IMG/VR virus record: IMGVR_UViG_3300021505_000001
Location: 1-64,000 of that record
Origin: a virus
Direction: 5' to 3' (one strand)
DNA: 64,000 nt
The notes beneath the pieces are model-generated. The model was not told the DNA's origin, did no database searches, and saw only the letters and a program-made list of their open reading frames with translations. How positions within the stretch are numbered: the first letter of the stretch is position 1; each line of letters begins with the position of its first letter. This document shows, piece after piece, positions 1 to 64,000 of the stretch. The position numbers and the translations under genes were made by a program.

Positions 1-680
1 GAATAATAAGGAATTGCATTTCCACCAGGTGTTGTTTGCCCAACTGTTCCTTGACGAAGCTGGTTACTACATGCTATCAACCATCCATTATTAGCTATTA
101 TACGACAAGTTTTTCGCAAGCATGTACTAAAATCCTTAGCACGTTTCATTCCCATTTTATCTTCACTTTCCATTTCCATTTCAGTAGATAAAGCAGCAAG
201 TGAATCAGCACATACTACATTTATTGTTTTTTTATTCTTATCTACTCTTGGTTTCCATTTCCAAAGAATATCAAACATTTCATTAACAGTATCAGGACGG
301 TAATAATTATCTTTCTTCAAAGTTAAACCATAAATACGACTGTATTCCTCATCCAAACGAGCTTCAGGGTCAAGAAACAATAAATCACCTTTGTTTACTG
401 TTTGTGTATAAGCAGCTATTTCTGAAAGAATAGATGTTTTTCCTGTTCCAGAAGGACCAAACACCTCCATAATTATACCACCAGGAATTCCTCCTCCACG
501 AATACGTGTCCCTGATATTGCTAAATCAAGTAAAGTACTTCCTGTTGAAACCACTCCCCATTCAAAAGAAATAGGATCTGAACCCTCAATATTATCAATA
601 TCTTCTTCAATAATCTCTTGATATCCTTCAATAACAGACTCTGTTTTGTTTCTTTCTTCTCTTTTTAATTTTTCAGGCAT
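1..680 (-). CDS. RecA/UvsX-type recombinase (partial, C terminus outside window)
   Basis: This is the first ~226 residues of a RecA/UvsX-family recombinase, which forms filaments on single-stranded DNA and drives homologous strand exchange in phage recombination-dependent replication. Seen on the reverse strand: Walker A GPSGTGKTS at residues 75-83, the post-Walker acidic segment DPEARLD near 104, a Walker B-like strand NVVCADS at 154-160 and the L2-type text CSNQLRQG followed by TPGG at 204-220. The start at 680 has a GGAG ribosome binding site 7 bases upstream. It is the most downstream gene seen of a leftward recombination operon (SSB and UvsY-like genes upstream). The gene runs off the window edge, so length cannot be compared. 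Confidence 0.92.
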   Translation of the reverse strand, partial: MPEKLKREERNKTESVIEGYQEIIEEDIDNIEGSDPISFEWGVVSTGSTLLDLAISGTRIRGGGIPGGIIMEVFGPSGTGKTSILSEIAAYTQTVNKGDLLFLDPEARLDEEYSRIYGLTLKKDNYYRPDTVNEMFDILWKWKPRVDKNKKTINVVCADSLAALSTEMEMESEDKMGMKRAKDFSTCLRKTCRIIANNGWLIACSNQLRQGTVGQTTPGGNAIPYY

Positions 681-708
681 AATATACTCCATAAATTGTA
701 ACAAATAT

Positions 709-737
709 GGGGGAACAAAACTAATTTTGTTCCCCCC
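709..737. terminator. Strong hairpin between SSB and recA
   Basis: A perfect 12-bp inverted repeat (GGGGGAACAAAA with TTTTGTTCCCCC, 4-base loop) sits between the SSB stop and the recA start. It lacks a long U tract on the leftward transcript, so it may be a partial terminator or an mRNA-processing or stabilising hairpin rather than a full stop. Confidence 0.55.
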
Positions 738-753
738 TTCATTTTATTTACAA

Positions 754-1800
754 TTAACCATGAGCTTCTACACAAGCATCCCAAAGTGGGCAATCATCAC
801 ATTGGTTCATGCTATCAGTATCAACTCCGAATATCCCTCCATGAGGACAAGCTGGAGTTTCAGCATTAAAATTTTCCTGAGACTGAGAATAATTCTCTGT
901 AGATTGAGACTTATCCCCATCTACATCAAAAGGAACATCAGAATTATCTTGTTCAGAAAGAGAAGAAGCACGACTACGTCTAACTCTATTATTAGACATT
1001 TGCTGGTTTGCTACTTCATGGGCATCTATTTTATTCTCTTCCTCAACAGGTGTAGATTCAAGGACAGATGTTTCACCACTCACCTGAGCTACAACTTTTT
1101 CAAGTTCTTCCTGCGTAGGAATATGAATAATTTTATCCAAAGTATAAGTTTTTTCCAATATTTCATCTGGAATAGGACCTTGTCTATCAACAAATTTATG
1201 TCCAAGAAATGTTGTGTTTTGTGCCCCTGTTCCCTGCCTTGTAAAAGCAATTGATTTACCATCATCAGGATCAGCAAAATCAATACGCTGAATGTGTCCA
1301 CCTTTTGTAGGAATAGCACAAAGTTCAATGAAAATTCTTTCAGAAAGCCACCAAGCTACTTCCCATACCTGAACGCCTTTTGCTTCTTCCTGTGGGGAGT
1401 CATAAACTACAACATTATAAAGCATGCGACGTTTGGGATTAAGAGCTTTCCATTCCTCTTCTGGAGCATCTTGAGTTATAAGACGTTTACGGAGTTCACA
1501 AATCGGGCATTCTCGATTATAATTTTTAGCAAGACAAACATAATCCTTTTCAGCCGGACCAAAACTCCGATGAACATACAATTCAAGTCCATAACTGACT
1601 TCCCCTTGTGGAACATTAGGATCATTTGGACCTGTAATATAAGGAATAATATCTATTAGATGTTGTCCTTCCTTTATTTTCCACGTAGGAATTCCTTGAG
1701 CACTTATATAAGAATGTGTATTTCCATCTGAACGCCCAGCAGATTCCTCAATACGTTTCTTCAATCCCTGTTTCATTCTACTACGAATAGATAAAGCCAT
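754..1800 (-). CDS. gp32-like single-stranded DNA-binding protein
   Basis: A 348-residue protein resembling T4 gp32, which coats single-stranded DNA during replication and recombination. The central core carries H77, C89, C98 and C101; this H-x11-C-x8-C-x2-C spacing is almost that of the structural zinc site of T4 gp32. N-terminal residues 1-20 are basic, as expected for the cooperativity arm. Residues ~245-310 are acidic and low in complexity. The end holds a second, extra Cys/His cluster (C318, H320, C334, C337, C343) where gp32 has only an acidic tail; this is unusual. It sits between the UvsY-like gene and recA, the usual partners. The ribosome binding site AAGGAGG precedes the ATG at 1800. 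Family assignment rests on the zinc pattern and context. Confidence 0.85.
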   Translation of the reverse strand: MALSIRSRMKQGLKKRIEESAGRSDGNTHSYISAQGIPTWKIKEGQHLIDIIPYITGPNDPNVPQGEVSYGLELYVHRSFGPAEKDYVCLAKNYNRECPICELRKRLITQDAPEEEWKALNPKRRMLYNVVVYDSPQEEAKGVQVWEVAWWLSERIFIELCAIPTKGGHIQRIDFADPDDGKSIAFTRQGTGAQNTTFLGHKFVDRQGPIPDEILEKTYTLDKIIHIPTQEELEKVVAQVSGETSVLESTPVEEENKIDAHEVANQQMSNNRVRRSRASSLSEQDNSDVPFDVDGDKSQSTENYSQSQENFNAETPACPHGGIFGVDTDSMNQCDDCPLWDACVEAHG

Positions 1801-1887
1801 AATATCTAAACCTCCTTAAAAATTTAACGTTTATTAATTAAAAAATAACTATTACAAAGTTTAAAGGTTAATGTTTAAAGGAAGTTT

Positions 1888-2424
1888 TTAACCTTCCTTG
1901 TTTTCCTCATTAGCAAATTTACCTTTTTGAAGTCTTTCACTTGCTTTTAAAGCTTTTCTTAATTCTTCTTTAACTTTCTTATGTTTAGCTTCTTTTGCAG
2001 AAAAAACTTCTGTTTCAGACAATGTTGGTTGAGAATAATATCCTGAAATAAACAATTGTGTCAATGCCTCAAGTGCTTTTTTTCGATGTTCAAGAGATGT
2101 TCTTACTGATGATAACATATTTACTTCTTCATTGACACGAAAATAATCATCAAGAGCCTCTCTATACTCATCTGATTTTACAATAGCTGCTGATATAGCT
2201 GCCTCCGTTGGTTTCTTTGTAAATCCAAATAAATCAGGATTTTCACGGATTTGGCCATCTAACTTAGCTTTGACTAAATCAATTTTCTCTTTTAATCTAT
2301 CTCTTTTCAAAGTAGCCTTTACCCACTTCTCAGACCATTCCATAAATAGTTGTGGTTGCCGTTCCCATTCAATGTGTAAATTGTTTCTATCAACTTTCAA
2401 TAAATTTTTGACATCTTCAAACAT
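1888..2424 (-). CDS. UvsY-like recombination mediator (probable)
   Basis: A 178-residue, highly charged, largely helical protein. Position between the SSB and clamp-loader genes and beside recA, together with the helical composition, suggests a UvsY-type mediator that loads the recombinase onto SSB-coated DNA. No diagnostic motif is visible, so this is inference from context and overall character. Two consecutive ATG codons occur (2427 and 2424). The second lies 6 bases after GGAGG and is preferred; the first is only 3 bases away. Residues ~55-110 form a long predicted helix and the C-terminal 40 residues are Lys/Glu rich. The preceding interrupted small gene ends inside this gene's first codons, which indicates translational coupling. 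Confidence 0.55.
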   Translation of the reverse strand: MFEDVKNLLKVDRNNLHIEWERQPQLFMEWSEKWVKATLKRDRLKEKIDLVKAKLDGQIRENPDLFGFTKKPTEAAISAAIVKSDEYREALDDYFRVNEEVNMLSSVRTSLEHRKKALEALTQLFISGYYSQPTLSETEVFSAKEAKHKKVKEELRKALKASERLQKGKFANEENKEG

Positions 2425-2671
2425 CATTCACCTCCGAAAACTTTCTAAGATTTTCATGACTAAACGTTTTTAACCATTCTTCCTTACGTTTCCATACACC
2501 AAATTTATTCCTTTCAATCTTCTGAAAAATCAATACACCATTGAAAGCATCCTCTACTGACCACTCCTCTGGATAAGCAGTTGTTCATATATAACCTAAG
2601 TGATCAATCATAATATCGGACGGACGGGTGATTCTATCAAAGAAACGAAAGATAAACTTGGGAATAAACAT
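2417..2671 (-). pseudogene. Small gene interrupted by an in-frame TGA
   Basis: Reading leftward from the ATG at 2671 gives 28 residues (MFIPKFIFRFFDR...), then a TGA at 2585-2587, then 55 further sense codons in the same frame (TTAYPEEWSVEDAFNG...) ending with TGA at 2417. The start is well supported: GGAG and a TAATG overlap with the end of the clamp-loader gene. The 3' end overlaps the start of the UvsY-like gene, as in a normal operon. So the whole 84-codon frame behaves like one gene with a single internal stop. It may be a recent nonsense mutation, a sequencing error, or programmed read-through. TGA is an ordinary stop elsewhere in the window. The function of the product is not recognised. 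Confidence 0.6.
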
Positions 2672-4560
2672 TATTCATCTCCTAAAACAGTAAGTAAATA
2701 ACAATCCTTTATAAGACCCGGTTTACCTACATATACATAAGAATTTTGCAACTGTTCAATAATCATTGCAGCCCTATCATTTTCTTTATTTAGCAAAACT
2801 TTACTCATATAACCTAATATAGCCCTCCGTATACCTTCAATATCCCCTTCAATTGTCTTAAGAATAGATGCTATGTTATTCCAATTTTCATGTTTCAATA
2901 ATGCTCTACACAAATCAATTACATTCGCCGTAGTCACAGAAGATGTTGTTTCAATAACCCTTATCATCATTTCAGTATCTTCCAAATCCATTACTTTATC
3001 AAGCATTACAAGTGCTTCTCTTGGACGACCTTCGGAAGATATAGTAATTTTTCGTAATACATTGACAGGTATATTTTTCCCTTCTTCCTGTAATATTTTC
3101 TTCAAGAATTTTACCATATCAGGAGTTACTAAAGGAAAAACTTGAAATAAAGCACAACGACTTTTAAGAGTACTTGCCAATTTAAAAGGTTCTGTTGTAC
3201 ATAAACAAACAATAACATGTGGTGGTGTATCTTCAAGGAATTTTAAAAGTGTTTCTTTCGCATCCTTAGTTAATTGATGTACTTCATCCAAAAGAAACAT
3301 CTTATATTTACTATTCATCGGTTGAAGGGTAGCCTTTTCAATTATTTTACGGATATCATCAATACCACGCTGTTCAGCCGCATTTGTTTCAAAAAAATCC
3401 ATTTCTGAAATATTAAAATAATTCTTTACTATACGTGCCATAGATGTCTTACCACAATTACCAGTAACAAAGATTTTATCTTTTCTTCTCAAAACTAAAT
3501 AAGAAGATGGCACTACAAAACAATACTCATAACCATCTACAGGAGTAATTTCTTTCATTACAACTTTTTTATTACTATGTATTCCAACATCAGGATTTCT
3601 TGTAGGTTGAACTATATATTCAATTCTATCTTTTCTTTTCCTTGTATAAATAGAAGCACGGGTTCCTGTAGCTGAAAATACAAATTGAACAAAATCAGCA
3701 TCAGATTTACATAACATAGTAAATCTCTTTCGATTATTATCACTATACCAATTTACCATTTCATCTTTAATTGTTTCAAGTTGTTCCATAGAACACTTAT
3801 AATAATCTGGTGTGAAACCTATTCTTTTAGGTGGGACGAAATTGAATTGAACATCTCCATTTTTTAAAGACCTCCAAAAAAATAGAATATCTGCCTTTCG
3901 TAACAAAAAATTGAGACGATTTATTTTATCTCTACTTTTTAATCTCAAATGACATTGTCCTCTACTTTCTGGAAAAGCACAATCTGTATCCATAGAAGAT
4001 AATGAATTACCCAATATTAAATTCACTGCTACTTGCACACGTAGTTGATATTCATCCAACAGCAAATTACTATCAGACTTATACAAAAATGTTGTCAAAA
4101 ATCTCCCATGGAAACCATATACAGAATTTTCATGCTGTTCTTTTATCTCAGAAAACTTTTTTACATGGAGTTTACCTTTGGGTGTTTTATACAGAACTCT
4201 ATGATCATCACTAAGACATTGGTTTACCCCATATTTTGTTTGGAATAAAGTTAGTTTATCTGATTTACGTTTTATATATTCATAGGGAGTAACAAATTCT
4301 GCTGTTCCATCTTTGTTCCACTGTAATACTTTTTCACCCTTATATTGACTAATAGGCTTCCACCCTTCGGGAGAAAGATACTCAGTATCACAATCAACAC
4401 AACCAGACTCCCCAACAAACAAAAACACTCTTGGACGTGTTTCATCTGGTTTTTCAAGAACAGACTTTAAAGAAGCTTTGGCTTCCGCATTCCCAACCAA
4501 TTCATCCAATGTAGATGGCCGATATTTAAGATGTAATGGTCCTTCTTTAACTTTAGTCAT
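2671..4560 (-). CDS. Clamp-loader ATPase (gp44/DnaX type) containing an intein
   Basis: The gene encodes 629 residues. Removal of a 315-residue intein leaves 314 residues, close to the 319 of T4 gp44. The AAA+ clamp loader opens and loads the sliding clamp. Host-protein features: YRPSTLDELVG at 13-23, Walker A GESG/CGKTS (split by the intein), the DEAD-box-like Walker B LLDEVHQL after the intein, and sensor 1 CTTEPFKL and arginine-finger SRC text that follow. The ATG at 4560 follows an AGAGGTAG motif. It belongs to the leftward recombination/replication operon, although the clamp and polymerase lie far away at 22.9-27.2 kb on the other strand. No second small clamp-loader subunit (gp62 type) is recognisable; the downstream unknown at 4578-5390 is a possible candidate only by position. 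Confidence 0.92.
   Translation of the reverse strand: MTKVKEGPLHLKYRPSTLDELVGNAEAKASLKSVLEKPDETRPRVFLFVGESGCVDCDTEYLSPEGWKPISQYKGEKVLQWNKDGTAEFVTPYEYIKRKSDKLTLFQTKYGVNQCLSDDHRVLYKTPKGKLHVKKFSEIKEQHENSVYGFHGRFLTTFLYKSDSNLLLDEYQLRVQVAVNLILGNSLSSMDTDCAFPESRGQCHLRLKSRDKINRLNFLLRKADILFFWRSLKNGDVQFNFVPPKRIGFTPDYYKCSMEQLETIKDEMVNWYSDNNRKRFTMLCKSDADFVQFVFSATGTRASIYTRKRKDRIEYIVQPTRNPDVGIHSNKKVVMKEITPVDGYEYCFVVPSSYLVLRRKDKIFVTGNCGKTSMARIVKNYFNISEMDFFETNAAEQRGIDDIRKIIEKATLQPMNSKYKMFLLDEVHQLTKDAKETLLKFLEDTPPHVIVCLCTTEPFKLASTLKSRCALFQVFPLVTPDMVKFLKKILQEEGKNIPVNVLRKITISSEGRPREALVMLDKVMDLEDTEMMIRVIETTSSVTTANVIDLCRALLKHENWNNIASILKTIEGDIEGIRRAILGYMSKVLLNKENDRAAMIIEQLQNSYVYVGKPGLIKDCYLLTVLGDE
3457..4401 (-). 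mobile_element. Intein with degenerate LAGLIDADG-type endonuclease, in the clamp-loader P-loop
   Basis: Residues 54-368 of the clamp loader are an intein. It begins with Cys54 (CVDCDTEYLSPEGWKPI, block A) and ends at Asn368 (FVTGN), followed by Cys369 of the host protein, so the splice rejoins GESG and CGKTS inside the Walker A loop. Block B (NQCLSDDHRVLYKT) includes a DDH in place of the usual TxxH. The penultimate residue is Gly instead of the usual His. The ~200-residue centre resembles a DOD homing endonuclease: LILGNSLSSMDTD at ~181-193 resembles a decayed LAGLIDADG helix, and a substrate-recognition-like segment (DADFVQFVFSATG) lies at ~287-299. Whether the endonuclease is active is doubtful. 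Confidence 0.88.
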
Positions 4561-4577
4561 AATCTACCTCTTTAATA

Positions 4578-5390
4578 TTAACGTTTAAATGTAAAAACTC
4601 TTTGTGAAAGATAATCCTTTATAATATCTGCTTCTGACAACTTTAATAACAAATCAGAAATTTTAATATCTGTTGAAATAGTATTTCCATAAATACAAAT
4701 CTTACCAGGATTTAAAAAATTAAACAATTTATAATAACGTGTTAACCATCTTAATAAAACCCCTGCTATTATACATTCTACCAAACTTACAGTTCTATGT
4801 TCTTTTAATCTATTCATTATAGAAAAAAAGATATCCTTACCCGATTCATAACTCAAACGGGTATTCCATTTTTCTATTTCTTGAGATGACAACAAATATT
4901 TGAATAATTTCAACAATTTAATATAAGAACGTTTATAAGAATAATAATCTTTTCTATTAGCTTGGGGTATTATAAGTTTGTAACTCATCCATGTATCAAA
5001 AATCCACTGAATATTTTTAGATACTTGACTTTTATTTGTTATAACAGTTAAAGTTGCCTTTTCTGAAGCAACAAATACAGCAAAAACCAATAAAATTGGA
5101 ATATAATCACCTTTATGTTTACTCAAAATTTTCTTTAGTATTCTTCCATCAGAAAAAGATGTAGCTCTACCAATCTTTTTCAAAATTGTATCAAAATAGA
5201 CTTCCTGAAAATCAAACAACTGTCCAGTAACAAAAGCTGTAGTAACAGCTTTATACATTTTTGGACAAATATTATATAAATGGCGATTTGTAGTTTCTCG
5301 TAACTCTCTACCTTGCCAATATGAATCCAAATATTCTGCACAAACTTTCCTTTGCCCATGCAGTAATATAAGATTTTTAATGGTAGACAT
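4578..5390 (-). CDS. Hypothetical protein (first gene of leftward operon)
   Basis: A 270-residue protein not recognised from its sequence. It is Lys/Ile/Tyr rich, mostly helical in appearance, without a signal peptide; two moderately hydrophobic stretches (~residues 95-110, YIPILLVFAVFVA, and ~205-217) could be buried helices. It lies immediately upstream of the clamp loader (17-base gap) and is the promoter-proximal gene of the leftward early operon, divergent from the gene at 5507. Position suggests a role in replication, perhaps as a clamp-loader partner, but no motif supports this. The ATG at 5390 follows AAGGAG. Confidence 0.75.
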   Translation of the reverse strand: MSTIKNLILLHGQRKVCAEYLDSYWQGRELRETTNRHLYNICPKMYKAVTTAFVTGQLFDFQEVYFDTILKKIGRATSFSDGRILKKILSKHKGDYIPILLVFAVFVASEKATLTVITNKSQVSKNIQWIFDTWMSYKLIIPQANRKDYYSYKRSYIKLLKLFKYLLSSQEIEKWNTRLSYESGKDIFFSIMNRLKEHRTVSLVECIIAGVLLRWLTRYYKLFNFLNPGKICIYGNTISTDIKISDLLLKLSEADIIKDYLSQRVFTFKR

Positions 5391-5506
5391 ACTTTTCTCC
5401 TTGTACTTCCTTCTAATTTAAATTACAATATAATAACTATTTAAGCTTTACATTTAAGTAAATATACACTATTTTATCAAAAATTCAACAAAAAAAGGAG
5501 GATTTT

Positions 5507-5926
5507 ATGGAACAAATAAAATTTGATTTTATGGTATCTGTTTCATATAATAATGGAATCCCTTTAACAAAGGAATTTATGATCTCAAATTATGAAGCAG
5601 ATGAAAAAGAAACAGGTTATAAAAAGCTACAAAAGGATGTACTAAATTTTTGTAATAAAAACAATATATTTTGGGTAGAAATAGCTATCATAGCTAAGAG
5701 TCCATCTATGCCAACATACAAAAATGTTAAGAACTACCAGATTATAATGGCTATGAAAGGTGATATAGAATGGTTTAAGCATATTGAATATTTTACTAAG
5801 TATATTGGTAGTATGGGTGGAGATATAGGTTTAGAAGCATCTGCTATAGGATTTATTGATACTTCTCATAAAATACGTGTCGAATTTGAAAATGGAATGA
5901 TATTACTTAGTCATTTAAAACAATAA
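5507..5926 (+). CDS. Hypothetical protein
   Basis: A 139-residue protein of unknown function with a mixed alpha/beta look and no recognisable motif, signal peptide or membrane segment. The ATG at 5507 has a strong AAAGGAGG site 6 bases upstream. It is the first of two rightward genes (19-base gap to the next) and is divergent from the leftward replication operon; the 116-bp AT-rich interval 5391-5506 must hold divergent promoters, but no convincing -35/-10 pair could be assigned. Confidence 0.75.
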   Translation: MEQIKFDFMVSVSYNNGIPLTKEFMISNYEADEKETGYKKLQKDVLNFCNKNNIFWVEIAIIAKSPSMPTYKNVKNYQIIMAMKGDIEWFKHIEYFTKYIGSMGGDIGLEASAIGFIDTSHKIRVEFENGMILLSHLKQ

Positions 5927-5945
5927 AAGGAGAAGGAGAATCATT

Positions 5946-6707
5946 ATGGAAAATATCTATGAAACTTGGGTTTTATCAGGATTTAATGTACCTTGGGAAG
6001 TTGTTGTATTAAGTAACAATTTAAACAAAGAGATTGATGCTGTAGAAGATTTTGATACTACTATCAAACTCCCTACAAAAAATACACACATAATGAAAGG
6101 AATCCCTATAACTTGGAAATTTGAAATACCATTTAATATATCTTTCAAAGAAATATTCTCTAAATATGTAAACGGAAAGTATACTATGGAATTCATGCCG
6201 GATTCAGAACAACCATTTCCTGTTTATCCTGAAGTAGAAGAACATATAGAAAGAGTACAAACCTTTATCACAAAATTAGTTACAGACATTATATTTGCAG
6301 AGTTTGAAAAAGGTATTCGTATAAGTGATAATGAAATTATATTTGATATGGAAACAGTGGTCAATGTGTGCCGAAAACTAAATATCCCATTTAGGTCTAT
6401 TATCCCTGATAAAATTGATATGTCTAACTTTAAACCTACAAAGATAGGTTACTTGGATACACCAGTATATTGGATAAAGTATTATGATGGAAACTTTAAG
6501 ACATTTCTTATCACTGATGTATCAATTAATACTGTAAAGGAATTAATGATGCTTACCCCAATGGTAACTCATTTCCCATATATTATAAAATTAAATAGAA
6601 GAAACCCGACAACCAAACTTTTGTTGAGTTGTGATAGTATCAAGAAACCAGTAATTCCATTATCAGAGGAAACACAAAATATTCTAAACATAATCAATGC
6701 CTATTAA
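5946..6707 (+). CDS. Hypothetical protein
   Basis: A 253-residue protein without recognisable family. It has evenly distributed charges, no signal peptide and no membrane helix. The ATG at 5946 follows AAGGAGAAGGAG. It is co-transcribed with the 139-residue gene upstream and followed 40 bases later by a clear intrinsic terminator, so the two form a short bicistronic unit. Confidence 0.75.
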   Translation: MENIYETWVLSGFNVPWEVVVLSNNLNKEIDAVEDFDTTIKLPTKNTHIMKGIPITWKFEIPFNISFKEIFSKYVNGKYTMEFMPDSEQPFPVYPEVEEHIERVQTFITKLVTDIIFAEFEKGIRISDNEIIFDMETVVNVCRKLNIPFRSIIPDKIDMSNFKPTKIGYLDTPVYWIKYYDGNFKTFLITDVSINTVKELMMLTPMVTHFPYIIKLNRRNPTTKLLLSCDSIKKPVIPLSEETQNILNIINAY

Positions 6708-6746
6708 AAATAGTTATCTGTAAAAATTATATATCGAAATTTTAAG

Positions 6747-6789
6747 AATGCACATAGTAATATTTAATTTCTATGTGCATTTATTTTTG
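6747..6789 (+). terminator. Intrinsic terminator
   Basis: A perfect 11-bp stem (AATGCACATAG / CTATGTGCATT, 13-base AT loop) is followed by TATTTTTG. It ends the bicistronic unit 5507-6707. Confidence 0.85.
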
Positions 6790-6807
6790 TTCTCTCCAAA
6801 AATAAAA

Positions 6808-7097
6808 CTTAACAGAATACCTAAAAATTATTTTGTTAAGTTTTATTATTTAATTATATCAATAACTTATAAACCTTAACAGAATGAGATGTAAAAATTA
6901 ATAAAATTTATGTGGATGACTTTTCAAAAAATTAATTTGCTAAAATTTATAAACTACTAATCAGAAAAAATTAATTTGTTAAGGTATAAAAATCACTTAA
7001 TAAACCTTAACAGAATACCTAAAAATTATTTTGTTAAGTTTTATTATTTAATTATATCAATAACTTATAAACCTTAACAGAATGAGATGTAAAAATT
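6808..7097. repeat. 92-bp direct repeat (two copies) built of CTTAAC/GTTAAG motifs
   Basis: Positions 6808-6899 and 7006-7097 are identical over 92 bp. Each copy begins with an imperfect palindrome (CTTAACAGAAT ... ATTTTGTTAAG, one mismatch) and contains a third CTTAACAGAAT near its end. The 106-bp spacer holds a further AATTTGTTAAGG (near 6974-6985). The same hexamer recurs beyond the next gene at 8194-8422. The arrangement resembles iterons of a replication origin or a multi-site operator. The remaining 7098-7481 holds no gene that can be supported; one 7-bp hairpin (AGACATA/TATGTCT) lies near 7428-7447. Confidence 0.85.
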
Positions 7098-7481
7098 CAC
7101 AAATAAAATAGACTGCTATTATTTGGAAAGAGAACTATAAAATTTTTAGTATGAAAAACAAAATGGAATAATAAAGAAAGGAAAAAATAGATTTATTTTT
7201 GAAAAAAACAAGGAACAACATATAGGAAGGTATTTTTATACAGAAATGCAGGAAATTTTCACTCTATAATAACCAAATATAACTTAAAAAGAGCAAAAAA
7301 CTCCTGTAAAGAGCATTCTACAAGTGGGACATTTTATCATAGGAACAAATTTAGAGTGCAACTATCCTAAAAATTACAACACAGGAACAAAGAATTCCAT
7401 AAATTTAGGAAATATAACCCAACAGACATAAAATTGTATGTCTTTGAATATTTCATTCGCTGTATTTAGAGATTTTTAGGT

Positions 7482-8081
7482 TTATGCTAAAGATGGAATT
7501 TGATAATTACTGATAAATTCCCTGATTCTATCACGCATATTAGTTTTCCATGGAGCCCCTTCATGAACAAAGGAAAGAACCAGTTTAATCAACCACAAAA
7601 TACGACTATAAATCCATCTATTCTTAATTAATTTAGCACTTTGCCTATCACCAGAAAACTTATCATCTATTAATTTTCTAATATATTTTGGATCGATATT
7701 ATCCCGTCTCCATAAGTCTTTCCAAGCAGTATGGCTTATCTTCAAAAATCTTGAAACCACAAATTTAACTCTTTTCTTAAAAGCTACAGTATCAAACAGT
7801 TTATTATTCCAAAAACAAGTTGTTGATTTTGATAGCTTCTCTGATCTCTTATTATAAGCAGCATCTATTCTATCATATAACTCATTAGTCTTTTTCTTAA
7901 TATATCTGTTGATTTGCTTTATTTTCATGCCTTTCGGGGGCATAACAAACTTGATTATACGCATATCAATATCCTGTACAACTGTTTTATTCTTTCGAGA
8001 ATAAAGAACTGCAGCTCTGGATACTCCAAAAATTTCTGAAACAATAACAAGTGGTGTTTCTGATAATTTCTTAAAAGCCAT
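7482..8081 (-). CDS. Small basic protein with N-terminal HTH-like segment
   Basis: A 199-residue basic protein, not assigned to a family. Residues ~10-30 (VSEIFGVSRAAVLYSRKN) read like a helix-turn-helix of the kind that binds DNA sites; the rest is Lys/Arg rich and helical, with several Trp residues. It is alone on the reverse strand in a gene-poor stretch, flanked on both sides by CTTAAC repeats (6808-7097 and 8194-8422). That setting suits an origin-binding initiator or an autoregulator acting on those repeats; this is inference. The ATG at 8081 has GGGAGG upstream. Confidence 0.7.
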   Translation of the reverse strand: MAFKKLSETPLVIVSEIFGVSRAAVLYSRKNKTVVQDIDMRIIKFVMPPKGMKIKQINRYIKKKTNELYDRIDAAYNKRSEKLSKSTTCFWNNKLFDTVAFKKRVKFVVSRFLKISHTAWKDLWRRDNIDPKYIRKLIDDKFSGDRQSAKLIKNRWIYSRILWLIKLVLSFVHEGAPWKTNMRDRIREFISNYQIPSLA

Positions 8082-8193
8082 TTTAAATTACCTCCCTTAG
8101 TAAAAATTTAATTTTGTGTATCAAGTTTACAATTTTTAAATGCACATGTCAACAAATTTTTATAAAAAATCGTTTAAATAATGTTTTATAGAC

Positions 8194-8422
8194 CTTAACT
8201 TAATAGCAAAAATTGAGGAGTGATACTTAACAAAAATTAATAGGTATCAAAAAAGGTAATGATATTAAACATTTACAAAAATTAGGTAAGACTTAACAAA
8301 AATGAAACTTTAAAAAAATTGCCTTCTCGAAAACCTTGACCCACAAGCATCTCAAAAGGCAATTTTTACTAGTTTACAGCTATAATACTGGAAGAGCATA
8401 GTTAAGGCGTTATAACCTTAAC
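8194..8422. repeat. Second cluster of CTTAAC repeats, upstream of the HTH-like gene
   Basis: CTTAAC occurs at 8194, 8226, 8292 and 8417 and its complement at 8401; two of these are followed by AAAAAT, matching the CTTAACARAAT sites at 6808-7097. Positions 8401-8422 form an inverted pair (GTTAAGG ... CCTTAAC). The cluster lies just upstream of the start of the gene at 7482-8081, so it could be its operator or part of an origin. Confidence 0.65.
8314..8367. other. Long perfect stem-loop
   Basis: A 12-bp perfect inverted repeat, AAAAATTGCCTT (8314-8325) and AAGGCAATTTTT (8356-8367), encloses a 30-base loop. With A and T tracts at either end it could act as a bidirectional terminator. No gene is visible in it. 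Confidence 0.6.
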
Positions 8423-8480
8423 CTTGTGGTTTCTAAAGAGGGGAACATTACAAAAAAATTGAAAAAAACGAAAAGAGAAG

Positions 8481-8514
8481 AAAACCACTCCTGGGCAAAG
8501 AGTAGGGTTTTTTT
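8481..8514 (+). terminator. Terminator-like hairpin with U tract
   Basis: AAAACCACTC and GAGTAGGGTTTT can pair around a CTGGGCAAA loop, followed by TTTTTTT on the plus strand. On the minus strand it is followed by GTTTTCTTCTCTTTT. It may therefore stop either a small rightward transcript from the repeat region or the leftward structured RNA candidate beyond it. Confidence 0.5.
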
Positions 8515-8639
8515 ATCAATTTTTTTCTTTTTTGCAATTTTTTTATTAATTTTCTGAATATGTAATAAAAAGATTAATATTTACTACTTTTGTAGAAAAT
8601 TAATAATTTTTTGTAATATTCTTCTCTTCATAGCGATTA

Positions 8640-9857
8640 AGCTTATTTTGTAATTATGAATTTATAAAATCCCTTTGTCTCCCATTTTCTGGAAGCAAAG
8701 GAATTTTATTATTCATAATTTTATCATTGAGCGAAACAGCAGTATCTATTCTGAGAAGATATACATGCTCTTTTCTATATATTTTCTCAAAATTTACTAC
8801 TTTTTAACGTTTACTAACGACTTCCTGTATGATGATATTTAGTCCTGTGCGATTTTTTACGGCTCGCCACACCGTAACCTCCGCTTGCCTGGGTTTATGT
8901 AAAATTTAGTATGTGTTTCTTACCTATGCCGGTTACACTAACAGTGACCCCCTGCGCATAATAAATTTGAAAGTATCAAGTAAATCCATTTATATATTTA
9001 ATACAAATGGTGTTTAGACGACCTTATAAATTGTTAGGTGTCCGGGATTTAAAATCCACAACCATAACAAAATATAAGATTGCCGTTGGCCCAACTGACA
9101 CCAACTGCGGCGATTTTAGCTAAACAAAATGTCTAGCAGGACAACGCCGGTAAGAAAACCCTGTCTGATACTTTTAGCTCAAACTCATTATACTATTCCT
9201 TTCTCAGGCGGGATATAATAGTGTAGGGTGTATTTCTCACCGCAAGAACACTACATCCTAATTTTTACCCCATTTAAGCGGAATAATACACTGTGCTGGT
9301 GTGCTGTGCAATCTACCATTCTGCTCCTTTTCAGAACAGAAACACAATGTATTACCTGAACCTCCTATATAATAGGGTGGCTTGTTAAGGGAGTACCTGC
9401 CTACAGATGATTTATTCCTGTTATACATTCTTACGATTGAGCTAAACTGCATACTCAAATTAACAAACCAGCGGTTTTACCCATTATATAGTGGGTTACA
9501 AGGTTATTTACTGACGTTAATCAGTTGCCGGTATTGCCGTATCCTGTATAACTGGGTGTTTAAAAAACACACAAAGAGAGCGGTATTTTCATCATCTTTC
9601 GACTGATACCCCTACAGGGGTTATTCTGCATACCTTGGCAGAGGGTCGCCTTAATCCCCTACCACCATACAGGCAAATCCTATAATAGGATTACATTCTT
9701 TTAGTTATTATGGAGTATCCTGTCCTCTCATAACAGTATGATAAACCACAATAACAGGATTAAAGAATGTTGAAAAAACCTTTAGCTGTGCGCTAGAAAC
9801 GGCTGTTCCACACAAGCTATGATTTTTTGGTAGCCCTTTTATAGGCTTCCGTATAAT
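8640..9857 (-). ncRNA. Candidate giant structured non-coding RNA (~1.2 kb)
   Basis: This tract has no supportable gene, is richer in G+C than its surroundings and is packed with inverted repeats. Clear stems include 8652-8720 (three stacked arms of 10, 7 and 6 bp), the TTACGG/CCGTAA hairpin near 8858, CCATTT/AAATGG near 8987, an extended pairing around GATTGCCG/CGGCGATT near 9081, TTCTG/CAGAA near 9317, AACCCA/TGGGTT near 9475, ACCCC/GGGGT near 9608, AATCCTA/TAGGATT near 9685, and a nested pair ACATTCTTT/AAAGAATGT enclosing ATCCTGT/ACAGGAT at ~9699-9771. The leftward strand is favoured because a TTGACA/TAAAAC promoter sits at 9858-9886 and several loops become purine rich (one GAAA tetraloop). 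Size and phage setting recall GOLLD/ROOL-class RNAs, but no class was matched. Confidence 0.5.
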
Positions 9858-9886
9858 GTTTTACTATAAGAAAAAATTCTTGTCAA
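9858..9886 (-). promoter_or_regulatory. Leftward sigma70-type promoter for the structured RNA
   Basis: On the reverse strand, TTGACA (9886-9881) and TAAAAC (9863-9858) are separated by exactly 17 bases. The predicted start near 9851 is just before the first hairpin (GGAAGCC/GGCTACC) of the structured tract. The -10 matches the consensus at four of six positions. Confidence 0.45.
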
Positions 9887-9909
9887 CAAAAAAAATTTAT
9901 TTTTTTCTC

Positions 9910-9938
9910 TTGACAAACTGATATTAAATGTTTATTTT
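9910..9938 (+). promoter_or_regulatory. Early promoter P1 upstream of the GGCT-like gene
   Basis: TTGACA at 9910-9915, a 17-base spacer and TATTTT at 9933-9938. The same promoter with nearly identical spacer occurs at 31637-31665, upstream of another early gene, so it belongs to a duplicated promoter module. Confidence 0.7.
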
Positions 9939-10001
9939 AATATAAAAGCTAAGTGAGATATACTTTCCAAAAAATTTTTTAGTTTTTATTAAAGTTTTTT
10001 C

Positions 10002-10030
10002 TTGACATACCGATATATATAATATACATT
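10002..10030 (+). promoter_or_regulatory. Early promoter P2 upstream of the GGCT-like gene
   Basis: TTGACA at 10002-10007 and TACATT at 10025-10030, 17 bases apart. The stretch from TTATTAAAG through CTTAGACA is repeated almost exactly at 31697-31757, where it again forms the proximal one of two tandem promoters. Confidence 0.65.
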
Positions 10031-10075
10031 AAGAGAAAACTTAGACAACAACTCAATTTTAAGGAGGTATAATAA

Positions 10076-10432
10076 ATGGAATATTTAGTATTTGTATATG
10101 GCTCATTGAAAAGAGGGTATTGGAATTATGAAACATTTCTTAAGGGAAGATCAAAATTTGTTTGTGATGCCGAAACCTGTTATAAAATGTATATGACAGA
10201 TATTGGGTATCCTCTTGTTACTAAGACAATTCCAAAAACTACAATTAAAGGTGAATTATTTATAATTGATGAGATAGTTTTGAAGGATTTGGATACTCTT
10301 GAAGGACATCCTGTTTATTATCATAGGGAAATTACTGAAGTAATTGCCAATGATGGAAAAGTATTAAAAGCCTGGATGTATTTCAATGATAGAGTAGAAG
10401 GAAAATGTATTTCAAATGGAATTTGGTCTTGA
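10076..10432 (+). CDS. Gamma-glutamylcyclotransferase-like (AIG2/GGCT fold) protein
   Basis: A 118-residue protein of the GGCT/AIG2-like fold. The N-terminal signature VYGSLKRG (residues 7-14) is the glycine-rich substrate loop; the acidic residue in DTLEGHP (~80-86) matches the catalytic Glu region, and YYHRE follows. Known members act on gamma-glutamyl amines or peptides to release 5-oxoproline; the substrate here is unknown. The ATG at 10076 follows AAGGAGG. Its TGA stop is embedded in the first of four TTGACA promoters that drive the neighbouring glutamine amidotransferase. The two glutamine/glutamyl enzymes side by side suggest a shared pathway. Confidence 0.85.
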   Translation: MEYLVFVYGSLKRGYWNYETFLKGRSKFVCDAETCYKMYMTDIGYPLVTKTIPKTTIKGELFIIDEIVLKDLDTLEGHPVYYHREITEVIANDGKVLKAWMYFNDRVEGKCISNGIWS

Positions 10433-10687
10433 CAAATAAATACTTATTTGTTTATATTATCTTAAAATTTGGTCTTGACAAATAAATACTTATTTGTTTA
10501 TATTATCCTGAAATTTATAATTTATGATTAATAAGGAGAGTTTATAAATGAAATGGAATTTGGTCTTGACAAATAAATACTTATTTGTTTATATTATCCT
10601 GTAATTTGGTCTTGACAAATAAATACTTATTTGTTTATATTATCCTGAAATTTATAATTTATGATTAATAAGGAGAGTTTATAAATG
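10414..10687 (+). repeat. 137-bp tandem duplication carrying four identical promoters
   Basis: Positions 10414-10550 and 10551-10687 are near-identical copies of 137 bp. Each contains two promoters plus a leader with GGAGAG and an ATG. The last codons of the upstream gene (AAATGGAATTTGGTC) are copied too, so they now follow the first leader's ATG at 10548. The second leader's ATG at 10685 starts the glutamine amidotransferase gene. Confidence 0.9.
10429..10640 (+). promoter_or_regulatory. Four promoters with a palindromic operator between -35 and -10
   Basis: TTGACA occurs at 10429, 10475, 10566 and 10612, each followed after 18 bases by TATATT. In every copy the spacer holds CAAATAA-ATAC-TTATTTG, 7-bp inverted arms. 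A dimeric repressor bound there would cover both promoter elements, so the array is probably repressible. The regulator is not identified in the window. Confidence 0.8.
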
Positions 10688-11434
10688 TGTAGGATTCTTT
10701 CAGCCAGTTTTCGTAAGCCTTTTAAAACTGATTTTGTTAAGGAACAGATATATTATCAGGCTTATACTTTATCAAGTTATCATAATTCTGGATGGGGTAT
10801 AATGTTTAATTCTCCAGAATTTAATAAATACTATGTTAAAAAGTATTCCTGTCCTTGTTATAGTAATTTTCTTTCAAAGGACACAATAAATCTTATTAAT
10901 TCAAATAACTATATTTTTCATATAAGAAAAGCTTCGATAAATATAAATAATCCAAACATATTGGATACACATCCATTTGTAAAAGAATGTAAGAGTACAA
11001 AAACAAAATGGGTGTTATGTCATAATGGAACTCTAAAAAAGAAGTTTCAGAAAATTGAAACCTATCCTGTTTGTGGAAATACAGATAGTGAATATATTCT
11101 GTCCTTTATTTTAGATTGTGTAGATAGAACAATGGCTTTTAATTTCAATTTTAAAGATTATTTATATATCCTTCATCGGAATATAGCTATATTTAATAAA
11201 GAATATGGTTCTATGTGTCTTTCTTTCTTTGATGGTACGAATATGTATTTTTATTCAGATATCAAAGGGGATAGGGTTTTATATCGAAAGAAAATAAGAA
11301 CTAAAAAGAATGAGGGATTTATATTTGCTACAGAACCTAAAGAAACATGGAAGTGGCAAATAATGTATCCTGGTACTTTGATGGTTTTGCGTAATGGGAA
11401 GCTGATATTTAGTGAAACTGAAAGATGTTATTAA
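10685..11434 (+). CDS. Class II glutamine amidotransferase
   Basis: A 249-residue N-terminal-nucleophile amidotransferase that would release ammonia from glutamine. Visible features: Cys2 directly after the start Met (MCRILS), the helper segment HNSGWGI at ~33-39, HIRKAS near residue 80 (Arg/Ser of the glutamine pocket), CHNGTL near 112 and GNTDSEY near 130. It has no fused synthetase domain, so ammonia must pass to another protein or to a small molecule; it resembles YafJ-type stand-alone domains. The ATG at 10685 is fixed by the nucleophile Cys2 and the GGAGAG site. It is driven by four tandem operator-bearing promoters and sits behind the GGCT-like gene. Confidence 0.87.
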   Translation: MCRILSASFRKPFKTDFVKEQIYYQAYTLSSYHNSGWGIMFNSPEFNKYYVKKYSCPCYSNFLSKDTINLINSNNYIFHIRKASININNPNILDTHPFVKECKSTKTKWVLCHNGTLKKKFQKIETYPVCGNTDSEYILSFILDCVDRTMAFNFNFKDYLYILHRNIAIFNKEYGSMCLSFFDGTNMYFYSDIKGDRVLYRKKIRTKKNEGFIFATEPKETWKWQIMYPGTLMVLRNGKLIFSETERCY

Positions 11435-11494
11435 ATCTTGGTAATTTGTTTTATAACGTAAGGATTTTTGTTGATTTTTATTGGAGGTTAAGTT

Positions 11495-12487
11495 ATGATA
11501 TCTGCAAGTATTGAAATTTACAAGAAAGAAGTAACTCGTAACTATAATACAAATATAGACCTGAATGATATACATTATAATGCAGAAAGAATTATAAAGA
11601 ATATCATTGAAGTATCTAGGAATATCCCTGCATTCTATACCTACATAGTAGATGTTTTGAAAACAGGTGGAAATGCTGTCAAAAAGGGTTTTTCTCAAAA
11701 AATTGAAAAGCCAACTGAGATAGCTAAAGAGCTTGAGAATTGTGTAAATAATAATGATTTGGAGTCAGCTTACCATATTTTTGTTTCACTTGGAGCTAAA
11801 CGTCATATAGTTTACAAAGCTTCAAAAAATGCTGTAATAAAAAGATACCCTTATGCTTCCTCAAAGTTAAACGAGCTGTTTGATATATATAAGCAGAAAG
11901 TTTTGAATACCCTGTGTAATTCCTGTTTACCTATGGCTATAAATATAGCTGATAAGTTTAGTAATAAAAATGGAATTTCCTTTGAGGAATGTATTTGTAG
12001 TGCCAATATAGGTGTTGTAGAGGCTGCACACAGATTTGATTTTAACAGTGGTACTAAATTTACAACTTATGCTTCTATATGGATTCATAAATATTTGAAA
12101 ACAACTTTTGTATCTGAGAAAATACCTGTAAAAGTAAGTGCTTCTTTTATGGGTAGTGATAATTATTCTTCCTTTGTGGAAAATATCAGGAAGTCTTTTA
12201 GTCTTGATAAAGAAGATGTACAAGCTGATAGTGTTTATAATAGTTATAATATCAATACAAAAACACCTGAAGATGAATTTGTAAATTTTGAAAGTCATAA
12301 AAACTTAAATTTAGCTATGAAAACATTGACATCTAAGGAATATTATGTCATATCACAATTACAGGGTTTTCATGGTAAACCTGTTTCACGGAGGAAATTA
12401 TGTAAGGAATTAGGAATAACTTGGTTTATGTTGGATAAACTTGAGAAAAAGGCATTTAAAAAAATAAAGAATTTTTTGAATAATTAG
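11495..12487 (+). CDS. Phage sigma70-family RNA polymerase sigma factor
   Basis: A 330-residue sigma factor expected to redirect host RNA polymerase. Sigma region 2 is clear at ~residues 140-210: SFEECICSANIGVVEAAHRF, then GTKFTTYASIWIHKYLK, equivalent to the core-binding and -10 recognition helices. A region 4-like HTH occurs near the C terminus (SRRKLCKELGITWFMLDKL, ~295-313). The N-terminal ~130 residues have no visible match. It is larger than T4 gp55 (185 residues). TATAAATA late promoters at 33.3 and 48.1 kb in this window are plausible targets; this link is inference. The ATG at 11495 follows TGGAGG. Confidence 0.85.
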   Translation: MISASIEIYKKEVTRNYNTNIDLNDIHYNAERIIKNIIEVSRNIPAFYTYIVDVLKTGGNAVKKGFSQKIEKPTEIAKELENCVNNNDLESAYHIFVSLGAKRHIVYKASKNAVIKRYPYASSKLNELFDIYKQKVLNTLCNSCLPMAINIADKFSNKNGISFEECICSANIGVVEAAHRFDFNSGTKFTTYASIWIHKYLKTTFVSEKIPVKVSASFMGSDNYSSFVENIRKSFSLDKEDVQADSVYNSYNINTKTPEDEFVNFESHKNLNLAMKTLTSKEYYVISQLQGFHGKPVSRRKLCKELGITWFMLDKLEKKAFKKIKNFLNN

Positions 12488-12546
12488 TATTTAAACAGTT
12501 TCAGCAGTAAAACATTGATTAGTCACTTTTAAAAAAGGAGAGAATT

Positions 12547-12909
12547 ATGACAGACAAGAAAACTAATAAAAAGACAGATAAGACAGACAATTTTGCTGTA
12601 AGCCGTGTACCAACAACATTGTTGGTGGCAGTCCATATGAAGGGAAAAGATATTCCGAGTAATGATATTGCTAAGGAAATTTCTGATTTTGTAAATAGGG
12701 AAGATGTTGTCAAGATTTTGTTTGATACTTCCTCTAAACTTACCAATATAGCTTCTGAGAATAAGTTGGATATTCTTAATGTTATTGTTGTTCCGAGGGT
12801 TATGATGCCTGCTAATGATGATGAAGCTAAGATAATTTCTAATTTTGCAGATGATTTTTTGTCAAATTCAAAGGCAAATAAAAAGACTGATGTAGCAGGA
12901 GAGGCCTAA
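12547..12909 (+). CDS. Hypothetical protein in sigma-HU operon
   Basis: A 120-residue protein without a recognised family. Both ends are Lys/Asp rich; the centre (TTLLVAVHMKGKDIP and the IPSNDIAKEI stretch) has an alternating hydrophobic beta pattern. The ATG at 12547 follows AAAAGGAG. Its stop overlaps the next start (TAATG), so it is translationally coupled to the 113-residue gene. No function is proposed. Confidence 0.72.
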   Translation: MTDKKTNKKTDKTDNFAVSRVPTTLLVAVHMKGKDIPSNDIAKEISDFVNREDVVKILFDTSSKLTNIASENKLDILNVIVVPRVMMPANDDEAKIISNFADDFLSNSKANKKTDVAGEA

Positions 12910-13250
12910 TGGCAGAAATGTTTTCTATTAAAGATGAAGAAAATGAAGAAAATGAAGAGATAAATAACTCTTCTCTTGAATTATTTAGTTCTTTGTCGAA
13001 AGACGAAAAAATATCTTTTGTAGAAAATGAGCTGAAATCTTTACTTGATTATGTAGAACAACAAATTGAGCTTTGTAATGAACAAAGTTCACAAGTTTCT
13101 GATTTTTCAAGATTTACTTTTGAAGCTAAAAAAATGCTTGTTGAACAAAAGATAAATATACTTAAACAATTATTTCATATTCAGAAAGAACAGAATGAAG
13201 AAGAGGATGTAAATTCACTTACGGAACTCCTTAATCGAAAATTAAAGTAA
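12909..13250 (+). CDS. Hypothetical acidic coiled-coil protein
   Basis: A 113-residue, very acidic N terminus (DEENEENEE) followed by long amphipathic helices rich in Glu, Gln and Leu, most likely a coiled coil. It overlaps both neighbours by TAATG junctions. No catalytic motif. Context (sigma factor upstream, HU downstream) does not define its job. Confidence 0.7.
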   Translation: MAEMFSIKDEENEENEEINNSSLELFSSLSKDEKISFVENELKSLLDYVEQQIELCNEQSSQVSDFSRFTFEAKKMLVEQKINILKQLFHIQKEQNEEEDVNSLTELLNRKLK

Positions 13251-13480
13251 TGATTATACGTAAATTAAAATCGAAAAGCGGTTTTGATGTTATTCTTTTT
13301 TCTGAAAATAAAAAGGAAGATTATCTCTATAACCATCTTCTTTTTATGGTAGGTGAACAAGACACTCCAAAGCGTGAGTTGTCTTTGGATAAACTACGGG
13401 TTATGCCTGATAAAGTTGTGGCATCCGATAAAAAAATATACTTCCAGGAGGAAAAATATGAACAAAACAGAATTTTATGA
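13250..13480 (+). CDS. Hypothetical small protein
   Basis: A 76-residue Lys/Glu-rich protein that starts in a TAATG overlap with the previous gene and overlaps the HU gene start by 23 bases. Not recognised. The tight overlaps on both sides support it as a real cistron. Confidence 0.65.
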   Translation: MIIRKLKSKSGFDVILFSENKKEDYLYNHLLFMVGEQDTPKRELSLDKLRVMPDKVVASDKKIYFQEEKYEQNRIL

Positions 13481-13757
13481 TGAAGTTTATCAGAATGTTT
13501 TGGTTGAGGTAGGGGAAGATATTCCGAAAACGAAAGTATTTGCAATTTTGGATACTATGTTTTCCACGATGAAGAAAATATTGGCTGAGGATAAAGAGGT
13601 CAGTATACGTGGATTTGGAGTATTTGAAGTGGCAACATCTAAGTCCAGAAAGGCAAGGAATCCTCAAACTGGAGAACCAGTTGTTGTTCCTCAAAGGAAT
13701 AGACTTCGTTTCAGAATTTCTAAAAATCTTTATGAGATGATTAATCCTCAACAGTAA
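13458..13757 (+). CDS. HU/IHF-family DNA-binding protein
   Basis: A 99-residue histone-like protein. The core signature GFGVFEV (residues ~54-60) followed by RKARNPQTGE and a P-x-R-N-R-L-R-F beta arm is diagnostic for HU/IHF, which bend DNA as dimers. Length matches the family (90-100). The start at 13458 is chosen because AGGAGG lies 7 bases upstream and it gives the usual N terminus (MNKTEFYDEV); a longer in-frame extension to 13353 has neither. It is the last gene before a strong terminator. It could assist origin melting, DNA packaging or late gene control. Confidence 0.93.
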   Translation: MNKTEFYDEVYQNVLVEVGEDIPKTKVFAILDTMFSTMKKILAEDKEVSIRGFGVFEVATSKSRKARNPQTGEPVVVPQRNRLRFRISKNLYEMINPQQ

Positions 13758-13778
13758 AATATTATTCTGTTATTTAAA

Positions 13779-13806
13779 ACCCCCTGTTAAAACAGGGGGT
13801 TTTTGT
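13779..13806 (+). terminator. Intrinsic terminator after HU
   Basis: ACCCCCTGTT and AACAGGGGGT form a perfect 10-bp stem with a 2-base AA gap, followed by TTTTTG. It closes the operon ending with HU. Confidence 0.93.
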
Positions 13807-13827
13807 ATTTTATTAAAGGAGTTTCTT

Positions 13828-13935
13828 ATGGAAAACGTACAACTTCCTGATAATATTGAGATTTTCATAAAAGAAGTTAATATAGAAATTTTTATTGATG
13901 TGGATGAAATATCAATTGAACAAGAGGTTGAATAA
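13828..13935 (+). CDS. Small 35-residue protein
   Basis: A short acidic peptide (MENVQLPDNIEIFIK...) preceded by AAAGGAG and ending in TAATG, where its stop overlaps the next start. The strong ribosome binding site and coupling make it a credible gene, possibly a leader that controls the following structural-type gene. No function is recognised. Confidence 0.55.
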   Translation: MENVQLPDNIEIFIKEVNIEIFIDVDEISIEQEVE

Positions 13936-14282
13936 TGCATACAATAAGTGGAATATATTATATTTATAAAGGTAATGTTACTCCTATATGGAAATCTATG
14001 GTTAAAATTGGTGAAAATATTGTTACTATGGATGCTTCATGGAATTGTCGTATGTTAGTTAAAAAAAGTTTTGATACGGCTGAAGTTCCTATAATTGATA
14101 AAACAATAGCTTATGACCCTTCTACAAATACATTTCCTTGTTTTTTAACACCCTCTGAAACAGATATGTTAGAACCAGGAGAATATTATGTTTTCATAGA
14201 AATAAGTAATTTATCTTTTTCTCCACCAATAAAAAAAGAGAGCAACCTTTTATTAAAGGTTGAACAGCAAGGAGTTATATAG
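13935..14282 (+). CDS. Hypothetical beta-rich protein, possibly structural
   Basis: A 115-residue protein with alternating hydrophobic strands and phrases such as LEPGEYYVFIEIS, typical of immunoglobulin-like or baseplate upper-protein domains of phages. It starts at the coupled ATG 13935 and converges with the ADP-ribosyltransferase gene, overlapping it by 8 bases at the 3' end. Assignment to the virion is inference from composition. Confidence 0.65.
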   Translation: MHTISGIYYIYKGNVTPIWKSMVKIGENIVTMDASWNCRMLVKKSFDTAEVPIIDKTIAYDPSTNTFPCFLTPSETDMLEPGEYYVFIEISNLSFSPPIKKESNLLLKVEQQGVI

Positions 14283-15786
14283 CTAAAATAGCTTCATTCT
14301 CTGTAGATTGATTTTTTGGCATTTTTATACCGTAATATTCATATAAACCATCATATTCAGGTGATATTACAGCAAAAATTTTTCCATCTTCTATTAATTT
14401 TTGTGTATTATATTTTATTATTGCTCCAGAACCACTCTTAGCTACAGAATCTACAAATTTAGTGGCACTTGTATTCATAATATAATTGTTTTCTTTTTCA
14501 AATAAGGGATTCCTATTTCCTGAGAATGTCTGAGCAGTTTTAAGTACTATGGAGCTCGAACTTACTGTTGGACGAACAACTCCTCTTTTATCAGATGGTA
14601 TACGTATTCCTCTATATAATGGCTTATCCAATTTTTTATGTTTTAATACCTTTTTAGTTGTTGAATATATTTTTTGTAATGATTTTAAAACATTATCTGG
14701 CACATTTTCACTATCAATTTCACTTATATGATAATGATTTAGTTCTTTATAGTTGTCTTGAAAGTCAGATTTTTTAGTTACTCCAATCGCACTTCTTAAA
14801 CTTCTTCTTATAAGTACCCCAACCCCCGATGTAGTTGAATACCCCCAATGTTTCAACAATTCTGAATCTATATTTTTCCCACTAAAAACTTTTGGTAGGC
14901 TTCCACTTTTTTCTAGTAGATTCATGGCCATTTTTGGGTTAGTTGAATGACTCACAAAGTTTTTTAACATTGCTCTACTAGCTTCATTTTCTCCACTTGC
15001 TTTAAAAATTTCCTTTAAAACTGAAGCTGTTCTATCGACTCCTCCTATATGTAAAGCAAAATCAAGTAGAGTAGTTAGATTTTTTGATGCTTCCTTGAAA
15101 TTTTTTGATTCAGGAGAATTAGCATGTTTTTTAAATTGTTTATAATAATGGTTTATAAGATTGCTGTTTACTGTTTTTTTCAGTTTAACATTTAAAAAAG
15201 CATTTCTGTGTTCTATAGGAATTTCAGATGCTTTGGTTGTATAAAATTTGAAACCAGCTACTTTTTCTATAAGTGAGTTTCCATTTGGTATTTCATCGAA
15301 ATCATTGCTTATTGTTTTAATCAAGTGTTTATTATTTGTTACAGCCATTATATGTGATAACAAATGAACACCATTTATTTTTTTATCTATATCTAATCCA
15401 CTTGTTGTAAATCCAAATTTATTAGCATTTGCTGTTTTTAAATATTCGTGTAGTATACCAGTAAATTTTCCTTTATCTATTGTTTCTGGTAAAGAAGATA
15501 TAAAGGCATTTAAGTCCTTAAATTCTGATTTTTTTAAGTTTTTCTTTCCGAATAAAGATTTTCCTTTATTTGGGTCATAGTGTTGATGTGTTCTTAAGTA
15601 AGGATTTTTGCTTTTTACAAGAACAGTTTTTACCGGAAGACTTTTTGTAGATTTTTCACGAATTTTGGGTGTAAGTACTTCTCTGTCATTTAAGACAGGT
15701 TCAACAAAGGTTCCTTTATCAGTTTTATCTATATAGAAGTAATCAATATTATCAAAGCCCACAGGGTCAATTATGTATTTACGCAT
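14275..15786 (-). CDS. Predicted mono-ADP-ribosyltransferase (R-S-E class)
   Basis: A 503-residue protein whose last ~115 residues carry the R-S-E signature of arginine-type ADP-ribosyltransferases: YRGIRI (R392), the SSSS strand (409-412) with the following TFSG, and the ENE catalytic pair E496/E498 near the C terminus. Such enzymes move ADP-ribose from NAD to proteins; T4 Alt, ModA and ModB modify host RNA polymerase and other targets. The first ~380 residues are Lys/Asn rich with no recognised domain, and could be a virion-packaging or delivery part as in Alt. No signal peptide. It is alone on the reverse strand, convergent with 13935-14282. The target is unknown. An ADP-ribosylglycohydrolase at 50273 could reverse the mark. 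Confidence 0.75.
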   Translation of the reverse strand: MRKYIIDPVGFDNIDYFYIDKTDKGTFVEPVLNDREVLTPKIREKSTKSLPVKTVLVKSKNPYLRTHQHYDPNKGKSLFGKKNLKKSEFKDLNAFISSLPETIDKGKFTGILHEYLKTANANKFGFTTSGLDIDKKINGVHLLSHIMAVTNNKHLIKTISNDFDEIPNGNSLIEKVAGFKFYTTKASEIPIEHRNAFLNVKLKKTVNSNLINHYYKQFKKHANSPESKNFKEASKNLTTLLDFALHIGGVDRTASVLKEIFKASGENEASRAMLKNFVSHSTNPKMAMNLLEKSGSLPKVFSGKNIDSELLKHWGYSTTSGVGVLIRRSLRSAIGVTKKSDFQDNYKELNHYHISEIDSENVPDNVLKSLQKIYSTTKKVLKHKKLDKPLYRGIRIPSDKRGVVRPTVSSSSIVLKTAQTFSGNRNPLFEKENNYIMNTSATKFVDSVAKSGSGAIIKYNTQKLIEDGKIFAVISPEYDGLYEYYGIKMPKNQSTENEAILAI

Positions 15787-16041
15787 TTTTTTATTCTCTT
15801 ATCTTAAAGACATATTATGAAAAGTTTATTAGAAATCACAATAAGGATTTTCTTATTTTACTGAATGAAGAAAAACTATGTAATATCTACTATTTACATT
15901 ATTATTTTGCTTTCACAGAAATATTTTTCAGAATATCTTCTGTTAAAGATGTTTTTCTTATTTAAAAAATCTTCAAGCTAATGTATACTTACTTTATATA
16001 GTTTTCAATATTTATGATACATCAAAGGGGATACTTTAAAA

Positions 16042-17001
16042 ATGAGACAGATAGAAAGATTTATTTGTATGTCAGATTGTCATATACGGGATAAGACACC
16101 TGTATGTCGTAAAGATAATATTAAATTAGTTACTAAGCGTAAACTTTCTTTCATAGTTGATATTGCTAACAAATACAATGCTCATATTATTTCTGGTGGA
16201 GACTTTTTTGATTATGCTCATACTAGTTATGAGCTTTTATCGTATATTATTCCAATATTTTTAAGGTTAAAGAAAAAATTCTTTACTGTTTATGGTCAAC
16301 ATGATTTACGTTATCATTCTATGAAAAGTTTAGCTAATACACCTTTAAATGTTCTTTTATTGGCTATTGGAGGTGTTTTTTTAAAGGATACCCCATATTC
16401 ATTGGGGGATATAGATTTATATGGGATGAATTGGGGGGAATCACAATTTCCATCTCTTGATTCCAGTAAATTTAATATATTATCAACTCATAGAATGGTT
16501 ATAAATGACTCTACATTATGGGATGGACAGGAAGATTTTATTGAGGGTAATAATTTGTTACGTCTCACTGATTTTGATATGATTATTTCTGGTGATAATC
16601 ATCAATCGTTTGTAAATAAATTTAAGCATAAACTACTTATAAATTCAGGGTCTTTACTACGTTTGAATAAGTCTCAGATAGATCATAAGCCCAGGGTAGG
16701 ACTTGTTACTGTAGATGTAGATAATAAAGATATAAAATTTGAGTGGATTTACATCCCAATAAAAAATTCAGAAGATTGTTTTGTTGAAGATTTGGTAAAA
16801 ACTGAGGATATTGGTGCAGACAGTATTGAGATTGATACAGAATTTATTGAAAAACTGAAGAAAACAAAATCAGATAATGTCAAATTTATACATGTTCTTC
16901 AGGAAAGTCTTTCAATGGTTGAGGACGATTATGTTTTAAAAGCTTTAAATGACATAATTCATAGTATAATTAATAATGACAAAGATTCTATTTTGAGGTA
17001 A
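16042..17001 (+). CDS. SbcD/Mre11-like nuclease (gp47 type)
   Basis: A 319-residue calcineurin-like phosphoesterase, the nuclease subunit of the SbcCD/gp46-gp47 complex that processes DNA ends and hairpins. Metal-binding motifs appear in order: SDCHIRD (~12-18), GGDFFD (~52-57), GQHD (~90-93), STHRM (~151) and SGDNH (~183-187). Length is close to T4 gp47 (339). Start ATG 16042 follows AAAGGGG. The next genes encode a coiled-coil protein and the C-terminal half of the partner ATPase; the other ATPase half lies at 51213. Confidence 0.92.
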   Translation: MRQIERFICMSDCHIRDKTPVCRKDNIKLVTKRKLSFIVDIANKYNAHIISGGDFFDYAHTSYELLSYIIPIFLRLKKKFFTVYGQHDLRYHSMKSLANTPLNVLLLAIGGVFLKDTPYSLGDIDLYGMNWGESQFPSLDSSKFNILSTHRMVINDSTLWDGQEDFIEGNNLLRLTDFDMIISGDNHQSFVNKFKHKLLINSGSLLRLNKSQIDHKPRVGLVTVDVDNKDIKFEWIYIPIKNSEDCFVEDLVKTEDIGADSIEIDTEFIEKLKKTKSDNVKFIHVLQESLSMVEDDYVLKALNDIIHSIINNDKDSILR

Positions 17002-17007
17002 GTAATT

Positions 17008-17259
17008 ATGAGTGATATGAAAAAGCTTATGCAGTTAAAAAATTTGGTAGATTCTCTTGAAAAAGAATTTTCGCAACTTGTCGGTAGCCGTAATGAAATT
17101 TTGTCTCAAATTAAAGAAGAATTTGATATTGATAATATCAGAGACTTACGAGATAAACAAGGTGAATTGATAGAAAAGCGAGATTCTCTTCAAAAAGAAC
17201 TTTCAGAAAAACTGAATGGTATAGAAGAAAAATTAAATAATATGGGTGTTTCGTTATGA
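17008..17259 (+). CDS. Small coiled-coil protein between SbcD and SbcC-C
   Basis: An 83-residue protein that is almost entirely heptad-like (LVDSLEKEFSQL, LIEKRDSLQKEL), so a coiled coil. It overlaps the next gene by 4 bases (ATGA). Because the downstream ATPase half lacks most of the returning coiled-coil arm of Rad50, this peptide might supply or mimic part of that arm. That role is inference; nothing in the sequence proves it. Confidence 0.65.
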   Translation: MSDMKKLMQLKNLVDSLEKEFSQLVGSRNEILSQIKEEFDIDNIRDLRDKQGELIEKRDSLQKELSEKLNGIEEKLNNMGVSL

Positions 17260-17870
17260 TAGATATTAGTCGATTGAGAGAAGCTTATGATAAGGAAGTA
17301 GCTAAAAGAGACTTTCTGTTGGATAGAAAGAAATTGATTGAGAATGATTTATCAGTTTGTAGAAAAGATTTACAGGGCGCTATTGGTGCAGTTGAACATA
17401 TACAGAAAGTTTCTAAGCTTACGATGGAGGAAATTAAGCATAAAGTAAGTGATTTAGTTTCTATTGCTTTTGAGACTATATTTCCTAATCCTTATAAATT
17501 TGAAATAGATTTTGTTTCAAAGCGAAATAAAACGGAATGCGATCTTTACGTTGTACGTCCGAATGGTACTAAAATACATCCACTTGATGGTAGTGGTGGG
17601 GGTATAGCTGATGTTTGTGGTTTTGCATTAAGAGTGACTTATTGGACTTTAAGAAATGATTTACGAAATATTTTTATACTTGATGAAACTTTCAAATTTG
17701 TTTCAGAGGAATATAGAAGTTTTTGTGCCGAATTTCTTAAGAAAGTTAGTTATGAACTGGGAGTACAAATAATTATGGTTTCTCATCTACAGGAAATAAT
17801 GTATAAAGCTGATACAGTGTATAAACTCACTAATGATGGAGTTAAAGCATCTATATCAAGGATGAATTGA
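17256..17870 (+). CDS. C-terminal half of SbcC/Rad50-type ATPase (gp46-like)
   Basis: A 204-residue protein carrying only the C-terminal ABC half-site: ABC signature region PLDGSGGGIADV (109-120), Walker B FILDE (140-144), and the H-loop VSHLQ (175-179). A short coil precedes it (1-65). There is no Walker A and no zinc hook. The complementary half, with Walker A and a terminal CPLC hook, is encoded at 51213-52304. Together with SbcD (16042) the halves would make one SbcCD-type complex. It starts in an ATGA overlap with the coiled-coil gene. Confidence 0.85.
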   Translation: MIDISRLREAYDKEVAKRDFLLDRKKLIENDLSVCRKDLQGAIGAVEHIQKVSKLTMEEIKHKVSDLVSIAFETIFPNPYKFEIDFVSKRNKTECDLYVVRPNGTKIHPLDGSGGGIADVCGFALRVTYWTLRNDLRNIFILDETFKFVSEEYRSFCAEFLKKVSYELGVQIIMVSHLQEIMYKADTVYKLTNDGVKASISRMN

Positions 17871-17871
17871 T

Positions 17872-19041
17872 ATGTTTTTAGATAATAATTGTGTAATAGA
17901 TAATCTTAATAAGTTAATCGATAAACCAAAACTTCTTTATGAGTATTCACGTTTTGTCTGTGGTAAAGAGATAGATTCAAAATATTTGATGAAGCTAAAA
18001 CTTCTTGGTATATGCTTTGATACATGTAAATACAAACGTTTGAAGCGAAATAAGCGTAAGTTACAACTCAGTGGGGGCATCTATTCAAAGTCTGAGCAAA
18101 GTGTTGTTGATCAGAAGCCTTCTAACAATAAAGCTAAAAAACCCCAAAAATATGCTGATATTTTTGAATCTTCTCAAGAAGAAGTAAAAGAGGTTATACT
18201 TTATTGGAAATCTAAAAGTAACTTACGAGATATAGTTATTACTCGGAGGACAAATATTTTAGTCTCAACAATAAATCATCTTACGTCTAAATTGAAAAGG
18301 TTTAGTGTGGATGATTTTAAGAAGGCTATAGATGTTTATTCTAAGTTTATTGACATGTGTCCGTCTCATTTTGTAAATTTTGTTGGCTTTCGTGTTTCCT
18401 TGTTAGAATTTATATCCTATAAAAATGAAACTCGAAAAAGAATGAGTGAAAAGAATCCCTTTAAAGGGGTGAGTTCTTTATTTATTGTGTGTCTTAAAGG
18501 ATTGCCTTATATGCTTTCTAATTACATGGGATTTAATTTGACTTCCAATGTTTCTGAATATTTTGATACTATTGTTTCTGTTATTGGGATACACTATATA
18601 GTATTGTTTAAAAGAGACTCAATCCCTAATCAAATTCGATTGTCTTTAACTATGAAATATTCTGATGTATATAAATTCTGTGATTCTATAAATTATGTTG
18701 ATTTTAATTTGTATGTGGATACAGATGATTATTCTTTGATATTCAAAATATTTAATATGATGTTTAATACTATAGATATTGACATCACTGATACCATAGA
18801 TGTATATCGTTATGTCAGGTCCTTATTTGTAGCAGCAGGTTTTAATTCCCCTGCAACTGATAAACCTTTACCATTTATTTTTTCTGCCATAACAAGAAAT
18901 ACTTGGAAAAAATTACTTCAAAATGAATTTTCACGTCGTTCGTTTAAAACTTCTTTACAAGATAAAATTGTTGAAGATATAGATATATCAGATACAATAA
19001 CAAATTTAAAAGTGGAGATACCAACTCTAAATGTTACTTAG
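17872..19041 (+). CDS. Hypothetical protein in replication operon
   Basis: A 389-residue protein not recognised. Residues ~55-95 are basic and disordered in appearance (RNKRKLQ, KKPQKY); the remainder is mixed alpha/beta with aromatic-rich segments. No catalytic motif, signal peptide or membrane helix. It begins 1 base after the SbcC half and overlaps the RecB-like nuclease gene by 11 bases, so it is part of the replication operon. A helicase-loader or recombination accessory role would fit the place but is unsupported. Confidence 0.75.
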   Translation: MFLDNNCVIDNLNKLIDKPKLLYEYSRFVCGKEIDSKYLMKLKLLGICFDTCKYKRLKRNKRKLQLSGGIYSKSEQSVVDQKPSNNKAKKPQKYADIFESSQEEVKEVILYWKSKSNLRDIVITRRTNILVSTINHLTSKLKRFSVDDFKKAIDVYSKFIDMCPSHFVNFVGFRVSLLEFISYKNETRKRMSEKNPFKGVSSLFIVCLKGLPYMLSNYMGFNLTSNVSEYFDTIVSVIGIHYIVLFKRDSIPNQIRLSLTMKYSDVYKFCDSINYVDFNLYVDTDDYSLIFKIFNMMFNTIDIDITDTIDVYRYVRSLFVAAGFNSPATDKPLPFIFSAITRNTWKKLLQNEFSRRSFKTSLQDKIVEDIDISDTITNLKVEIPTLNVT

Positions 19042-19954
19042 TTATTCTACACTCAGAGATTTTTCATGTCCTTTGAGGTTTGTCTTTTCAAGGCAAAACT
19101 CCAATATAAACAAGATAAAATCTTTTATAGGAGTTATTGTCCATAATCTTTATTATAGAGCTTTATCTAATCGTAAAACGTCTTTTGAGTTTTTCGATAA
19201 AGAATATCTACATAATATGATTATGGATTGGGAACATCCACCAATAAATCTTACCGAACTTTTTTATGCAGTTAAAAAACACTTACATTCAGAATTCCTT
19301 CAAAATTTGGAATGTTATTTTGATTCTAAAATTGAGTTAGAAACAGTTTTTGGAATATGTATTGAAGATTTAATTTCTGTAGTAGAAGCAGATTCTTGGT
19401 TGTTTATCAAACCTGATATTTTAATAACTACTGATGATGAAATCATAATATATGATATAAAGACTTCTAAAACAATGTCCCCTGATATAAATCAGTTATA
19501 TTTTTATCTTTGGGTGGTTGGTAAATTTAAAGAAGTTAAAAGTTCAACAAAAACAAGGGGTTATATATACAATACATTTTTTAATAGTGTTAAACCCTTA
19601 ATATTTTCGAATTTTAATAATATTGAATGTATTATTAAAAGAAGATGTGCTTCTATACATAAAGTTTACTCTTCTGTTGACATAAAGCATATTTTATATG
19701 TACCTTCTATGATACATGAAAAGCTTATGTCTTTGAGATCGAATGATAGTATATCATTAAATAATCTGGTTAAGAATCTTCCATTTAATACTTGTGAAAC
19801 TTGTTATTACCGTTATTTATGTCCAGTCAATCGAAATCCAAAAGACTTTGATATATTTGAATTTCCAATAGATGAAAAGGTAATACATGTTAAAGCATAT
19901 AATATTAATTATACGGAAAGATATTTAGGAATAGAGTTATCTGGTAGAAACTAA
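19031..19954 (+). CDS. RecB/Cas4-like PD-(D/E)XK nuclease with four-Cys cluster
   Basis: A 307-residue exonuclease-like protein. The PD-(D/E)XK core is KPDILI (D129) and IIYDIKTSK (D142, K144), followed by the QLYFYLWV helix (Q155, Y157). Cys13 near the N terminus and Cys255, Cys258 and Cys264 near the C terminus match the iron-sulfur arrangement of AddB, Dna2 and Cas4. Such enzymes degrade or trim DNA ends. It lies immediately before the primase (1-base overlap), so replication or recombination is likelier than CRISPR adaptation; no CRISPR array is present. Confidence 0.8.
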   Translation: MLLSYSTLRDFSCPLRFVFSRQNSNINKIKSFIGVIVHNLYYRALSNRKTSFEFFDKEYLHNMIMDWEHPPINLTELFYAVKKHLHSEFLQNLECYFDSKIELETVFGICIEDLISVVEADSWLFIKPDILITTDDEIIIYDIKTSKTMSPDINQLYFYLWVVGKFKEVKSSTKTRGYIYNTFFNSVKPLIFSNFNNIECIIKRRCASIHKVYSSVDIKHILYVPSMIHEKLMSLRSNDSISLNNLVKNLPFNTCETCYYRYLCPVNRNPKDFDIFEFPIDEKVIHVKAYNINYTERYLGIELSGRN

Positions 19955-20874
19955 TGATAAATTTGCTTATTGAGTCTTTTGATATAATAGCTTTTTTTGA
20001 AAATAGAGGTATTTCTTATTTTACAGAGGATACTAATTGTAGTGATGGTTGGGTAAATATCCAATGTCCTTTCTGTGATGATCATAGTAATCATCTGGGT
20101 ATAGCTATAGATACTAAAAAAGTTCATTGTTGGAGATGTGGGAAGCATTCACTTTTTGATTTAATTAAGGAAATCGATGGTATTTATAGCTCTCATCATG
20201 TTTATCGTGTATTAAAAGAATTCAAAGGTGATATTAATGATATTATTGTAAAGTCTACAGTTAAAGAAAATAAACTAGCTTCCACCTTTAATTTTCCTAA
20301 AGAGTTTAGTAAAAAATTCCCTCCAATTGCTATTGATTATTTAAAATCAAGAAATTTTGTACCAGTTGAATATTATATTAACAAGTATGATTTGTATTGG
20401 GGTGGGAGTATAGTAGGTAATTTTAAGTATAGGATTATCTTTCCTGTTAAGGTTAACGGAAGTATAGTTAGCTTTGTTGGAAGGGATGTAACAGATATTT
20501 TAGAACCGAGATATAAGAATTGTCCAAAGGTATTATCTACTATTGCAATAGAAAATACATTTTTTAATGTGGATAATTGTTTTGGAAATAAAGTCATTCT
20601 TGTAGAAGGTCCTTTTGATGTAATGAGAATAGGAGATGGTTGTATTGGTTCTTTTGGAATCCAATTAAGTGATTCACAGATTAAATTTTTATCTTCTAAT
20701 TATGATGAGGTTACAATTGTATTTGATTCAGATGCTATTGAAGTTGCTAAATTTGTTGCAAATCAGATTGGTCCTTTTTTAAATAAAGTTAGAGTTATAC
20801 ATCTTGAGAAAGGATTTGATCCAGCTACACTTCCTGATGAAGATATTAACATTCTTAGGAGAAAATTTTTGTGA
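19954..20874 (+). CDS. DnaG-type primase
   Basis: A 306-residue primase that makes RNA primers. The N-terminal zinc ribbon has C38, C41, C59 and C62 (QCPFC ... HCWRC). The Toprim domain shows VILVEGPFDVMR (~210-222) and the metal-binding VFDSDA (~250). It lacks the C-terminal helicase-binding domain seen in cellular DnaG and is similar in size to T4 gp61. It overlaps the neighbours by 1 and 4 bases within the replication operon. Confidence 0.9.
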   Translation: MINLLIESFDIIAFFENRGISYFTEDTNCSDGWVNIQCPFCDDHSNHLGIAIDTKKVHCWRCGKHSLFDLIKEIDGIYSSHHVYRVLKEFKGDINDIIVKSTVKENKLASTFNFPKEFSKKFPPIAIDYLKSRNFVPVEYYINKYDLYWGGSIVGNFKYRIIFPVKVNGSIVSFVGRDVTDILEPRYKNCPKVLSTIAIENTFFNVDNCFGNKVILVEGPFDVMRIGDGCIGSFGIQLSDSQIKFLSSNYDEVTIVFDSDAIEVAKFVANQIGPFLNKVRVIHLEKGFDPATLPDEDINILRRKFL

Positions 20875-21215
20875 AAAGAAAAAATAAACGTAAAAAAGTT
20901 AAGAAAAAACAAATAGTTAAAGGAAATTGTTCATATTGTAAAATGTGGACTTCAGCAAAACGAAGAAAAAAAATGGGTGACGGTACAACTCAGATGAGGT
21001 ATTGTATAGTTGTAGATGATTGGGTTACGGCAAGGAAAAGTTGTGAAAATTTTACTTTAACAGATTTTGTTTTTTGTCCATTGATACAAGGTCGTAGGCA
21101 TCATTATGTTTGTTTAAAACTTGCTAATAATAAAGATTGTAAAAAATGTCAGACAGGTAAAATAGTCAGATTTTATAGACCCTTAAAGAGATTCGCAAGG
21201 AAAAAGGGAGTTTAA
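20871..21215 (+). CDS. Small Cys-rich, very basic protein
   Basis: A 114-residue protein starting at GTG in a GTGA overlap with the primase gene. The first 20 residues are nearly all Lys/Arg/Asn. Cys pairs occur as CSYC, KSC, FCP, VC and CKKC, suggesting one or two zinc sites. It is probably a nucleic-acid-binding protein, perhaps an accessory to primase or helicase by position. No family recognised. Confidence 0.65.
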   Translation: MKRKNKRKKVKKKQIVKGNCSYCKMWTSAKRRKKMGDGTTQMRYCIVVDDWVTARKSCENFTLTDFVFCPLIQGRRHHYVCLKLANNKDCKKCQTGKIVRFYRPLKRFARKKGV

Positions 21216-21223
21216 TTTTATAA

Positions 21224-22867
21224 ATGGGAGCTATAGTTGAGGTTGAAGAAAATTTAAACTATAGGTTTGAAGAAGATATACTGCTGGCAACAATTATATC
21301 AGAAAGCTATTTGAAAGTATTGCGTTCAATTTTTAAACCTGAGTATATCACTAATTCTCTTATACGGGATGCTATTAAATGGTGTATTAATTATTTTGAG
21401 AAATATGGAAAATCTCCTAAGTCAGATATCAAACAATTTCTTGATATTGGAATAGTTAAAGGTAAACTTAGTATAGAAGATGAAAATTTACTAAAGAAAT
21501 TATTATCCCGTCTTAGTAGAGAGATTGAACATGTTAGTAGTTTTAATACTCAAAATTATATAAATCATACAAAGCATTATTTTGGGCGTAGAGATTTAGA
21601 GATTCGAATATCAGAAGCCAATTATCTTCTACAAAAAGATGATATTGAAAGAGCCAATATAATTCTTAAGGAAAATAAGAATATAACAGAATTAAGTGGG
21701 CGTGCTTCTAAAATATTTACAACTAATATAATTGATGCCACTTTATCAGAAGAAGCTTTACAATCAGTATTAGTACTTCCTGGAGAGTTGGGTAGATTAT
21801 TTGGGGCAATAAGAAGAGGATGGCTTGTTGCTTTTCTTGCTCCACCAAAGGTTGGAAAGTCTACAGCTTTATTGGAATTGGTTTTTCTTGCTGTAAATAA
21901 TTTCAAAAAAGTTCTTTATATTAACCTTGAAATGGATGAAATAACTTGTAATTTACGTTTTTATCGGCGTTTTCTTGGTTTACCTACACCTGCTGATTTT
22001 TATGATAAAGATGTTTATCCTGTTATTGTTCCTCAATTTGATTGCCTTCATAATCAATCAGGTGCATGTTTTCATAGTGGACGTGAGGGAGGTGCTTCTA
22101 TAGCTGATAGTATTGAAAGAAAAATTCCATATAAGCCTTGTAAATATTGTTTTGTTAATAAAGATGATCAATGGGATGAAGAACCACCAATAATAACTTC
22201 TTTTCCAGTAAAGCAAAATTTCAGTTTATCTGATTTTGTAGGTAATTACAATGATTTAAAGGATGGTATCCGTAAATATAAAGAAAAATATAAACATAAA
22301 TTACAGAGTATAACTCGACACTTAACGACATATTTAAGGGTTGCAACATATCCTTCTTTTGTGGCTACAATAGATGATATTCGTGCTGAAATAGAACTTC
22401 TTGATTTGGAAGAGGGGTTTAAACCAGATATTATAATAATTGATTATGCTGATATTCTCTTTAATAAAACTAATGATAGGCATGGACTTGATAAAATATG
22501 GAAGGAAATGAAAGCGTTATCAGGTGAAATGTCCAGTTTAGTTGTTTCGGCTTCACAAACTAATCGTCCTGCTCTTAATAAAATTCTTAGAGGACAGGAG
22601 GATGTTGCAGAAGAATTTAAAAAAATGGGACATGTGGATATGTTTATTGGTTTATCACAGTTGCCATTTGAGAAAGAACATGGTTTAATGCGTTGGAATA
22701 CTGTGGCACATAGACATCGTGATTGTGTTCCAACAAAACAAGTATATGTTACAACATGTAATAGTTTAAATATAGGTTTACTTGATACTGTTTTGTGTAA
22801 TAAAGCAACTCTTAAAAGGGTGGCTACAAAAATGCGTGAAATAGATAATTTAAACAGAAGAAAATAG
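21224..22867 (+). CDS. Replicative DnaB-type helicase
   Basis: A 547-residue hexameric helicase that unwinds DNA ahead of the fork. An N-terminal helical domain is followed by the RecA-like motor: Walker A APPKVGKST (206-214), H1a NLEMDE (~234), Walker B DIIIIDYADIL (~400-410) and the SASQTNR element (~440). An insertion between H1a and Walker B carries C274, C282, C306 and C309 (QFDC ... CKYC), a probable zinc module not usual in DnaB/gp41. It is followed by clamp and polymerase. Start ATG 21224 with GGGAG. Confidence 0.88.
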   Translation: MGAIVEVEENLNYRFEEDILLATIISESYLKVLRSIFKPEYITNSLIRDAIKWCINYFEKYGKSPKSDIKQFLDIGIVKGKLSIEDENLLKKLLSRLSREIEHVSSFNTQNYINHTKHYFGRRDLEIRISEANYLLQKDDIERANIILKENKNITELSGRASKIFTTNIIDATLSEEALQSVLVLPGELGRLFGAIRRGWLVAFLAPPKVGKSTALLELVFLAVNNFKKVLYINLEMDEITCNLRFYRRFLGLPTPADFYDKDVYPVIVPQFDCLHNQSGACFHSGREGGASIADSIERKIPYKPCKYCFVNKDDQWDEEPPIITSFPVKQNFSLSDFVGNYNDLKDGIRKYKEKYKHKLQSITRHLTTYLRVATYPSFVATIDDIRAEIELLDLEEGFKPDIIIIDYADILFNKTNDRHGLDKIWKEMKALSGEMSSLVVSASQTNRPALNKILRGQEDVAEEFKKMGHVDMFIGLSQLPFEKEHGLMRWNTVAHRHRDCVPTKQVYVTTCNSLNIGLLDTVLCNKATLKRVATKMREIDNLNRRK

Positions 22868-22881
22868 CAGGAGGATATCTA

Positions 22882-23880
22882 ATGAAAGTAAGTACAAAAG
22901 AATTTAAGGAAGTATTGACAAAACTTAGTCCCGCCTTTAGTAAAGCTGATATAGATATATTTAGTTATATTACATTTGATAAAAAAAATATTGTATCCTA
23001 CAATGATAAAGTATGTGTTATACATCCATTTCAGACAGAAATAGAATGTTCTGTAAAGGCATCTCCTCTTTTTGACATTATTAAAGGTTTAAATGATCAG
23101 GAAATAGAAGTTGAAATTAAAGATTCTAAATTATTTCTTAGTGGGGAAGATATTAAGGCTGAATTATCTCTTGGGGATAATACTATCAATGAATATATAC
23201 AGAATATTTCTGAGATAGATAAAGAATGGAAACCTGTTCCAGATGATTTTCTTTATGGTATTAAATTATGTTCTTTTTCAGTTTCGAAGGATATAGCACG
23301 TCCATTTTTGATGGGAATACATGTAAATAAATCAACTATTTGCAGTTCTGATAACTATCGTATTTCCCGTTATAAATTATCCTTTCCAATTGAAGATTCC
23401 TTTTTGATACCAGGTGTTACAGCCAAAGAGCTTTTAAAATTTTCGATAAAGGAATATGCACTTCATTTACCATGGGTAATATTTAAGACAAATGATGGAG
23501 TTGAATTTTATGTTAAACTTTTGATGGTAGAATTTCCTGATGTGGAGAAGTTTTTTGATAGTATGGATGGATACGTATTAAAAGCTCCTGAGAAACTTAA
23601 ACCTATTGTAGATTCACTCTCACCTTTTCCAGAAGGGGATATGCCAATAGAAAGAAAAATAACACTTTATTTTGATGGTAAAAAACTCAATTGTGAAGCC
23701 TTTTCACAGGGTGTTTATGTAAAGAGATGGATAGAAGGTGTTGAAACTGAAGATGAGCTGAAGATACAAATGAGTATTGATTTTTTAAGGGCTATCCTTT
23801 CTCAAGCAACTGAAATGATTGTTAGTAAAGATAAAGTAATGTTTAAAAAAGAAAATTTTGAGCATCTTATGACTATATAG
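22882..23880 (+). CDS. DNA sliding clamp (DnaN/gp45-like)
   Basis: A 332-residue protein with the repeated beta-alpha-beta layout of a processivity clamp, including IRPFLMGIHV-like text (DIARPFLMGIHVNKS), CSSDNYRISRYKL and the C-terminal QMSIDFLRAIL segment, typical of the third DnaN domain. It is shorter than bacterial DnaN (~366) but longer than T4 gp45 (228). It tethers the polymerase encoded immediately downstream (12-base gap). Start ATG 22882 with AGGAGG. Confidence 0.82.
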   Translation: MKVSTKEFKEVLTKLSPAFSKADIDIFSYITFDKKNIVSYNDKVCVIHPFQTEIECSVKASPLFDIIKGLNDQEIEVEIKDSKLFLSGEDIKAELSLGDNTINEYIQNISEIDKEWKPVPDDFLYGIKLCSFSVSKDIARPFLMGIHVNKSTICSSDNYRISRYKLSFPIEDSFLIPGVTAKELLKFSIKEYALHLPWVIFKTNDGVEFYVKLLMVEFPDVEKFFDSMDGYVLKAPEKLKPIVDSLSPFPEGDMPIERKITLYFDGKKLNCEAFSQGVYVKRWIEGVETEDELKIQMSIDFLRAILSQATEMIVSKDKVMFKKENFEHLMTI

Positions 23881-23892
23881 GAGAGTTCCCTT

Positions 23893-26800
23893 ATGGAAGG
23901 TTTCTTTTTTGATGATTCTGTACCTGTAAATAAAAATTTACAGTTGTCAAATAAAAGAAGAGAAAGAGCTTTAATGTTTCCTGAGTTGTTGTGTGAGGAA
24001 TGTTCTCTTTATAAAAGATGTAATTCCCCCAAAATGGAATATACAGGGGAAGGTAGATTAAAATGTTTAATAATTGCTGAGGCTCCAGGTGAAAAAGAAG
24101 ATGCTTTAGGAAAACAACTAGTTGGAAAAGCAGGAAATTTACTACGTCTCCGTTTAAAAATACTTGGTTTAGATTTAGACAAGGATTTTTGGAAGATTAA
24201 TGCTGTAAATTGTCATATTCCATTTAATCGAAAGCCAAAAGATAAAGAAATTAACTGCTGTTGGAATTATCTTGTTGAAAAAACAATTAAAAAGTTAAAA
24301 CCAAAGGTAATTTGGCTTTTTGGAGAAGTTGCAGCTAATTCTTATTTTAAGAATAGATTTGGTCTTGAAAAAAGATCAATTTCAAAATGGAGGCGTTGGT
24401 GTATACCTGACTATGAGTTGGGTTGCTGGGTTATTCCTTTATTTCATCCCTCTTATATCCTTAGAAATCAACACGATGTTCTTCTTAGTAAAATTTTTGA
24501 TAGAGATTTGGTATTTGCTAAATCTTGTTTTTCTAAAGAAGCTCCTGTAAAGCTTGGTATAGATTTTATAGATTCTAAGATAAAAAAGGTAGTTTCATTT
24601 CGGGAGGTTGTTTCTCTTTTAAGAGAGACAATGAAAAAAGATATAATAGCTTTTGACTATGAAACTTCAGGACTAAAACCTTACCATCCAGAACACCGTA
24701 TATGGTCTATATCTGTAGCTTGGGATAATGATTTTGCTTTTGCTATACCCTATCAATATACTGGTCATTTTGGGGAAAAAGAACAGTTAAAAATAAAAAG
24801 TTTATGGAGTAGAATTTTAGAAAATCCAAACATAAAAAAGATAGCTCATAATTTGAAATATGAAGATCATTGGTCATCTGTTTTCTTTACTGATGTAAAG
24901 GGATGGTATTGGGATACAATGGTTAATTCTCATATCCTTGATAATAGAGGAGGTATATCCAGTCTTAAATTTCAAACATTTATTCGGTATGGAATTGTTG
25001 GATATGAAACAGAAGTAAAAAAATATATGACTCCATTGAAAGGAAGTGTTCGGAATAGACTTGATGAATTTCCACTTAGAAGCTTACTTAAATATAATGC
25101 TCAAGATTCTTTGTTTACGATGTGGATTTATAATGATCAGGCTAAAATTTTGAACAGAGATAAAGACAGTCGTAAAAAAGCTCGATTATTTTTTCATAAA
25201 GGAATATTAGCATTATCTCAAGCTGAGAAGCAAGGGTGGTGTGTTGATGTAGATTATTATAATAAGAAAAACAAAGAGCTTGAAGATAGGTTAGTAACAC
25301 TTGAAAGTGAACTATTAAACCATAAAGCCTCAAAAGAATTTAAAAAAAGATTTAGAAGGGAACCGAAAATACGTTCAACAAGAGACCTGCCAACTATATT
25401 ATATGATATATTGAATCTTACAACAAATAAATTAACAGCTACAGGTGCTAAGTCTGTAGATAAGACGGTAATTCAAGAGTTTGCTAATCAAGGAAATTCT
25501 TTTTGTGAAAAATTGCTTGAATACCGTATGATTGATAAAGCTAAGAATACTTATCTTCATCAGTTTAAAATAGAGGTTTCCTTTGATAATAAAATTCATC
25601 CTGTATATAATTTACATATTCCAAAGACATATCGTTCCTCTTGTTCTAATCCAAACGCTCAAAATCTTCCAATCAGAATAGATTTAGTTAAAAAGATAGT
25701 CAGAGGTGGCATTATTCCAAGTCCAGGGCATAAAATTCTTGAAGGGGATTTTGGGTCTTTGGAAGTACGTATTGGGGCATGTATTCATAAAGACCCTAAT
25801 ATGATTAGATATATTCTTGAATCTGGTACAGATATGCATCGTGATACAGCTTGTGATATATGGATGCTAAAACCAGAGAATGTATCTAAAAAAATACGTT
25901 TCTTTGCTAAAAACTGTTGGGTATTCCCACAGTTTTATGGGGATTGGTATAAATCTTGTGCTTATAATTTATGGGAAAATTGTCTTGACCTTAAGACAGA
26001 AGATGGTGTTCCATTAAAAGAACATTTAAAAACATGTAAAGTTAGTGTAAGAGACCCAGTAACAGGAGTTGTTATTGAAAGACCAATGACAACTTATGAT
26101 GTTTTTGAGGAACACTGTCATCATGTTGAAAATATTTTTTGGAAAGAAAGATTTAAAATTTATGATAAATGGAAAACAGAAATCACTGAATTCTACCGAG
26201 ATCATGGATATATAGAGACACCTTTCGGATTTAGGTTAACAAGTCCTATGTCCAAAAAAGAATGTAGTAATTATCCGGTGCAGGGATGTTTGCAAGGACA
26301 TTGTAAAGTTTTAACAAGTAAAGGGGAGTATCGTATTGATTCACTTGTTAATAAAGTTGTTAAGGTATGGACAGGTTTTGAGTGGAAACCGGCAATAGGT
26401 GTTAATAGAGGTAAATGCCGTTTAGCAACTGTTACATTAGAATCAGGATTGAAATTAGATTGTGATATTAGACACGAGTTTAAAGATGTTCATTTGGAAT
26501 GGGTAAAATTTGAAGATTTAAAAGTAGGGGATTATATAGCACTTCCTAATTTTAAGTTTCATAATCCCTTTCCATATAAAAAAACACCTTATAAGTTTGG
26601 AATTAATGATCAAATATTACCTACAGACTTATATTTAAATAAACAGAATCTTTTACATAAGATTTATAATTGTTGCAAATTTCCCGTTGAAATTGTAAAA
26701 TATGGAATAAAGAATATTTTTAATTCTTTGTTAAGAAATAGTATATCTCATACGTTATTTGATAAGAGTGAGGCTGAATATATTTGTACACGATTTTATT

Positions 26801-27186
26801 GTTTTGATAAGGTTAAAGATATACAGATTCATAAAGAAAAGGATTATACTTATACAATGTCAGTTAATGATAATTTGCATCAATTTGTTGCAGATGGTAT
26901 AATTTGTAAAAATACAGCTTTTCATTGTCTTTTGTGGAGTTTTATAGAATTAATAAATATTCAAAGGGAAAGAAAGTGGAAATCTAAACTTATCGGACAG
27001 ATACATGATAGTATAATTGTGGATTTGTGTCCAGATGAACAGGATGAAGTTATTGAAACGATGGAATATATTATGACAAAAAAACTTGTTGAGGAAAATC
27101 CTTGGATTATTGTTCCATTGGAAGTTGATTTTGAAATAACAGGTATTAATGAGCCATGGTCCGAAAAAACTGATTTGGTAAATTAA
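23893..27186 (+). CDS. UDG-PolA fusion DNA polymerase with an intein
   Basis: A 1097-residue polypeptide; 888 residues remain after intein removal. Residues ~30-210 form a family 4-type uracil-DNA glycosylase domain: CEEC (34-37), AEAPGEKEDALGKQLVGKAG (62-81) and HPSYILRN (185-192). Residues ~235-420 form a DnaQ-like 3'-5' exonuclease: DYETSG (255-260) and YNAQDS (401-406). The family A polymerase follows: motif A EGDFGSLEVR (617-626), motif B from RFFAKNCWVF to FYGD, and motif C QIHDS (1036-1040). A UDG-like domain fused to PolA is known from SPO1-type phages. The last intein-free motif is reached only after splicing. Confidence 0.93.
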   Translation: MEGFFFDDSVPVNKNLQLSNKRRERALMFPELLCEECSLYKRCNSPKMEYTGEGRLKCLIIAEAPGEKEDALGKQLVGKAGNLLRLRLKILGLDLDKDFWKINAVNCHIPFNRKPKDKEINCCWNYLVEKTIKKLKPKVIWLFGEVAANSYFKNRFGLEKRSISKWRRWCIPDYELGCWVIPLFHPSYILRNQHDVLLSKIFDRDLVFAKSCFSKEAPVKLGIDFIDSKIKKVVSFREVVSLLRETMKKDIIAFDYETSGLKPYHPEHRIWSISVAWDNDFAFAIPYQYTGHFGEKEQLKIKSLWSRILENPNIKKIAHNLKYEDHWSSVFFTDVKGWYWDTMVNSHILDNRGGISSLKFQTFIRYGIVGYETEVKKYMTPLKGSVRNRLDEFPLRSLLKYNAQDSLFTMWIYNDQAKILNRDKDSRKKARLFFHKGILALSQAEKQGWCVDVDYYNKKNKELEDRLVTLESELLNHKASKEFKKRFRREPKIRSTRDLPTILYDILNLTTNKLTATGAKSVDKTVIQEFANQGNSFCEKLLEYRMIDKAKNTYLHQFKIEVSFDNKIHPVYNLHIPKTYRSSCSNPNAQNLPIRIDLVKKIVRGGIIPSPGHKILEGDFGSLEVRIGACIHKDPNMIRYILESGTDMHRDTACDIWMLKPENVSKKIRFFAKNCWVFPQFYGDWYKSCAYNLWENCLDLKTEDGVPLKEHLKTCKVSVRDPVTGVVIERPMTTYDVFEEHCHHVENIFWKERFKIYDKWKTEITEFYRDHGYIETPFGFRLTSPMSKKECSNYPVQGCLQGHCKVLTSKGEYRIDSLVNKVVKVWTGFEWKPAIGVNRGKCRLATVTLESGLKLDCDIRHEFKDVHLEWVKFEDLKVGDYIALPNFKFHNPFPYKKTPYKFGINDQILPTDLYLNKQNLLHKIYNCCKFPVEIVKYGIKNIFNSLLRNSISHTLFDKSEAEYICTRFYCFDKVKDIQIHKEKDYTYTMSVNDNLHQFVADGIICKNTAFHCLLWSFIELINIQRERKWKSKLIGQIHDSIIVDLCPDEQDEVIETMEYIMTKKLVEENPWIIVPLEVDFEITGINEPWSEKTDLVN
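26287..26913 (+). mobile_element. Mini-intein in the DNA polymerase
   Basis: Residues 799-1007 (209 residues) form an intein. It starts with Cys799 (CLQGHCKVLTSKGEYRI, block A), carries a block B-like segment around LDCDIRHEF, and ends with FVADGIICKN (block F/G) followed by Thr1008. Splicing rejoins PVQG and TAFH, the very conserved O-helix/palm region of PolA enzymes. The penultimate residue is Lys instead of His. The central ~85 residues (NLLHKIYNCCKF ... DKSEAEYIC) look like the remnant of a homing endonuclease. Confidence 0.9.
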
Positions 27187-27585
27187 ATGAGTAAAAAGAA
27201 AAAACGTATTTCTGTGGCTTCTGCTAAAAGTAAAGCCAGACGTTTACAGAATTGGACTGCTGAACAAATATCTAATCTTATAGGGCTTCCTTGGGGAAAA
27301 GATGAGATGATAGCTCCTCGTGAAATGGGACAGCCTGGTGTTGATGTACGTCTTGTGGGTAAAGCCAAAAAAATGTTCCCCTTTTCTGTAGAATGTAAAT
27401 GGCAAGAAAAATGGCATATATTAAGTTGGATAAAGCAAGCTAAAGAAAATACTTATGCAAATACAGATTGGATGCTTGTAGTGAAGAAAAATAGGCATGA
27501 ACCAATAATAGTATTAGATGCAGAAGTATTTTTTTCAATTTTAGATAAAATAAAAGATAAGGAGATAGAAAAAAATGACAAGTAA
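27187..27585 (+). CDS. PD-(D/E)XK nuclease, Holliday-junction-resolvase-like
   Basis: A 132-residue basic protein. The motif order E31/GVDVR (~D54), SVECK (E70, K72) followed by the WHILSWIKQA helix fits a small PD-(D/E)XK endonuclease of the Hjc/VRR kind, which may resolve branched DNA. It starts directly after the polymerase stop and overlaps the next gene by 11 bases. Resolvase activity is inferred from size and context; other nuclease roles are possible. Confidence 0.65.
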   Translation: MSKKKKRISVASAKSKARRLQNWTAEQISNLIGLPWGKDEMIAPREMGQPGVDVRLVGKAKKMFPFSVECKWQEKWHILSWIKQAKENTYANTDWMLVVKKNRHEPIIVLDAEVFFSILDKIKDKEIEKNDK

Positions 27586-28408
27586 AGAGTTTTTTGAAAA
27601 AGCATTAGCAGAATTTAATGAGTGTGAAATTATTGAAAAAAAGTTTGTATTTGAAGGTGAAATTACAGAAGCAACTTTTAAAACTATAGTGAATAAGTTT
27701 ATGGATGCAATTGAATTGACACCAGCATCTAAAGAACATCTTCTCCCAGATTCAGTAATAGCTTTTTATAATGGTGTTTGTGATAATTTGATATCTATTA
27801 TTAGTCCAGATGATAAAATTGGTATATCTTCTGTAAAAAGTAAAAGAAGTACAGCGTCAGTAGTTTCTGATACGGTAAAGATTGAGAAAGAGGAAGAATC
27901 TGAAATTTCAGATACTTCATCAGAAGAGGAAGTAGTTATTACAGTATCTAAAGATGAAGAGGAAGATAAAACTTCTAATTCTGTTGACTCCTCAGATGCA
28001 AAAGAAACAGAAAAGGAGGAATTAAAGGAGGATACTCCTTTTGTAGTAGAAGAGGAAGATACTGCTAAGGAAAAGGAGGTTACTCCTTCTATAGAAGAGA
28101 AGGAAGAATTAAAAGAAAAGATACCTGAAGAAACAAGTAAGCCACCTGTTAAAACTAGGAAACCAAGAAAAAACGTAAATAAATATGGTCACCGTTTAGG
28201 GTCTAATGCTGAAAAAATGGACCCAATTTTTGAGAAAGGATTGACACAAGATGAAATAGTAAAGCAAATTGCAGAAATGTTTGATATAACAGAGGAAAAT
28301 GCTGTTAAGAAAATGAGGTCTCATTTGTTTAATTTAAAGAAGAAAGGAACTTGTGAAATTATAAAAGATAAGTCTGCAAAAACAATAAAGATTGTACCCA
28401 AAAAGTAA
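27575..28408 (+). CDS. Hypothetical protein with acidic linker and C-terminal helical domain
   Basis: A 277-residue protein in three parts: an N-terminal ~90-residue folded part, an extremely Glu/Asp/Ser-rich linker (~95-195), and a basic C-terminal part with the phrase GLTQDEIVKQIAEMFDI, which reads like a helix-turn-helix domain. DNA binding at the C terminus is plausible. It is in the replication operon, between a nuclease and UvsW helicase. No family recognised. Confidence 0.7.
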   Translation: MTSKEFFEKALAEFNECEIIEKKFVFEGEITEATFKTIVNKFMDAIELTPASKEHLLPDSVIAFYNGVCDNLISIISPDDKIGISSVKSKRSTASVVSDTVKIEKEEESEISDTSSEEEVVITVSKDEEEDKTSNSVDSSDAKETEKEELKEDTPFVVEEEDTAKEKEVTPSIEEKEELKEKIPEETSKPPVKTRKPRKNVNKYGHRLGSNAEKMDPIFEKGLTQDEIVKQIAEMFDITEENAVKKMRSHLFNLKKKGTCEIIKDKSAKTIKIVPKK

Positions 28409-28443
28409 CAGATGTTTTTCTTTAGATAGTTTATGAGAGAGAA

Positions 28444-29811
28444 ATGAAACCAAGAAGAGTTATAATTGAAGTAGTTAATCCTGTAGAAAGTCGTATTAAT
28501 AAAGAGTCTATTTCTTTTGTGAATAAATGTATGACTTATACCGATGTGTGTTATATTTCTACTGGATTTGGGAAAAAACGTGTTGAAAAATTAAGGTCTT
28601 TTCTTAGAGATGGAGAAAAATTTCCTACAGGGTTAATTAATAGAGTTTTAAATTATTGTCGGGTTAATGGTGTTCCTTATAAATTAATTGGAAAGAATGA
28701 ATGGGATATTCCAATAAAGGAAGTGCCTATACTTAAGGGAATTACTTTTCGTGAAGATCAAATCAAAATTTTAAACAGTTTCTATCATAACAAAAGGGGG
28801 GTTATTTTATCACCTACTGGTTCTGGTAAAACCATATTGGCTTTTGGAATTCTGTCAATGTTAAAAGATTATAAGACACTTATAATTATACACAATACGG
28901 ATATTATTCATCAATTCTTAGAAGATTCTAAGAAATTTGGGTTTAACATGACAGAATTTACAGGTGATGTTAAAGATATGTCTGGTGATGTAGTAATAGC
29001 TACACGTCAGACTTTAGCAAAAATAGACCCTAAGAAGTATGCGGCAGAATTTGAAGCTGTTATAATTGATGAGTGTCATCATGTACAAGACCCTGATGGA
29101 GAGTATAGTCATATTTTATCCCATTTAATGTCACCAATAAGAATAGGGTTTACAGCAACTTTACCAAAGAAAAGAAAAAAACTTCTTAATATTGAGGGTT
29201 TGCTTGGAGAAGTTATAGCTAATCTTACAATTCAAGAAGCTATTGATAAGGGGATTATCGTGAAACCAAAGATAACTTTAATTTCTGTTCCGTTAAATGA
29301 ATCTATTGCGACTAAAGTCTCGAATTATCGTAGTATGTATGCTCAAGGTATTGTCAAAAATAAATTAAGGAATAGACTTATTTGTAAAGCAGTTAAGGAA
29401 AGAAGTGAAAAAGGCAAAACAACTCTAATTATTATAAAAAAGATAGAACATGCTAAGATACTTAAACAAATAGCTGAGAGTAAATATAACTTTTCTCCTG
29501 TTATAGTTTATGGTAATACTGCAAAAGAGGATAGAAATAAAATCAAAAATTTTCTTAACAAGAAAAGTATTTCTTGTGTTATTTGTTCTGATGTATGGAG
29601 AGAAGGTATAAATATACCTTCTCTTAATTCAGTGATAAATGCTGCTGGTCTTAAAGATGAAATACAAACAATACAAGCTATTGGAAGGGGTTTACGAACT
29701 AGTCAAGGAAAAATGCATCTTGAATTAGTAGATTTCCTTGATCCCTATCGTTGGTTATCTAATCATACAGTATTACGCCTACAGATTTATGTTAATTATG
29801 GATGGCTTTAA
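28444..29811 (+). CDS. UvsW-like SF2 DNA helicase
   Basis: A 455-residue superfamily 2 helicase. Q-motif text ITFREDQI (~101), Walker A SPTGSGKT (~120-127), DEAH-type box IDECHH (~203-208), GFTATLP (~233) and motif VI AIGRGLRTSQG (~425) are all visible. T4 UvsW drives branch migration, stalled-fork processing and R-loop removal, moving origin-dependent to recombination-dependent replication. It is the last gene of the rightward replication operon and converges with the structural gene at 29808 (4-base overlap). Confidence 0.9.
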   Translation: MKPRRVIIEVVNPVESRINKESISFVNKCMTYTDVCYISTGFGKKRVEKLRSFLRDGEKFPTGLINRVLNYCRVNGVPYKLIGKNEWDIPIKEVPILKGITFREDQIKILNSFYHNKRGVILSPTGSGKTILAFGILSMLKDYKTLIIIHNTDIIHQFLEDSKKFGFNMTEFTGDVKDMSGDVVIATRQTLAKIDPKKYAAEFEAVIIDECHHVQDPDGEYSHILSHLMSPIRIGFTATLPKKRKKLLNIEGLLGEVIANLTIQEAIDKGIIVKPKITLISVPLNESIATKVSNYRSMYAQGIVKNKLRNRLICKAVKERSEKGKTTLIIIKKIEHAKILKQIAESKYNFSPVIVYGNTAKEDRNKIKNFLNKKSISCVICSDVWREGINIPSLNSVINAAGLKDEIQTIQAIGRGLRTSQGKMHLELVDFLDPYRWLSNHTVLRLQIYVNYGWL

Positions 29812-30521
29812 CTACCATATGTATAAGAATCTCTATTATTCCATATTTTATCAAATGCAGCTGTTCCACCTGCAAATTTTACTGATGTTAGGTTTCCATT
29901 ACCATCGTATTCCATTTTCCGTATTTGCCATACAGGGTCAGTTTCTTCCGAGCCCGGTTGAGCATATCCAGCATAAATAATATTATTTCCACCTTCATAA
30001 TCAAGTCTTGTTGTCATATTATCAATTCCAGAAGAGGAAGTTCCACTTCCACCACTACTACTTGTAGCATATTGGGTTCTAATTCCCCATTGTGATCTTA
30101 CAACAATAGCTTCTACGCTTTCTGTATTGGTGGAGGGACCCTCTAATGTTATTGTATCTATTAAAGGATACTCTTGCATATCTATATCTATTGCACCTAA
30201 AGAATCACCAATATCTGCTATGGTATTTACTACTAAGGTGTTAGATATCATGTTTATACGAATTATTCCATCTCCAGTACCCTTAAGTATACTGATATAC
30301 GCATAATCTTTAATATTAATTTGAACTTTACCACCGGGTGGAATTATTGGACGTAGAGTATTTGTTATTTGTGCATCTATATCAGAAGCATCTGTGAGTT
30401 GAAAATCACTCCATTCAGATGGTAATACAAAAGGTGTGGTTATTACATCTCCTGGTTCTGCATGTATTTGATATGTATTGTTTACAAAAGTTATACTACC
30501 ATTATATTGATATGTTGGCAT
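29808..30521 (-). CDS. Virion/tail-fibre-type structural protein
   Basis: A 237-residue beta-rich protein with a Ser/Gly hinge (SSSGGSGTSSSG) and a C-terminal ~70-residue module running from NMTTRLDYEGG through QIRKMEYDGNG to the FDKIWNNRDSYTYGS end. Modules of this form are common at the ends of phage tail-fibre and decoration proteins. No enzyme motif. It is leftward like the other virion genes but separated from them by the early genes at 30694-32136. Start ATG 30521 follows AAGGAG. Confidence 0.72.
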   Translation of the reverse strand: MPTYQYNGSITFVNNTYQIHAEPGDVITTPFVLPSEWSDFQLTDASDIDAQITNTLRPIIPPGGKVQINIKDYAYISILKGTGDGIIRINMISNTLVVNTIADIGDSLGAIDIDMQEYPLIDTITLEGPSTNTESVEAIVVRSQWGIRTQYATSSSGGSGTSSSGIDNMTTRLDYEGGNNIIYAGYAQPGSEETDPVWQIRKMEYDGNGNLTSVKFAGGTAAFDKIWNNRDSYTYGS

Positions 30522-30620
30522 TTTGAACTCCTTTTGTTATTTCTTTTTTTAATGTTTTCAGTTAGATATTTTCCTTGAAATGTTTTTTATCTTTATTTTT
30601 ATATTTTTTTGATTTCTGAC

Positions 30621-30649
30621 TTGACATATAACTTTATTAAGTGTATATT
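30621..30649 (+). promoter_or_regulatory. Sigma70-type early promoter
   Basis: TTGACA at 30621-30626, a 17-base spacer, TATATT at 30644-30649, 45 bases before the start of the gene at 30694. It is similar to the repeated early promoter modules at 9910 and 31637. Confidence 0.8.
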
Positions 30650-30693
30650 TATTTCAAAGTTAATTGTTATTTTAAATCTCAAGGAGGTATAAA

Positions 30694-31563
30694 ATGAAAA
30701 TAGGTGGAACTTTTATCCCTGAAACAATTTCAGCAAATATACAGACAGTTGAACTCCCTGATGGTTCTACATGTACACCGGGAAATATTTATGGACGCAC
30801 TGTACCTTTGGTAAACATAGAAAATCAATGGAATCTTGTTCCAACAGTAAAATCATGTAGGTATACTTATCTTCATCATCGTGATGCTATATCAAGTTTT
30901 GTAAACAATGTGGATAAAGTTCTTGATAATTATCCAGAACGTCCAGATATTCAATATAAGGTAAAGTTTTATAATAACTATGCCAAGATGCTTGTACATG
31001 CTATTCCTGAGATTGACTATAAACTTGATAATATAGAGCCTTTTGAGACACAATTGCCAACAACATACTATAAGAGTGACAATGGTAATGCAAATGAAAC
31101 TTTCCGTCCTCGCATTACAATGATAAATGATTTTAATAGTACTTGTATTATTGAATTTGGACTTTTCCGTTCAATTTGTAAGAATGGAATGGCTTTTGGA
31201 AGGGTTTTGAAAAACCGTGTAAGATTTACCCATCTCGATCGGAAAATAGAAAATACATTTCAGGTTACTACTAAGGATTTTTTGGACAATATTTTTGATA
31301 AACATCTTATTGAGACTATATTTAATAATCTCAATTCCAAAGAAGTTGAAAAAGATGCTTTTATGGAAACTTTGGAAGGTTCTATAGGTGTAAGAGCAAG
31401 AAAGGCAGTCGATAACACTTTTGATATGGAAAATGCCAGAAGTACAATTACACTTTGGGTAGCCTATAATATTCTTACATGGGCACTTACACATAAAATA
31501 AAGAATGAATTGAAAGCTCATCATTTAGCGGCTCGTTTTATGGAAAAATATATCGGTGGTTAA
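30694..31563 (+). CDS. DUF932-like protein
   Basis: A 289-residue protein. The phrase LFRSICKNGMAFG (~162-174) and the preceding beta-rich segment resemble the DUF932/phage-plasmid protein family, whose members are found on mobile elements and have no settled function. No signal peptide or membrane helix. It has its own strong early promoter (30621-30649), an AAGGAGG site and its own terminator, so it is a single-gene early unit inserted among leftward structural genes; that pattern is typical of an accessory or host-takeover gene. Confidence 0.6.
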   Translation: MKIGGTFIPETISANIQTVELPDGSTCTPGNIYGRTVPLVNIENQWNLVPTVKSCRYTYLHHRDAISSFVNNVDKVLDNYPERPDIQYKVKFYNNYAKMLVHAIPEIDYKLDNIEPFETQLPTTYYKSDNGNANETFRPRITMINDFNSTCIIEFGLFRSICKNGMAFGRVLKNRVRFTHLDRKIENTFQVTTKDFLDNIFDKHLIETIFNNLNSKEVEKDAFMETLEGSIGVRARKAVDNTFDMENARSTITLWVAYNILTWALTHKIKNELKAHHLAARFMEKYIGG

Positions 31564-31583
31564 TGTCAAAGTAATATCTCCTG

Positions 31584-31627
31584 TTTACCCGATAGAAGAA
31601 TTTTCTTTTATCGGGTAAAAAATTTAT
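31584..31627 (+). terminator. Intrinsic terminator
   Basis: TTTACCCGATA and TATCGGGTAAA form a perfect 11-bp stem with a 14-base loop, followed by AAAATTTATTTT. It ends the DUF932-like gene just before the next tandem promoters. Confidence 0.85.
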
Positions 31628-31636
31628 TTTTTTCTC

Positions 31637-31740
31637 TTGACAAACTGATATTAAATGTTTATATTTATATAAAAGTTAAATAAAAATTCATTTTTTTATT
31701 AAAGTTTTTTCTTGACATACCGATATATATAATATACATT
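31637..31740 (+). promoter_or_regulatory. Two tandem early promoters (copy of the 9910-10030 module)
   Basis: TTGACA (31637) with TATATT (31660) and TTGACA (31712) with TACATT (31735), both with 17-base spacers. Sequence and order match the module upstream of the GGCT-like gene, differing mainly in the length between the two promoters. Confidence 0.75.
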
Positions 31741-31770
31741 AAGAGAAAAACTTAGACAGGAGGTATTCTT

Positions 31771-32136
31771 ATGACTAACGAAGAAATTAAAAATATGGTG
31801 GACGAAGCTGGAAGACTTGATGAACAAATAAAGTCTCTTACCAAAGAAAGAGATAAACTTACTAAGAAACTTAAGAAAGAAGCCAAAATTTCTGATGTTT
31901 CTGTCCTTATTGGGAATATATTTAAGTATGTCCTTTCTGATGTTGAAACTATTGATATAGAACCTACGGATCTTTTGGATGTTTGTGGATTTGATAAGTT
32001 TATACAGTTGGTAAAAGTAAAGATTCAGGAAGCCAGAAAGCGTCTTGGTGAGGATGTAGTTTCTAATATTGGAATTGTGGAAGTAAAGAAGAAGCACAAA
32101 GGTTCTTTCAAGAAATTGGAATCTGAGGATTCTTAA
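31771..32136 (+). CDS. Hypothetical protein with N-terminal coiled coil
   Basis: A 121-residue charged protein. The first ~50 residues are heptad-like (LDEQIKSLTKERDKLTKKL), hence a coiled coil; the rest is a small mixed domain. Not recognised. It is transcribed from two tandem early promoters with AGGAGG before the ATG at 31771 and is closed by a strong terminator, so it should be strongly and early expressed. Confidence 0.72.
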   Translation: MTNEEIKNMVDEAGRLDEQIKSLTKERDKLTKKLKKEAKISDVSVLIGNIFKYVLSDVETIDIEPTDLLDVCGFDKFIQLVKVKIQEARKRLGEDVVSNIGIVEVKKKHKGSFKKLESEDS

Positions 32137-32140
32137 ACAG

Positions 32141-32175
32141 AAAAAGGAGTTGCTAATTAAGCAACTCCTTTTTTA
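32141..32175. terminator. Bidirectional terminator
   Basis: AAAAAGGAGTTGC and GCAACTCCTTTTT form a perfect 13-bp stem with a 7-base loop, with A and T tracts on the two sides. It serves both the rightward gene ending at 32136 and the leftward gene ending at 32187. Confidence 0.93.
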
Positions 32176-32186
32176 TTGTGTGTAAT

Positions 32187-33179
32187 TTATGCTGATTCAC
32201 CAGTAAGAGCATGTATAAATTGATTTGTTGTGCTTGAACATCCCGCAGGAACAATTCTACGGAACCATATAGGTATAGCTGATGGATGAGTACTAAATAC
32301 TATAGTGTCTCCTGAAGCCCATGTTCCACCCCATCCGGCTGATTCAAGTGTAAAATAAGGGTGTCCTGAAAAATCAGGATTATCAGGAGAAAAATCAGTT
32401 GATATATCTCCTGAACCAATATTGCCCACGATATTGCCAGAGCAAATAAATTGAGTGGAGTTACTAAAAGTTATTGTCCATTCTTGTTCTATACAACCAA
32501 TATTATCAAGAATTGGAGGATGTGTAGTTTCATCATAAGTTCCTGAAGTAGAAGTTTCAGTCCAATTATCCCAACTTGTGTGAATATTTCCAACAGATAA
32601 AACACTACTTACAACTGAATCGGAATTGTAATTATTATTTACCATATCACCTGTTCCGTTATCAAGAGTAATAGTTACTTGATCTCCTGATACAGAGACA
32701 GTAATATTTTCATGAAACTCTTCATTTACTCCATCTCCTATCCATATAGAATCCCCATTCTGAAATATTTCAGAGGCTATTGAAGCACTTTCAACAGTAA
32801 TATCAAATGAAGTTGCTCCAGCAGCTACATTGTTTGTCATCCAACCATTACCATAATGTCTTTCAGTACCAGTTAAATCATCCTCAACATCTGTTTGAGT
32901 TCCAAGAAAGCATGTAACATAATCTTCTCCATTTGTGAATTGTCTTATGTAAATTTTAGAATCAAATAAAGTTCCATTTTCAGCATCGGCTACTTTCCAA
33001 AAAACTTTTCTAAGTTTTGTACTTCCAGTTTGTCTTTCACTATCAGGAACATCAGGAAAAATATTGTTTTTAAGACCTGATAAAGAAGGGTTACTTGTCA
33101 TGATTCCACCGTTTAAGCTAGAATCATCTACCATATATTGTGATTTATAAACCAAAAGTTCTGAGCTTGTAATTGGCAT
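32187..33179 (-). CDS. Virion structural protein (Mu-like tail/baseplate-associated type)
   Basis: A 330-residue beta-rich protein. Its opening (ITSSELLVYKSQYM) and later phrases (GSTKLRKVFWK, FFPGTQTD-like FLGTQTD, SGDTIVFSTHPSAIPIWFRR) resemble structural proteins found in several Mu-like and other myophages; exact place in the particle is unknown. It is leftward, with AAGGAG before the ATG at 33179, and its likely promoter is one of the two palindromic late promoters just upstream (33292-33346). Confidence 0.65.
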   Translation of the reverse strand: MPITSSELLVYKSQYMVDDSSLNGGIMTSNPSLSGLKNNIFPDVPDSERQTGSTKLRKVFWKVADAENGTLFDSKIYIRQFTNGEDYVTCFLGTQTDVEDDLTGTERHYGNGWMTNNVAAGATSFDITVESASIASEIFQNGDSIWIGDGVNEEFHENITVSVSGDQVTITLDNGTGDMVNNNYNSDSVVSSVLSVGNIHTSWDNWTETSTSGTYDETTHPPILDNIGCIEQEWTITFSNSTQFICSGNIVGNIGSGDISTDFSPDNPDFSGHPYFTLESAGWGGTWASGDTIVFSTHPSAIPIWFRRIVPAGCSSTTNQFIHALTGESA

Positions 33180-33291
33180 TTTTGTTTTCTCCTTATGTTA
33201 CAAAATTTAGTTTGTTTTTAAAGGCTTTTTACTTATAATGTTTTAAGAGAAATCAATTGAAAATCAAGTATAGACTTGTAATTTGGTTTTT

Positions 33292-33303
33292 TATTTATAA
33301 ATA
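33292..33303. promoter_or_regulatory. Palindromic late promoter TATTTATAAATA (copy 1)
   Basis: The 12-mer contains the T4 late consensus TATAAATA on both strands (33296-33303 rightward, 33299-33292 leftward). It lies between divergent genes at 33179 (leftward) and 33419 (rightward) and could fire both. Confidence 0.65.
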
Positions 33304-33334
33304 ATTATATTCTATCTTATGGAAATGATTTGCA

Positions 33335-33346
33335 TATTTATAAATA
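33335..33346. promoter_or_regulatory. Palindromic late promoter TATTTATAAATA (copy 2)
   Basis: An exact second copy, 43 bases from the first, again giving TATAAATA on both strands. Rightward initiation would begin ~60 bases before the GTG at 33419. Confidence 0.65.
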
Positions 33347-33418
33347 ATTTTGTATGATGATTATATGACTAAAGAAGGTTCAATAAATTTTTCAGTATTA
33401 TAGGAGGTTTACATTATT

Positions 33419-34513
33419 GTGTCACTACAATATCAAATTGATATTAAAGAACAAACTTCTAATAATCATGGTGATCAAAGGGGTATATTTGTACAGGGTA
33501 ACGTAAATAAAAGACGTAGAAAACGAAAAGGTAAGAAAAAATTTAAATCTAAAATTCCAACTATTGAAAGAGTAATTTATATTCTTGAAACAGGTAAATT
33601 AAAAGATTTTACACATCCAAAAGAGGTTGATCCTTATTGGGGGAATTTATATAAACAGTATGAATATTTATGTTACATGAATTTTTATATAAGAAAGGTA
33701 CTAAAGCTATCAAAAATAAATAATCCAACAGTGTATATATGTAAAGATATAGAAATATTATTGTTACAAGTTGAAAAAATAAAGCAACGCCTTTTTAAAC
33801 ATATGATAAATGCTATGTTTATCATGTATGGTTCTGTGATACAATCCCGTTTTTATGGATGGAAAAAATATTCTGATGAGTTTACATCAGCATTTAATGA
33901 AATATCTGCATCGAATATAAAAAATATTCGTTTTGATATTGATAGAACTCGTTGTTCTGTGTATTTCTATCAGGCATTTTGGCTTAATGGTTTATCTATT
34001 ATAAAGAAAATATCAGATAGGTTAAAAAAGCAGTATGAAGATAACGAACAGATTTTTGCTAATAAAGAAAAAGCTTCACAGGATTATGAGAAAGAGTTTA
34101 GTGATTATATAGAAAATGAGACATCCAAATTTATTGATAATTTTAATGCATTAGAGAACAATAAAAGAAAGCGTATTTCTGTAGATACTGAAATAGAAAT
34201 GATAAAAGCTGAAGTTAGAGGAGAGTTACCAACAGTAAAAGAAAATGAAACTGATACTGAAGAGGAGTTGCTTAATGTAAGTAATAATGACTCTCAAGAA
34301 ATGTCTCCTACACAAAAACAAATTCTGTGTGAAAATGTTTTAAAATCTCTTCTTGAAAAATTAAACATAGATATAGATTATATATATGGTAGTAATACTA
34401 AGAATCTTGAATCACTAGTGAGGTTTATACGAAAGAAGATACGGAAAAATGAAATTGAGGTTACAAAAGATATGTTAAAACTACAGAATTTGTTTAGAAA
34501 AACTACTTTTTAA
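33419..34513 (+). CDS. Hypothetical protein
   Basis: A 364-residue basic and helical protein, not recognised. N-terminal ~45 residues are Lys/Arg rich (KRRRKRKGKKK), the centre is helical and the region ~225-300 is very acidic. The start is GTG at 33419, preceded by TAGGAGG at a 10-base distance. It is preceded by two late-type promoters, so late expression is likely. It converges with the phosphoribosyltransferase-like gene (11-base overlap). Confidence 0.72.
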   Translation: MSLQYQIDIKEQTSNNHGDQRGIFVQGNVNKRRRKRKGKKKFKSKIPTIERVIYILETGKLKDFTHPKEVDPYWGNLYKQYEYLCYMNFYIRKVLKLSKINNPTVYICKDIEILLLQVEKIKQRLFKHMINAMFIMYGSVIQSRFYGWKKYSDEFTSAFNEISASNIKNIRFDIDRTRCSVYFYQAFWLNGLSIIKKISDRLKKQYEDNEQIFANKEKASQDYEKEFSDYIENETSKFIDNFNALENNKRKRISVDTEIEMIKAEVRGELPTVKENETDTEEELLNVSNNDSQEMSPTQKQILCENVLKSLLEKLNIDIDYIYGSNTKNLESLVRFIRKKIRKNEIEVTKDMLKLQNLFRKTTF

Positions 34514-35546
34514 TCTTTTTAGAAGCCCTTAAATTATTTTCATGTAAATAAAAAATGGGGTTTTCAGATACATAAGTTCCTGCTATTTTATCATAACTAG
34601 GTGTTTTTTTGCCTTCCCTCAAATTTTTTAATGTTTCCTCAACTGCTTTCATAGTTGACCCAGTAGTACTTGAATCATCAAGCAGGAAGTATTTAGCCTT
34701 AGCTATATCAGTAAATTTATTGAAATCACCATTTAAATATTTTTCTGTGAATCTTTCTTGAATATAATTTTCACGTAAATGAAAAGGAAATTTTTTTATT
34801 TGAAATTCTTTTTCACCAAGAGTTACCACTTTAATATCATGTGAGATTCTTGCTTTTAGATCATGTAAAGCTTGATACTTTTTTGGGTATCTTTTTTTAT
34901 TGGTTTTTTCAATTTCATTATTTATTTTTTCTAATTGTTTTTTGCGCCAAGCATTTATGCTGTCAGATAAATTTTTAGCAGTTTTACCCAATAATGTATT
35001 TTTAGATGTTTTCCCTTTTGTAACAGGAGGTAGTATAATATAATGGGAATCTGTTAATAATTCATGGAACCTTGGGTTTTCAAAGAATCCTTTTAATAAT
35101 TTGTTTGTATAGAAGTCTGTTAGTTTTTTGGGGGGAGAATCTTTTTCACGAGCAAGGATTTTTGTAATACTTTTATCATATTTATTGATTGTAACAACAT
35201 AGCTGTTTTTTATTTTTGAAAAAGAATAGAAAGGATTTAGGTGGGTTCCTACCTTTCTGGTAGCATCTTCCATCATACTCTTAAAAGTAATATCCTCTAC
35301 TTTTTTGGAAGTTGTTTTCTTTTTAGGGAGTATTTTGTTTATAAATTCATTTGGTTTCACGAGAGTTTTTTGAAACCATACAGATTTTTTGTAGCGGGGG
35401 TCTTTTGCTATATGAGGTAAGATTTTAGGGACTAATCTTGTTTTATCCCCTTTTTTCTCAAGGAAACGACTATGAAGGAGAGATGGAATCAACAAATTTC
35501 TTCCAGTTGTTAAATACTTTTTCTTTGTCCAAATTTTCACTGTCAT
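34503..35546 (-). CDS. Protein with phosphoribosyltransferase-like domain
   Basis: A 347-residue, Lys-rich protein. Residues ~285-300 carry AKYFLLDDSSTTGSTMKAV, which matches the PRPP-binding loop of type I phosphoribosyltransferases (two acidic residues followed by S/T-T-G-S-T). The first ~200 residues are basic and unassigned. The annotated ATG lies inside the upstream SLOG gene with a weak ribosome binding site; a TTG at ~35489 just before that gene's stop is an alternative start. It overlaps or abuts the SLOG gene, so the two are very likely co-expressed. Substrate is unknown: nucleotide, NAD or ADP-ribose related chemistry is possible. Confidence 0.62.
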   Translation of the reverse strand: MTVKIWTKKKYLTTGRNLLIPSLLHSRFLEKKGDKTRLVPKILPHIAKDPRYKKSVWFQKTLVKPNEFINKILPKKKTTSKKVEDITFKSMMEDATRKVGTHLNPFYSFSKIKNSYVVTINKYDKSITKILAREKDSPPKKLTDFYTNKLLKGFFENPRFHELLTDSHYIILPPVTKGKTSKNTLLGKTAKNLSDSINAWRKKQLEKINNEIEKTNKKRYPKKYQALHDLKARISHDIKVVTLGEKEFQIKKFPFHLRENYIQERFTEKYLNGDFNKFTDIAKAKYFLLDDSSTTGSTMKAVEETLKNLREGKKTPSYDKIAGTYVSENPIFYLHENNLRASKKIKK

Positions 35547-35970
35547 TGTTTATAATAGCCCCCATAATAGGGATATTTTTTTTCTCTGCTTTTTTAATAG
35601 TATCCCAAGTTCCTGAACTCGAAGATTTTGGAAAAGCCACGATAACATCTGAAGTATCAACAATTTTTGTATTTCTAATTGGTCCAGCGGCTCTACCAAT
35701 GTTTTTCCAATCAGCATTTATTACATACATAGGTAATTTTATTTCAGAAGCCCATCTTTCAGCCATAGAATCCACACCTTTAGCTCCACCACTAACTATA
35801 GCTATATTTTCTTTGTCTAACATAAAAGCTTCCCTTACAGCTAAGTAAACAGCAGAAAGTATACTATCAAACTCTTTAAAATTATTCCAACTACGAGACC
35901 CTGAAACACCAATAAAGAAAAATTTATCTTTATCTTTAGGAACTTTATTGAGAAGCTCTATTTTTTTCAT
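35470..35970 (-). CDS. SLOG-family (YspA/DUF2493-like) nucleotide-binding protein
   Basis: A 166-residue Rossmann-like protein: VSGSRSW (22-28), VSGGAKGVDSMAERWA (~59-74), RNTKIVDTSDVIVAF (~97-111) and the GTWDTIKKA helix (~119-127). These are the glycine-rich and acidic signatures of the SLOG superfamily (DprA, LOG, YspA), which bind nucleotides or nucleotide-derived ligands and are common in signalling and conflict systems. AAGGAG precedes the ATG at 35970. It overlaps the phosphoribosyltransferase-like gene. Ligand sensing or sequestration is a reasonable role; direct function is not known. Confidence 0.78.
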   Translation of the reverse strand: MKKIELLNKVPKDKDKFFFIGVSGSRSWNNFKEFDSILSAVYLAVREAFMLDKENIAIVSGGAKGVDSMAERWASEIKLPMYVINADWKNIGRAAGPIRNTKIVDTSDVIVAFPKSSSSGTWDTIKKAEKKNIPIMGAIINNDSENLDKEKVFNNWKKFVDSISPS

Positions 35971-36024
35971 AAGTAAACTCCTTTTTAGTATTTTAGATAA
36001 ATATACTATAAAGTTTTAAGTTTA

Positions 36025-39000
36025 TCAAGTAAGAAATTCAATAACAGTTTCAGGGACATTAAAGTATTTGTAAATCAATAATGGTGTTCCACCGAGAGAT
36101 TTTATGTCTACAAGACTAGTTATTCTGGAAGAGGGTGTTAATATATTTGAAGTTAATTCTCCATCAATTTGTAAATCATAAGAATTTCTTTCATAAGTTT
36201 CAAATAAAGCTTCTATTTCTCCATCACTTAAAGGACGGTTATAGAGTCTCATTTCATCAAATCTACCACGAAAAAAAGGCAATTCATTCCCAGTAGCATT
36301 TCCTTTTCCAATCCATAATGACGAAGATGAATTTCGTGTAAAGTAAGCATTTGTACTAATCTTTAATGTACCATCAATGTATAGATAAGTAGCATCATTG
36401 TTTACTTGTTTATATACAACATGATGCCATCCATCACCTTTAAATTCAGAAGATAATACATCATTATTCTGTATATTTTTTACAAGTAAGTTATAACCAT
36501 CAAAATCATTACCAAATTTAAATTCAAGACTATTATCAAAATAACAGATATGTCTTGGATGAGTTATATTCTCTGAAACATTTGTTATATTAAACCAAAA
36601 TGATATTGTGTAGTCTGTATTCCTGTTACCAAAGATATTCATAGGAATTTCAGCCCATGATGTATCCCCATCAAATGCTATAGCTTGATATGGATGATAA
36701 TTTTTATCTGCGCAAGACCATGTTCCATAAGAGGTTCCATGCATTTTATTTCCAGATGAATCTACCATACTACCATTTGAAAAATGATATAAACCATCTA
36801 ATCCAAAGTAAAGATAGTATTTTGGAAAAACAGTTTGTATATCTACATCACTAAAATTAGCTATTTTCAGATAAAGGATTTGCGGTTCTTCAGGAGGAAT
36901 ACTTGTAATTTTTACTTCTATATATTTTCCATCCCATTCATCTATACTTCTTGGGTAGGAGTTATCTGTATTAATGGGAATAGTTTCATACATTTCAAGA
37001 GTATTTTGATTAAATACTCTGAAAGGTATTTTAGAAAAAATAGATGTTACTTCTTCAACATCTATTTGTATTTCAGCATCTTCTATCACTTTGGAACTGA
37101 GATTGATAATTTTTAGTTTATACATAGGTATATTAAGTGGTAAATCATAACTACTTATAGAAGGAGATGGGTTTGAATCTTCATATAAAAATGTTCTAAC
37201 AGTACTATTTGGTGGTACAGTAGGAAGTTTTACAACGGTGAATGGAATATATGTAGGATTCACTTTATATACTGGTTCAATTGAAGCACCACTATTCCCT
37301 GTCATAGTTGATGGGTCGGTAAAGTTACCAACAGTTAAAGTAATTAATTCACTGCTATTTGCAGGTATATTGGGCACTATTAATCTGGCTTTATTTGTAT
37401 CCCAATCATCTATGGAATCTGTTAATTCACCATTAGATGTTATTCCAGCTATTTCAACAGTGTTGCTATTAGAATCAACAGCAGAATATTCTACACCAAC
37501 GTTAGCTATATTTACATCAACAATATAATTTGTTAAAGCTGATGAATTATCATTAAAAACTTCAATAGTAAAAGATTGATAATCAGTAACTATTTGATGA
37601 TTAGAGTTTATATCATGTCCTATATATGCCCAATCAAGTAAGTTTGTTTTTTCATAGTCGTTATAACAATTAAATTGGTTTTGTTTATCAGTATAATTTC
37701 TGTAAGTAGATAGAATTATTGATAAATTTTCATATAAATGGATTTCATCATTTTTGTAAGTATATACACTTCCATAAGTATCAAAATCAGGAATATTACC
37801 AGCAACATCCAAACAAAACATTATCAGTTCAGATGAACGTTTAATGTCACCAGGAAGATTGTAGGGTTTAAATACAGCAGGTATTGTTCCTATTAAATCA
37901 TATTTTCTAACGGTAACAGCTTCAGTTTCCTGAGAATGGGCAGGTACTAATTTACCTGTACTATCCATCATAGATACATTATTTGAAAGGGATAAAGTAG
38001 TATGTAAAGATGTAATAGCCCCCCATTTAGTTATTTTTTCATCGTCAAATATAGGATAGATTTGTATTTCTGAAACAATTAAAGGCTTTTTAAAAGAAAT
38101 AATAGTGGTTCCTTGTTTTTGTTTCTTTATAATAGTTGTTGAATTGCCAATATTTTCAAGAACATCAACATTAACAGAATTAGTTTCGTCAAAATATGTA
38201 GTTATTATTCTTTCAGAAGCATAAAAAAATCCATTGCCATCTTTTATAGTTAACACCAGTTTTGTAGGTAAGTTATCCTCAGTAAAATCATTACTAAGAA
38301 AAGAAGGATATTCAGTTATTTCAATACTATCAATTTGTCTATTATTATAAGTAAATGTTATATTTGAATAAATTGGGTAACTCGGATCATATTCAACTCC
38401 AAATAACTGATTAGAAGGATAAGGAAGTGTTTTATCATTAAGAAGATTATTGACATCATTGAATCCATTTAAGGCATTTTTACAAGTAACCATTTTGGGT
38501 TTAACATTGTAGTACATTTTTTTAAAATCAAAATCAAAAAGATTATTTCCTTGTCTAGCTAAAATTGCTACAGGAAGATAATAATTTAGAAATAATAAGG
38601 AGGTTTGTATATTTTCAATATTATCAGGAAAAACAACAAAGTTTTCTTCTGAGCTTATTTCTTCCACATTATTATATAATGATGTATAAGCTACCATAGA
38701 TAAATTGTTGACTATGTCATCAACAATTAAATTTGTCCAAGAATCTCCTTCATTGTGTTTTACATAACCTTTTACTCCATCACCACCTGTTGTTTCTTCA
38801 TGCCTTATTATAAGTGGATAGTAACCTTTTTCTAAATCGATTGAACCACTTGCAGGATTGCTTAGAAAGCCCCCACTACCATATTTAGATGCTACAACCT
38901 GTCCATTAACTTCTATTTCGCATGCATCATTTCCGTTTATACCAAAGTACCAAGTTCCTGATAAAGGAATATATATTATACAGAAAAACATAGTACAGTA

Positions 39001-39597
39001 ATTATCCATAAAATTTGTTGGGAAAATATGAGTGCTATCTGTAATACCCATGGTATAGATATTATTAAAATCGAAACATTCGAGCATTTCTGTATGATTG
39101 TTTGGATGATTTTCTAATTTATTATGGCATATTAATGCAAAAAATCCTTCAGGAGCAACAATCATATCTTTATAATATGATAAATCATTGAAATTAATAG
39201 AAAAATAATATTCACTTGTCCCAGCAGATAAATCATTGCCAGTAAGAGTTGTTATAGTTGAAAAGCGTCCAAGTGGTTTTCCAATTCTTTTGGATATAGG
39301 TTCAAGAGATTTTAAGTCAGGGGTAACAAATACTGATTGGATAAGACTATCTTCTTGACTTTCATATATTTGAACAAATGATGGGGAATCTTCTTTATCA
39401 GTTCCTTTTGTTTTATTGAGATGTTCTGTTTCTCTAATTGGGACTATAACTAAATCATGGTCAACTATATTTGGCATTTTAGCTATAATTTCGATATCGC
39501 ACAGATTTATTTGACGTGTATGACTTCTGATATCAATATCAAACCCTCTTAATTCTGAGATAGTTAATTTAATTCCAGAGCTATATATTATTGACAT
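36025..39597 (-). CDS. Large tail-fibre/adhesin protein with LamG-like domain
   Basis: A 1190-residue virion protein. Residues ~200-290 (GTWYFGINGNDACEIEVNG ... YYPLIIRHEE) resemble a PA14-like sugar-binding module; two segments around 660-740 and 810-910 resemble DUF2341-type repeats; residues ~925-1150 form a LamG/concanavalin-like jelly roll (DGLYHF, GDTSWAEIP, DGWHHVVYKQ, GRFDEMRLYNRPLSDGEI). Such modules bind cell-surface glycans. It is probably a receptor-binding fibre or tail-tip protein. Its start overlaps closely with the preceding gene (5-base gap) in the leftward late operon. Confidence 0.75.
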   Translation of the reverse strand: MSIIYSSGIKLTISELRGFDIDIRSHTRQINLCDIEIIAKMPNIVDHDLVIVPIRETEHLNKTKGTDKEDSPSFVQIYESQEDSLIQSVFVTPDLKSLEPISKRIGKPLGRFSTITTLTGNDLSAGTSEYYFSINFNDLSYYKDMIVAPEGFFALICHNKLENHPNNHTEMLECFDFNNIYTMGITDSTHIFPTNFMDNYCTMFFCIIYIPLSGTWYFGINGNDACEIEVNGQVVASKYGSGGFLSNPASGSIDLEKGYYPLIIRHEETTGGDGVKGYVKHNEGDSWTNLIVDDIVNNLSMVAYTSLYNNVEEISSEENFVVFPDNIENIQTSLLFLNYYLPVAILARQGNNLFDFDFKKMYYNVKPKMVTCKNALNGFNDVNNLLNDKTLPYPSNQLFGVEYDPSYPIYSNITFTYNNRQIDSIEITEYPSFLSNDFTEDNLPTKLVLTIKDGNGFFYASERIITTYFDETNSVNVDVLENIGNSTTIIKKQKQGTTIISFKKPLIVSEIQIYPIFDDEKITKWGAITSLHTTLSLSNNVSMMDSTGKLVPAHSQETEAVTVRKYDLIGTIPAVFKPYNLPGDIKRSSELIMFCLDVAGNIPDFDTYGSVYTYKNDEIHLYENLSIILSTYRNYTDKQNQFNCYNDYEKTNLLDWAYIGHDINSNHQIVTDYQSFTIEVFNDNSSALTNYIVDVNIANVGVEYSAVDSNSNTVEIAGITSNGELTDSIDDWDTNKARLIVPNIPANSSELITLTVGNFTDPSTMTGNSGASIEPVYKVNPTYIPFTVVKLPTVPPNSTVRTFLYEDSNPSPSISSYDLPLNIPMYKLKIINLSSKVIEDAEIQIDVEEVTSIFSKIPFRVFNQNTLEMYETIPINTDNSYPRSIDEWDGKYIEVKITSIPPEEPQILYLKIANFSDVDIQTVFPKYYLYFGLDGLYHFSNGSMVDSSGNKMHGTSYGTWSCADKNYHPYQAIAFDGDTSWAEIPMNIFGNRNTDYTISFWFNITNVSENITHPRHICYFDNSLEFKFGNDFDGYNLLVKNIQNNDVLSSEFKGDGWHHVVYKQVNNDATYLYIDGTLKISTNAYFTRNSSSSLWIGKGNATGNELPFFRGRFDEMRLYNRPLSDGEIEALFETYERNSYDLQIDGELTSNILTPSSRITSLVDIKSLGGTPLLIYKYFNVPETVIEFLT

Positions 39598-39602
39598 TAT
39601 GA

Positions 39603-40490
39603 TTATTCCTCACTATTTTCGTTTTCTTTATTATCAGCAGAGTACATTTCTTCTATATAATTACTGATAGATGTAGATTCCATTTCTGAGTGTACTAATC
39701 CATACACACCACCAACAAGATTTAGTGCCATAGTCAAATATTGGTTGTAATCATAATCTTCTGAAATACCTTCTACATATAAAGGTTCTGCCATTTCACC
39801 AACAATTGTATTAAAATACCTAACTTCTTGTTTTGTATAACCTGTTTTTTTACAAGTATATAAGATTTTATTCCATGAAGGTTTATCAGAAAAATTTACA
39901 TAGAAACTATTTCCAAAACGGTTAATGTTTACTCCAGGAAATGGAAATAATGTTTGTAGCATTGCTATGACAGGAGTTCCAGCTTTGACATTAAGTTCAT
40001 AGACATGGTAATTTAAAACAGCGGGTATTTCCACTTTAAGTTTTAATTCATCAAAAATTTCTTTTACTGTCCATCCTTCTGCTCCATAGACATCATCTGT
40101 AGGGCGTACTTTTATTTGTAAATCAGGTTCATTTATAGAAGGTATTATTGCTTTTGGCATTAGAATATGACTGTATACAGCTAAGAGTCCATTGGGAATA
40201 GATCGAAACGAAAAAGATTTATTAATACGAACATAACTATCCATTTCTGATTTAACGAGATAAGTAATGCTTTGTTTTGTTACTAAATCTTGTTCTGAAA
40301 CAATAGATACTTCATTTTCTCCACCATTTGGTAGTGAGTTTCCGTAGAATGGGAGAAGCCAATCAACTCCAGAACGTATTTCTTCATATAAGGATTCACC
40401 TTGAGCTAAAACAACTGTAATTTGAACAGAGCCATCCTGTCTTTTTGATAGTTTTAATTTTTGAATTCTTTCTTTGTCAAAAACAGCCAC
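39603..40490 (-). CDS. Virion-associated hypothetical protein
   Basis: A 295-residue protein starting at GTG (40490) with GAGGGGG upstream. It is a mixed beta-rich protein; text such as PAVLNYHVYELNVKAGTPV suggests baseplate or tail wedge character, but no family is recognised. Acidic C terminus. It sits between two virion-type genes in the leftward late operon. Confidence 0.68.
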   Translation of the reverse strand: MAVFDKERIQKLKLSKRQDGSVQITVVLAQGESLYEEIRSGVDWLLPFYGNSLPNGGENEVSIVSEQDLVTKQSITYLVKSEMDSYVRINKSFSFRSIPNGLLAVYSHILMPKAIIPSINEPDLQIKVRPTDDVYGAEGWTVKEIFDELKLKVEIPAVLNYHVYELNVKAGTPVIAMLQTLFPFPGVNINRFGNSFYVNFSDKPSWNKILYTCKKTGYTKQEVRYFNTIVGEMAEPLYVEGISEDYDYNQYLTMALNLVGGVYGLVHSEMESTSISNYIEEMYSADNKENENSEE

Positions 40491-40506
40491 AAATCATTCC
40501 CCCTCT

Positions 40507-40866
40507 TTATTCTTTATCTACTTTTATTTTCCATAAACCGAATAGATTTTGTCTATTGGTTGGCTTATAACGAGTTTCATTAAATATAAATCTATCAGAC
40601 ATTTTGACTTCTGGTAAATCTGTATCTTGTATATAAAAGTACATTTGTTGTTGAGTAGTTATATTATTGTTAGAAGAAACAATTTCTGGTTGTTCGCTAT
40701 AAATGCATGGCACAACTATTTCTTCATTATAGTCCTCTTCTGTAACCGGATCAAATGGGTTAGTAGATTGTTGAGAATCTATACGTATTACAGTAACAAG
40801 TGGATTCTCCTCTATTGCTCTCAATTTTGGAAAAACTTTGTCTAAAATTGAACGAATACTTTGCAT
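40507..40866 (-). CDS. Small virion-associated hypothetical protein
   Basis: A 119-residue protein, beta-rich, with a phrase MSDRFIFNETRYKPTN typical of phage head-tail connector or neck proteins. Not firmly recognised. AAGGAA precedes the ATG at 40866; the gene follows a long structured intergenic region (40867-41085) and a terminator, so it may start from its own promoter. Confidence 0.65.
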   Translation of the reverse strand: MQSIRSILDKVFPKLRAIEENPLVTVIRIDSQQSTNPFDPVTEEDYNEEIVVPCIYSEQPEIVSSNNNITTQQQMYFYIQDTDLPEVKMSDRFIFNETRYKPTNRQNLFGLWKIKVDKE

Positions 40867-40922
40867 TTTTATTTTATTCCTTGTAAATGGTTTATTTTTT
40901 AAATGTTTTCATATAAAATAAA

Positions 40923-41005
40923 AAAACCCTACTATTCAGAGCTATAGATAGAGGGCAATCCCCCAAAGGGGGATTGTCATATCTACAGATAAATAGTAGG
41001 GTTTT
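40923..41005 (-). terminator. Branched terminator with 14-bp closing stem
   Basis: AAAACCCTACTATT (40923-40936) and AATAGTAGGGTTTT (40992-41005) pair perfectly. Inside is a 9-bp hairpin CAATCCCCC/GGGGGATTG with an AAA loop (40956-40976) and two weak 4-bp hairpins, so the leftward transcript would form a multi-branched structure ending in TTTTTTTATTTT. It probably ends the fibre gene unit at 41086; the branched inside is unusual for a simple terminator. Confidence 0.75.
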
Positions 41006-41006
41006 A

Positions 41007-41078
41007 TGGTGGACATATCCACCAGTAAAAATAATGAGGGACGTATCCTCCAGTAAAAGATGGGAGACGTATCTCCCA
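41007..41078 (-). repeat. Array of three related hairpins with constant loop and variable stem
   Basis: Three units start at 41007, 41035 and 41061. Each has the plan TGGNGG-ACRTAT-CCNCCA-GTAAAA (plus strand); the stems differ in base pairs while the loop ACRTAT and the tail GTAAAA stay constant. Copies 1 and 3 have perfect 6-bp stems (TGGTGG/CCACCA and TGGGAG/CTCCCA). Copy 2 is imperfect. The array lies 3' of the fibre gene stop at 41086 and just before the branched terminator. Confidence 0.75.
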
Positions 41079-41085
41079 GTAAAAA

Positions 41086-42162
41086 CTAAAAAAGTCCTAT
41101 AAATTCCACAATTCCTAAAAATTGGTCTTTTGTATTTCCTTTTTTATAGATAGAACCCCTTCTGTAAAAAATAGCTTCTTCAGAAAATTCAGTAACAATA
41201 TTTTTAGTAACATGTCTCATACGAGCTTTCCATGTTCCTCTAGTATAAGATAGAATACCAATATAAAATTGGTTAGATGCTGAAAGCTGTTTTGGGACAT
41301 TGCGGTATTTAACACCTAAAGTTTTATTTCTCTTATGTTTTCCGTAGTGCCATAATTCTACACACCAACCATTAGTTTGACTTAATTTAAAGTTGCCTAT
41401 ATTTATTACTTCAAATGCATTTGCATAGTATTTATTTACTGTAAATTGGTAAGTTCCATTGTAAGATTTATAAGTAATAGAATATGCATTATCTTCAGTG
41501 AGGTAAGATAAGGAATCTAAATATCCATTCCAAATAATATTATTATCATCATAATGAAAACGTCTGACTATTTTTGTATTATTAACAGGATGATTATCAT
41601 TTCTTGTTAATCCTAATGAAGGGACAAAATCATTTTTGTATTCATAGTAGTATACATCAAATACATCTGAAGAATTAAAAGAGGTAATAATTTCAAGGCT
41701 TTCTCTAACATAATCTGAGGTTCCTGCATAGTTGTGGTTTGGTTTTTTGTAATCTGTTCCAGGAGTAAGAAGAGTATTATTTTTGAATACAAATACAAAT
41801 GTGAATTCATCCAAACCAGTTATGTTTGGTGGAGTATAATAAAAGAAATCTAATTTTAAATAATATTTTTTTGCATTAGAATATTTTATATCAGCACCAG
41901 TTTGTTTTGAGTGATACCATTTTATATTTTCAGATTTAATCCAATTATCAGGGCTATTGGATGGTGAATTTGATAAATCTCCTTCATCTGTAGGATTTAT
42001 AGTTATCCCCGGTTTAACTTGGTAGCTTCTTCCATTCCATATAACTTCATCAAAGGCATTATAGGTTTTAGTCTCATCAAAGATACCTATAGGGGATGCC
42101 ATATTGGCTCCAGTAATATCATTTATACATATTTGTCTCCCACGAATTTGAGTTTTACCCAT
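41086..42162 (-). CDS. Tail-fibre protein with carbohydrate-binding-like N-terminal module
   Basis: A 358-residue fibre protein. Residues ~24-78 (IGIFDETKTYNAFDEVIWNGRSYQ ... WIKSE) resemble a CBM5/12 chitin-binding-type module and match the N-terminal part of the 491-residue fibre at 42704-44179. The remainder is beta-rich with no match. The shared N terminus suggests that both proteins attach to the same site or partner. AGGA precedes the ATG at 42162. Confidence 0.7.
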   Translation of the reverse strand: MGKTQIRGRQICINDITGANMASPIGIFDETKTYNAFDEVIWNGRSYQVKPGITINPTDEGDLSNSPSNSPDNWIKSENIKWYHSKQTGADIKYSNAKKYYLKLDFFYYTPPNITGLDEFTFVFVFKNNTLLTPGTDYKKPNHNYAGTSDYVRESLEIITSFNSSDVFDVYYYEYKNDFVPSLGLTRNDNHPVNNTKIVRRFHYDDNNIIWNGYLDSLSYLTEDNAYSITYKSYNGTYQFTVNKYYANAFEVINIGNFKLSQTNGWCVELWHYGKHKRNKTLGVKYRNVPKQLSASNQFYIGILSYTRGTWKARMRHVTKNIVTEFSEEAIFYRRGSIYKKGNTKDQFLGIVEFIGLF

Positions 42163-42174
42163 TGTGTAAAAATC

Positions 42175-42693
42175 CTATATAATGTCATCTAAATCTTTTT
42201 TAGTTTTAGCATTTAATATTGCAAGGTATTTGGTTTTTGTTTCATTAAAAGTTATAACACCATATTCTATTATTTCATTTAATAGTGTTTCAATTTCATC
42301 AGCAGTCATTGTTAAGGTTTTTCCATCTTCATATAAAGAAATATCAAATGTTGCAATATTATTTGTTCTCATCCAACGAATAAGCTTTGTATAATCATCT
42401 AAATTTTCTCTTTGACAAGGGAAAGTATTATCAAATGTTTCAGAATAGTAACCTTCCTTATGTTTATTCTTACGGTAATAACGTAATAGATTCAGTTTAT
42501 GTTGGCGGTATTCTTCAATTTTGAACTTTAATTGTCCATCTGTTTTATCAACATAGTAAAAATCTGAACTGTCTGTTGTTATATCAGTGGTATCTTCAAC
42601 TTCTATTACATCCATTTCTTTGGCTAAATTTTCTGGTTCTGTACTAGATATATCAAATACCCTTCCATTATCTTTGTAGTATATTATAAACAT
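42175..42693 (-). CDS. Tail-fibre assembly-like protein
   Basis: A 172-residue protein. An N-terminal beta part is followed by a helical C-terminal part (PCQRENLDDYTKLIRWMR ... MTADEIETLLNEIIEYG) that resembles DUF4376-type domains of tail-fibre assembly chaperones and fibre-end proteins. Position directly between two fibre genes supports the role. AGGAAA precedes the ATG at 42693. Confidence 0.6.
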   Translation of the reverse strand: MFIIYYKDNGRVFDISSTEPENLAKEMDVIEVEDTTDITTDSSDFYYVDKTDGQLKFKIEEYRQHKLNLLRYYRKNKHKEGYYSETFDNTFPCQRENLDDYTKLIRWMRTNNIATFDISLYEDGKTLTMTADEIETLLNEIIEYGVITFNETKTKYLAILNAKTKKDLDDII

Positions 42694-42703
42694 ATTTTAT
42701 TTC

Positions 42704-44179
42704 CTACCGTAATATTTCAAATAAAATCCAACTTTGTTCTACACCAACATGAGGGCTTTGATAGTCATCACTACCCCGAAAGACAAGTTCTATGTAATCA
42801 TTTTGTGCTAATTGAATGTAAGTATATGGTATACAACTATTAGCATGTTTAGAATAAATGTAGCCTCTTGTATAAGCTCCAGACATAGTATAATTTAAGA
42901 TAGCACTGCCATTTAATCTTAAAGCAGCTTGCATTGTGTTTCTTGTATTATCACCTGAATCAAGATAATAGAAAATATTATAACATACTAAGCATTGTAA
43001 ATTAGAATTAGCATATAAACGATTGCCAGAACGAGTTATTTGAGAAGCAACAAGTATATTTTTATTAAGATTTAATACTTGCCATGTAGAATTTGATGTT
43101 ATAGTTTGGTCTCCAGATGCACCATACATTATGCGTGGTCTTTCAGTAAAAGAAACTGTAGCAATTCCTCCACCACTATCAGAAGCTTCTATTGGATATA
43201 TAAAATCTAAAGATGTATGAGGTGTGTTTGATATTAGTGAATTATCATCTCTAACTTGAATTGAACTTCCTGAACCGTCAGTACCTTTTTGAGACATTAA
43301 ATCCCAATAATTTGTGTCTGTTGGTGGTTGATAAGCTGTAGTGTTTTGTATACAAACATATGAGGAGCCTTGATATTCTACGGCTTGATTAGTTAAATAA
43401 TTTCTTGTAGAATTCCAAGTACCCTCCCATGTAATATCTCCATCTGCTCCTGGAGGACCTGGTGGTCCTTGTGCCCCAGGACCGCCTACTAATTCTACAA
43501 TTGTAAAAGAAAATGTTCCTGTACTATTGTCAGACATTGTTTTAATAGTTGAATTTCCAACATAACGTCTGGCTCTAACACGAAAACTCTCAATATTTTT
43601 ACAATCTATTATAAAAGAACATGCCCCACCAGTTTCACCTACATTATATTGTCTGTGATAAGTATAAATTAAGCTTCCAGGAACATTATTCCAATCTTGA
43701 CCATTATAATATTGAACAAAAGTCCTTGCACCGCTTCTTGATGTTCCAGAAGTACAATCATATAAAGGTGTTACGATTATTAAACATAATTTATCAGTGG
43801 AAATATTAATATTTCCACTGTTAGTATCTAAATTATCTATAATATTATCATTATAACCTATAGTATCAAAAATAATGGATACATCTGAAGAACCAAGTGT
43901 TGTTTGTGTTGCTTTTATATAACAATAGGCAGATTTAAAAGTAGTTTCATATGGTTCCCAAGCACTATCTGTTTCAGGATTATTTGTAAAAACTCCTTTG
44001 TTATTTGGTGTACTTGTATGTCCAGATTTAACAATATAAAGAAATCCTTTCCATAATACAATCTCTCCTGCAACATATGTTTTGGTTTCATCGAAGAGAC
44101 CATATCCAGGGAACATATCTGAGCCAAGATTATAATCTTTCATATTTTGGTTAGAGGCAGTATAAAAACTATTACTCAT
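42704..44179 (-). CDS. Tail-fibre protein with collagen-like segment
   Basis: A 491-residue fibre. Residues ~26-80 (GLFDETKTYVAGEIVLWKGF ...) match the N-terminal module of the fibre at 41086. A short collagen-like Gly-X-Y stretch (GPGAQGPPGPPGADG) lies at ~233-247, followed by a second carbohydrate-binding-like module (ITWEGTWNSTRNYLTNQAV). The C-terminal ~140 residues (NDYIELVFRG, HVGVEQSWILFEILR) resemble a C1q/TNF-like jelly-roll trimer head. It is probably a trimeric receptor-binding fibre. The ATG at 44179 follows AGGGAA. Confidence 0.75.
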   Translation of the reverse strand: MSNSFYTASNQNMKDYNLGSDMFPGYGLFDETKTYVAGEIVLWKGFLYIVKSGHTSTPNNKGVFTNNPETDSAWEPYETTFKSAYCYIKATQTTLGSSDVSIIFDTIGYNDNIIDNLDTNSGNINISTDKLCLIIVTPLYDCTSGTSRSGARTFVQYYNGQDWNNVPGSLIYTYHRQYNVGETGGACSFIIDCKNIESFRVRARRYVGNSTIKTMSDNSTGTFSFTIVELVGGPGAQGPPGPPGADGDITWEGTWNSTRNYLTNQAVEYQGSSYVCIQNTTAYQPPTDTNYWDLMSQKGTDGSGSSIQVRDDNSLISNTPHTSLDFIYPIEASDSGGGIATVSFTERPRIMYGASGDQTITSNSTWQVLNLNKNILVASQITRSGNRLYANSNLQCLVCYNIFYYLDSGDNTRNTMQAALRLNGSAILNYTMSGAYTRGYIYSKHANSCIPYTYIQLAQNDYIELVFRGSDDYQSPHVGVEQSWILFEILR

Positions 44180-44258
44180 AATTCAATGTTCCCTGTATTC
44201 ATTAAAGAAGTATAGCTTTTGTTTTTTATGATATGTTTTAAAAATGATAAATTAATAA

Positions 44259-45005
44259 CTAGTTACTATAGTAGTATCTAACTATTAGTTTATCATTTTC
44301 TTGAAGTTGTGTTAGCCCAGAAGCAGTAAAATTTATATGGTTTCCTGAAATAGTATAATCTCCATCTGTAGCATCCTCATCTAATACAATACCATTCAAA
44401 ATAACAAAAACGTGTTTGTCAGAAGAAGGTGTTTGTGAAAGCACAACATATCCATTGTTTATATCTGTATTTGTAAGAATGAATCTATCTGTTTGTTTTG
44501 TAGGTTTTTCTGGAAAACCAAAAGTTCCTATATATCGATAAGCTTTTATTTTGAATGGGGGTGTCCACCCATAAGAGGAGGGATTGTTTTCAAAAATTAA
44601 AACACCTGTTTCATAAAAGAAAAACCAATTAGAAGCATCTGTTGTTGGTATTTCATTGTTATTACTATCAAAAATACGAACTGTGTAGTCTTGACCAAAT
44701 CTAGGGTGTATGAAATGTGTTAATTGCTGTGAACTTATATCACCAGGTGTCTGTTTTGCTTTCCAGCAACGTTCATTTATTACAGTATTATCGAGAGTTA
44801 ATGTTAAGGTATCATAAACTTCAATTACAGATGTTGATGAAGAAGGTGGTGTTGCTATTATATCATCAGTATAAATCTCCGAATTATGAAGATAGGTTGT
44901 AGTAAGAACAAATTCTTCATACCATTTCTTATTAATATCTGTTTCTTCATGTCCTAAAAGAGATTTAAATACCAAATCTAATTTTTGTTGATCAGTTAAT
45001 GGCAT
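44259..45005 (-). CDS. Short tail-fibre protein, paralogue of the next fibre's N terminus
   Basis: A 248-residue protein. Its N terminus (MPLTDQQKLDLVFKSLLG, then KWYEEFVLTTTYLHNSEIY) matches the start of the 977-residue fibre at 45072 (MPLSQQTKTDLVFKKIKG), and both continue with HPRFGQDYTVRIF/PPRFDQTYTVRIF and NPSSYGWTPPF-type strands. It is thus a short paralogue sharing a ~200-residue attachment-like domain. The start at 45005 is supported by this match. Confidence 0.72.
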   Translation of the reverse strand: MPLTDQQKLDLVFKSLLGHEETDINKKWYEEFVLTTTYLHNSEIYTDDIIATPPSSSTSVIEVYDTLTLTLDNTVINERCWKAKQTPGDISSQQLTHFIHPRFGQDYTVRIFDSNNNEIPTTDASNWFFFYETGVLIFENNPSSYGWTPPFKIKAYRYIGTFGFPEKPTKQTDRFILTNTDINNGYVVLSQTPSSDKHVFVILNGIVLDEDATDGDYTISGNHINFTASGLTQLQENDKLIVRYYYSN

Positions 45006-45020
45006 TTGTTTTCTCTATTT

Positions 45021-45049
45021 AAATTGGGGGGTATAAAACCCCCCAATTT
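45021..45049 (-). terminator. Strong hairpin between two fibre genes
   Basis: AAATTGGGGGG and CCCCCCAATTT form a perfect 11-bp stem with a 7-base loop. It lies just after the stop of the 977-residue fibre. The following leftward bases (AAATAGAG) lack a U run, so termination may be partial. Confidence 0.6.
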
Positions 45050-45071
45050 ATTTACATATATTAACTTTTAA

Positions 45072-48005
45072 TTACCATCCAATTTCAGCAATCCTTGTAA
45101 TTGAATTTGAATTATTTGCAAGAGTAATTCTTACAAAGTAACGATACCCACTATTAGCAGTGGATAATGTTCCCGCTGTCCAATTTATAATTAAAGAGTT
45201 ACCTGATTGTGAATGACCTGTCATTGCTCCGTCACCATCGGTTCCAGAGAATATAGCGGCGTTATAATCTTTACCTAAATCGAGCCATCCACTTTGAGAA
45301 GGCAGTTTAATTTCAACTTTAACATTTCCATTTGAGATAGCACTCCATGTAATATTATCAAGCTGTAATTGCCCTGAATTATGGGGTGTACTAGCTTGAT
45401 ACATTGATCTATAGTATACCTGATCTCCAGAGAATGTAGAGTAATCTAAACTTGAATTTTGATCTGGATTAGGATAAGTTGAGCTATTCCCACTAGGATA
45501 TACTAATGAACCATTAAATACTTGAGCATCACCATTACTTAAAAGTGCTGTACTATCCCATTGGCCAGTTAAGCTTCCACTTGCATTATCAAAGTTATAA
45601 GAAGAAGGAAGTCTCCTATTTTCATCTTGAAAAATATCATTCAATTCTGTTGAAACATTTCCGTAAGTATTTATTAATCGTGTTTCTGCATTAATACTAC
45701 TAATTCCTTCTCCCCAAGGATCGTAAGGAGTTGTTTCAATACTACCATCGGTTGTTGATACATTACTTTGATTTAAAACTAGTGTTTTAGTTGCGGAAAA
45801 GAGGTCATCATATTGAGGTGGAATAGAAATATTTGCATCATCCCAAATATCTAAGGTAATTGTTCCACCAGGCATACTTATTTCTATTAAATCATTTTCA
45901 ATATATGTATATTCAAATAAGTAGTCAGCACTAACAGTAATATCAAATTCTGTGTTCAGTCCATAAAATTTGACACCTGAGAGGTACTTAAAATTAACTG
46001 TTGCACCTTCAACTGCATTAACATCACCTATTGAGGGTCTTGATGATTCATTATCAACAAATAATGTAGTAGTATTTGTAGCTTCACTTTCATGTTCAAG
46101 GCGTATTTGATGATCACCTACACTTAAGTTACTATTTCCATAGGTTGTTCCAAAACGAACTTCCGCATTACCTTTTTGCCACATTGGAAAGTCATTATAC
46201 TTACCAACGGATGTAACATTTATATACCCAGCCGAAGAAGCTGCTGGTGTATAAGATTGATTCCCGTCTCTTTCAGACTCATTAAAGTAGGACTCTAAAT
46301 CAAAATCATCCATTTGATTATCATCTAAGAAGATTGCCAAACTTCCGGTATCTGCTTGATGAAATTTTGTTGATGGATCGGGTGTAGTCCCTATAAAAGA
46401 AGTATCTCTTGTTATAAAAGAGGTAGAATCTCCTGGATTGAGGTATCCGTTTGTTGGTACACCATCAGAAATTTTACCTGATGTAAATGTAGTACTCCAA
46501 TTTATATCTCCTTCTAAAGGTTCAGCATCATCAGGGGCTAAGTATTTAAGAACTTCATTAATATCGTCAACAGCATCATTTACTTGTGTTGAAGAATTAA
46601 GTCCAAGAAGTCCATCAGTATAAGTACCGTCAGTTGGAACCCCAAGAGGTCCAAGTCCACCACCAAGTGAGAGTGTATAGATTGGACGAACATCTTCTAC
46701 TGTAGAAACGGTATTACTGGCATCTGTAGAAAATCTATATAATGCTTGTCCTGTAAGAGGAGCTGTTTGAGGTGATGCTCCAGAGCTATAGTTAATACTA
46801 CCATTGTTCAAATCAACATATACCATATAATAGGTACTTGCTGTTTGAGACATAGTAAGTGTAGTACTTGTTGTTTTATCACCATCTTTATTGTAAACAC
46901 CTGCACCTACAGTTAAATTGATATTAGTACCGTCAGCAGTGAAAGCTGTAAGCGCAAAATCAATACCTTTAACAGCTCTTGGATCGTCTGTTCGTACTGC
47001 TTCATTTGCAGATGTTTCATTATCTTCACCTAACTTTACTTTACCACCTTGAGTAGTGGTAGCATAAGGTATATCACCTACAATTTGATCAGATGGGAAT
47101 ACAGCATTATCATCAAAAGTTGGCCAATCATTAAATTCCAGAACTTCATAGTATCCCCATATAATATTTGTATTGCTAGGGAAGGCATAGTTTGTTTCGG
47201 TTCCATCTTCTTCAATATAGTAAAAATATAAAGTCCAAGTTCCACCTGATTCGGTAAGACGTCCAAAAACTTTATTTCCATCAGTAGTGAGTACTTCATC
47301 TCTATCAGGATATGTAAGAACAGGACACCTATTATATGGGGTTGTAGTAACAACACCTACAGTTGTTTCATTACCACCAGGTGTTTTTCCACTCATATCA
47401 GAAGTAACATCAACACTATTGTTTCCACCAGTTACAGCAACTGAATTAGCTTCCTTAAGGAAAGCCATTTTTTTGTCAACTGAGGCAGCTGAAGTTTCTA
47501 CTGTTTCACCAATGTAGCGGTAAACTCGTATATGGAACGGTGTTGTGAGTCCTGATGCTTCTGGATCATTTTCAAACATCAACACACCGTTTTCATAATC
47601 AAAGAACCAATTTGTAGGATGTGCTGTAGGAACTTCCTTATTTGTATCTATATTTCCTGAACCATCATCTTCAAATATACGTACAGTATAAGTTTGATCA
47701 AATCTTGGTGGTATGAAACCCTTTAACTGAGTTGAAATATCATTAGGAGTAGAACAAGCTAACCAACCTTTATGATCTGCAACAGTTATATCTTCTGTAA
47801 GTTTTAAATCTGCATAATACTGTACAACACTTGTAGTAACTCCTGGAGCAGGAGTTGGTACAGTTTCCGACCAAACTTCGCCTGCATGCAGGTAAGTTAA
47901 GGCACCAGGGAACTCCTCATAAAAAGCTTTATCTAAGCTAGTGACCCTGCGTCCCTTTATCTTTTTAAAGACAAGATCAGTTTTTGTTTGTTGTGATAAT
48001 GGCAT
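45072..48005 (-). CDS. Long tail fibre (977 residues)
   Basis: A large virion fibre. Residues 1-~190 match the short fibre at 44259; a central part (TTTQGGKVKLGEDNET, then NLTVGAGVYNKDG ...) is typical of phage fibre shafts; and the last ~530 residues match the whole 542-residue fibre at 48124. The start at 48005 is preferred over an upstream in-frame codon at 48059 because AAGGAGG lies 9 bases ahead and the N terminus then aligns with its paralogue. A TATAAATA late promoter is at 48082-48075. The protein is a likely receptor-binding fibre. Confidence 0.8.
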   Translation of the reverse strand: MPLSQQTKTDLVFKKIKGRRVTSLDKAFYEEFPGALTYLHAGEVWSETVPTPAPGVTTSVVQYYADLKLTEDITVADHKGWLACSTPNDISTQLKGFIPPRFDQTYTVRIFEDDGSGNIDTNKEVPTAHPTNWFFDYENGVLMFENDPEASGLTTPFHIRVYRYIGETVETSAASVDKKMAFLKEANSVAVTGGNNSVDVTSDMSGKTPGGNETTVGVVTTTPYNRCPVLTYPDRDEVLTTDGNKVFGRLTESGGTWTLYFYYIEEDGTETNYAFPSNTNIIWGYYEVLEFNDWPTFDDNAVFPSDQIVGDIPYATTTQGGKVKLGEDNETSANEAVRTDDPRAVKGIDFALTAFTADGTNINLTVGAGVYNKDGDKTTSTTLTMSQTASTYYMVYVDLNNGSINYSSGASPQTAPLTGQALYRFSTDASNTVSTVEDVRPIYTLSLGGGLGPLGVPTDGTYTDGLLGLNSSTQVNDAVDDINEVLKYLAPDDAEPLEGDINWSTTFTSGKISDGVPTNGYLNPGDSTSFITRDTSFIGTTPDPSTKFHQADTGSLAIFLDDNQMDDFDLESYFNESERDGNQSYTPAASSAGYINVTSVGKYNDFPMWQKGNAEVRFGTTYGNSNLSVGDHQIRLEHESEATNTTTLFVDNESSRPSIGDVNAVEGATVNFKYLSGVKFYGLNTEFDITVSADYLFEYTYIENDLIEISMPGGTITLDIWDDANISIPPQYDDLFSATKTLVLNQSNVSTTDGSIETTPYDPWGEGISSINAETRLINTYGNVSTELNDIFQDENRRLPSSYNFDNASGSLTGQWDSTALLSNGDAQVFNGSLVYPSGNSSTYPNPDQNSSLDYSTFSGDQVYYRSMYQASTPHNSGQLQLDNITWSAISNGNVKVEIKLPSQSGWLDLGKDYNAAIFSGTDGDGAMTGHSQSGNSLIINWTAGTLSTANSGYRYFVRITLANNSNSITRIAEIGW

Positions 48006-48074
48006 TTCTAAATCCTCCTTATTATTGTTGTTTGAAGTAAATATAGTTAGTATAGGCATTTTATATAACCTTCC

Positions 48075-48082
48075 TATTTATA
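48075..48082 (-). promoter_or_regulatory. T4-type late promoter TATAAATA
   Basis: The reverse strand reads TATAAATA at 48082-48075, about 70 bases before the corrected start of the long fibre (48005). Transcription would start near 48064. Confidence 0.6.
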
Positions 48083-48123
48083 AACATTTAAATTATTTAA
48101 ATGTTTTATTTGTAGAATGTTAA

Positions 48124-49752
48124 TTATTCGAAGTCCCATATTTCCGTAATATTTTTTGTTGAATTTATTAATGTTATTCTGAGAATATACATATTCCCTG
48201 AAGAGGCTGTTGAAAAAGTACCTGAAGTCCAATTTATAGTTAATACATCTCCTGATTGTGAATGACCTGTCATCGCACCGTCATCATCAGCTCCAGTAAA
48301 TATAGCAGCATTATAATCTTTACTTAAATCAAGCCATCCAGTCTGTGAAGGTAATTTCAGATGAATATTTAAATTACTCCCTAAATCACTCCATAAAATT
48401 CCTTTTATACGTAGTTGACCAGAATTATGAGGGTTTCCTGAATCACGAAAAGCTCTAAAATATAATTGATCACCAGTAAATGTAGAGTAGTTTGTTCCTG
48501 CTTGTTGTGGTGAAGGCTCCCATCCATTTGTAAAATCAATTGATGGATATACTAATCTATTTACATATACCTGAGCATTTCCGTTAACTAATACTTGAGA
48601 TGAATCCCATTGTCCTATTATAGAAGAAGGAATAGAGGAATAATCTCCATATGGGAGACGATAAGTTTCATCAACAAAATATTCATGAGTATCAGTTGAA
48701 ATACTGTTATAAGTATTCCATAAACAATAACTACGTGTTATTGAAGATGAAACCCCCCATCCTATTGGGTCCCGTGCTTGGGAAGTAAAAGTAATACTAT
48801 CTCCTGCTCCAATTCTATTACACTGTAAATTGTTTGTATAATTCCACGCATCATTATAATCTGGTGGTGTAGAATATCCACTGGAATGTGTATCATTCCA
48901 GGCTATATTCATATTGTTATGTACTGATGAATAGAATCTTACAGGCAAAGATACATAAGTTTTATCAAAAACTCCAACTACAGATATATCTATCCCCCAT
49001 GAAGTATTTATATCATAGTATTCAATTCCAGACATGAATATTGTACTTTCAGAATTAAGTGTTGCCATAAAACCATCTATTGAGGGTCTTCCTGAATCAT
49101 CAAAAAACAAATTATATGTTGGAGATGAATCATTAGTAGAATCATATGAATGATTTACTCTTATGGAATTCTCACCAACATTAATATCTCCTGATGTTAA
49201 GGAAAAAGAGGCGTTTCCTTTTTGATAAGCAGGAAAATTGTTAAACCAACCTACAGATGTAATAGTTATTCTATTCCCAGAAGATGAAGCTGGTGGATAG
49301 GATTGGTTTCCATTCTTTTCTGATTCATTAAAATGAGAAGCTAAATCAAAACTATCTATAGATGTTCCATTAGTATATACTTCTAAAATACCTTTATCTG
49401 CATTTGAAAAACGAATGTTTGGTTCTGATGTACTAAAATGTATATTTGCTGTAGTAACTATGGTATTTATATACTCCCCAGCACTAAAAGTATTTAAACT
49501 TGAGTGATTTGCTACATAACCACTATAAAATGTTGTTGAGAATGTAATATCATTTAAAGGAGAGGGTGGGTCTGGTAAGAGATAAGCAAGAGTTTCATTA
49601 AGTTTATCTAAAGCATCAGGATGTGAATCATTAGGAGAAATATTTGCAGCTCCATCCTCCCATGAACCATCAGAAGGGGTTCCTATATTTCCACTACTAG
49701 AACTTTCATAATAATCAGGCTTGCCTGTTAAAGGATTATATTTATAAGACAT
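48124..49752 (-). CDS. Tail fibre (542 residues), paralogue of the long fibre's C-terminal half
   Basis: A beta-rich fibre starting YKYNPLTGKPDY, an opening common to phage fibre proteins. From ~residue 20 to the end it aligns with the C-terminal half of the 977-residue fibre, e.g. SFDLASHFNESEKNGNQSY with DDFDLESYFNESERDGNQSY, and GWLDLSKDYNAAIF with GWLDLGKDYNAAIF. The strongest identity is near the C terminus. Tandem duplication of an adhesin is the simplest explanation. GGAG precedes the ATG at 49752. Confidence 0.8.
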   Translation of the reverse strand: MSYKYNPLTGKPDYYESSSSGNIGTPSDGSWEDGAANISPNDSHPDALDKLNETLAYLLPDPPSPLNDITFSTTFYSGYVANHSSLNTFSAGEYINTIVTTANIHFSTSEPNIRFSNADKGILEVYTNGTSIDSFDLASHFNESEKNGNQSYPPASSSGNRITITSVGWFNNFPAYQKGNASFSLTSGDINVGENSIRVNHSYDSTNDSSPTYNLFFDDSGRPSIDGFMATLNSESTIFMSGIEYYDINTSWGIDISVVGVFDKTYVSLPVRFYSSVHNNMNIAWNDTHSSGYSTPPDYNDAWNYTNNLQCNRIGAGDSITFTSQARDPIGWGVSSSITRSYCLWNTYNSISTDTHEYFVDETYRLPYGDYSSIPSSIIGQWDSSQVLVNGNAQVYVNRLVYPSIDFTNGWEPSPQQAGTNYSTFTGDQLYFRAFRDSGNPHNSGQLRIKGILWSDLGSNLNIHLKLPSQTGWLDLSKDYNAAIFTGADDDGAMTGHSQSGDVLTINWTSGTFSTASSGNMYILRITLINSTKNITEIWDFE

Positions 49753-49851
49753 TATGAATCACACTCCATTTTATAGTTTATCTAATGTTTTTACAAAGGA
49801 TAAATTATAATTTAAAAGAATTAATTTATTTTTCTGTTTAAAAGAAAAAAA

Positions 49852-49878
49852 GGAATAGAATTAAATAAATTCTATTCC
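49852..49878 (-). terminator. Intrinsic terminator (leftward)
   Basis: GGAATAGAATT and AATTCTATTCC form an 11-bp stem; the leftward transcript continues with TTTTTTTCTTTT. It ends the 69-residue gene at 49920-50129 before the fibre gene. Confidence 0.88.
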
Positions 49879-49919
49879 TTTAAATTTATTCATCTTTAAA
49901 TTATGGATGAATTATGGTA

Positions 49920-50129
49920 TTATACTTCAAGTGATGTTTCACCATATTTAATTGATAAAGTATTATCATCTGTGATTGTTACACGAATATTTTGAGAACC
50001 ATCGAGAACATTTGCAAGGTCTGATGCATTATCTATATTAATTGGTTCTATTTCAAATATGTAACTCTCAGCATTTGGTGGATAATTAATAACTATTGTT
50101 CCTTTGGTTGGTCCATTTGTTCTTGCCAT
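49920..50129 (-). CDS. Small virion-associated hypothetical protein
   Basis: A 69-residue beta-rich protein (GTIVINYPPNAESYIFEIEP ...) with a strong AAGGAGG site before the ATG at 50129 and its own terminator. Composition and position at the head of the leftward fibre block suggest a small structural or decoration protein, perhaps abundant. Not recognised. Confidence 0.65.
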   Translation of the reverse strand: MARTNGPTKGTIVINYPPNAESYIFEIEPINIDNASDLANVLDGSQNIRVTITDDNTLSIKYGETSLEV

Positions 50130-50272
50130 TCTATTTCCTCCTTAGATTTTTAAGTACTTATATGTTTCAATTTGCTTAATGTTTTAAGGTTGTAAAAAAT
50201 AATTCTTTAAATAATAATAAAAACATAGTATCCTTACTATAGAAATGTTTTGTTATAACATGGAGATTTAAT

Positions 50273-51211
50273 ATGGAAAAAAGATTGAATCGTTTATGGG
50301 GATGTATTGTTGGTGGAGCTATAGGTGATGCTCTTGGTATTTATAATGAATTTTCTAATATATATGATAGTTCATTTGAAAAAGTGGATACCTACAAAAG
50401 TGGTGGTAAACACAATGTTCCAGCAGGAACATGGTCTGATGATACATCGATGTCTTTATGTACTATACAAAGTCTCATTGAAAAGGAACGATTTGATCCA
50501 GAAGATATTAAAAACAAATTCTTACAATGGTATAGAAGGGGAGATTTTTCATGTAATGGAAAATGTTTTGATATTGGAGTAACTACTCGTAAAGCTATTC
50601 AGGAGTATGAATCTAACCATGTAATATTTAGTACAAAGGACAATATTCTTGAATCAGGTGATGGTTCTTTGATGAGAATTTATCCATTGGCTTTATTTTA
50701 TCATGATAAAGAAGATTTATTTGAGAAAGTTATAATTATGGGGTCTAAACTAACCCATAGTAGTCCATTAGCTGTATATGCCTGTGTTGTATTTTCATAT
50801 TATCTTAAAGCTATTCTTGAAGGGGTTCCTAAAGATATTATAGCGAAGCCATATTTTAAAACAAAAGATGTTAAATGGAAAAAAGGTGAACTCCCTCAAC
50901 AGATTGAAAATATTGTAAAAGGTGGTTGGCAAATAGGAGTAACCCTTAATAATGTGTCTCCTTATTGTGTAGATATATTATCTGTAGTGTTGTACGAATT
51001 CTTTACAAAGAATTCTTTTAAAGAAGGGATGGTATCAATTATAAATAAAGGTGGTGATACAGATACACTTGGGGCTATCTATGGAAATATAGCGGGTTGT
51101 TATTATGGACTTACGAGTATTCCTTCAGAATGGATATATGGTTTACGTAATACTAGAGATATACTGTTAACGGCTGTACCTTTTATAAGAATGATTGTTG
51201 GAGAGTTTTAA
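50273..51211 (+). CDS. ADP-ribosylglycohydrolase (DraG/ARH family)
   Basis: A 312-residue enzyme that removes ADP-ribose from proteins or from ADP-ribose derivatives. Signatures: GCIVGGAIGDALG (10-22), the metal-binding GTWSDDTSM (52-60; D56, D57), GDGSLMRIYP (~125) and the second metal loop GGDTDTLGAIYGNIAG (~262-277). Length is typical for the family (~300). GGAG precedes the ATG at 50273. It starts a rightward operon whose next gene is the N-terminal SbcC half. It may reverse the modification by the phage's own ART (14275) or host/defence ADP-ribosylation. Confidence 0.92.
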   Translation: MEKRLNRLWGCIVGGAIGDALGIYNEFSNIYDSSFEKVDTYKSGGKHNVPAGTWSDDTSMSLCTIQSLIEKERFDPEDIKNKFLQWYRRGDFSCNGKCFDIGVTTRKAIQEYESNHVIFSTKDNILESGDGSLMRIYPLALFYHDKEDLFEKVIIMGSKLTHSSPLAVYACVVFSYYLKAILEGVPKDIIAKPYFKTKDVKWKKGELPQQIENIVKGGWQIGVTLNNVSPYCVDILSVVLYEFFTKNSFKEGMVSIINKGGDTDTLGAIYGNIAGCYYGLTSIPSEWIYGLRNTRDILLTAVPFIRMIVGEF

Positions 51212-51212
51212 T

Positions 51213-52304
51213 ATGTTTAAAAAAATACAAATACAAAATTTTCAGGCTCATCAGAATACTATCATAGACCTCACAGATAATGTAAATGTTATATCAGGTC
51301 CTTCTGATTCAGGAAAATCAGCTATTATCAGAGCATTGAAATGGCTTTGTTTTAATAGAGCTAGGGGAGAGTATTTATCTGATTTTGTTGATAAATCAGC
51401 AACAGTATCTGTAAAGGTTTGGTTGGATTCAGGACAGATAATTGAACGCTTTAGAAATAAAAATAATAATGGATACCGAATATGGGATTCTGAAAAGTCT
51501 GATAAATATGAAGAATTTAAAGCCATAAGACAAGATGTTCCAAAAGAAGTAAGAAAATTGTTACAAATAGATGATGTAAACTTTCAGGAACAAATTTTGA
51601 ATCCTTATTTTATGTTGGAAGATACTCCAGGACAAATCACTAAACGTTTTAATAAATTAGGTGGTTTGGAAACAATGGATTTAGCCATTACAATGGCAAA
51701 TCGTTTGGTGTTAAAGAAACGCAAGAAACTTGAAGTATTAAGAGACGAGCTTGATTCTGTAAATCAAGATATAGAAAGAACTGAATGGGTACTGAAAATA
51801 AAAGATGAAATAGAAGAAGTTGAAAATTTAAGAAATGAGATTGATTCTATAGTTAAGATAATACAAACAGCAGAAATTTTATCCTCCCGTTTGGAAAGCA
51901 TTGAAAGTAAACTTTATAAACTGAAAGGCATCGATAAAATAAAAAAGGAGATTGAGGTAATAGATGAAATAAACTTTAAGGTGAACAAGTTTAATTCTAT
52001 AATAGAAAGAATAGATTATTTTATTTCAAGTTTAATAAAACTTACAGATAAAATAACACAGAATAAGAAATTTCTGAAAGTAAAGTCAAACATAGAAAAA
52101 CTAATTGAAACTTATAAAGAAATAAATGACTTAGAAGTTTCAATAGATAGGATATCAGGATATATCCAAAAGTTTAATGATGTACGTGGTAGGTTAAGAA
52201 CAACAAAGCAGGAACTTATTGGCAGAAGAAAGGAATATGAAAATCTATTAAATGTTATTGGGGTTTGTCCTTTATGTAATAGTGTTTTAACACAGAAAGG
52301 ATAG
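51213..52304 (+). CDS. N-terminal half of SbcC/Rad50-type ATPase, ending at the zinc hook
   Basis: A 363-residue protein. It opens with the Rad50/SbcC/RecF fold (KKIQIQNFQAH), Walker A GPSDSGKSA (29-37), and a Q-loop-like segment near 120-125 (NFQEQIL). Residues ~155-345 are coiled coil. It ends with CPLC (352-355), the Rad50 zinc hook, just 8 residues before the stop. There is no signature motif or Walker B; these are on the protein at 17256-17870. The ATG at 51213 is chosen because GGAG is 9 bases upstream; an in-frame TTG at 51195 is possible. Confidence 0.82.
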   Translation: MFKKIQIQNFQAHQNTIIDLTDNVNVISGPSDSGKSAIIRALKWLCFNRARGEYLSDFVDKSATVSVKVWLDSGQIIERFRNKNNNGYRIWDSEKSDKYEEFKAIRQDVPKEVRKLLQIDDVNFQEQILNPYFMLEDTPGQITKRFNKLGGLETMDLAITMANRLVLKKRKKLEVLRDELDSVNQDIERTEWVLKIKDEIEEVENLRNEIDSIVKIIQTAEILSSRLESIESKLYKLKGIDKIKKEIEVIDEINFKVNKFNSIIERIDYFISSLIKLTDKITQNKKFLKVKSNIEKLIETYKEINDLEVSIDRISGYIQKFNDVRGRLRTTKQELIGRRKEYENLLNVIGVCPLCNSVLTQKG

Positions 52305-52311
52305 GTTTATT

Positions 52312-52827
52312 ATGAACAGTGTTGAATTTGTAACTAAATACATGATGTTAAGGCATCCTTATATTTTTCCATCAAAGATAAGTGTACTTGATTATCTTTT
52401 TATGTCAAATGGAAATGGTTGTGAATGGAAAAATGGTGAAATTCATCCATCTGAAGGGATTCCATCTGATTTGGATTTTGATAAATTAGCAGATTCTACT
52501 CGTAAAAAGATAGAAAGAAACAAGGATTATCCAGAAATCGTTAAGAGGCAATGTTATTTTATAATAGATAATGTGGATCTTTTGATTAAGAAAAACTATC
52601 CCTTCCAACCTTATCAAAATTATTATGGAATTTACAAGGATGTTTCCTTATGTACAAAAATACCTGATGATATTAAAGAGGATTGGCGTCGTGCCCTGCT
52701 TGGATTTATAAGATATTATAAACTTTATCTTAATGAGATGATGAAAGGCAAAGTTACCATTAGTGATACAAGTTATATTGAACAGATAACATATGTTGAA
52801 GCTATAATAAAACGTTGTGAAGAATAA
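52312..52827 (+). CDS. Hypothetical protein
   Basis: A 171-residue protein, not recognised. Aromatic-rich and mixed charge, with GNGCEWKNGEIHP and a DEDW-like helical C-terminal half. The start lies 7 bases after the SbcC-N stop; it shares the operon with SbcC-N and the Hel308-like helicase, so a DNA-repair setting is likely, but no activity can be assigned. Confidence 0.72.
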   Translation: MNSVEFVTKYMMLRHPYIFPSKISVLDYLFMSNGNGCEWKNGEIHPSEGIPSDLDFDKLADSTRKKIERNKDYPEIVKRQCYFIIDNVDLLIKKNYPFQPYQNYYGIYKDVSLCTKIPDDIKEDWRRALLGFIRYYKLYLNEMMKGKVTISDTSYIEQITYVEAIIKRCEE

Positions 52828-52840
52828 AAGAGAGGCCATA

Positions 52841-55402
52841 ATGATACAGAGTATTCTTAAATTAAAAGACTTGAATTTTGAAAAGACATTTAAAGTAATG
52901 GGGGAGACTCTTCATTATTTTACAGTCAAGAATAAGAACTTAGGTATATATATTCTTGAGAGAGAAAAAGAAGAAGAGTTACGAATATGTGCTTGGAATA
53001 TTAGAAGTAGGCGTCCTTATATTAATTTTTTTACAACTCCAAAGGATAACTGTGTTAATACTATAAATACTCTTGTTCAGTCTAAATTGGATAGCTCTAA
53101 AGTACCAAACAGTTATATTCTTGCTATTCTTACAATACATACATTGAGGTGGCATAATGATTTTGCCTCTTCGTTACAAAAACAACTTATAAATACAGGA
53201 AGCTTAACTCGAAAACAGATAAGTTTTGTTCTTGGACTTACAAGTCCGAATGGAATGCCTACTTTGGAATCACAATGTTACCGTAAGGTTCCTTTAGAAG
53301 AAATAATATATATTTATTGTATAGGATATAATAAAAATCTTGAGAAACCAAAATCATCTACATTAAGAAAAAATAAAATCGTTAACTATAAGTATAAGAG
53401 TTTAGAACCTATATCACATGAATCTGTTGAATTAATACCTACTCAACAATACTCCTATTATAAGTATCCTTTTGAAAACTTTAATCCTATACAATCTGTA
53501 GTATATCCATATCAAGATGAGGATTGTAATATAGTCATAAGTGCTGCTACGAGTGCAGGAAAAACAATATGTGCTGAATTCTTTATAGATAAAGAACTTG
53601 AGAAGGGAAATAAAATTGTTTATTTATCCCCTCTTAAGTCTCTTACACAGGAAAAATATGATGATTGGAGTAAACGTTATGCAGATAAAGAAATTTGTAT
53701 AATGACAGGGGATTATGTTTTATCAAATGAAATGAAACGTAAGGCTATGAAAGCTGATATTATTGTTTTAACATCCGAAATGTTAGATAGCCGAACACGT
53801 AATATGTCTATTGAGAAAAATGAGTGGATTTATAAAGCAGGATTGTGTATTGTTGATGAATCTCATATTATAGGAACTGATAGAGGAAGTGCTGTTGAAG
53901 TTGGCTTAATGAGGTTTACAGATATTAATCCTACTGCTAGAATTGTACTTTTATCTGCTACAATGCCTAATGTTTATGATTTTAAAATTTGGTTAGAAAA
54001 TCTTAACCATAAAAAAACCAAAATTGTATATATGAAATGGCGTCCTGTTGAACTTGATGTTAGTTACATTGGACATATAAAAGGAACTTATCATGTTAAA
54101 GAAAAAGATAAAATTAATAAAGCGATTGAAGAGATACAAAAGAAACCGAAAGAAAAATTCCTTGTGTTCGTACATACAAAAGCAACGGGAAGAAAATTAA
54201 AAGATCGTCTTGAAGAAGAAGGAATAAAATGTGAATTTCATAATGCTGATTTATCCTTAAAGAATAGGTTATATATTGAAGATTCATTCTGTGATAGATC
54301 AGAAAGTTCTTTAAGAGTTATTATTGCTACTTCAACATTAGCTTGGGGTGTAAATTTACCTGCAAGGAATGTTATTATAGTAGGTGTTCATAGAGGTATT
54401 CAGGAAGTCGATGTTTTGGATATTATTCAGATGATGGGACGTGCAGGTAGGTTTGGGATAGATGATAAAGGATTTGTTAAACTTATTGTTCCAGAAAATA
54501 AAATAAAGTTGTGGAAACAATATATAGAGAAACAACGTCCAATCATGTCGAACCTTCTTGGAGTAGATGCTTTAACTTTTCATATACTTGCATCTATTTA
54601 TACTAATGATATACGTGTAAAGAATGATTTTAACAGATGGTATGAAAGATCATTTGCCAGAGTACAAGACCTCAATGTAAATAAAGATACTATTGATAAT
54701 ATTGTTAATAGTCTTTTAGAAATGAACATGATAAATATGGATGGAGATGTGATTCATTTAACTCCTTTAGGTAAGATAGCAGCATCTCTTTATTTTAGTC
54801 CTTTTGATATTTATGATTGGTATAAGAACTTCAACTATTTGTTTAGGAAAAAGGTGAAGTTAAATGATTCTACAATTGCTTGGGCGTTGTCGTCAGTATC
54901 CTCATATACTTTACCTTATGTTCCTTCTGATTTTGAAGGGTATTTACCTGATGTGCGTGTTACACTTACAAAGTGTGGTTTAAAAAAGTCTAATCTTAGT
55001 ATAAACATATTACACTATCTTGGATGTATAGCATCTTTAGATAATACTTTACATTTTCCGTCAGCTTTAAATCCTACTAAAAGGCTTTTTCAAACTGATT
55101 CAGGTAGGATTTGCACAGCTCTATCAATGATTGATTCTACTGTAGCTTTTTGGAACAAACAAAGTTTGTGGAAACAATTACCTATCAGAATGGAATTTGG
55201 AATACCATCATCTATGTTGGATTTGGTTAGGGTTCCTGGTATTGGTGGTAGAAGAGCACGTAGTTTATATGAAAAAGGGTTTTATTCTGTAAGTGATATA
55301 GCAAATGGGAATTTACATTTGATAATAGATGCTGTTAAATCAAAGAAAATAGCTGAAACTATTAAGAAAAATGCTATTAAGATATATAATAAAGAAAATT
55401 AA
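52841..55402 (+). CDS. Hel308/Ski2-like SF2 helicase
   Basis: An 853-residue helicase. Walker A ATSAGKT (~240), motif Ib VLTSEML, DESH box VDESHIIG (~345), LLSATMP (~383), motif V STLAWGVNLP (~505-514) and motif VI QMMGRAGR (~535) are all visible; the C terminus carries a helix-hairpin-helix (VRVPGIGGRRARSLY, ~800). This domain order matches the Hel308/Ski2-like family, which remodels forks and unwinds lagging-strand DNA. An N-terminal ~200-residue extension is unassigned. The start at 52841 follows AGAGAGG; an earlier ATG at 52817 lacks a site. Confidence 0.88.
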   Translation: MIQSILKLKDLNFEKTFKVMGETLHYFTVKNKNLGIYILEREKEEELRICAWNIRSRRPYINFFTTPKDNCVNTINTLVQSKLDSSKVPNSYILAILTIHTLRWHNDFASSLQKQLINTGSLTRKQISFVLGLTSPNGMPTLESQCYRKVPLEEIIYIYCIGYNKNLEKPKSSTLRKNKIVNYKYKSLEPISHESVELIPTQQYSYYKYPFENFNPIQSVVYPYQDEDCNIVISAATSAGKTICAEFFIDKELEKGNKIVYLSPLKSLTQEKYDDWSKRYADKEICIMTGDYVLSNEMKRKAMKADIIVLTSEMLDSRTRNMSIEKNEWIYKAGLCIVDESHIIGTDRGSAVEVGLMRFTDINPTARIVLLSATMPNVYDFKIWLENLNHKKTKIVYMKWRPVELDVSYIGHIKGTYHVKEKDKINKAIEEIQKKPKEKFLVFVHTKATGRKLKDRLEEEGIKCEFHNADLSLKNRLYIEDSFCDRSESSLRVIIATSTLAWGVNLPARNVIIVGVHRGIQEVDVLDIIQMMGRAGRFGIDDKGFVKLIVPENKIKLWKQYIEKQRPIMSNLLGVDALTFHILASIYTNDIRVKNDFNRWYERSFARVQDLNVNKDTIDNIVNSLLEMNMINMDGDVIHLTPLGKIAASLYFSPFDIYDWYKNFNYLFRKKVKLNDSTIAWALSSVSSYTLPYVPSDFEGYLPDVRVTLTKCGLKKSNLSINILHYLGCIASLDNTLHFPSALNPTKRLFQTDSGRICTALSMIDSTVAFWNKQSLWKQLPIRMEFGIPSSMLDLVRVPGIGGRRARSLYEKGFYSVSDIANGNLHLIIDAVKSKKIAETIKKNAIKIYNKEN

Positions 55403-55412
55403 AAATTCTGTT

Positions 55413-55440
55413 TTGAAAAATTTTATTTTTTGTGTATAAT
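55413..55440 (+). promoter_or_regulatory. Sigma70-type promoter
   Basis: TTGAAA (55413-55418), a 16-base spacer and a consensus TATAAT (55435-55440) lie in the gap between the helicase and the next gene. Confidence 0.65.
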
Positions 55441-55467
55441 TATCTAAAAGTCATAAGAGGTATAGAT

Positions 55468-56058
55468 ATGAACACATACCATATTTGTGTAGATGGTAAA
55501 TGGTTTTGTGGTGAAGAAGATATTCAATCTTTACCAAAAGAGGATATACCTAATTTTATATATACCTATGGTGATTTTGCTATTAGAATGTCAGAGAGTG
55601 AAGAAGATGCAAAAGATGTGATTGGTAGAATAAATTTAATTAACAGTTTGAATAGAATACTAAATTGTATACAACCATCAGTAAAGATGGAAATTATTGA
55701 GAGAAGTAAAAATAGAAGTGTTGTAAGGTGGGCAAGTTTTAAAGAAACAAAAGGCATGCCTATTTCTATTAAAGGTTTTGATGGATGGTTTATTCAAGGT
55801 AAAAAAGGGCAACATTGGGAAAGTTATCTTGAAGCAATTGGTGAAAGTTTAATTCCATATGCAAATGCTATTCGTGAAAGTGTAATAAAAAATAATATTC
55901 GGTACAAAGGTTCTGAGCATATATATAGTGATAATGGAATTCCTGTCTTTGATAATAATACAATTGGAGTATTTTCATTTCATGCTTGGGGAGATATTAT
56001 GGCTGCTATATGGTCAGATATAGATAATAGAGATTATACCTATATAGATTTTATATAA
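55468..56058 (+). CDS. Hypothetical protein
   Basis: A 196-residue protein, not recognised. It has an N-terminal beta part (TYHICVDGKWFCGEED), a helical centre and an aromatic-rich C terminus (FSFHAWGDIMAAIWSD). The start at 55468 is preferred because AAGAGG lies 6 bases upstream; an upstream GTG at 55432 would overlap the promoter. Confidence 0.72.
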   Translation: MNTYHICVDGKWFCGEEDIQSLPKEDIPNFIYTYGDFAIRMSESEEDAKDVIGRINLINSLNRILNCIQPSVKMEIIERSKNRSVVRWASFKETKGMPISIKGFDGWFIQGKKGQHWESYLEAIGESLIPYANAIRESVIKNNIRYKGSEHIYSDNGIPVFDNNTIGVFSFHAWGDIMAAIWSDIDNRDYTYIDFI

Positions 56059-56083
56059 AGGCAAGTTATGTAGGAGGGTAATT

Positions 56084-56437
56084 ATGAATTTTTTACATCA
56101 ATTAAAGCCCGGTGATAAAGTTATAGTAAAGAGAGAAATTCCCACTACATCTATTCCTGTAATAGGTACAGTTAGTAGGTGTACAAAAAATTTGGTGGTA
56201 GTTTCCTTTAAAGGGAAAGAAGTATGGAAGTTTAAAAAGTCAAATGGACGTTTATATGGGGGAAGTGTTTATGAACCTTATTTTCTTATGGAAGCTACAC
56301 CAGAAAGAATTTCTGTGATAAAAGAGAGACAGAGACGTAAACGTCTGAAAGATAACATCAAAGATTTTGTTTTAAGTGATAAGTTGGATAAGTTAACAAG
56401 TGAAAAACTTGAAGCAATAGCAAAATTGTTAGTATAA
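56084..56437 (+). CDS. Hypothetical basic protein with SH3/KOW-like N terminus
   Basis: A 117-residue protein. Residues 1-55 (LKPGDKVIVKREIP ... GTVSRCTKNLVVV) look like a small beta-barrel of the KOW/SH3 type often found in RNA- or DNA-binding proteins; a basic helix (RQRRKRLKDNIK) follows. AGGAGG precedes the ATG at 56084. No specific function. Confidence 0.68.
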   Translation: MNFLHQLKPGDKVIVKREIPTTSIPVIGTVSRCTKNLVVVSFKGKEVWKFKKSNGRLYGGSVYEPYFLMEATPERISVIKERQRRKRLKDNIKDFVLSDKLDKLTSEKLEAIAKLLV

Positions 56438-56477
56438 TTAGTATATAAAGAAATTTATAGGTATAAGGAGATAACCG

Positions 56478-58523
56478 ATGAAAATTGTAATAAAGAAAGA
56501 TAGTGAGCTTTTTAATAATTTAAATACAGCTTTTGCAGATTTTCAAGAGAAGAACGAGAATCTTTTTTTTGTAGATATCTCAAACGATGAATTGAATTCG
56601 GTGTTTAAAAAACACGTTAAAAAAACACCTATTTTTAGGAAAAGTTTTGAGTGGGACTGCTCGTGTTGTAGGCATTCTATAAGAGATATAGCTAAAGTTG
56701 TAACTATACAAGATAATAAAAAAATACCTTTTTTGCAGTATGTTTTGGATAAGTATGATTTAAAATCTAATTACTCATTTCTTCATGAAATGTTTTTAGA
56801 TTATATAGATATGGCTCGCTTGGCAAATATAAAGGGTCTTTTTTATTATAGGTATCCAGTGATAGGAGTAAAACAAAGTCTTGAATCTTCATCTGGTTTT
56901 ATTTTCCATCATGTTTATTTTAATGTCGCTCTTAAGTATCAAAGGATTAAACAAGATGAAAATAATAATTTTTTGGGACTGAAAGCAACTGTTACAAAGT
57001 ATTATCCATATACTAACATCTTAAAAGATGTTCTCTTTTATATTAAAGAAGGATTTATTTATAGGGGTACAGAAAAACAGAAGTTAATAGAAGATACAAT
57101 AGACCTTTTAACAAACAAATTTAGTATTAAATATAATGTAGATTTGTTTGTATGGGAAAATATTTTTTCTAGGGTTGCGAATTTTAACAATGATGTTATA
57201 TCTACTCTTGTGGATGACTTAATCAAGGATAATAGAAACGTAGAAAAAGCAATTGATTCTTATAATAAGAAAGTATCTCCTATAAATTACAGGCAACCAA
57301 AAGCCACAATTATTTCACCATCACAAATCAAACAGTGTGAATTGGATTTAAAGAGACTTGGGTATGATAATTTTGTTGAAAACTTTTCTTTTGCAAATCC
57401 TTCAGATATTTCAATATTGGATATCTTGTGGACTAGTAGGAAAGTTTCAGGAGGCAGATTGTCAGATTTATTGGTTGATAACGTAAAACAGCCAACAGTA
57501 AATGATAAAAATGTTACAAAGATTACATTCGGTGATTTTATTGAACTTTTGAAAACCACTAAAAATATAGAAATTGATAGTTCTGTTTTGGAAAAAGTTG
57601 TTTTGATTAAAGACAACTTTCCTAAACCAGTGTTTGCTTGGGACAATCATATAAATTTCTGTTATCAGACAGGATTAGCTGATGTTAATGATATGATAAG
57701 TAAGAAAGTAAAAAACAAAGGAGGTGTTATTGACGCTGAGTTAAGGTTTTCCTTGTATTGGGAAAACTTAGATGATTTAGATTTACACCTGGAGGATAAA
57801 TCTGCAAATTGTCATATTTATTGGAATCATAAACATGATCCTTACATTTCTTTCAAGTTAGATGTAGATATGAATGTTGAGTTTCCTGTTGCAGGTGCGG
57901 TTGAAAATATTTTTACAAAAAGAATTGAAAGTAAAGATATTGCACGGGAATTTTTGGTTTACGTTAATAATTTTAAGAAAAGAGAGAGATCACAAAAATG
58001 TTTATTGAATGTTTACCACAATAATAAGATAATAAAACAGTATATGTTTAAAAATCCTCCAGATGATAATAAGATTAAATTATTCAAATTTAAGATAGAC
58101 AAAGAAAAGAATATAATTTTTACTTGGTCTAACAAACAAGCGGAAAGAAAAGTACAGCATGAAACAAAGTTTGTTAAAGTTGATACTGTTCTGCTTTCAC
58201 CTAATTATTGGTTGGAAAATGGAAAAGGAAATAAACATATCTTTTTCCTTAAGAAAGGGGAACCTATTAAATTGACAAATATAAGACCCTATAATATAGA
58301 ACAATTGTTGCCTGAACTGGTAAAACACAGAAAGGTGCTACAGTTGTTATCAAAAAGGATAGAACTTAAAGGAAAACCACAACTTACTGGTTGGGGGATT
58401 TCATTTGGTAAGAAAAGAGAATTTATAATTAAAGTGAATGGTAGACCTTATAAACTTGTAATAGACCCAACTTATGAGTTACAAAAGTCTAATGTAAAAC
58501 AATTAAAAGTAGCTAATGTATAA
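56478..58523 (+). CDS. Large hypothetical protein with a DUF2135-like segment
   Basis: A 681-residue protein. Residues ~425-470 (RFSLYWENLDDLDLHL ... CHIYWNHKHD) resemble YfaP/DUF2135-like modules; CSCC lies near residue 61 as a possible metal site. No signal peptide or membrane helix. Large cytoplasmic proteins with this organisation occur in several large phages without known function. AAGGAG precedes the ATG at 56478. It is co-transcribed with the next small gene. Confidence 0.7.
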   Translation: MKIVIKKDSELFNNLNTAFADFQEKNENLFFVDISNDELNSVFKKHVKKTPIFRKSFEWDCSCCRHSIRDIAKVVTIQDNKKIPFLQYVLDKYDLKSNYSFLHEMFLDYIDMARLANIKGLFYYRYPVIGVKQSLESSSGFIFHHVYFNVALKYQRIKQDENNNFLGLKATVTKYYPYTNILKDVLFYIKEGFIYRGTEKQKLIEDTIDLLTNKFSIKYNVDLFVWENIFSRVANFNNDVISTLVDDLIKDNRNVEKAIDSYNKKVSPINYRQPKATIISPSQIKQCELDLKRLGYDNFVENFSFANPSDISILDILWTSRKVSGGRLSDLLVDNVKQPTVNDKNVTKITFGDFIELLKTTKNIEIDSSVLEKVVLIKDNFPKPVFAWDNHINFCYQTGLADVNDMISKKVKNKGGVIDAELRFSLYWENLDDLDLHLEDKSANCHIYWNHKHDPYISFKLDVDMNVEFPVAGAVENIFTKRIESKDIAREFLVYVNNFKKRERSQKCLLNVYHNNKIIKQYMFKNPPDDNKIKLFKFKIDKEKNIIFTWSNKQAERKVQHETKFVKVDTVLLSPNYWLENGKGNKHIFFLKKGEPIKLTNIRPYNIEQLLPELVKHRKVLQLLSKRIELKGKPQLTGWGISFGKKREFIIKVNGRPYKLVIDPTYELQKSNVKQLKVANV

Positions 58524-58535
58524 AAGGAGGTTATG

Positions 58536-58922
58536 ATGGATTATAAGAATTTTTTTAAAGCTTGTGAGAAGAATTTGTTTTTTGAGACTGAAAAAGGTGT
58601 TTTGTCTACGTATGATTTGTTTAGGCTGTCAACAGATAATTTGAAGAAAATTTATATCAAGCTTAAACAGAAGGCAATTGTAGATGATGACCCAATTCTT
58701 GCAGAAACACCTAATGAATATAAGAATGATTTGCTTCGATTTGAGATAGTGAAGGATGTTATACTGTACAGGCAAGAGAAGGCAAAAAGAAACGAACTGT
58801 TGGCTAAGAAGAAACAACTTGAAGATATGCTTAATCAAATTAAATTTAAACAATTGCAAGAAGATCCAACAGCAATTGAGAAGGAGTTGGATAAGATTAA
58901 AAAGTCTTTGGAAGAGGATTAA
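58536..58922 (+). CDS. Small coiled-coil protein, C terminus altered by tandem duplication
   Basis: A 128-residue charged, helical protein; residues ~75-125 are a coiled coil. Two ATG codons occur (58533, 58536); the second is 5 bases after AAGGAGG and preferred. A 22-bp tandem duplication at its 3' end shifts the frame, so it stops after KSLEED; the likely original tail (YKIK and stop) is still readable just downstream. Function unknown. Confidence 0.7.
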   Translation: MDYKNFFKACEKNLFFETEKGVLSTYDLFRLSTDNLKKIYIKLKQKAIVDDDPILAETPNEYKNDLLRFEIVKDVILYRQEKAKRNELLAKKKQLEDMLNQIKFKQLQEDPTAIEKELDKIKKSLEED

Positions 58923-58938
58923 AAAGTCTTTGGAAGAA
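58895..58938 (+). repeat. 22-bp tandem duplication
   Basis: GATTAAAAAGTCTTTGGAAG is present at 58895 and again at 58917 with a 22-bp period. It creates a TAA stop and truncates the coiled-coil gene by a few residues. Confidence 0.9.
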
Positions 58939-58957
58939 GATTATAAGATTAAATAGC

Positions 58958-59002
58958 ACATTTTCCTGATAGATTTTAAAATCTATCAGGAAAATGTTTT
59001 TT
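58958..59002 (+). terminator. Intrinsic terminator, 20-bp inverted repeat
   Basis: Two 20-base arms (58958-58977 and 58978-58997) are exact reverse complements, with the central TTTTAAAA as loop, followed by TTTTT. It ends the unit containing the 681-residue gene. Confidence 0.92.
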
Positions 59003-59016
59003 AAAAGAGGGAAAGA

Positions 59017-59673
59017 ATGATTACAGAATCAGTCTTAAAGAATTTTTTAGGTAAGGATTCTCTTCATGAAACACCTTATTATGACCATGAATTTACATAT
59101 TATACTGATGGCTTTGTAATATTAAGGATTCCTTCTACAGATAGTAAAACAGAGCTTACTACTGAGGAAAAAAGTATCATAAAACGAATTAAATCTTTGC
59201 CATGGCAGAATAATAAAGAGTTATTTCCAGAATGGGTTTCTTTACCAAAAGATGTAGAAATAAAACAGGAAATATGTTCTCGTTGTAATGGAACGGGAAA
59301 AGAGATGACATGTCCTGAATGTGAAGGTTTAGGTTATGTTAGTTGGGAAACAGAAAAGCATATATATGAAGCAGAATGTCTTGAGTGTAATGGCTTAGGT
59401 TATCTTTTACCAACTATAGTAGAAGATGATAGATTGCTAGAGTGTTCTGAATGTAAAGGTAAAGGAAAAATAGATAAGATAGAAATTGCATTAGAAGTAG
59501 CAGGTGTTTCTTTATCAAATGTCATGGTAAAAAAATTGTCTCTTTTACCTAATGTTAAGATTCTTGCAAAAGAGATAGGATATGAAATTTTATATTTTAG
59601 TTTTGATGATAACTGTGATGGATTAGTAATGGGTTATATACCAGGAAATTCTGTTAGTGCTGTTTCAAAGTGA
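59017..59673 (+). CDS. DnaJ-type zinc-finger protein without J domain
   Basis: A 218-residue protein with four CxxC units of the DnaJ central zinc region: CSRCNGTGK (~88-96), CPECEGLGY (~100-108), CLECNGLGY (~123-131) and CSECKGKGK (~146-154). Their Cys-x-x-Cys-x-Gly-x-Gly spacing is diagnostic. There is no N-terminal J domain (no HPD), so it is not a full co-chaperone; it could bind unfolded proteins or act as an RNA/DNA-binding zinc protein. Start ATG 59017 follows AGAGGG, just after a strong terminator. Confidence 0.85.
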   Translation: MITESVLKNFLGKDSLHETPYYDHEFTYYTDGFVILRIPSTDSKTELTTEEKSIIKRIKSLPWQNNKELFPEWVSLPKDVEIKQEICSRCNGTGKEMTCPECEGLGYVSWETEKHIYEAECLECNGLGYLLPTIVEDDRLLECSECKGKGKIDKIEIALEVAGVSLSNVMVKKLSLLPNVKILAKEIGYEILYFSFDDNCDGLVMGYIPGNSVSAVSK

Positions 59674-59776
59674 TAGTAGGATTACAAAAGAATTAGTTTT
59701 ACAGTACTTGTTTAAAGAGTTAGAAGATAAAGCAAAAACTTTTTTAAAGAATATGCCTACAATGGAAAGGAGGTGA
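59657..59776 (+). CDS. Possible 39-residue protein (GTG start)
   Basis: A short helical, basic frame (VLFQSDSRITKELVL ...) overlaps the end of the zinc protein in another frame and ends at the strong AAGGAGG that precedes the next region. Its own ribosome binding site is weak, so the call is tentative. The following AAGGAGGTGATG leads into only four codons, then TAA. Confidence 0.3.
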   Translation: MLFQSDSRITKELVLQYLFKELEDKAKTFLKNMPTMERR

Positions 59777-59849
59777 TGAAATATAAGTAAATATTAGGGT
59801 TATATGTAATAAATGAATTTTTAATTTTTAAAGAAAAAGGAGAAAATGT

Positions 59850-60719
59850 ATGAAGGAAAAAATGAATGTGAAAAGATTTATAGGTATCATCTTAATTTTG
59901 TTACTAATTGTCTGTACAAGTAAGTATGTTTGTGCTAGTCTTATAAAAATGTCTGATTGGGGGTTTGATCCTACTGGTACAGGTACAAATATAGTAACTC
60001 CTGTTGATGAAATTACATTACTTTCATTGACGTTGAACAATAGTTCGCCAACCTATTTTGGACATGGTACATTTAAAACGTTAAGTGCCATGCAGGCAGA
60101 ACATTTTCAAAACAATAACATAGCCATTACACCTACAAGCTTAGGTGTAATGTATGAGATAACAGGTGTTATGATTACGGAAGGATATTATAACCGTAAC
60201 TCAACTACAGGTTTAAATGATTTAACATTTACAAATGGAAGTTTGAATTTGTATATTGATAACACTTTAAATTATGGAACCGATAATGGTTTCTTTGGGG
60301 CTGATAATGGCAATCTGATTGCTTCTTTTGCATTGGATAGTGGGTCAGGAACTATGAATTATAATATACCATATCCTGATGGACGTACTGATCTGATTTG
60401 GAGGTCAACATATCTTGCCCCAGGTTATTGGTATGGTCCTAATCAGGTAGATATGTCAGGTGTAATGGAATTGGCAATTACCGATTCCAACAATACCATT
60501 ATTAGAAACCCTTCGATTATAGCTCAAAATGAGTTTACAGATAATACAGGCATGATATACACACAAGCTGGTGATGTAGCAGATATACAGAACTTTATTA
60601 GTTCTAATGGATCGCTGGCTCCAGCGGCTCCTGTTCCTGAACCTTGTACTTTATTATTGTTTGGTTCGGGTTTATGTTTTATAGGATTTGTAAGTAAGTC
60701 AAAAAGGATATTTGGATAA
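59850..60719 (+). CDS. Secreted protein with PEP-CTERM sorting signal
   Basis: A 289-residue protein. Residues ~8-30 (KRFIGIILILLLIVCTS ... VCAS) form a Sec signal peptide. The body is Asn/Thr/Gly rich and beta-like, as in secreted surface proteins. The C terminus has the full PEP-CTERM layout: the PVPEP motif (261-265; PEP at 263-265), a hydrophobic stretch (TLLLFGSGLCFIGFV, 267-281) and a basic end (SKSKR). In bacteria such tails are cut by exosortase, often with exopolysaccharide production. The ATG at 59850 follows AAAGGAG; a hairpin terminator follows the stop. Such a protein is not a normal phage structural gene and may be a host-derived cargo gene. Confidence 0.85.
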   Translation: MKEKMNVKRFIGIILILLLIVCTSKYVCASLIKMSDWGFDPTGTGTNIVTPVDEITLLSLTLNNSSPTYFGHGTFKTLSAMQAEHFQNNNIAITPTSLGVMYEITGVMITEGYYNRNSTTGLNDLTFTNGSLNLYIDNTLNYGTDNGFFGADNGNLIASFALDSGSGTMNYNIPYPDGRTDLIWRSTYLAPGYWYGPNQVDMSGVMELAITDSNNTIIRNPSIIAQNEFTDNTGMIYTQAGDVADIQNFISSNGSLAPAAPVPEPCTLLLFGSGLCFIGFVSKSKRIFG

Positions 60720-60730
60720 CATAATTGTTG

Positions 60731-60757
60731 CCCTTGATAGATTAATTCTATCAAGGG
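60731..60757 (+). terminator. Hairpin terminator after the PEP-CTERM gene
   Basis: CCCTTGATAGA and TCTATCAAGGG form a perfect 11-bp stem with a TTAAT loop; the following U run is weak (CTTACTTTAAATATTTC). Confidence 0.7.
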
Positions 60758-60814
60758 CTTACTTTAAATATTTCTTTTTGAATAGATAAAGTTTTTTGAA
60801 AGGAGTAATATTTG

Positions 60815-60898
60815 ATGAAAACTTTCTTTTTTGAAATATTTGGATTTCTTTACAAAAAACTTTGGGTTGAAGCTATAGTTATTACGAACTCTTGTTGA
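60815..60898 (+). CDS. Possible 27-residue peptide
   Basis: ATG at 60815 follows AAAGGAG at a good distance. The peptide is strongly aromatic (MKTFFFEIFGFLYKKLW ...). It is the only frame behind a clear ribosome binding site between the PEP-CTERM gene and the zinc-ribbon gene. Existence is uncertain. Confidence 0.35.
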   Translation: MKTFFFEIFGFLYKKLWVEAIVITNSC

Positions 60899-60991
60899 AT
60901 TTGAATAAATACTTTTATAGTATCTTCCTTTTTTGATTATAAGAGAGAAGATGCTGTTTATATTGTATCTGAAGATAGGTTGATTTGCATT

Positions 60992-61546
60992 ATGAATACT
61001 GAAGAATGGCTTAAACAAAATACCTTTAGGTGTCCTATAGGACGTGTGTCCTTAAAACAGTGTGAATCATTAAGGAAACGACCTGTCTTTGGTGAAAAAA
61101 TATCATTGAGCACACCAAATGATTATAATTTATACATGCCAAGGGTGTGTGAGAAGTGTACTGAATGGAAAAAATTTGCTGACTCTTATAGGAATGAGTC
61201 TATAAAAAAGAAAGAAAATCGTAAGGAGAAGAATCAAATGAAGGAAACAGTTATTTGTAAAGAATGTGGAGGAAAGTTTGAACCTTATAAGAATGGGAAA
61301 AATATAATAACAAGTTATTGTCCTGAATGTTTAAGAATTAAAAAACAAAAAGGAATTTTGAAACGTAAGGTGGAAAAGAATGCTGAAAAACTGCTTTTTT
61401 GTATTCGTTTAACAGGATTTCCTAACTTATATGATCAACTTATAAAATCAGCAAACAAAAACATAAGGACTCCTGAACACCAGGCAATAGCTTATCTTGT
61501 TGAGAGTTTAGAAGCTGATGGTTTTAAAATTGAGAGGGAATACTAA
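60992..61546 (+). CDS. Zinc-ribbon hypothetical protein
   Basis: A 184-residue basic protein with several Cys pairs: CPIG ... QCE, CEKC (~54-57), CKEC (~90-93) and YCPEC (~111-114), giving two likely zinc ribbons separated by a Lys-rich linker. The last ~60 residues are helical (FPNLYDQLIKSANKNIR). Start at 60992 is chosen over an upstream TTG at 60980; no clear ribosome binding site is present for either. It may be a small transcription regulator. Confidence 0.65.
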   Translation: MNTEEWLKQNTFRCPIGRVSLKQCESLRKRPVFGEKISLSTPNDYNLYMPRVCEKCTEWKKFADSYRNESIKKKENRKEKNQMKETVICKECGGKFEPYKNGKNIITSYCPECLRIKKQKGILKRKVEKNAEKLLFCIRLTGFPNLYDQLIKSANKNIRTPEHQAIAYLVESLEADGFKIEREY

Positions 61547-61588
61547 TTAAGAATAAAATAAATTATTGAAAATACAGGAGATATTTAT

Positions 61589-61789
61589 ATGAGTGAAACA
61601 ACTTTATATTGTATAGGAGGTGTTGAAAAAACTCATAAAATACAATTTCTAAATCAACAAAAAGATTTATTATTATCTTGGGCTAAAGGAATGGTAGGGG
61701 TTTTGCCTGTTTTCAATAATCTAAAAGATGCTATAGAATATGTTGGGGATAGTGATTTGGAAATATATTCCATTAAAGTGGAAAAATAA
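61589..61789 (+). CDS. Small hypothetical protein
   Basis: A 66-residue protein with an AGGAG site before the ATG at 61589. Mixed alpha/beta with no recognised motif; likely cytoplasmic. Confidence 0.62.
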   Translation: MSETTLYCIGGVEKTHKIQFLNQQKDLLLSWAKGMVGVLPVFNNLKDAIEYVGDSDLEIYSIKVEK

Positions 61790-61849
61790 ATAGAAATTGT
61801 TATCTCTAACATATTCAAAAAACCATTATATAGAAAGAAAAGCCTTACT

Positions 61850-62014
61850 ATGCTAAGTTCTGTTTTAAAAAATAACTTAGTCATTTGTATAAAACCATTT
61901 TTTAAGGAAGTAAAAACCTTGCAAGCAGTAAAGGTTTTTAGATATGTTGAAAGTAAATATAAACATCCGACCAATAGTAACCCACCTAAATTTCCATCCT
62001 GCATTGCATATTAA
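61850..62014 (+). CDS. Possible 54-residue basic protein
   Basis: A frame from ATG 61850 to TAA 62014 (MLSSVLKNNLVICIKPFF ...), basic and with a Pro/Asn-rich end. Only a weak purine stretch precedes the start. It fills the gap between two better supported small genes; an opposite-strand frame over the same bases is less likely. Confidence 0.38.
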   Translation: MLSSVLKNNLVICIKPFFKEVKTLQAVKVFRYVESKYKHPTNSNPPKFPSCIAY

Positions 62015-62025
62015 AGGAGTGATAA

Positions 62026-62202
62026 ATGATTACATCTATATCTTTTAAGTCTAAAAGACAAGAATCCCAATTAAATATATATTTTGAACAAGAAAATGTA
62101 ATAGTAGATATTAATGGTGAAGATATTGTTGAATTGGAATCTGAAGATGTTGTGTTGTTGCTTGACTTACTAAAAAGTTATGGGAAGAAAAGGGATATTT
62201 AA
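62026..62202 (+). CDS. Small hypothetical protein (58 residues)
   Basis: ATG 62026 is preceded by AAGGAGTGAT at good spacing. The 58-residue product (MITSISFKSKRQESQLNIYF ...) has beta strands followed by an acidic helix ending in SYGKKRDI. Not recognised. Confidence 0.6.
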   Translation: MITSISFKSKRQESQLNIYFEQENVIVDINGEDIVELESEDVVLLLDLLKSYGKKRDI

Positions 62203-62275
62203 AGATTTGTTTGTGGTGTAGTTTGTAAAACATCTTAATAGATATGTGATGATAAGTTGAGTAGAGGTTTGATAA

Positions 62276-62914
62276 ATGAAAGTTTCCATTTGTAAATGTA
62301 TATATTGTAAGTTTTTGGAGAGTATCAATAAAAAAGAGAATACTCTATCTTGTATACTTGAAAATGGTGAAACTTTATCTTTACCTATTTTAATAGATGC
62401 TGCTACTATTCAAAAGGTTGTGGATTGCCCAAGGGAAGATAATACTGTAAAGATTAAAGTAGTTAAAGATAATGATGGAATTGAAATGCCTTTTTATGCT
62501 ACTCCAAGTTCATCAGGGTTTGATTTAATTGCATCTGAAATGGTACTATTGAAACCAGATGAAAGAAAGTTAATACCTACAGGATTAAGATTTGAAATTC
62601 CTGATGGTTACGAACTTCAAATAAGACCACGTTCAGGAATATCTTTGAAAACTTCTATAATAATGCCTGATTCTCCTGGTACAATAGATGCTGATTATAG
62701 AGGTGAAATTCAAATAATACTTTGGAATACAAGTAATAAGGAGAGTTATACTGTTAATAAGGGAGATAGGATAGCTCAGGGTGTTTTGATTAAAATTGAA
62801 AGAGCTGAGTTTGTTGTGGTTGATGAACTTACAAAAACTATTAGACAAGAAGGTGGTTTTGGTCATACAGGATACTGTGTAAAAGAAGCAAATTTTTGTC
62901 AGAAAAGGGATTAA
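62276..62914 (+). CDS. dUTPase with N-terminal extension
   Basis: A 212-residue trimeric-type dUTP pyrophosphatase that converts dUTP to dUMP and keeps uracil out of DNA. All five motifs are present: SSSGFDL (motif 1, ~81-87), RPRSGIS (motif 2), GTIDADYRGEI (motif 3), KGDRIAQ (motif 4) and GGFGHTG (motif 5, ~197). A ~55-residue N-terminal extension with CKCIYC is not usual for the family. AGAGG precedes the ATG at 62276. It complements the UDG domain of the phage polymerase. Confidence 0.92.
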   Translation: MKVSICKCIYCKFLESINKKENTLSCILENGETLSLPILIDAATIQKVVDCPREDNTVKIKVVKDNDGIEMPFYATPSSSGFDLIASEMVLLKPDERKLIPTGLRFEIPDGYELQIRPRSGISLKTSIIMPDSPGTIDADYRGEIQIILWNTSNKESYTVNKGDRIAQGVLIKIERAEFVVVDELTKTIRQEGGFGHTGYCVKEANFCQKRD

Positions 62915-62917
62915 ACA

Positions 62918-64000
62918 ATGAAAAATGAAGAGATTGTTAAATTCCGTTTAGGCGAATTTTTCTGCGGTCCTGGAGGACTCGCAATGGGTGCAAAGCTCGC
63001 TTCTGTAAAAAAGGAAAATAAAGTTTATTGCATTGTACATGCATGGGCTACTGATTATGACCATGACAGTTGTGAAACGTATCGGACAAATATATGCCCA
63101 AATAAACCAGAAACTGTTATTTGTGAGGATATACATAAATTAAAAATCGATAAACTAAGAAGTATTTCAGAGATTGATGCTTTTGCTTTTGGTTTTCCGT
63201 GCAATGATTTTAGTATTATTGGAAAACAAAAAGGAATTAACGGTATATATGGTCCCCTTTACAAATATGGAGTAAAAGCTATTCGTTTATTTAAGCCTAA
63301 ATTTTTCTTAGCAGAAAATGTTGGGGGGCTTAGAAGTTGTAATAATGGCAAAACATTTTCATTAATACTTAATGAGTTATTTGATTCAGGATATTCTGTT
63401 TATCCGCATTTATACAGTTTTGATAAATATGGAGTTCCTCAGACTCGACAAAGAATAGTTATAGTAGGAATAAGACAGGATATTAATATAGTTTTTAAAG
63501 TTCCGTCTCCAAAACCATACCAATATATTGATGTAACATGCAGAAATGCTATTGAGAACCCCCCTATATCAAAAGATGCTCCGAATAATGAATTAACACG
63601 TCAATCGAAAACAGTTATAGAACGATTACGCTATATCAAGCCTGGGGAAAATGCGTTTACTGCAAACCTGCCAAAGCATTTACAGCTTAATGTTAGAGGC
63701 GCAAAAATGAGTCAAACTTATAAAAGATTAAATCCTGATAAACCCGCATATACGGTAACTGGAAGTGGCGGGGGTGGGACACACATGTATCATTGGAAAG
63801 AAAATCGTGCCTTAACAAATAGAGAAAGAGCAAGATTACAGACATTTCCAGATGATTTTGTTTTTATTGGTTCAAAAGGAAGCGTTAGGAAACAGATAGG
63901 AATGGCAGTCCCATGTATAGGAGCAAAAATAATCTTTGAATCAATTTTAAAATGTTTTGCAGGAATTTCATATCCGTATATTGTTCCAAATATGGAGCCA
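62918..64000 (+). CDS. DNA cytosine-C5 methyltransferase (partial, 3' end outside window)
   Basis: About 361 residues of a C5-cytosine methyltransferase. Motif I EFFCGPGGLAMG (13-24), the catalytic PCNDFS loop (motif IV, ~96), ENVGGL (motif VI, ~138), QTRQRIVIVG (motif VIII), a Gly-rich TVTGSGGGGTH target-recognition-side segment, and the final LQTFPDDF/QIGMAVP (motifs IX-X) are visible. It uses more G/C-rich codons than the neighbouring genes, suggesting recent acquisition. It may protect phage DNA from restriction; no cognate endonuclease is seen within the window. Confidence 0.9.
   Translation, partial: MKNEEIVKFRLGEFFCGPGGLAMGAKLASVKKENKVYCIVHAWATDYDHDSCETYRTNICPNKPETVICEDIHKLKIDKLRSISEIDAFAFGFPCNDFSIIGKQKGINGIYGPLYKYGVKAIRLFKPKFFLAENVGGLRSCNNGKTFSLILNELFDSGYSVYPHLYSFDKYGVPQTRQRIVIVGIRQDINIVFKVPSPKPYQYIDVTCRNAIENPPISKDAPNNELTRQSKTVIERLRYIKPGENAFTANLPKHLQLNVRGAKMSQTYKRLNPDKPAYTVTGSGGGGTHMYHWKENRALTNRERARLQTFPDDFVFIGSKGSVRKQIGMAVPCIGAKIIFESILKCFAGISYPYIVPNMEP

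What the first reader, a model, noticed from the sequence alone, without database searches (positions are those of the whole stretch)
8640..9857. Candidate giant structured RNA in a 1.2-kb gene-free tract
The tract has no supportable gene, is richer in G+C than its neighbours, and is full of inverted repeats: a three-arm stem at 8652-8720, and a nested pair near 9699-9771 in which a 9-bp stem encloses a 7-bp stem. A reverse-strand TTGACA-17-TAAAAC promoter lies exactly at its right edge and a terminator-like hairpin at 8481-8514 on its left. Phages are known carriers of very large RNAs (GOLLD, ROOL). No match could be tested here, so it could be a known class or a new one.
Basis: partly seen in the sequence, partly recalled or inferred. 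Interest (0 to 1): 0.88.

Follow-up and report, generated by a model that had tools for sequence, protein, structure and literature searches.

The report
Giant structured RNA gene of phage
A 155-kb virus of microbes carries a 1.2-kb stretch that encodes no protein but would fold, when copied into RNA, into an exceptionally elaborate structure unlike any RNA family on file; it probably makes a giant working RNA, but no relatives were found, no expression was seen, and its job is unknown.

Summary
The tract is real. Positions 8082-10075 are the largest gene-free gap in this 155.7-kb phage (1994 bp; the next is 774). G+C inside it rises to about 0.39-0.42 against 0.30 for the genome, and no frame has coding potential. 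Read on the minus strand (about 9852 to 8640), it folds at -400.8 kcal/mol against a shuffle mean of -291.3 (sd 9.7, z = -11.2); the plus strand reaches z = -6.8. No control window from the same phage comes near. High-confidence G-U pairs are 23 on the minus strand and 6 on the plus, pointing to a leftward RNA rather than a DNA palindrome.

No Rfam 15 family matches, even at E <= 10; the ROOL model recognises a known ROOL but not this tract. I found no homologue in GenBank phages, plasmids, 55 related virus records (one 273.6 kb, capsid protein 62% identical) or about 1190 sampled prokaryotic genomes. Covariation could therefore not be tested, and neither was transcription.

Verdict: most likely a new giant non-coding RNA of the GOLLD/ROOL kind (phage-borne, huge, ornate) but a member of neither family, with no tRNAs nearby. 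Its function as a structural or scaffold RNA is inference only.

The parts
8640..9852 (-). body of the proposed giant structured RNA (about 1.2 kb; 5' end near 9852, transcript possibly running on to about 8480)
   Evidence: MFE z -11.2; non-coding; 309 of 337 confident pairs unchanged when the 3' end is extended to 8480
9858..9886 (-). candidate sigma-70-like promoter TTGACA-17-TAAAAC
   Evidence: direct reading; -10 box only 4/6, not listed by the scanner
8485..8505 (-). candidate terminator hairpin (8 bp) followed by a U-rich tail; probably bidirectional
   Evidence: sequence
9676..9770 (-). 5' domain: nested stem 9770-9762:9701-9693 enclosing 9755-9746:9713-9704 and two inner helices, then hairpin 9692-9686:9682-9676
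   Evidence: pair probabilities 0.91-1.00
9660..9673 (-). 5' half of a 14-bp long-range helix (partner 8824-8837, 849 nt away) that closes the central domain
   Evidence: probability 0.97; contains two G-U pairs
8824..8837 (-). 3' half of the 14-bp long-range helix
8880..9282 (-). central arm: about ten stacked helices (9282-9165 with 8979-8880) ending in a multibranch of hairpins (9148-8986)
   Evidence: helix probabilities mostly 0.75-1.00; this 403-nt piece alone z -7.5
9283..9355 (-). branched hairpin domain 9355-9342:9296-9283 with two inner hairpins
   Evidence: probability 0.93
8723..8821 (-). long 3' hairpin I
   Evidence: probabilities 0.83-0.98
8652..8720 (-). long 3' hairpin II (10+14+6 bp)
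   Evidence: probabilities 0.95-0.99; 200-nt window z about -9

Best explanation
The tract is a gene for a giant structured non-coding RNA of about 1.2-1.37 kb, transcribed leftward from a sigma-70-like promoter (-35 at 9886) and ending at or before the hairpin at 8505-8485. The RNA folds into a 5' hairpin domain, a large central domain closed by an 849-nt-span helix and carrying a long arm with a multibranch tip, and two long 3' hairpins. It most likely acts as the folded RNA itself, as a stable, abundant infection-stage RNA that scaffolds or encloses something (itself as an oligomer, as shown for GOLLD and ROOL, or a host machine), not as a message or a short antisense regulator. Shown: no coding signal, extreme and strand-biased folding potential, no match to a known family. 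Inferred: transcription, boundaries, exact fold. Guess by analogy (about 0.35): scaffold or cage function. The confidence below is for a functional giant leftward RNA, not for the cage or scaffold role.
For: Largest gene-free gap in the genome; no coding signal. Minus strand -400.8 vs shuffles -291.3 +/- 9.7, none of 100 below -314.8; plus strand weaker. Genome controls far weaker. Signal spread over the length: six of the seven non-overlapping 200-nt minus-strand windows from 8601 to 10000 have z of -3.1 or lower; RNA 100-1048, without the 3' hairpins, still has z -10.6. G-U pairs above P 0.9: 23 minus, 6 plus; long-range pairs above P 0.9: 64 vs 43. Precedents: a roughly 1-kb ORF-less tract gives the most abundant transcript of phage ICP1, and phage K makes abundant long non-coding RNAs (PMC7567579; PMC9241854).
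Against: One sequence only: no homologue, so no covariation. No RNA-seq. Weak -10 box. The plus strand is also significant (z -6.8), so part of the signal is plain inverted repeats. The closest near-complete relative, G016, shows no comparable tract. Two published phage giant RNAs and a ROOL fold far less extremely by the same measure (z -3.2, -4.9 and no marked excess), so this one is not typical of that kind.
Confidence: 0.72

Rival explanations
1. The repeats act as DNA: a replication origin, packaging site or recombination element built of many inverted repeats, with no functional RNA.
For: Both strands fold significantly; the tract lies near a repeat-bearing intergenic zone (105-nt repeat at 6801-7103).
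Against: Strong strand asymmetry and G-U excess on the minus strand (23 vs 6 high-confidence), helices spanning 200-850 nt that a duplex could not extrude easily, and no iteron family inside the tract.
Confidence: 0.1
2. It is a long leader or antisense transcript: a 5' UTR of the leftward gene 8081-7482 or a regulator of the divergent operon at 10076 onward.
For: Same strand as ORF 7482-8081; divergent promoter-like sites lie at 9910 and 10002.
Against: A terminator-like hairpin and about 400 nt of A+T-rich DNA separate it from 8081; 1.2 kb of structure is far beyond usual leaders; no riboswitch or leader family matches.
Confidence: 0.1
3. Remnant of a mobile ribozyme (group I or II intron, HEARO-like) or of a decayed gene or captured foreign fragment.
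For: Large, branched, richer in G+C than its neighbours, not found in relatives.
Against: No group I, group II or HEARO match at E <= 10, no reverse transcriptase or homing nuclease recognised among the flanking ORFs, no protein-like frame; a decayed element should not keep z -11.
Confidence: 0.08

Closest known systems
GOLLD RNA
   Same: phage/prophage-encoded, giant (>800 nt), ornate (PMC12286853)
   Different: no covariance-model match even at E <= 10; no tRNAs in the record; about 1.2 kb or more
ROOL RNA
   Same: phage-encoded, large, multi-domain
   Different: ROOL model gives no match here but finds the known pMP118 ROOL at E 1e-29; the ROOL model is 574 positions long; no tRNA island here
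ICP1 gp139-gp140 RNA and phage K lnc002 (unclassified giant phage RNAs)
   Same: roughly 1-kb ORF-less tract in a phage of over 100 kb; ICP1's also lacks tRNA neighbours
   Different: no alignable sequence (best E 0.15); their folding z is -3.2 and -4.9 against -11 here
OLE and HEARO RNAs
   Same: large ornate bacterial RNAs
   Different: no match; no protein typical of either was recognised among the flanking ORFs tested

Membership tests
ROOL (RF03087) | scores above the ROOL covariance-model cut-off | tested here: not met
   positive control
ROOL (RF03087) | encoded by phage or prophage, often near a tRNA island | tested here: not met
   phage yes, but no tRNA in the window or in the rest of the record; 'often', so not an absolute criterion
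ROOL (RF03087) | assembles into an RNA-only cage | not testable with these tools
   needs cryo-EM or native gel
GOLLD | covariance-model match, with a conserved 3' region | tested here: not met
   whole-Rfam scan, no GOLLD match at E <= 10; no GOLLD positive control was run
GOLLD | phage-encoded RNA over 800 nt in a gene-free tract | tested here: met
   (structure predicted, transcription not shown)
Group I / group II intron, HEARO | catalytic core or family covariance model | tested here: not met
OLE | OLE covariance model | tested here: not met
giant structured phage RNA (loose kind) | conserved secondary structure shown by covariation | not testable with these tools
   no homologue found
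giant structured phage RNA (loose kind) | abundant transcript during infection | not testable with these tools
   no transcriptome available

The most novel reading that the evidence does not exclude
A new class of giant phage RNA, about 1.2-1.4 kb, larger and far more stably folded than the phage giant RNAs compared here, independent of tRNA islands, and so recently acquired or fast-evolving that a relative with a 62%-identical capsid protein lacks a recognisable copy.
Probability: 0.6. Interest if true: 0.72.

Novelty: new variant of a known kind. Interest (0 to 1): 0.55.

Why it matters
Only a few giant bacterial and phage RNAs are known. The ones solved recently proved to be RNA-only homo-oligomers, two of them cages, of unknown purpose (PMC12286853). 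A further, unrelated giant RNA in a phage would suggest that such RNAs have arisen repeatedly in large phages, and would give an independent case for asking what they do. Its predicted stability makes it a good candidate for in-vitro folding and cryo-EM.

Tried and rejected
Rfam at gathering threshold and at E <= 10: nothing credible (the best, tsr31 at 31.6 bits against a cut-off of 50, is a hairpin match). Distant blastn in phages and plasmids: only short A+T-rich matches. Protein-anchored searches for sister phages: the GATase, the DnaB-like helicase and the capsid protein returned none by exact peptides; terminase and DNA polymerase gave relatives at about 24-48% identity. Exact-pattern scans: 5 and 51 viral contigs matched 16-mers, none similar beyond the seed; a 20-mer in genome contigs gave 0. 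G016's gene-free tracts: the best (59843-61183) holds tRNAs and is not syntenic. Covariance models of two subdomains, each built from this single sequence: only hits in the tract itself, plus one E 0.19 match inside a G016 ORF, judged chance. An attempted test with other energy parameter sets did not take effect (identical energies) and is not used. A GAAA-receptor-like UAUGG/CCUAA pairing was seen by eye but is as well explained as an ordinary helix. A threefold ACCGGC word was counted but not pursued because many words were inspected.

Full report
What was checked. The window is the first 64 kb of a 155.7-kb virus record, G+C 0.30. Gap 8082-10075 is its longest gene-free stretch, 1994 bp, followed by gaps of 774, 571, 520 and 500 bp. 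Inside 8640-9857 no frame looks coding by codon usage, whereas the flanking genes do. The two longest ORFs (66 and 74 aa, TTG starts) match no Pfam or PHROG family. G+C rises to 0.37-0.42 over most of the tract, as is usual for structured RNA genes in A+T-rich genomes (general knowledge).

Folding. The 1231-nt minus strand 9870-8640 has a minimum free energy of -400.8 kcal/mol; 100 dinucleotide shuffles average -291.3, sd 9.7, lowest -314.8, z -11.2. The plus strand has -322.8 against -266.4, z -6.8. Twenty windows of the same length along the genome, both strands, gave gains over shuffles averaging -13 kcal/mol. The only value below -43.2 came from a window that overlaps this tract. In 200-nt windows about 7% of background values are below z -3; six of the seven minus-strand windows from 8601 to 10000 are, the exception being 8801-9000, which pairs over long range. 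Removing the 5' hairpins and the two long 3' hairpins (RNA 100-1048) leaves z -10.6.

Strand. The predicted minus-strand RNA has 45 G-U pairs in its minimum-energy fold, 23 of them with probability above 0.9; the plus strand has 28 and 6. High-confidence long-range pairs number 64 against 43. A DNA palindrome has no reason to favour wobble pairs on one strand. This is the best available argument for an RNA read leftward.

Anatomy. 5' hairpins at 9850-9773; nested stem 9770-9693; hairpin 9692-9676; a 14-bp helix 9673-9660:8837-8824 closing a central domain; within it a poorly determined stretch (about 9659-9526, probabilities 0.1-0.6), a branched hairpin 9355-9283, and a long arm 9282-9165:8979-8880 tipped by a multibranch 9148-8986; then two long 3' hairpins, 8821-8723 and 8720-8652. 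With a start near 9852 (inferred from the -10 box) and an end extended to 8480, 309 of 337 confident pairs persist. The hairpin at 8505-8485 has U-rich sequence after it.

Known families. No Rfam 15 family reaches its cut-off anywhere in the window. For 8000-10100 nothing credible appears at E <= 10; Rfam's large-RNA and intron families therefore do not match. The ROOL model was tested by itself on the whole record: nothing; the same model finds the known ROOL of plasmid pMP118 at E 1.1e-29, so the search works for ROOL. No tRNA or tmRNA was found in the record, with or without introns, unlike the frequent tRNA-island setting of GOLLD and ROOL (PMC12286853). Two published unclassified giant phage RNAs, from ICP1 and phage K (PMC7567579, PMC9241854), do not align with it. 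By the same measure they fold with z -3.2 and -4.9 on their RNA strand, and the pMP118 ROOL shows no marked excess on either strand. This tract is therefore unusual even among its kind, and a strongly negative z is not a requirement of that kind.

Relatives. Sister phages were sought with five proteins. The nearest by DNA polymerase are at about 46-51%: G017 (55 kb), G007 (67 kb) and G016 (273.6 kb). G016 is a true relative over much of the genome: capsid protein 62%, terminase 47%, one protein 78%. It has 20 tRNA genes but no tract comparable with this one. Its best gap (59843-61183, gain -72) contains tRNAs and is not syntenic; the others are weaker. Searches by DNA similarity and by covariance models of two subdomains found only the tract itself. 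One E 0.19 match lies inside a coding ORF. Near-identical records may have been withheld by the tools, so strain-level relatives cannot be excluded; an RNA diverged beyond blastn could also have been missed.

Interpretation. A stretch this long, non-coding, G+C-enriched and strand-biased in folding is best explained as a giant RNA gene (0.72). What the RNA does is not shown. By analogy with GOLLD and ROOL, which form RNA-only cages of unknown purpose (PMC12286853), a structural or scaffolding role during infection is the most likely mechanism (about 0.35 on its own), with transcription, ends and partners all still to be shown. The main weaknesses are that there is a single sequence, no covariation, no transcript, a weak promoter, and a plus strand that also folds well.

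Noticed in passing
10429-10643: Four identical copies of a promoter-like 32-mer (TTGACAAATAAATACTTATTTGTTTATATTAT), containing an operator-like inverted repeat, in a tandem-duplicated spacer before the class-II glutamine amidotransferase gene.
   Followed up: partly
6801-7103: 105-nt direct repeat (97% identical), 198 nt apart; the gap around it carries six of the seven CTTAACARAAT words of the window (0.36 expected in 64 kb) and folds with z about -8: possible origin or regulatory repeats.
   Followed up: partly
2671-4560 and 23893-27186: Intein-like insertions in the clamp-loader ATPase and in the DNA polymerase, judged by eye from the translations.
   Followed up: no
59850-60719: Protein ending in a PEP-CTERM-like sorting signal, judged by eye; unusual for a phage and may hint at the host.
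   Followed up: no
62276-62914 (and record 73929-74489): Two dUTPase-like paralogues in one phage; three further tandem paralogues at record positions 70556-73761.
   Followed up: no
L201 (G016:60001-80000) 14-889: Relative G016 has a cluster of tRNA genes in which ARAGORN reads introns (two tRNA-Asn calls), in a 1.3-kb gene-free tract with excess folding.
   Followed up: partly
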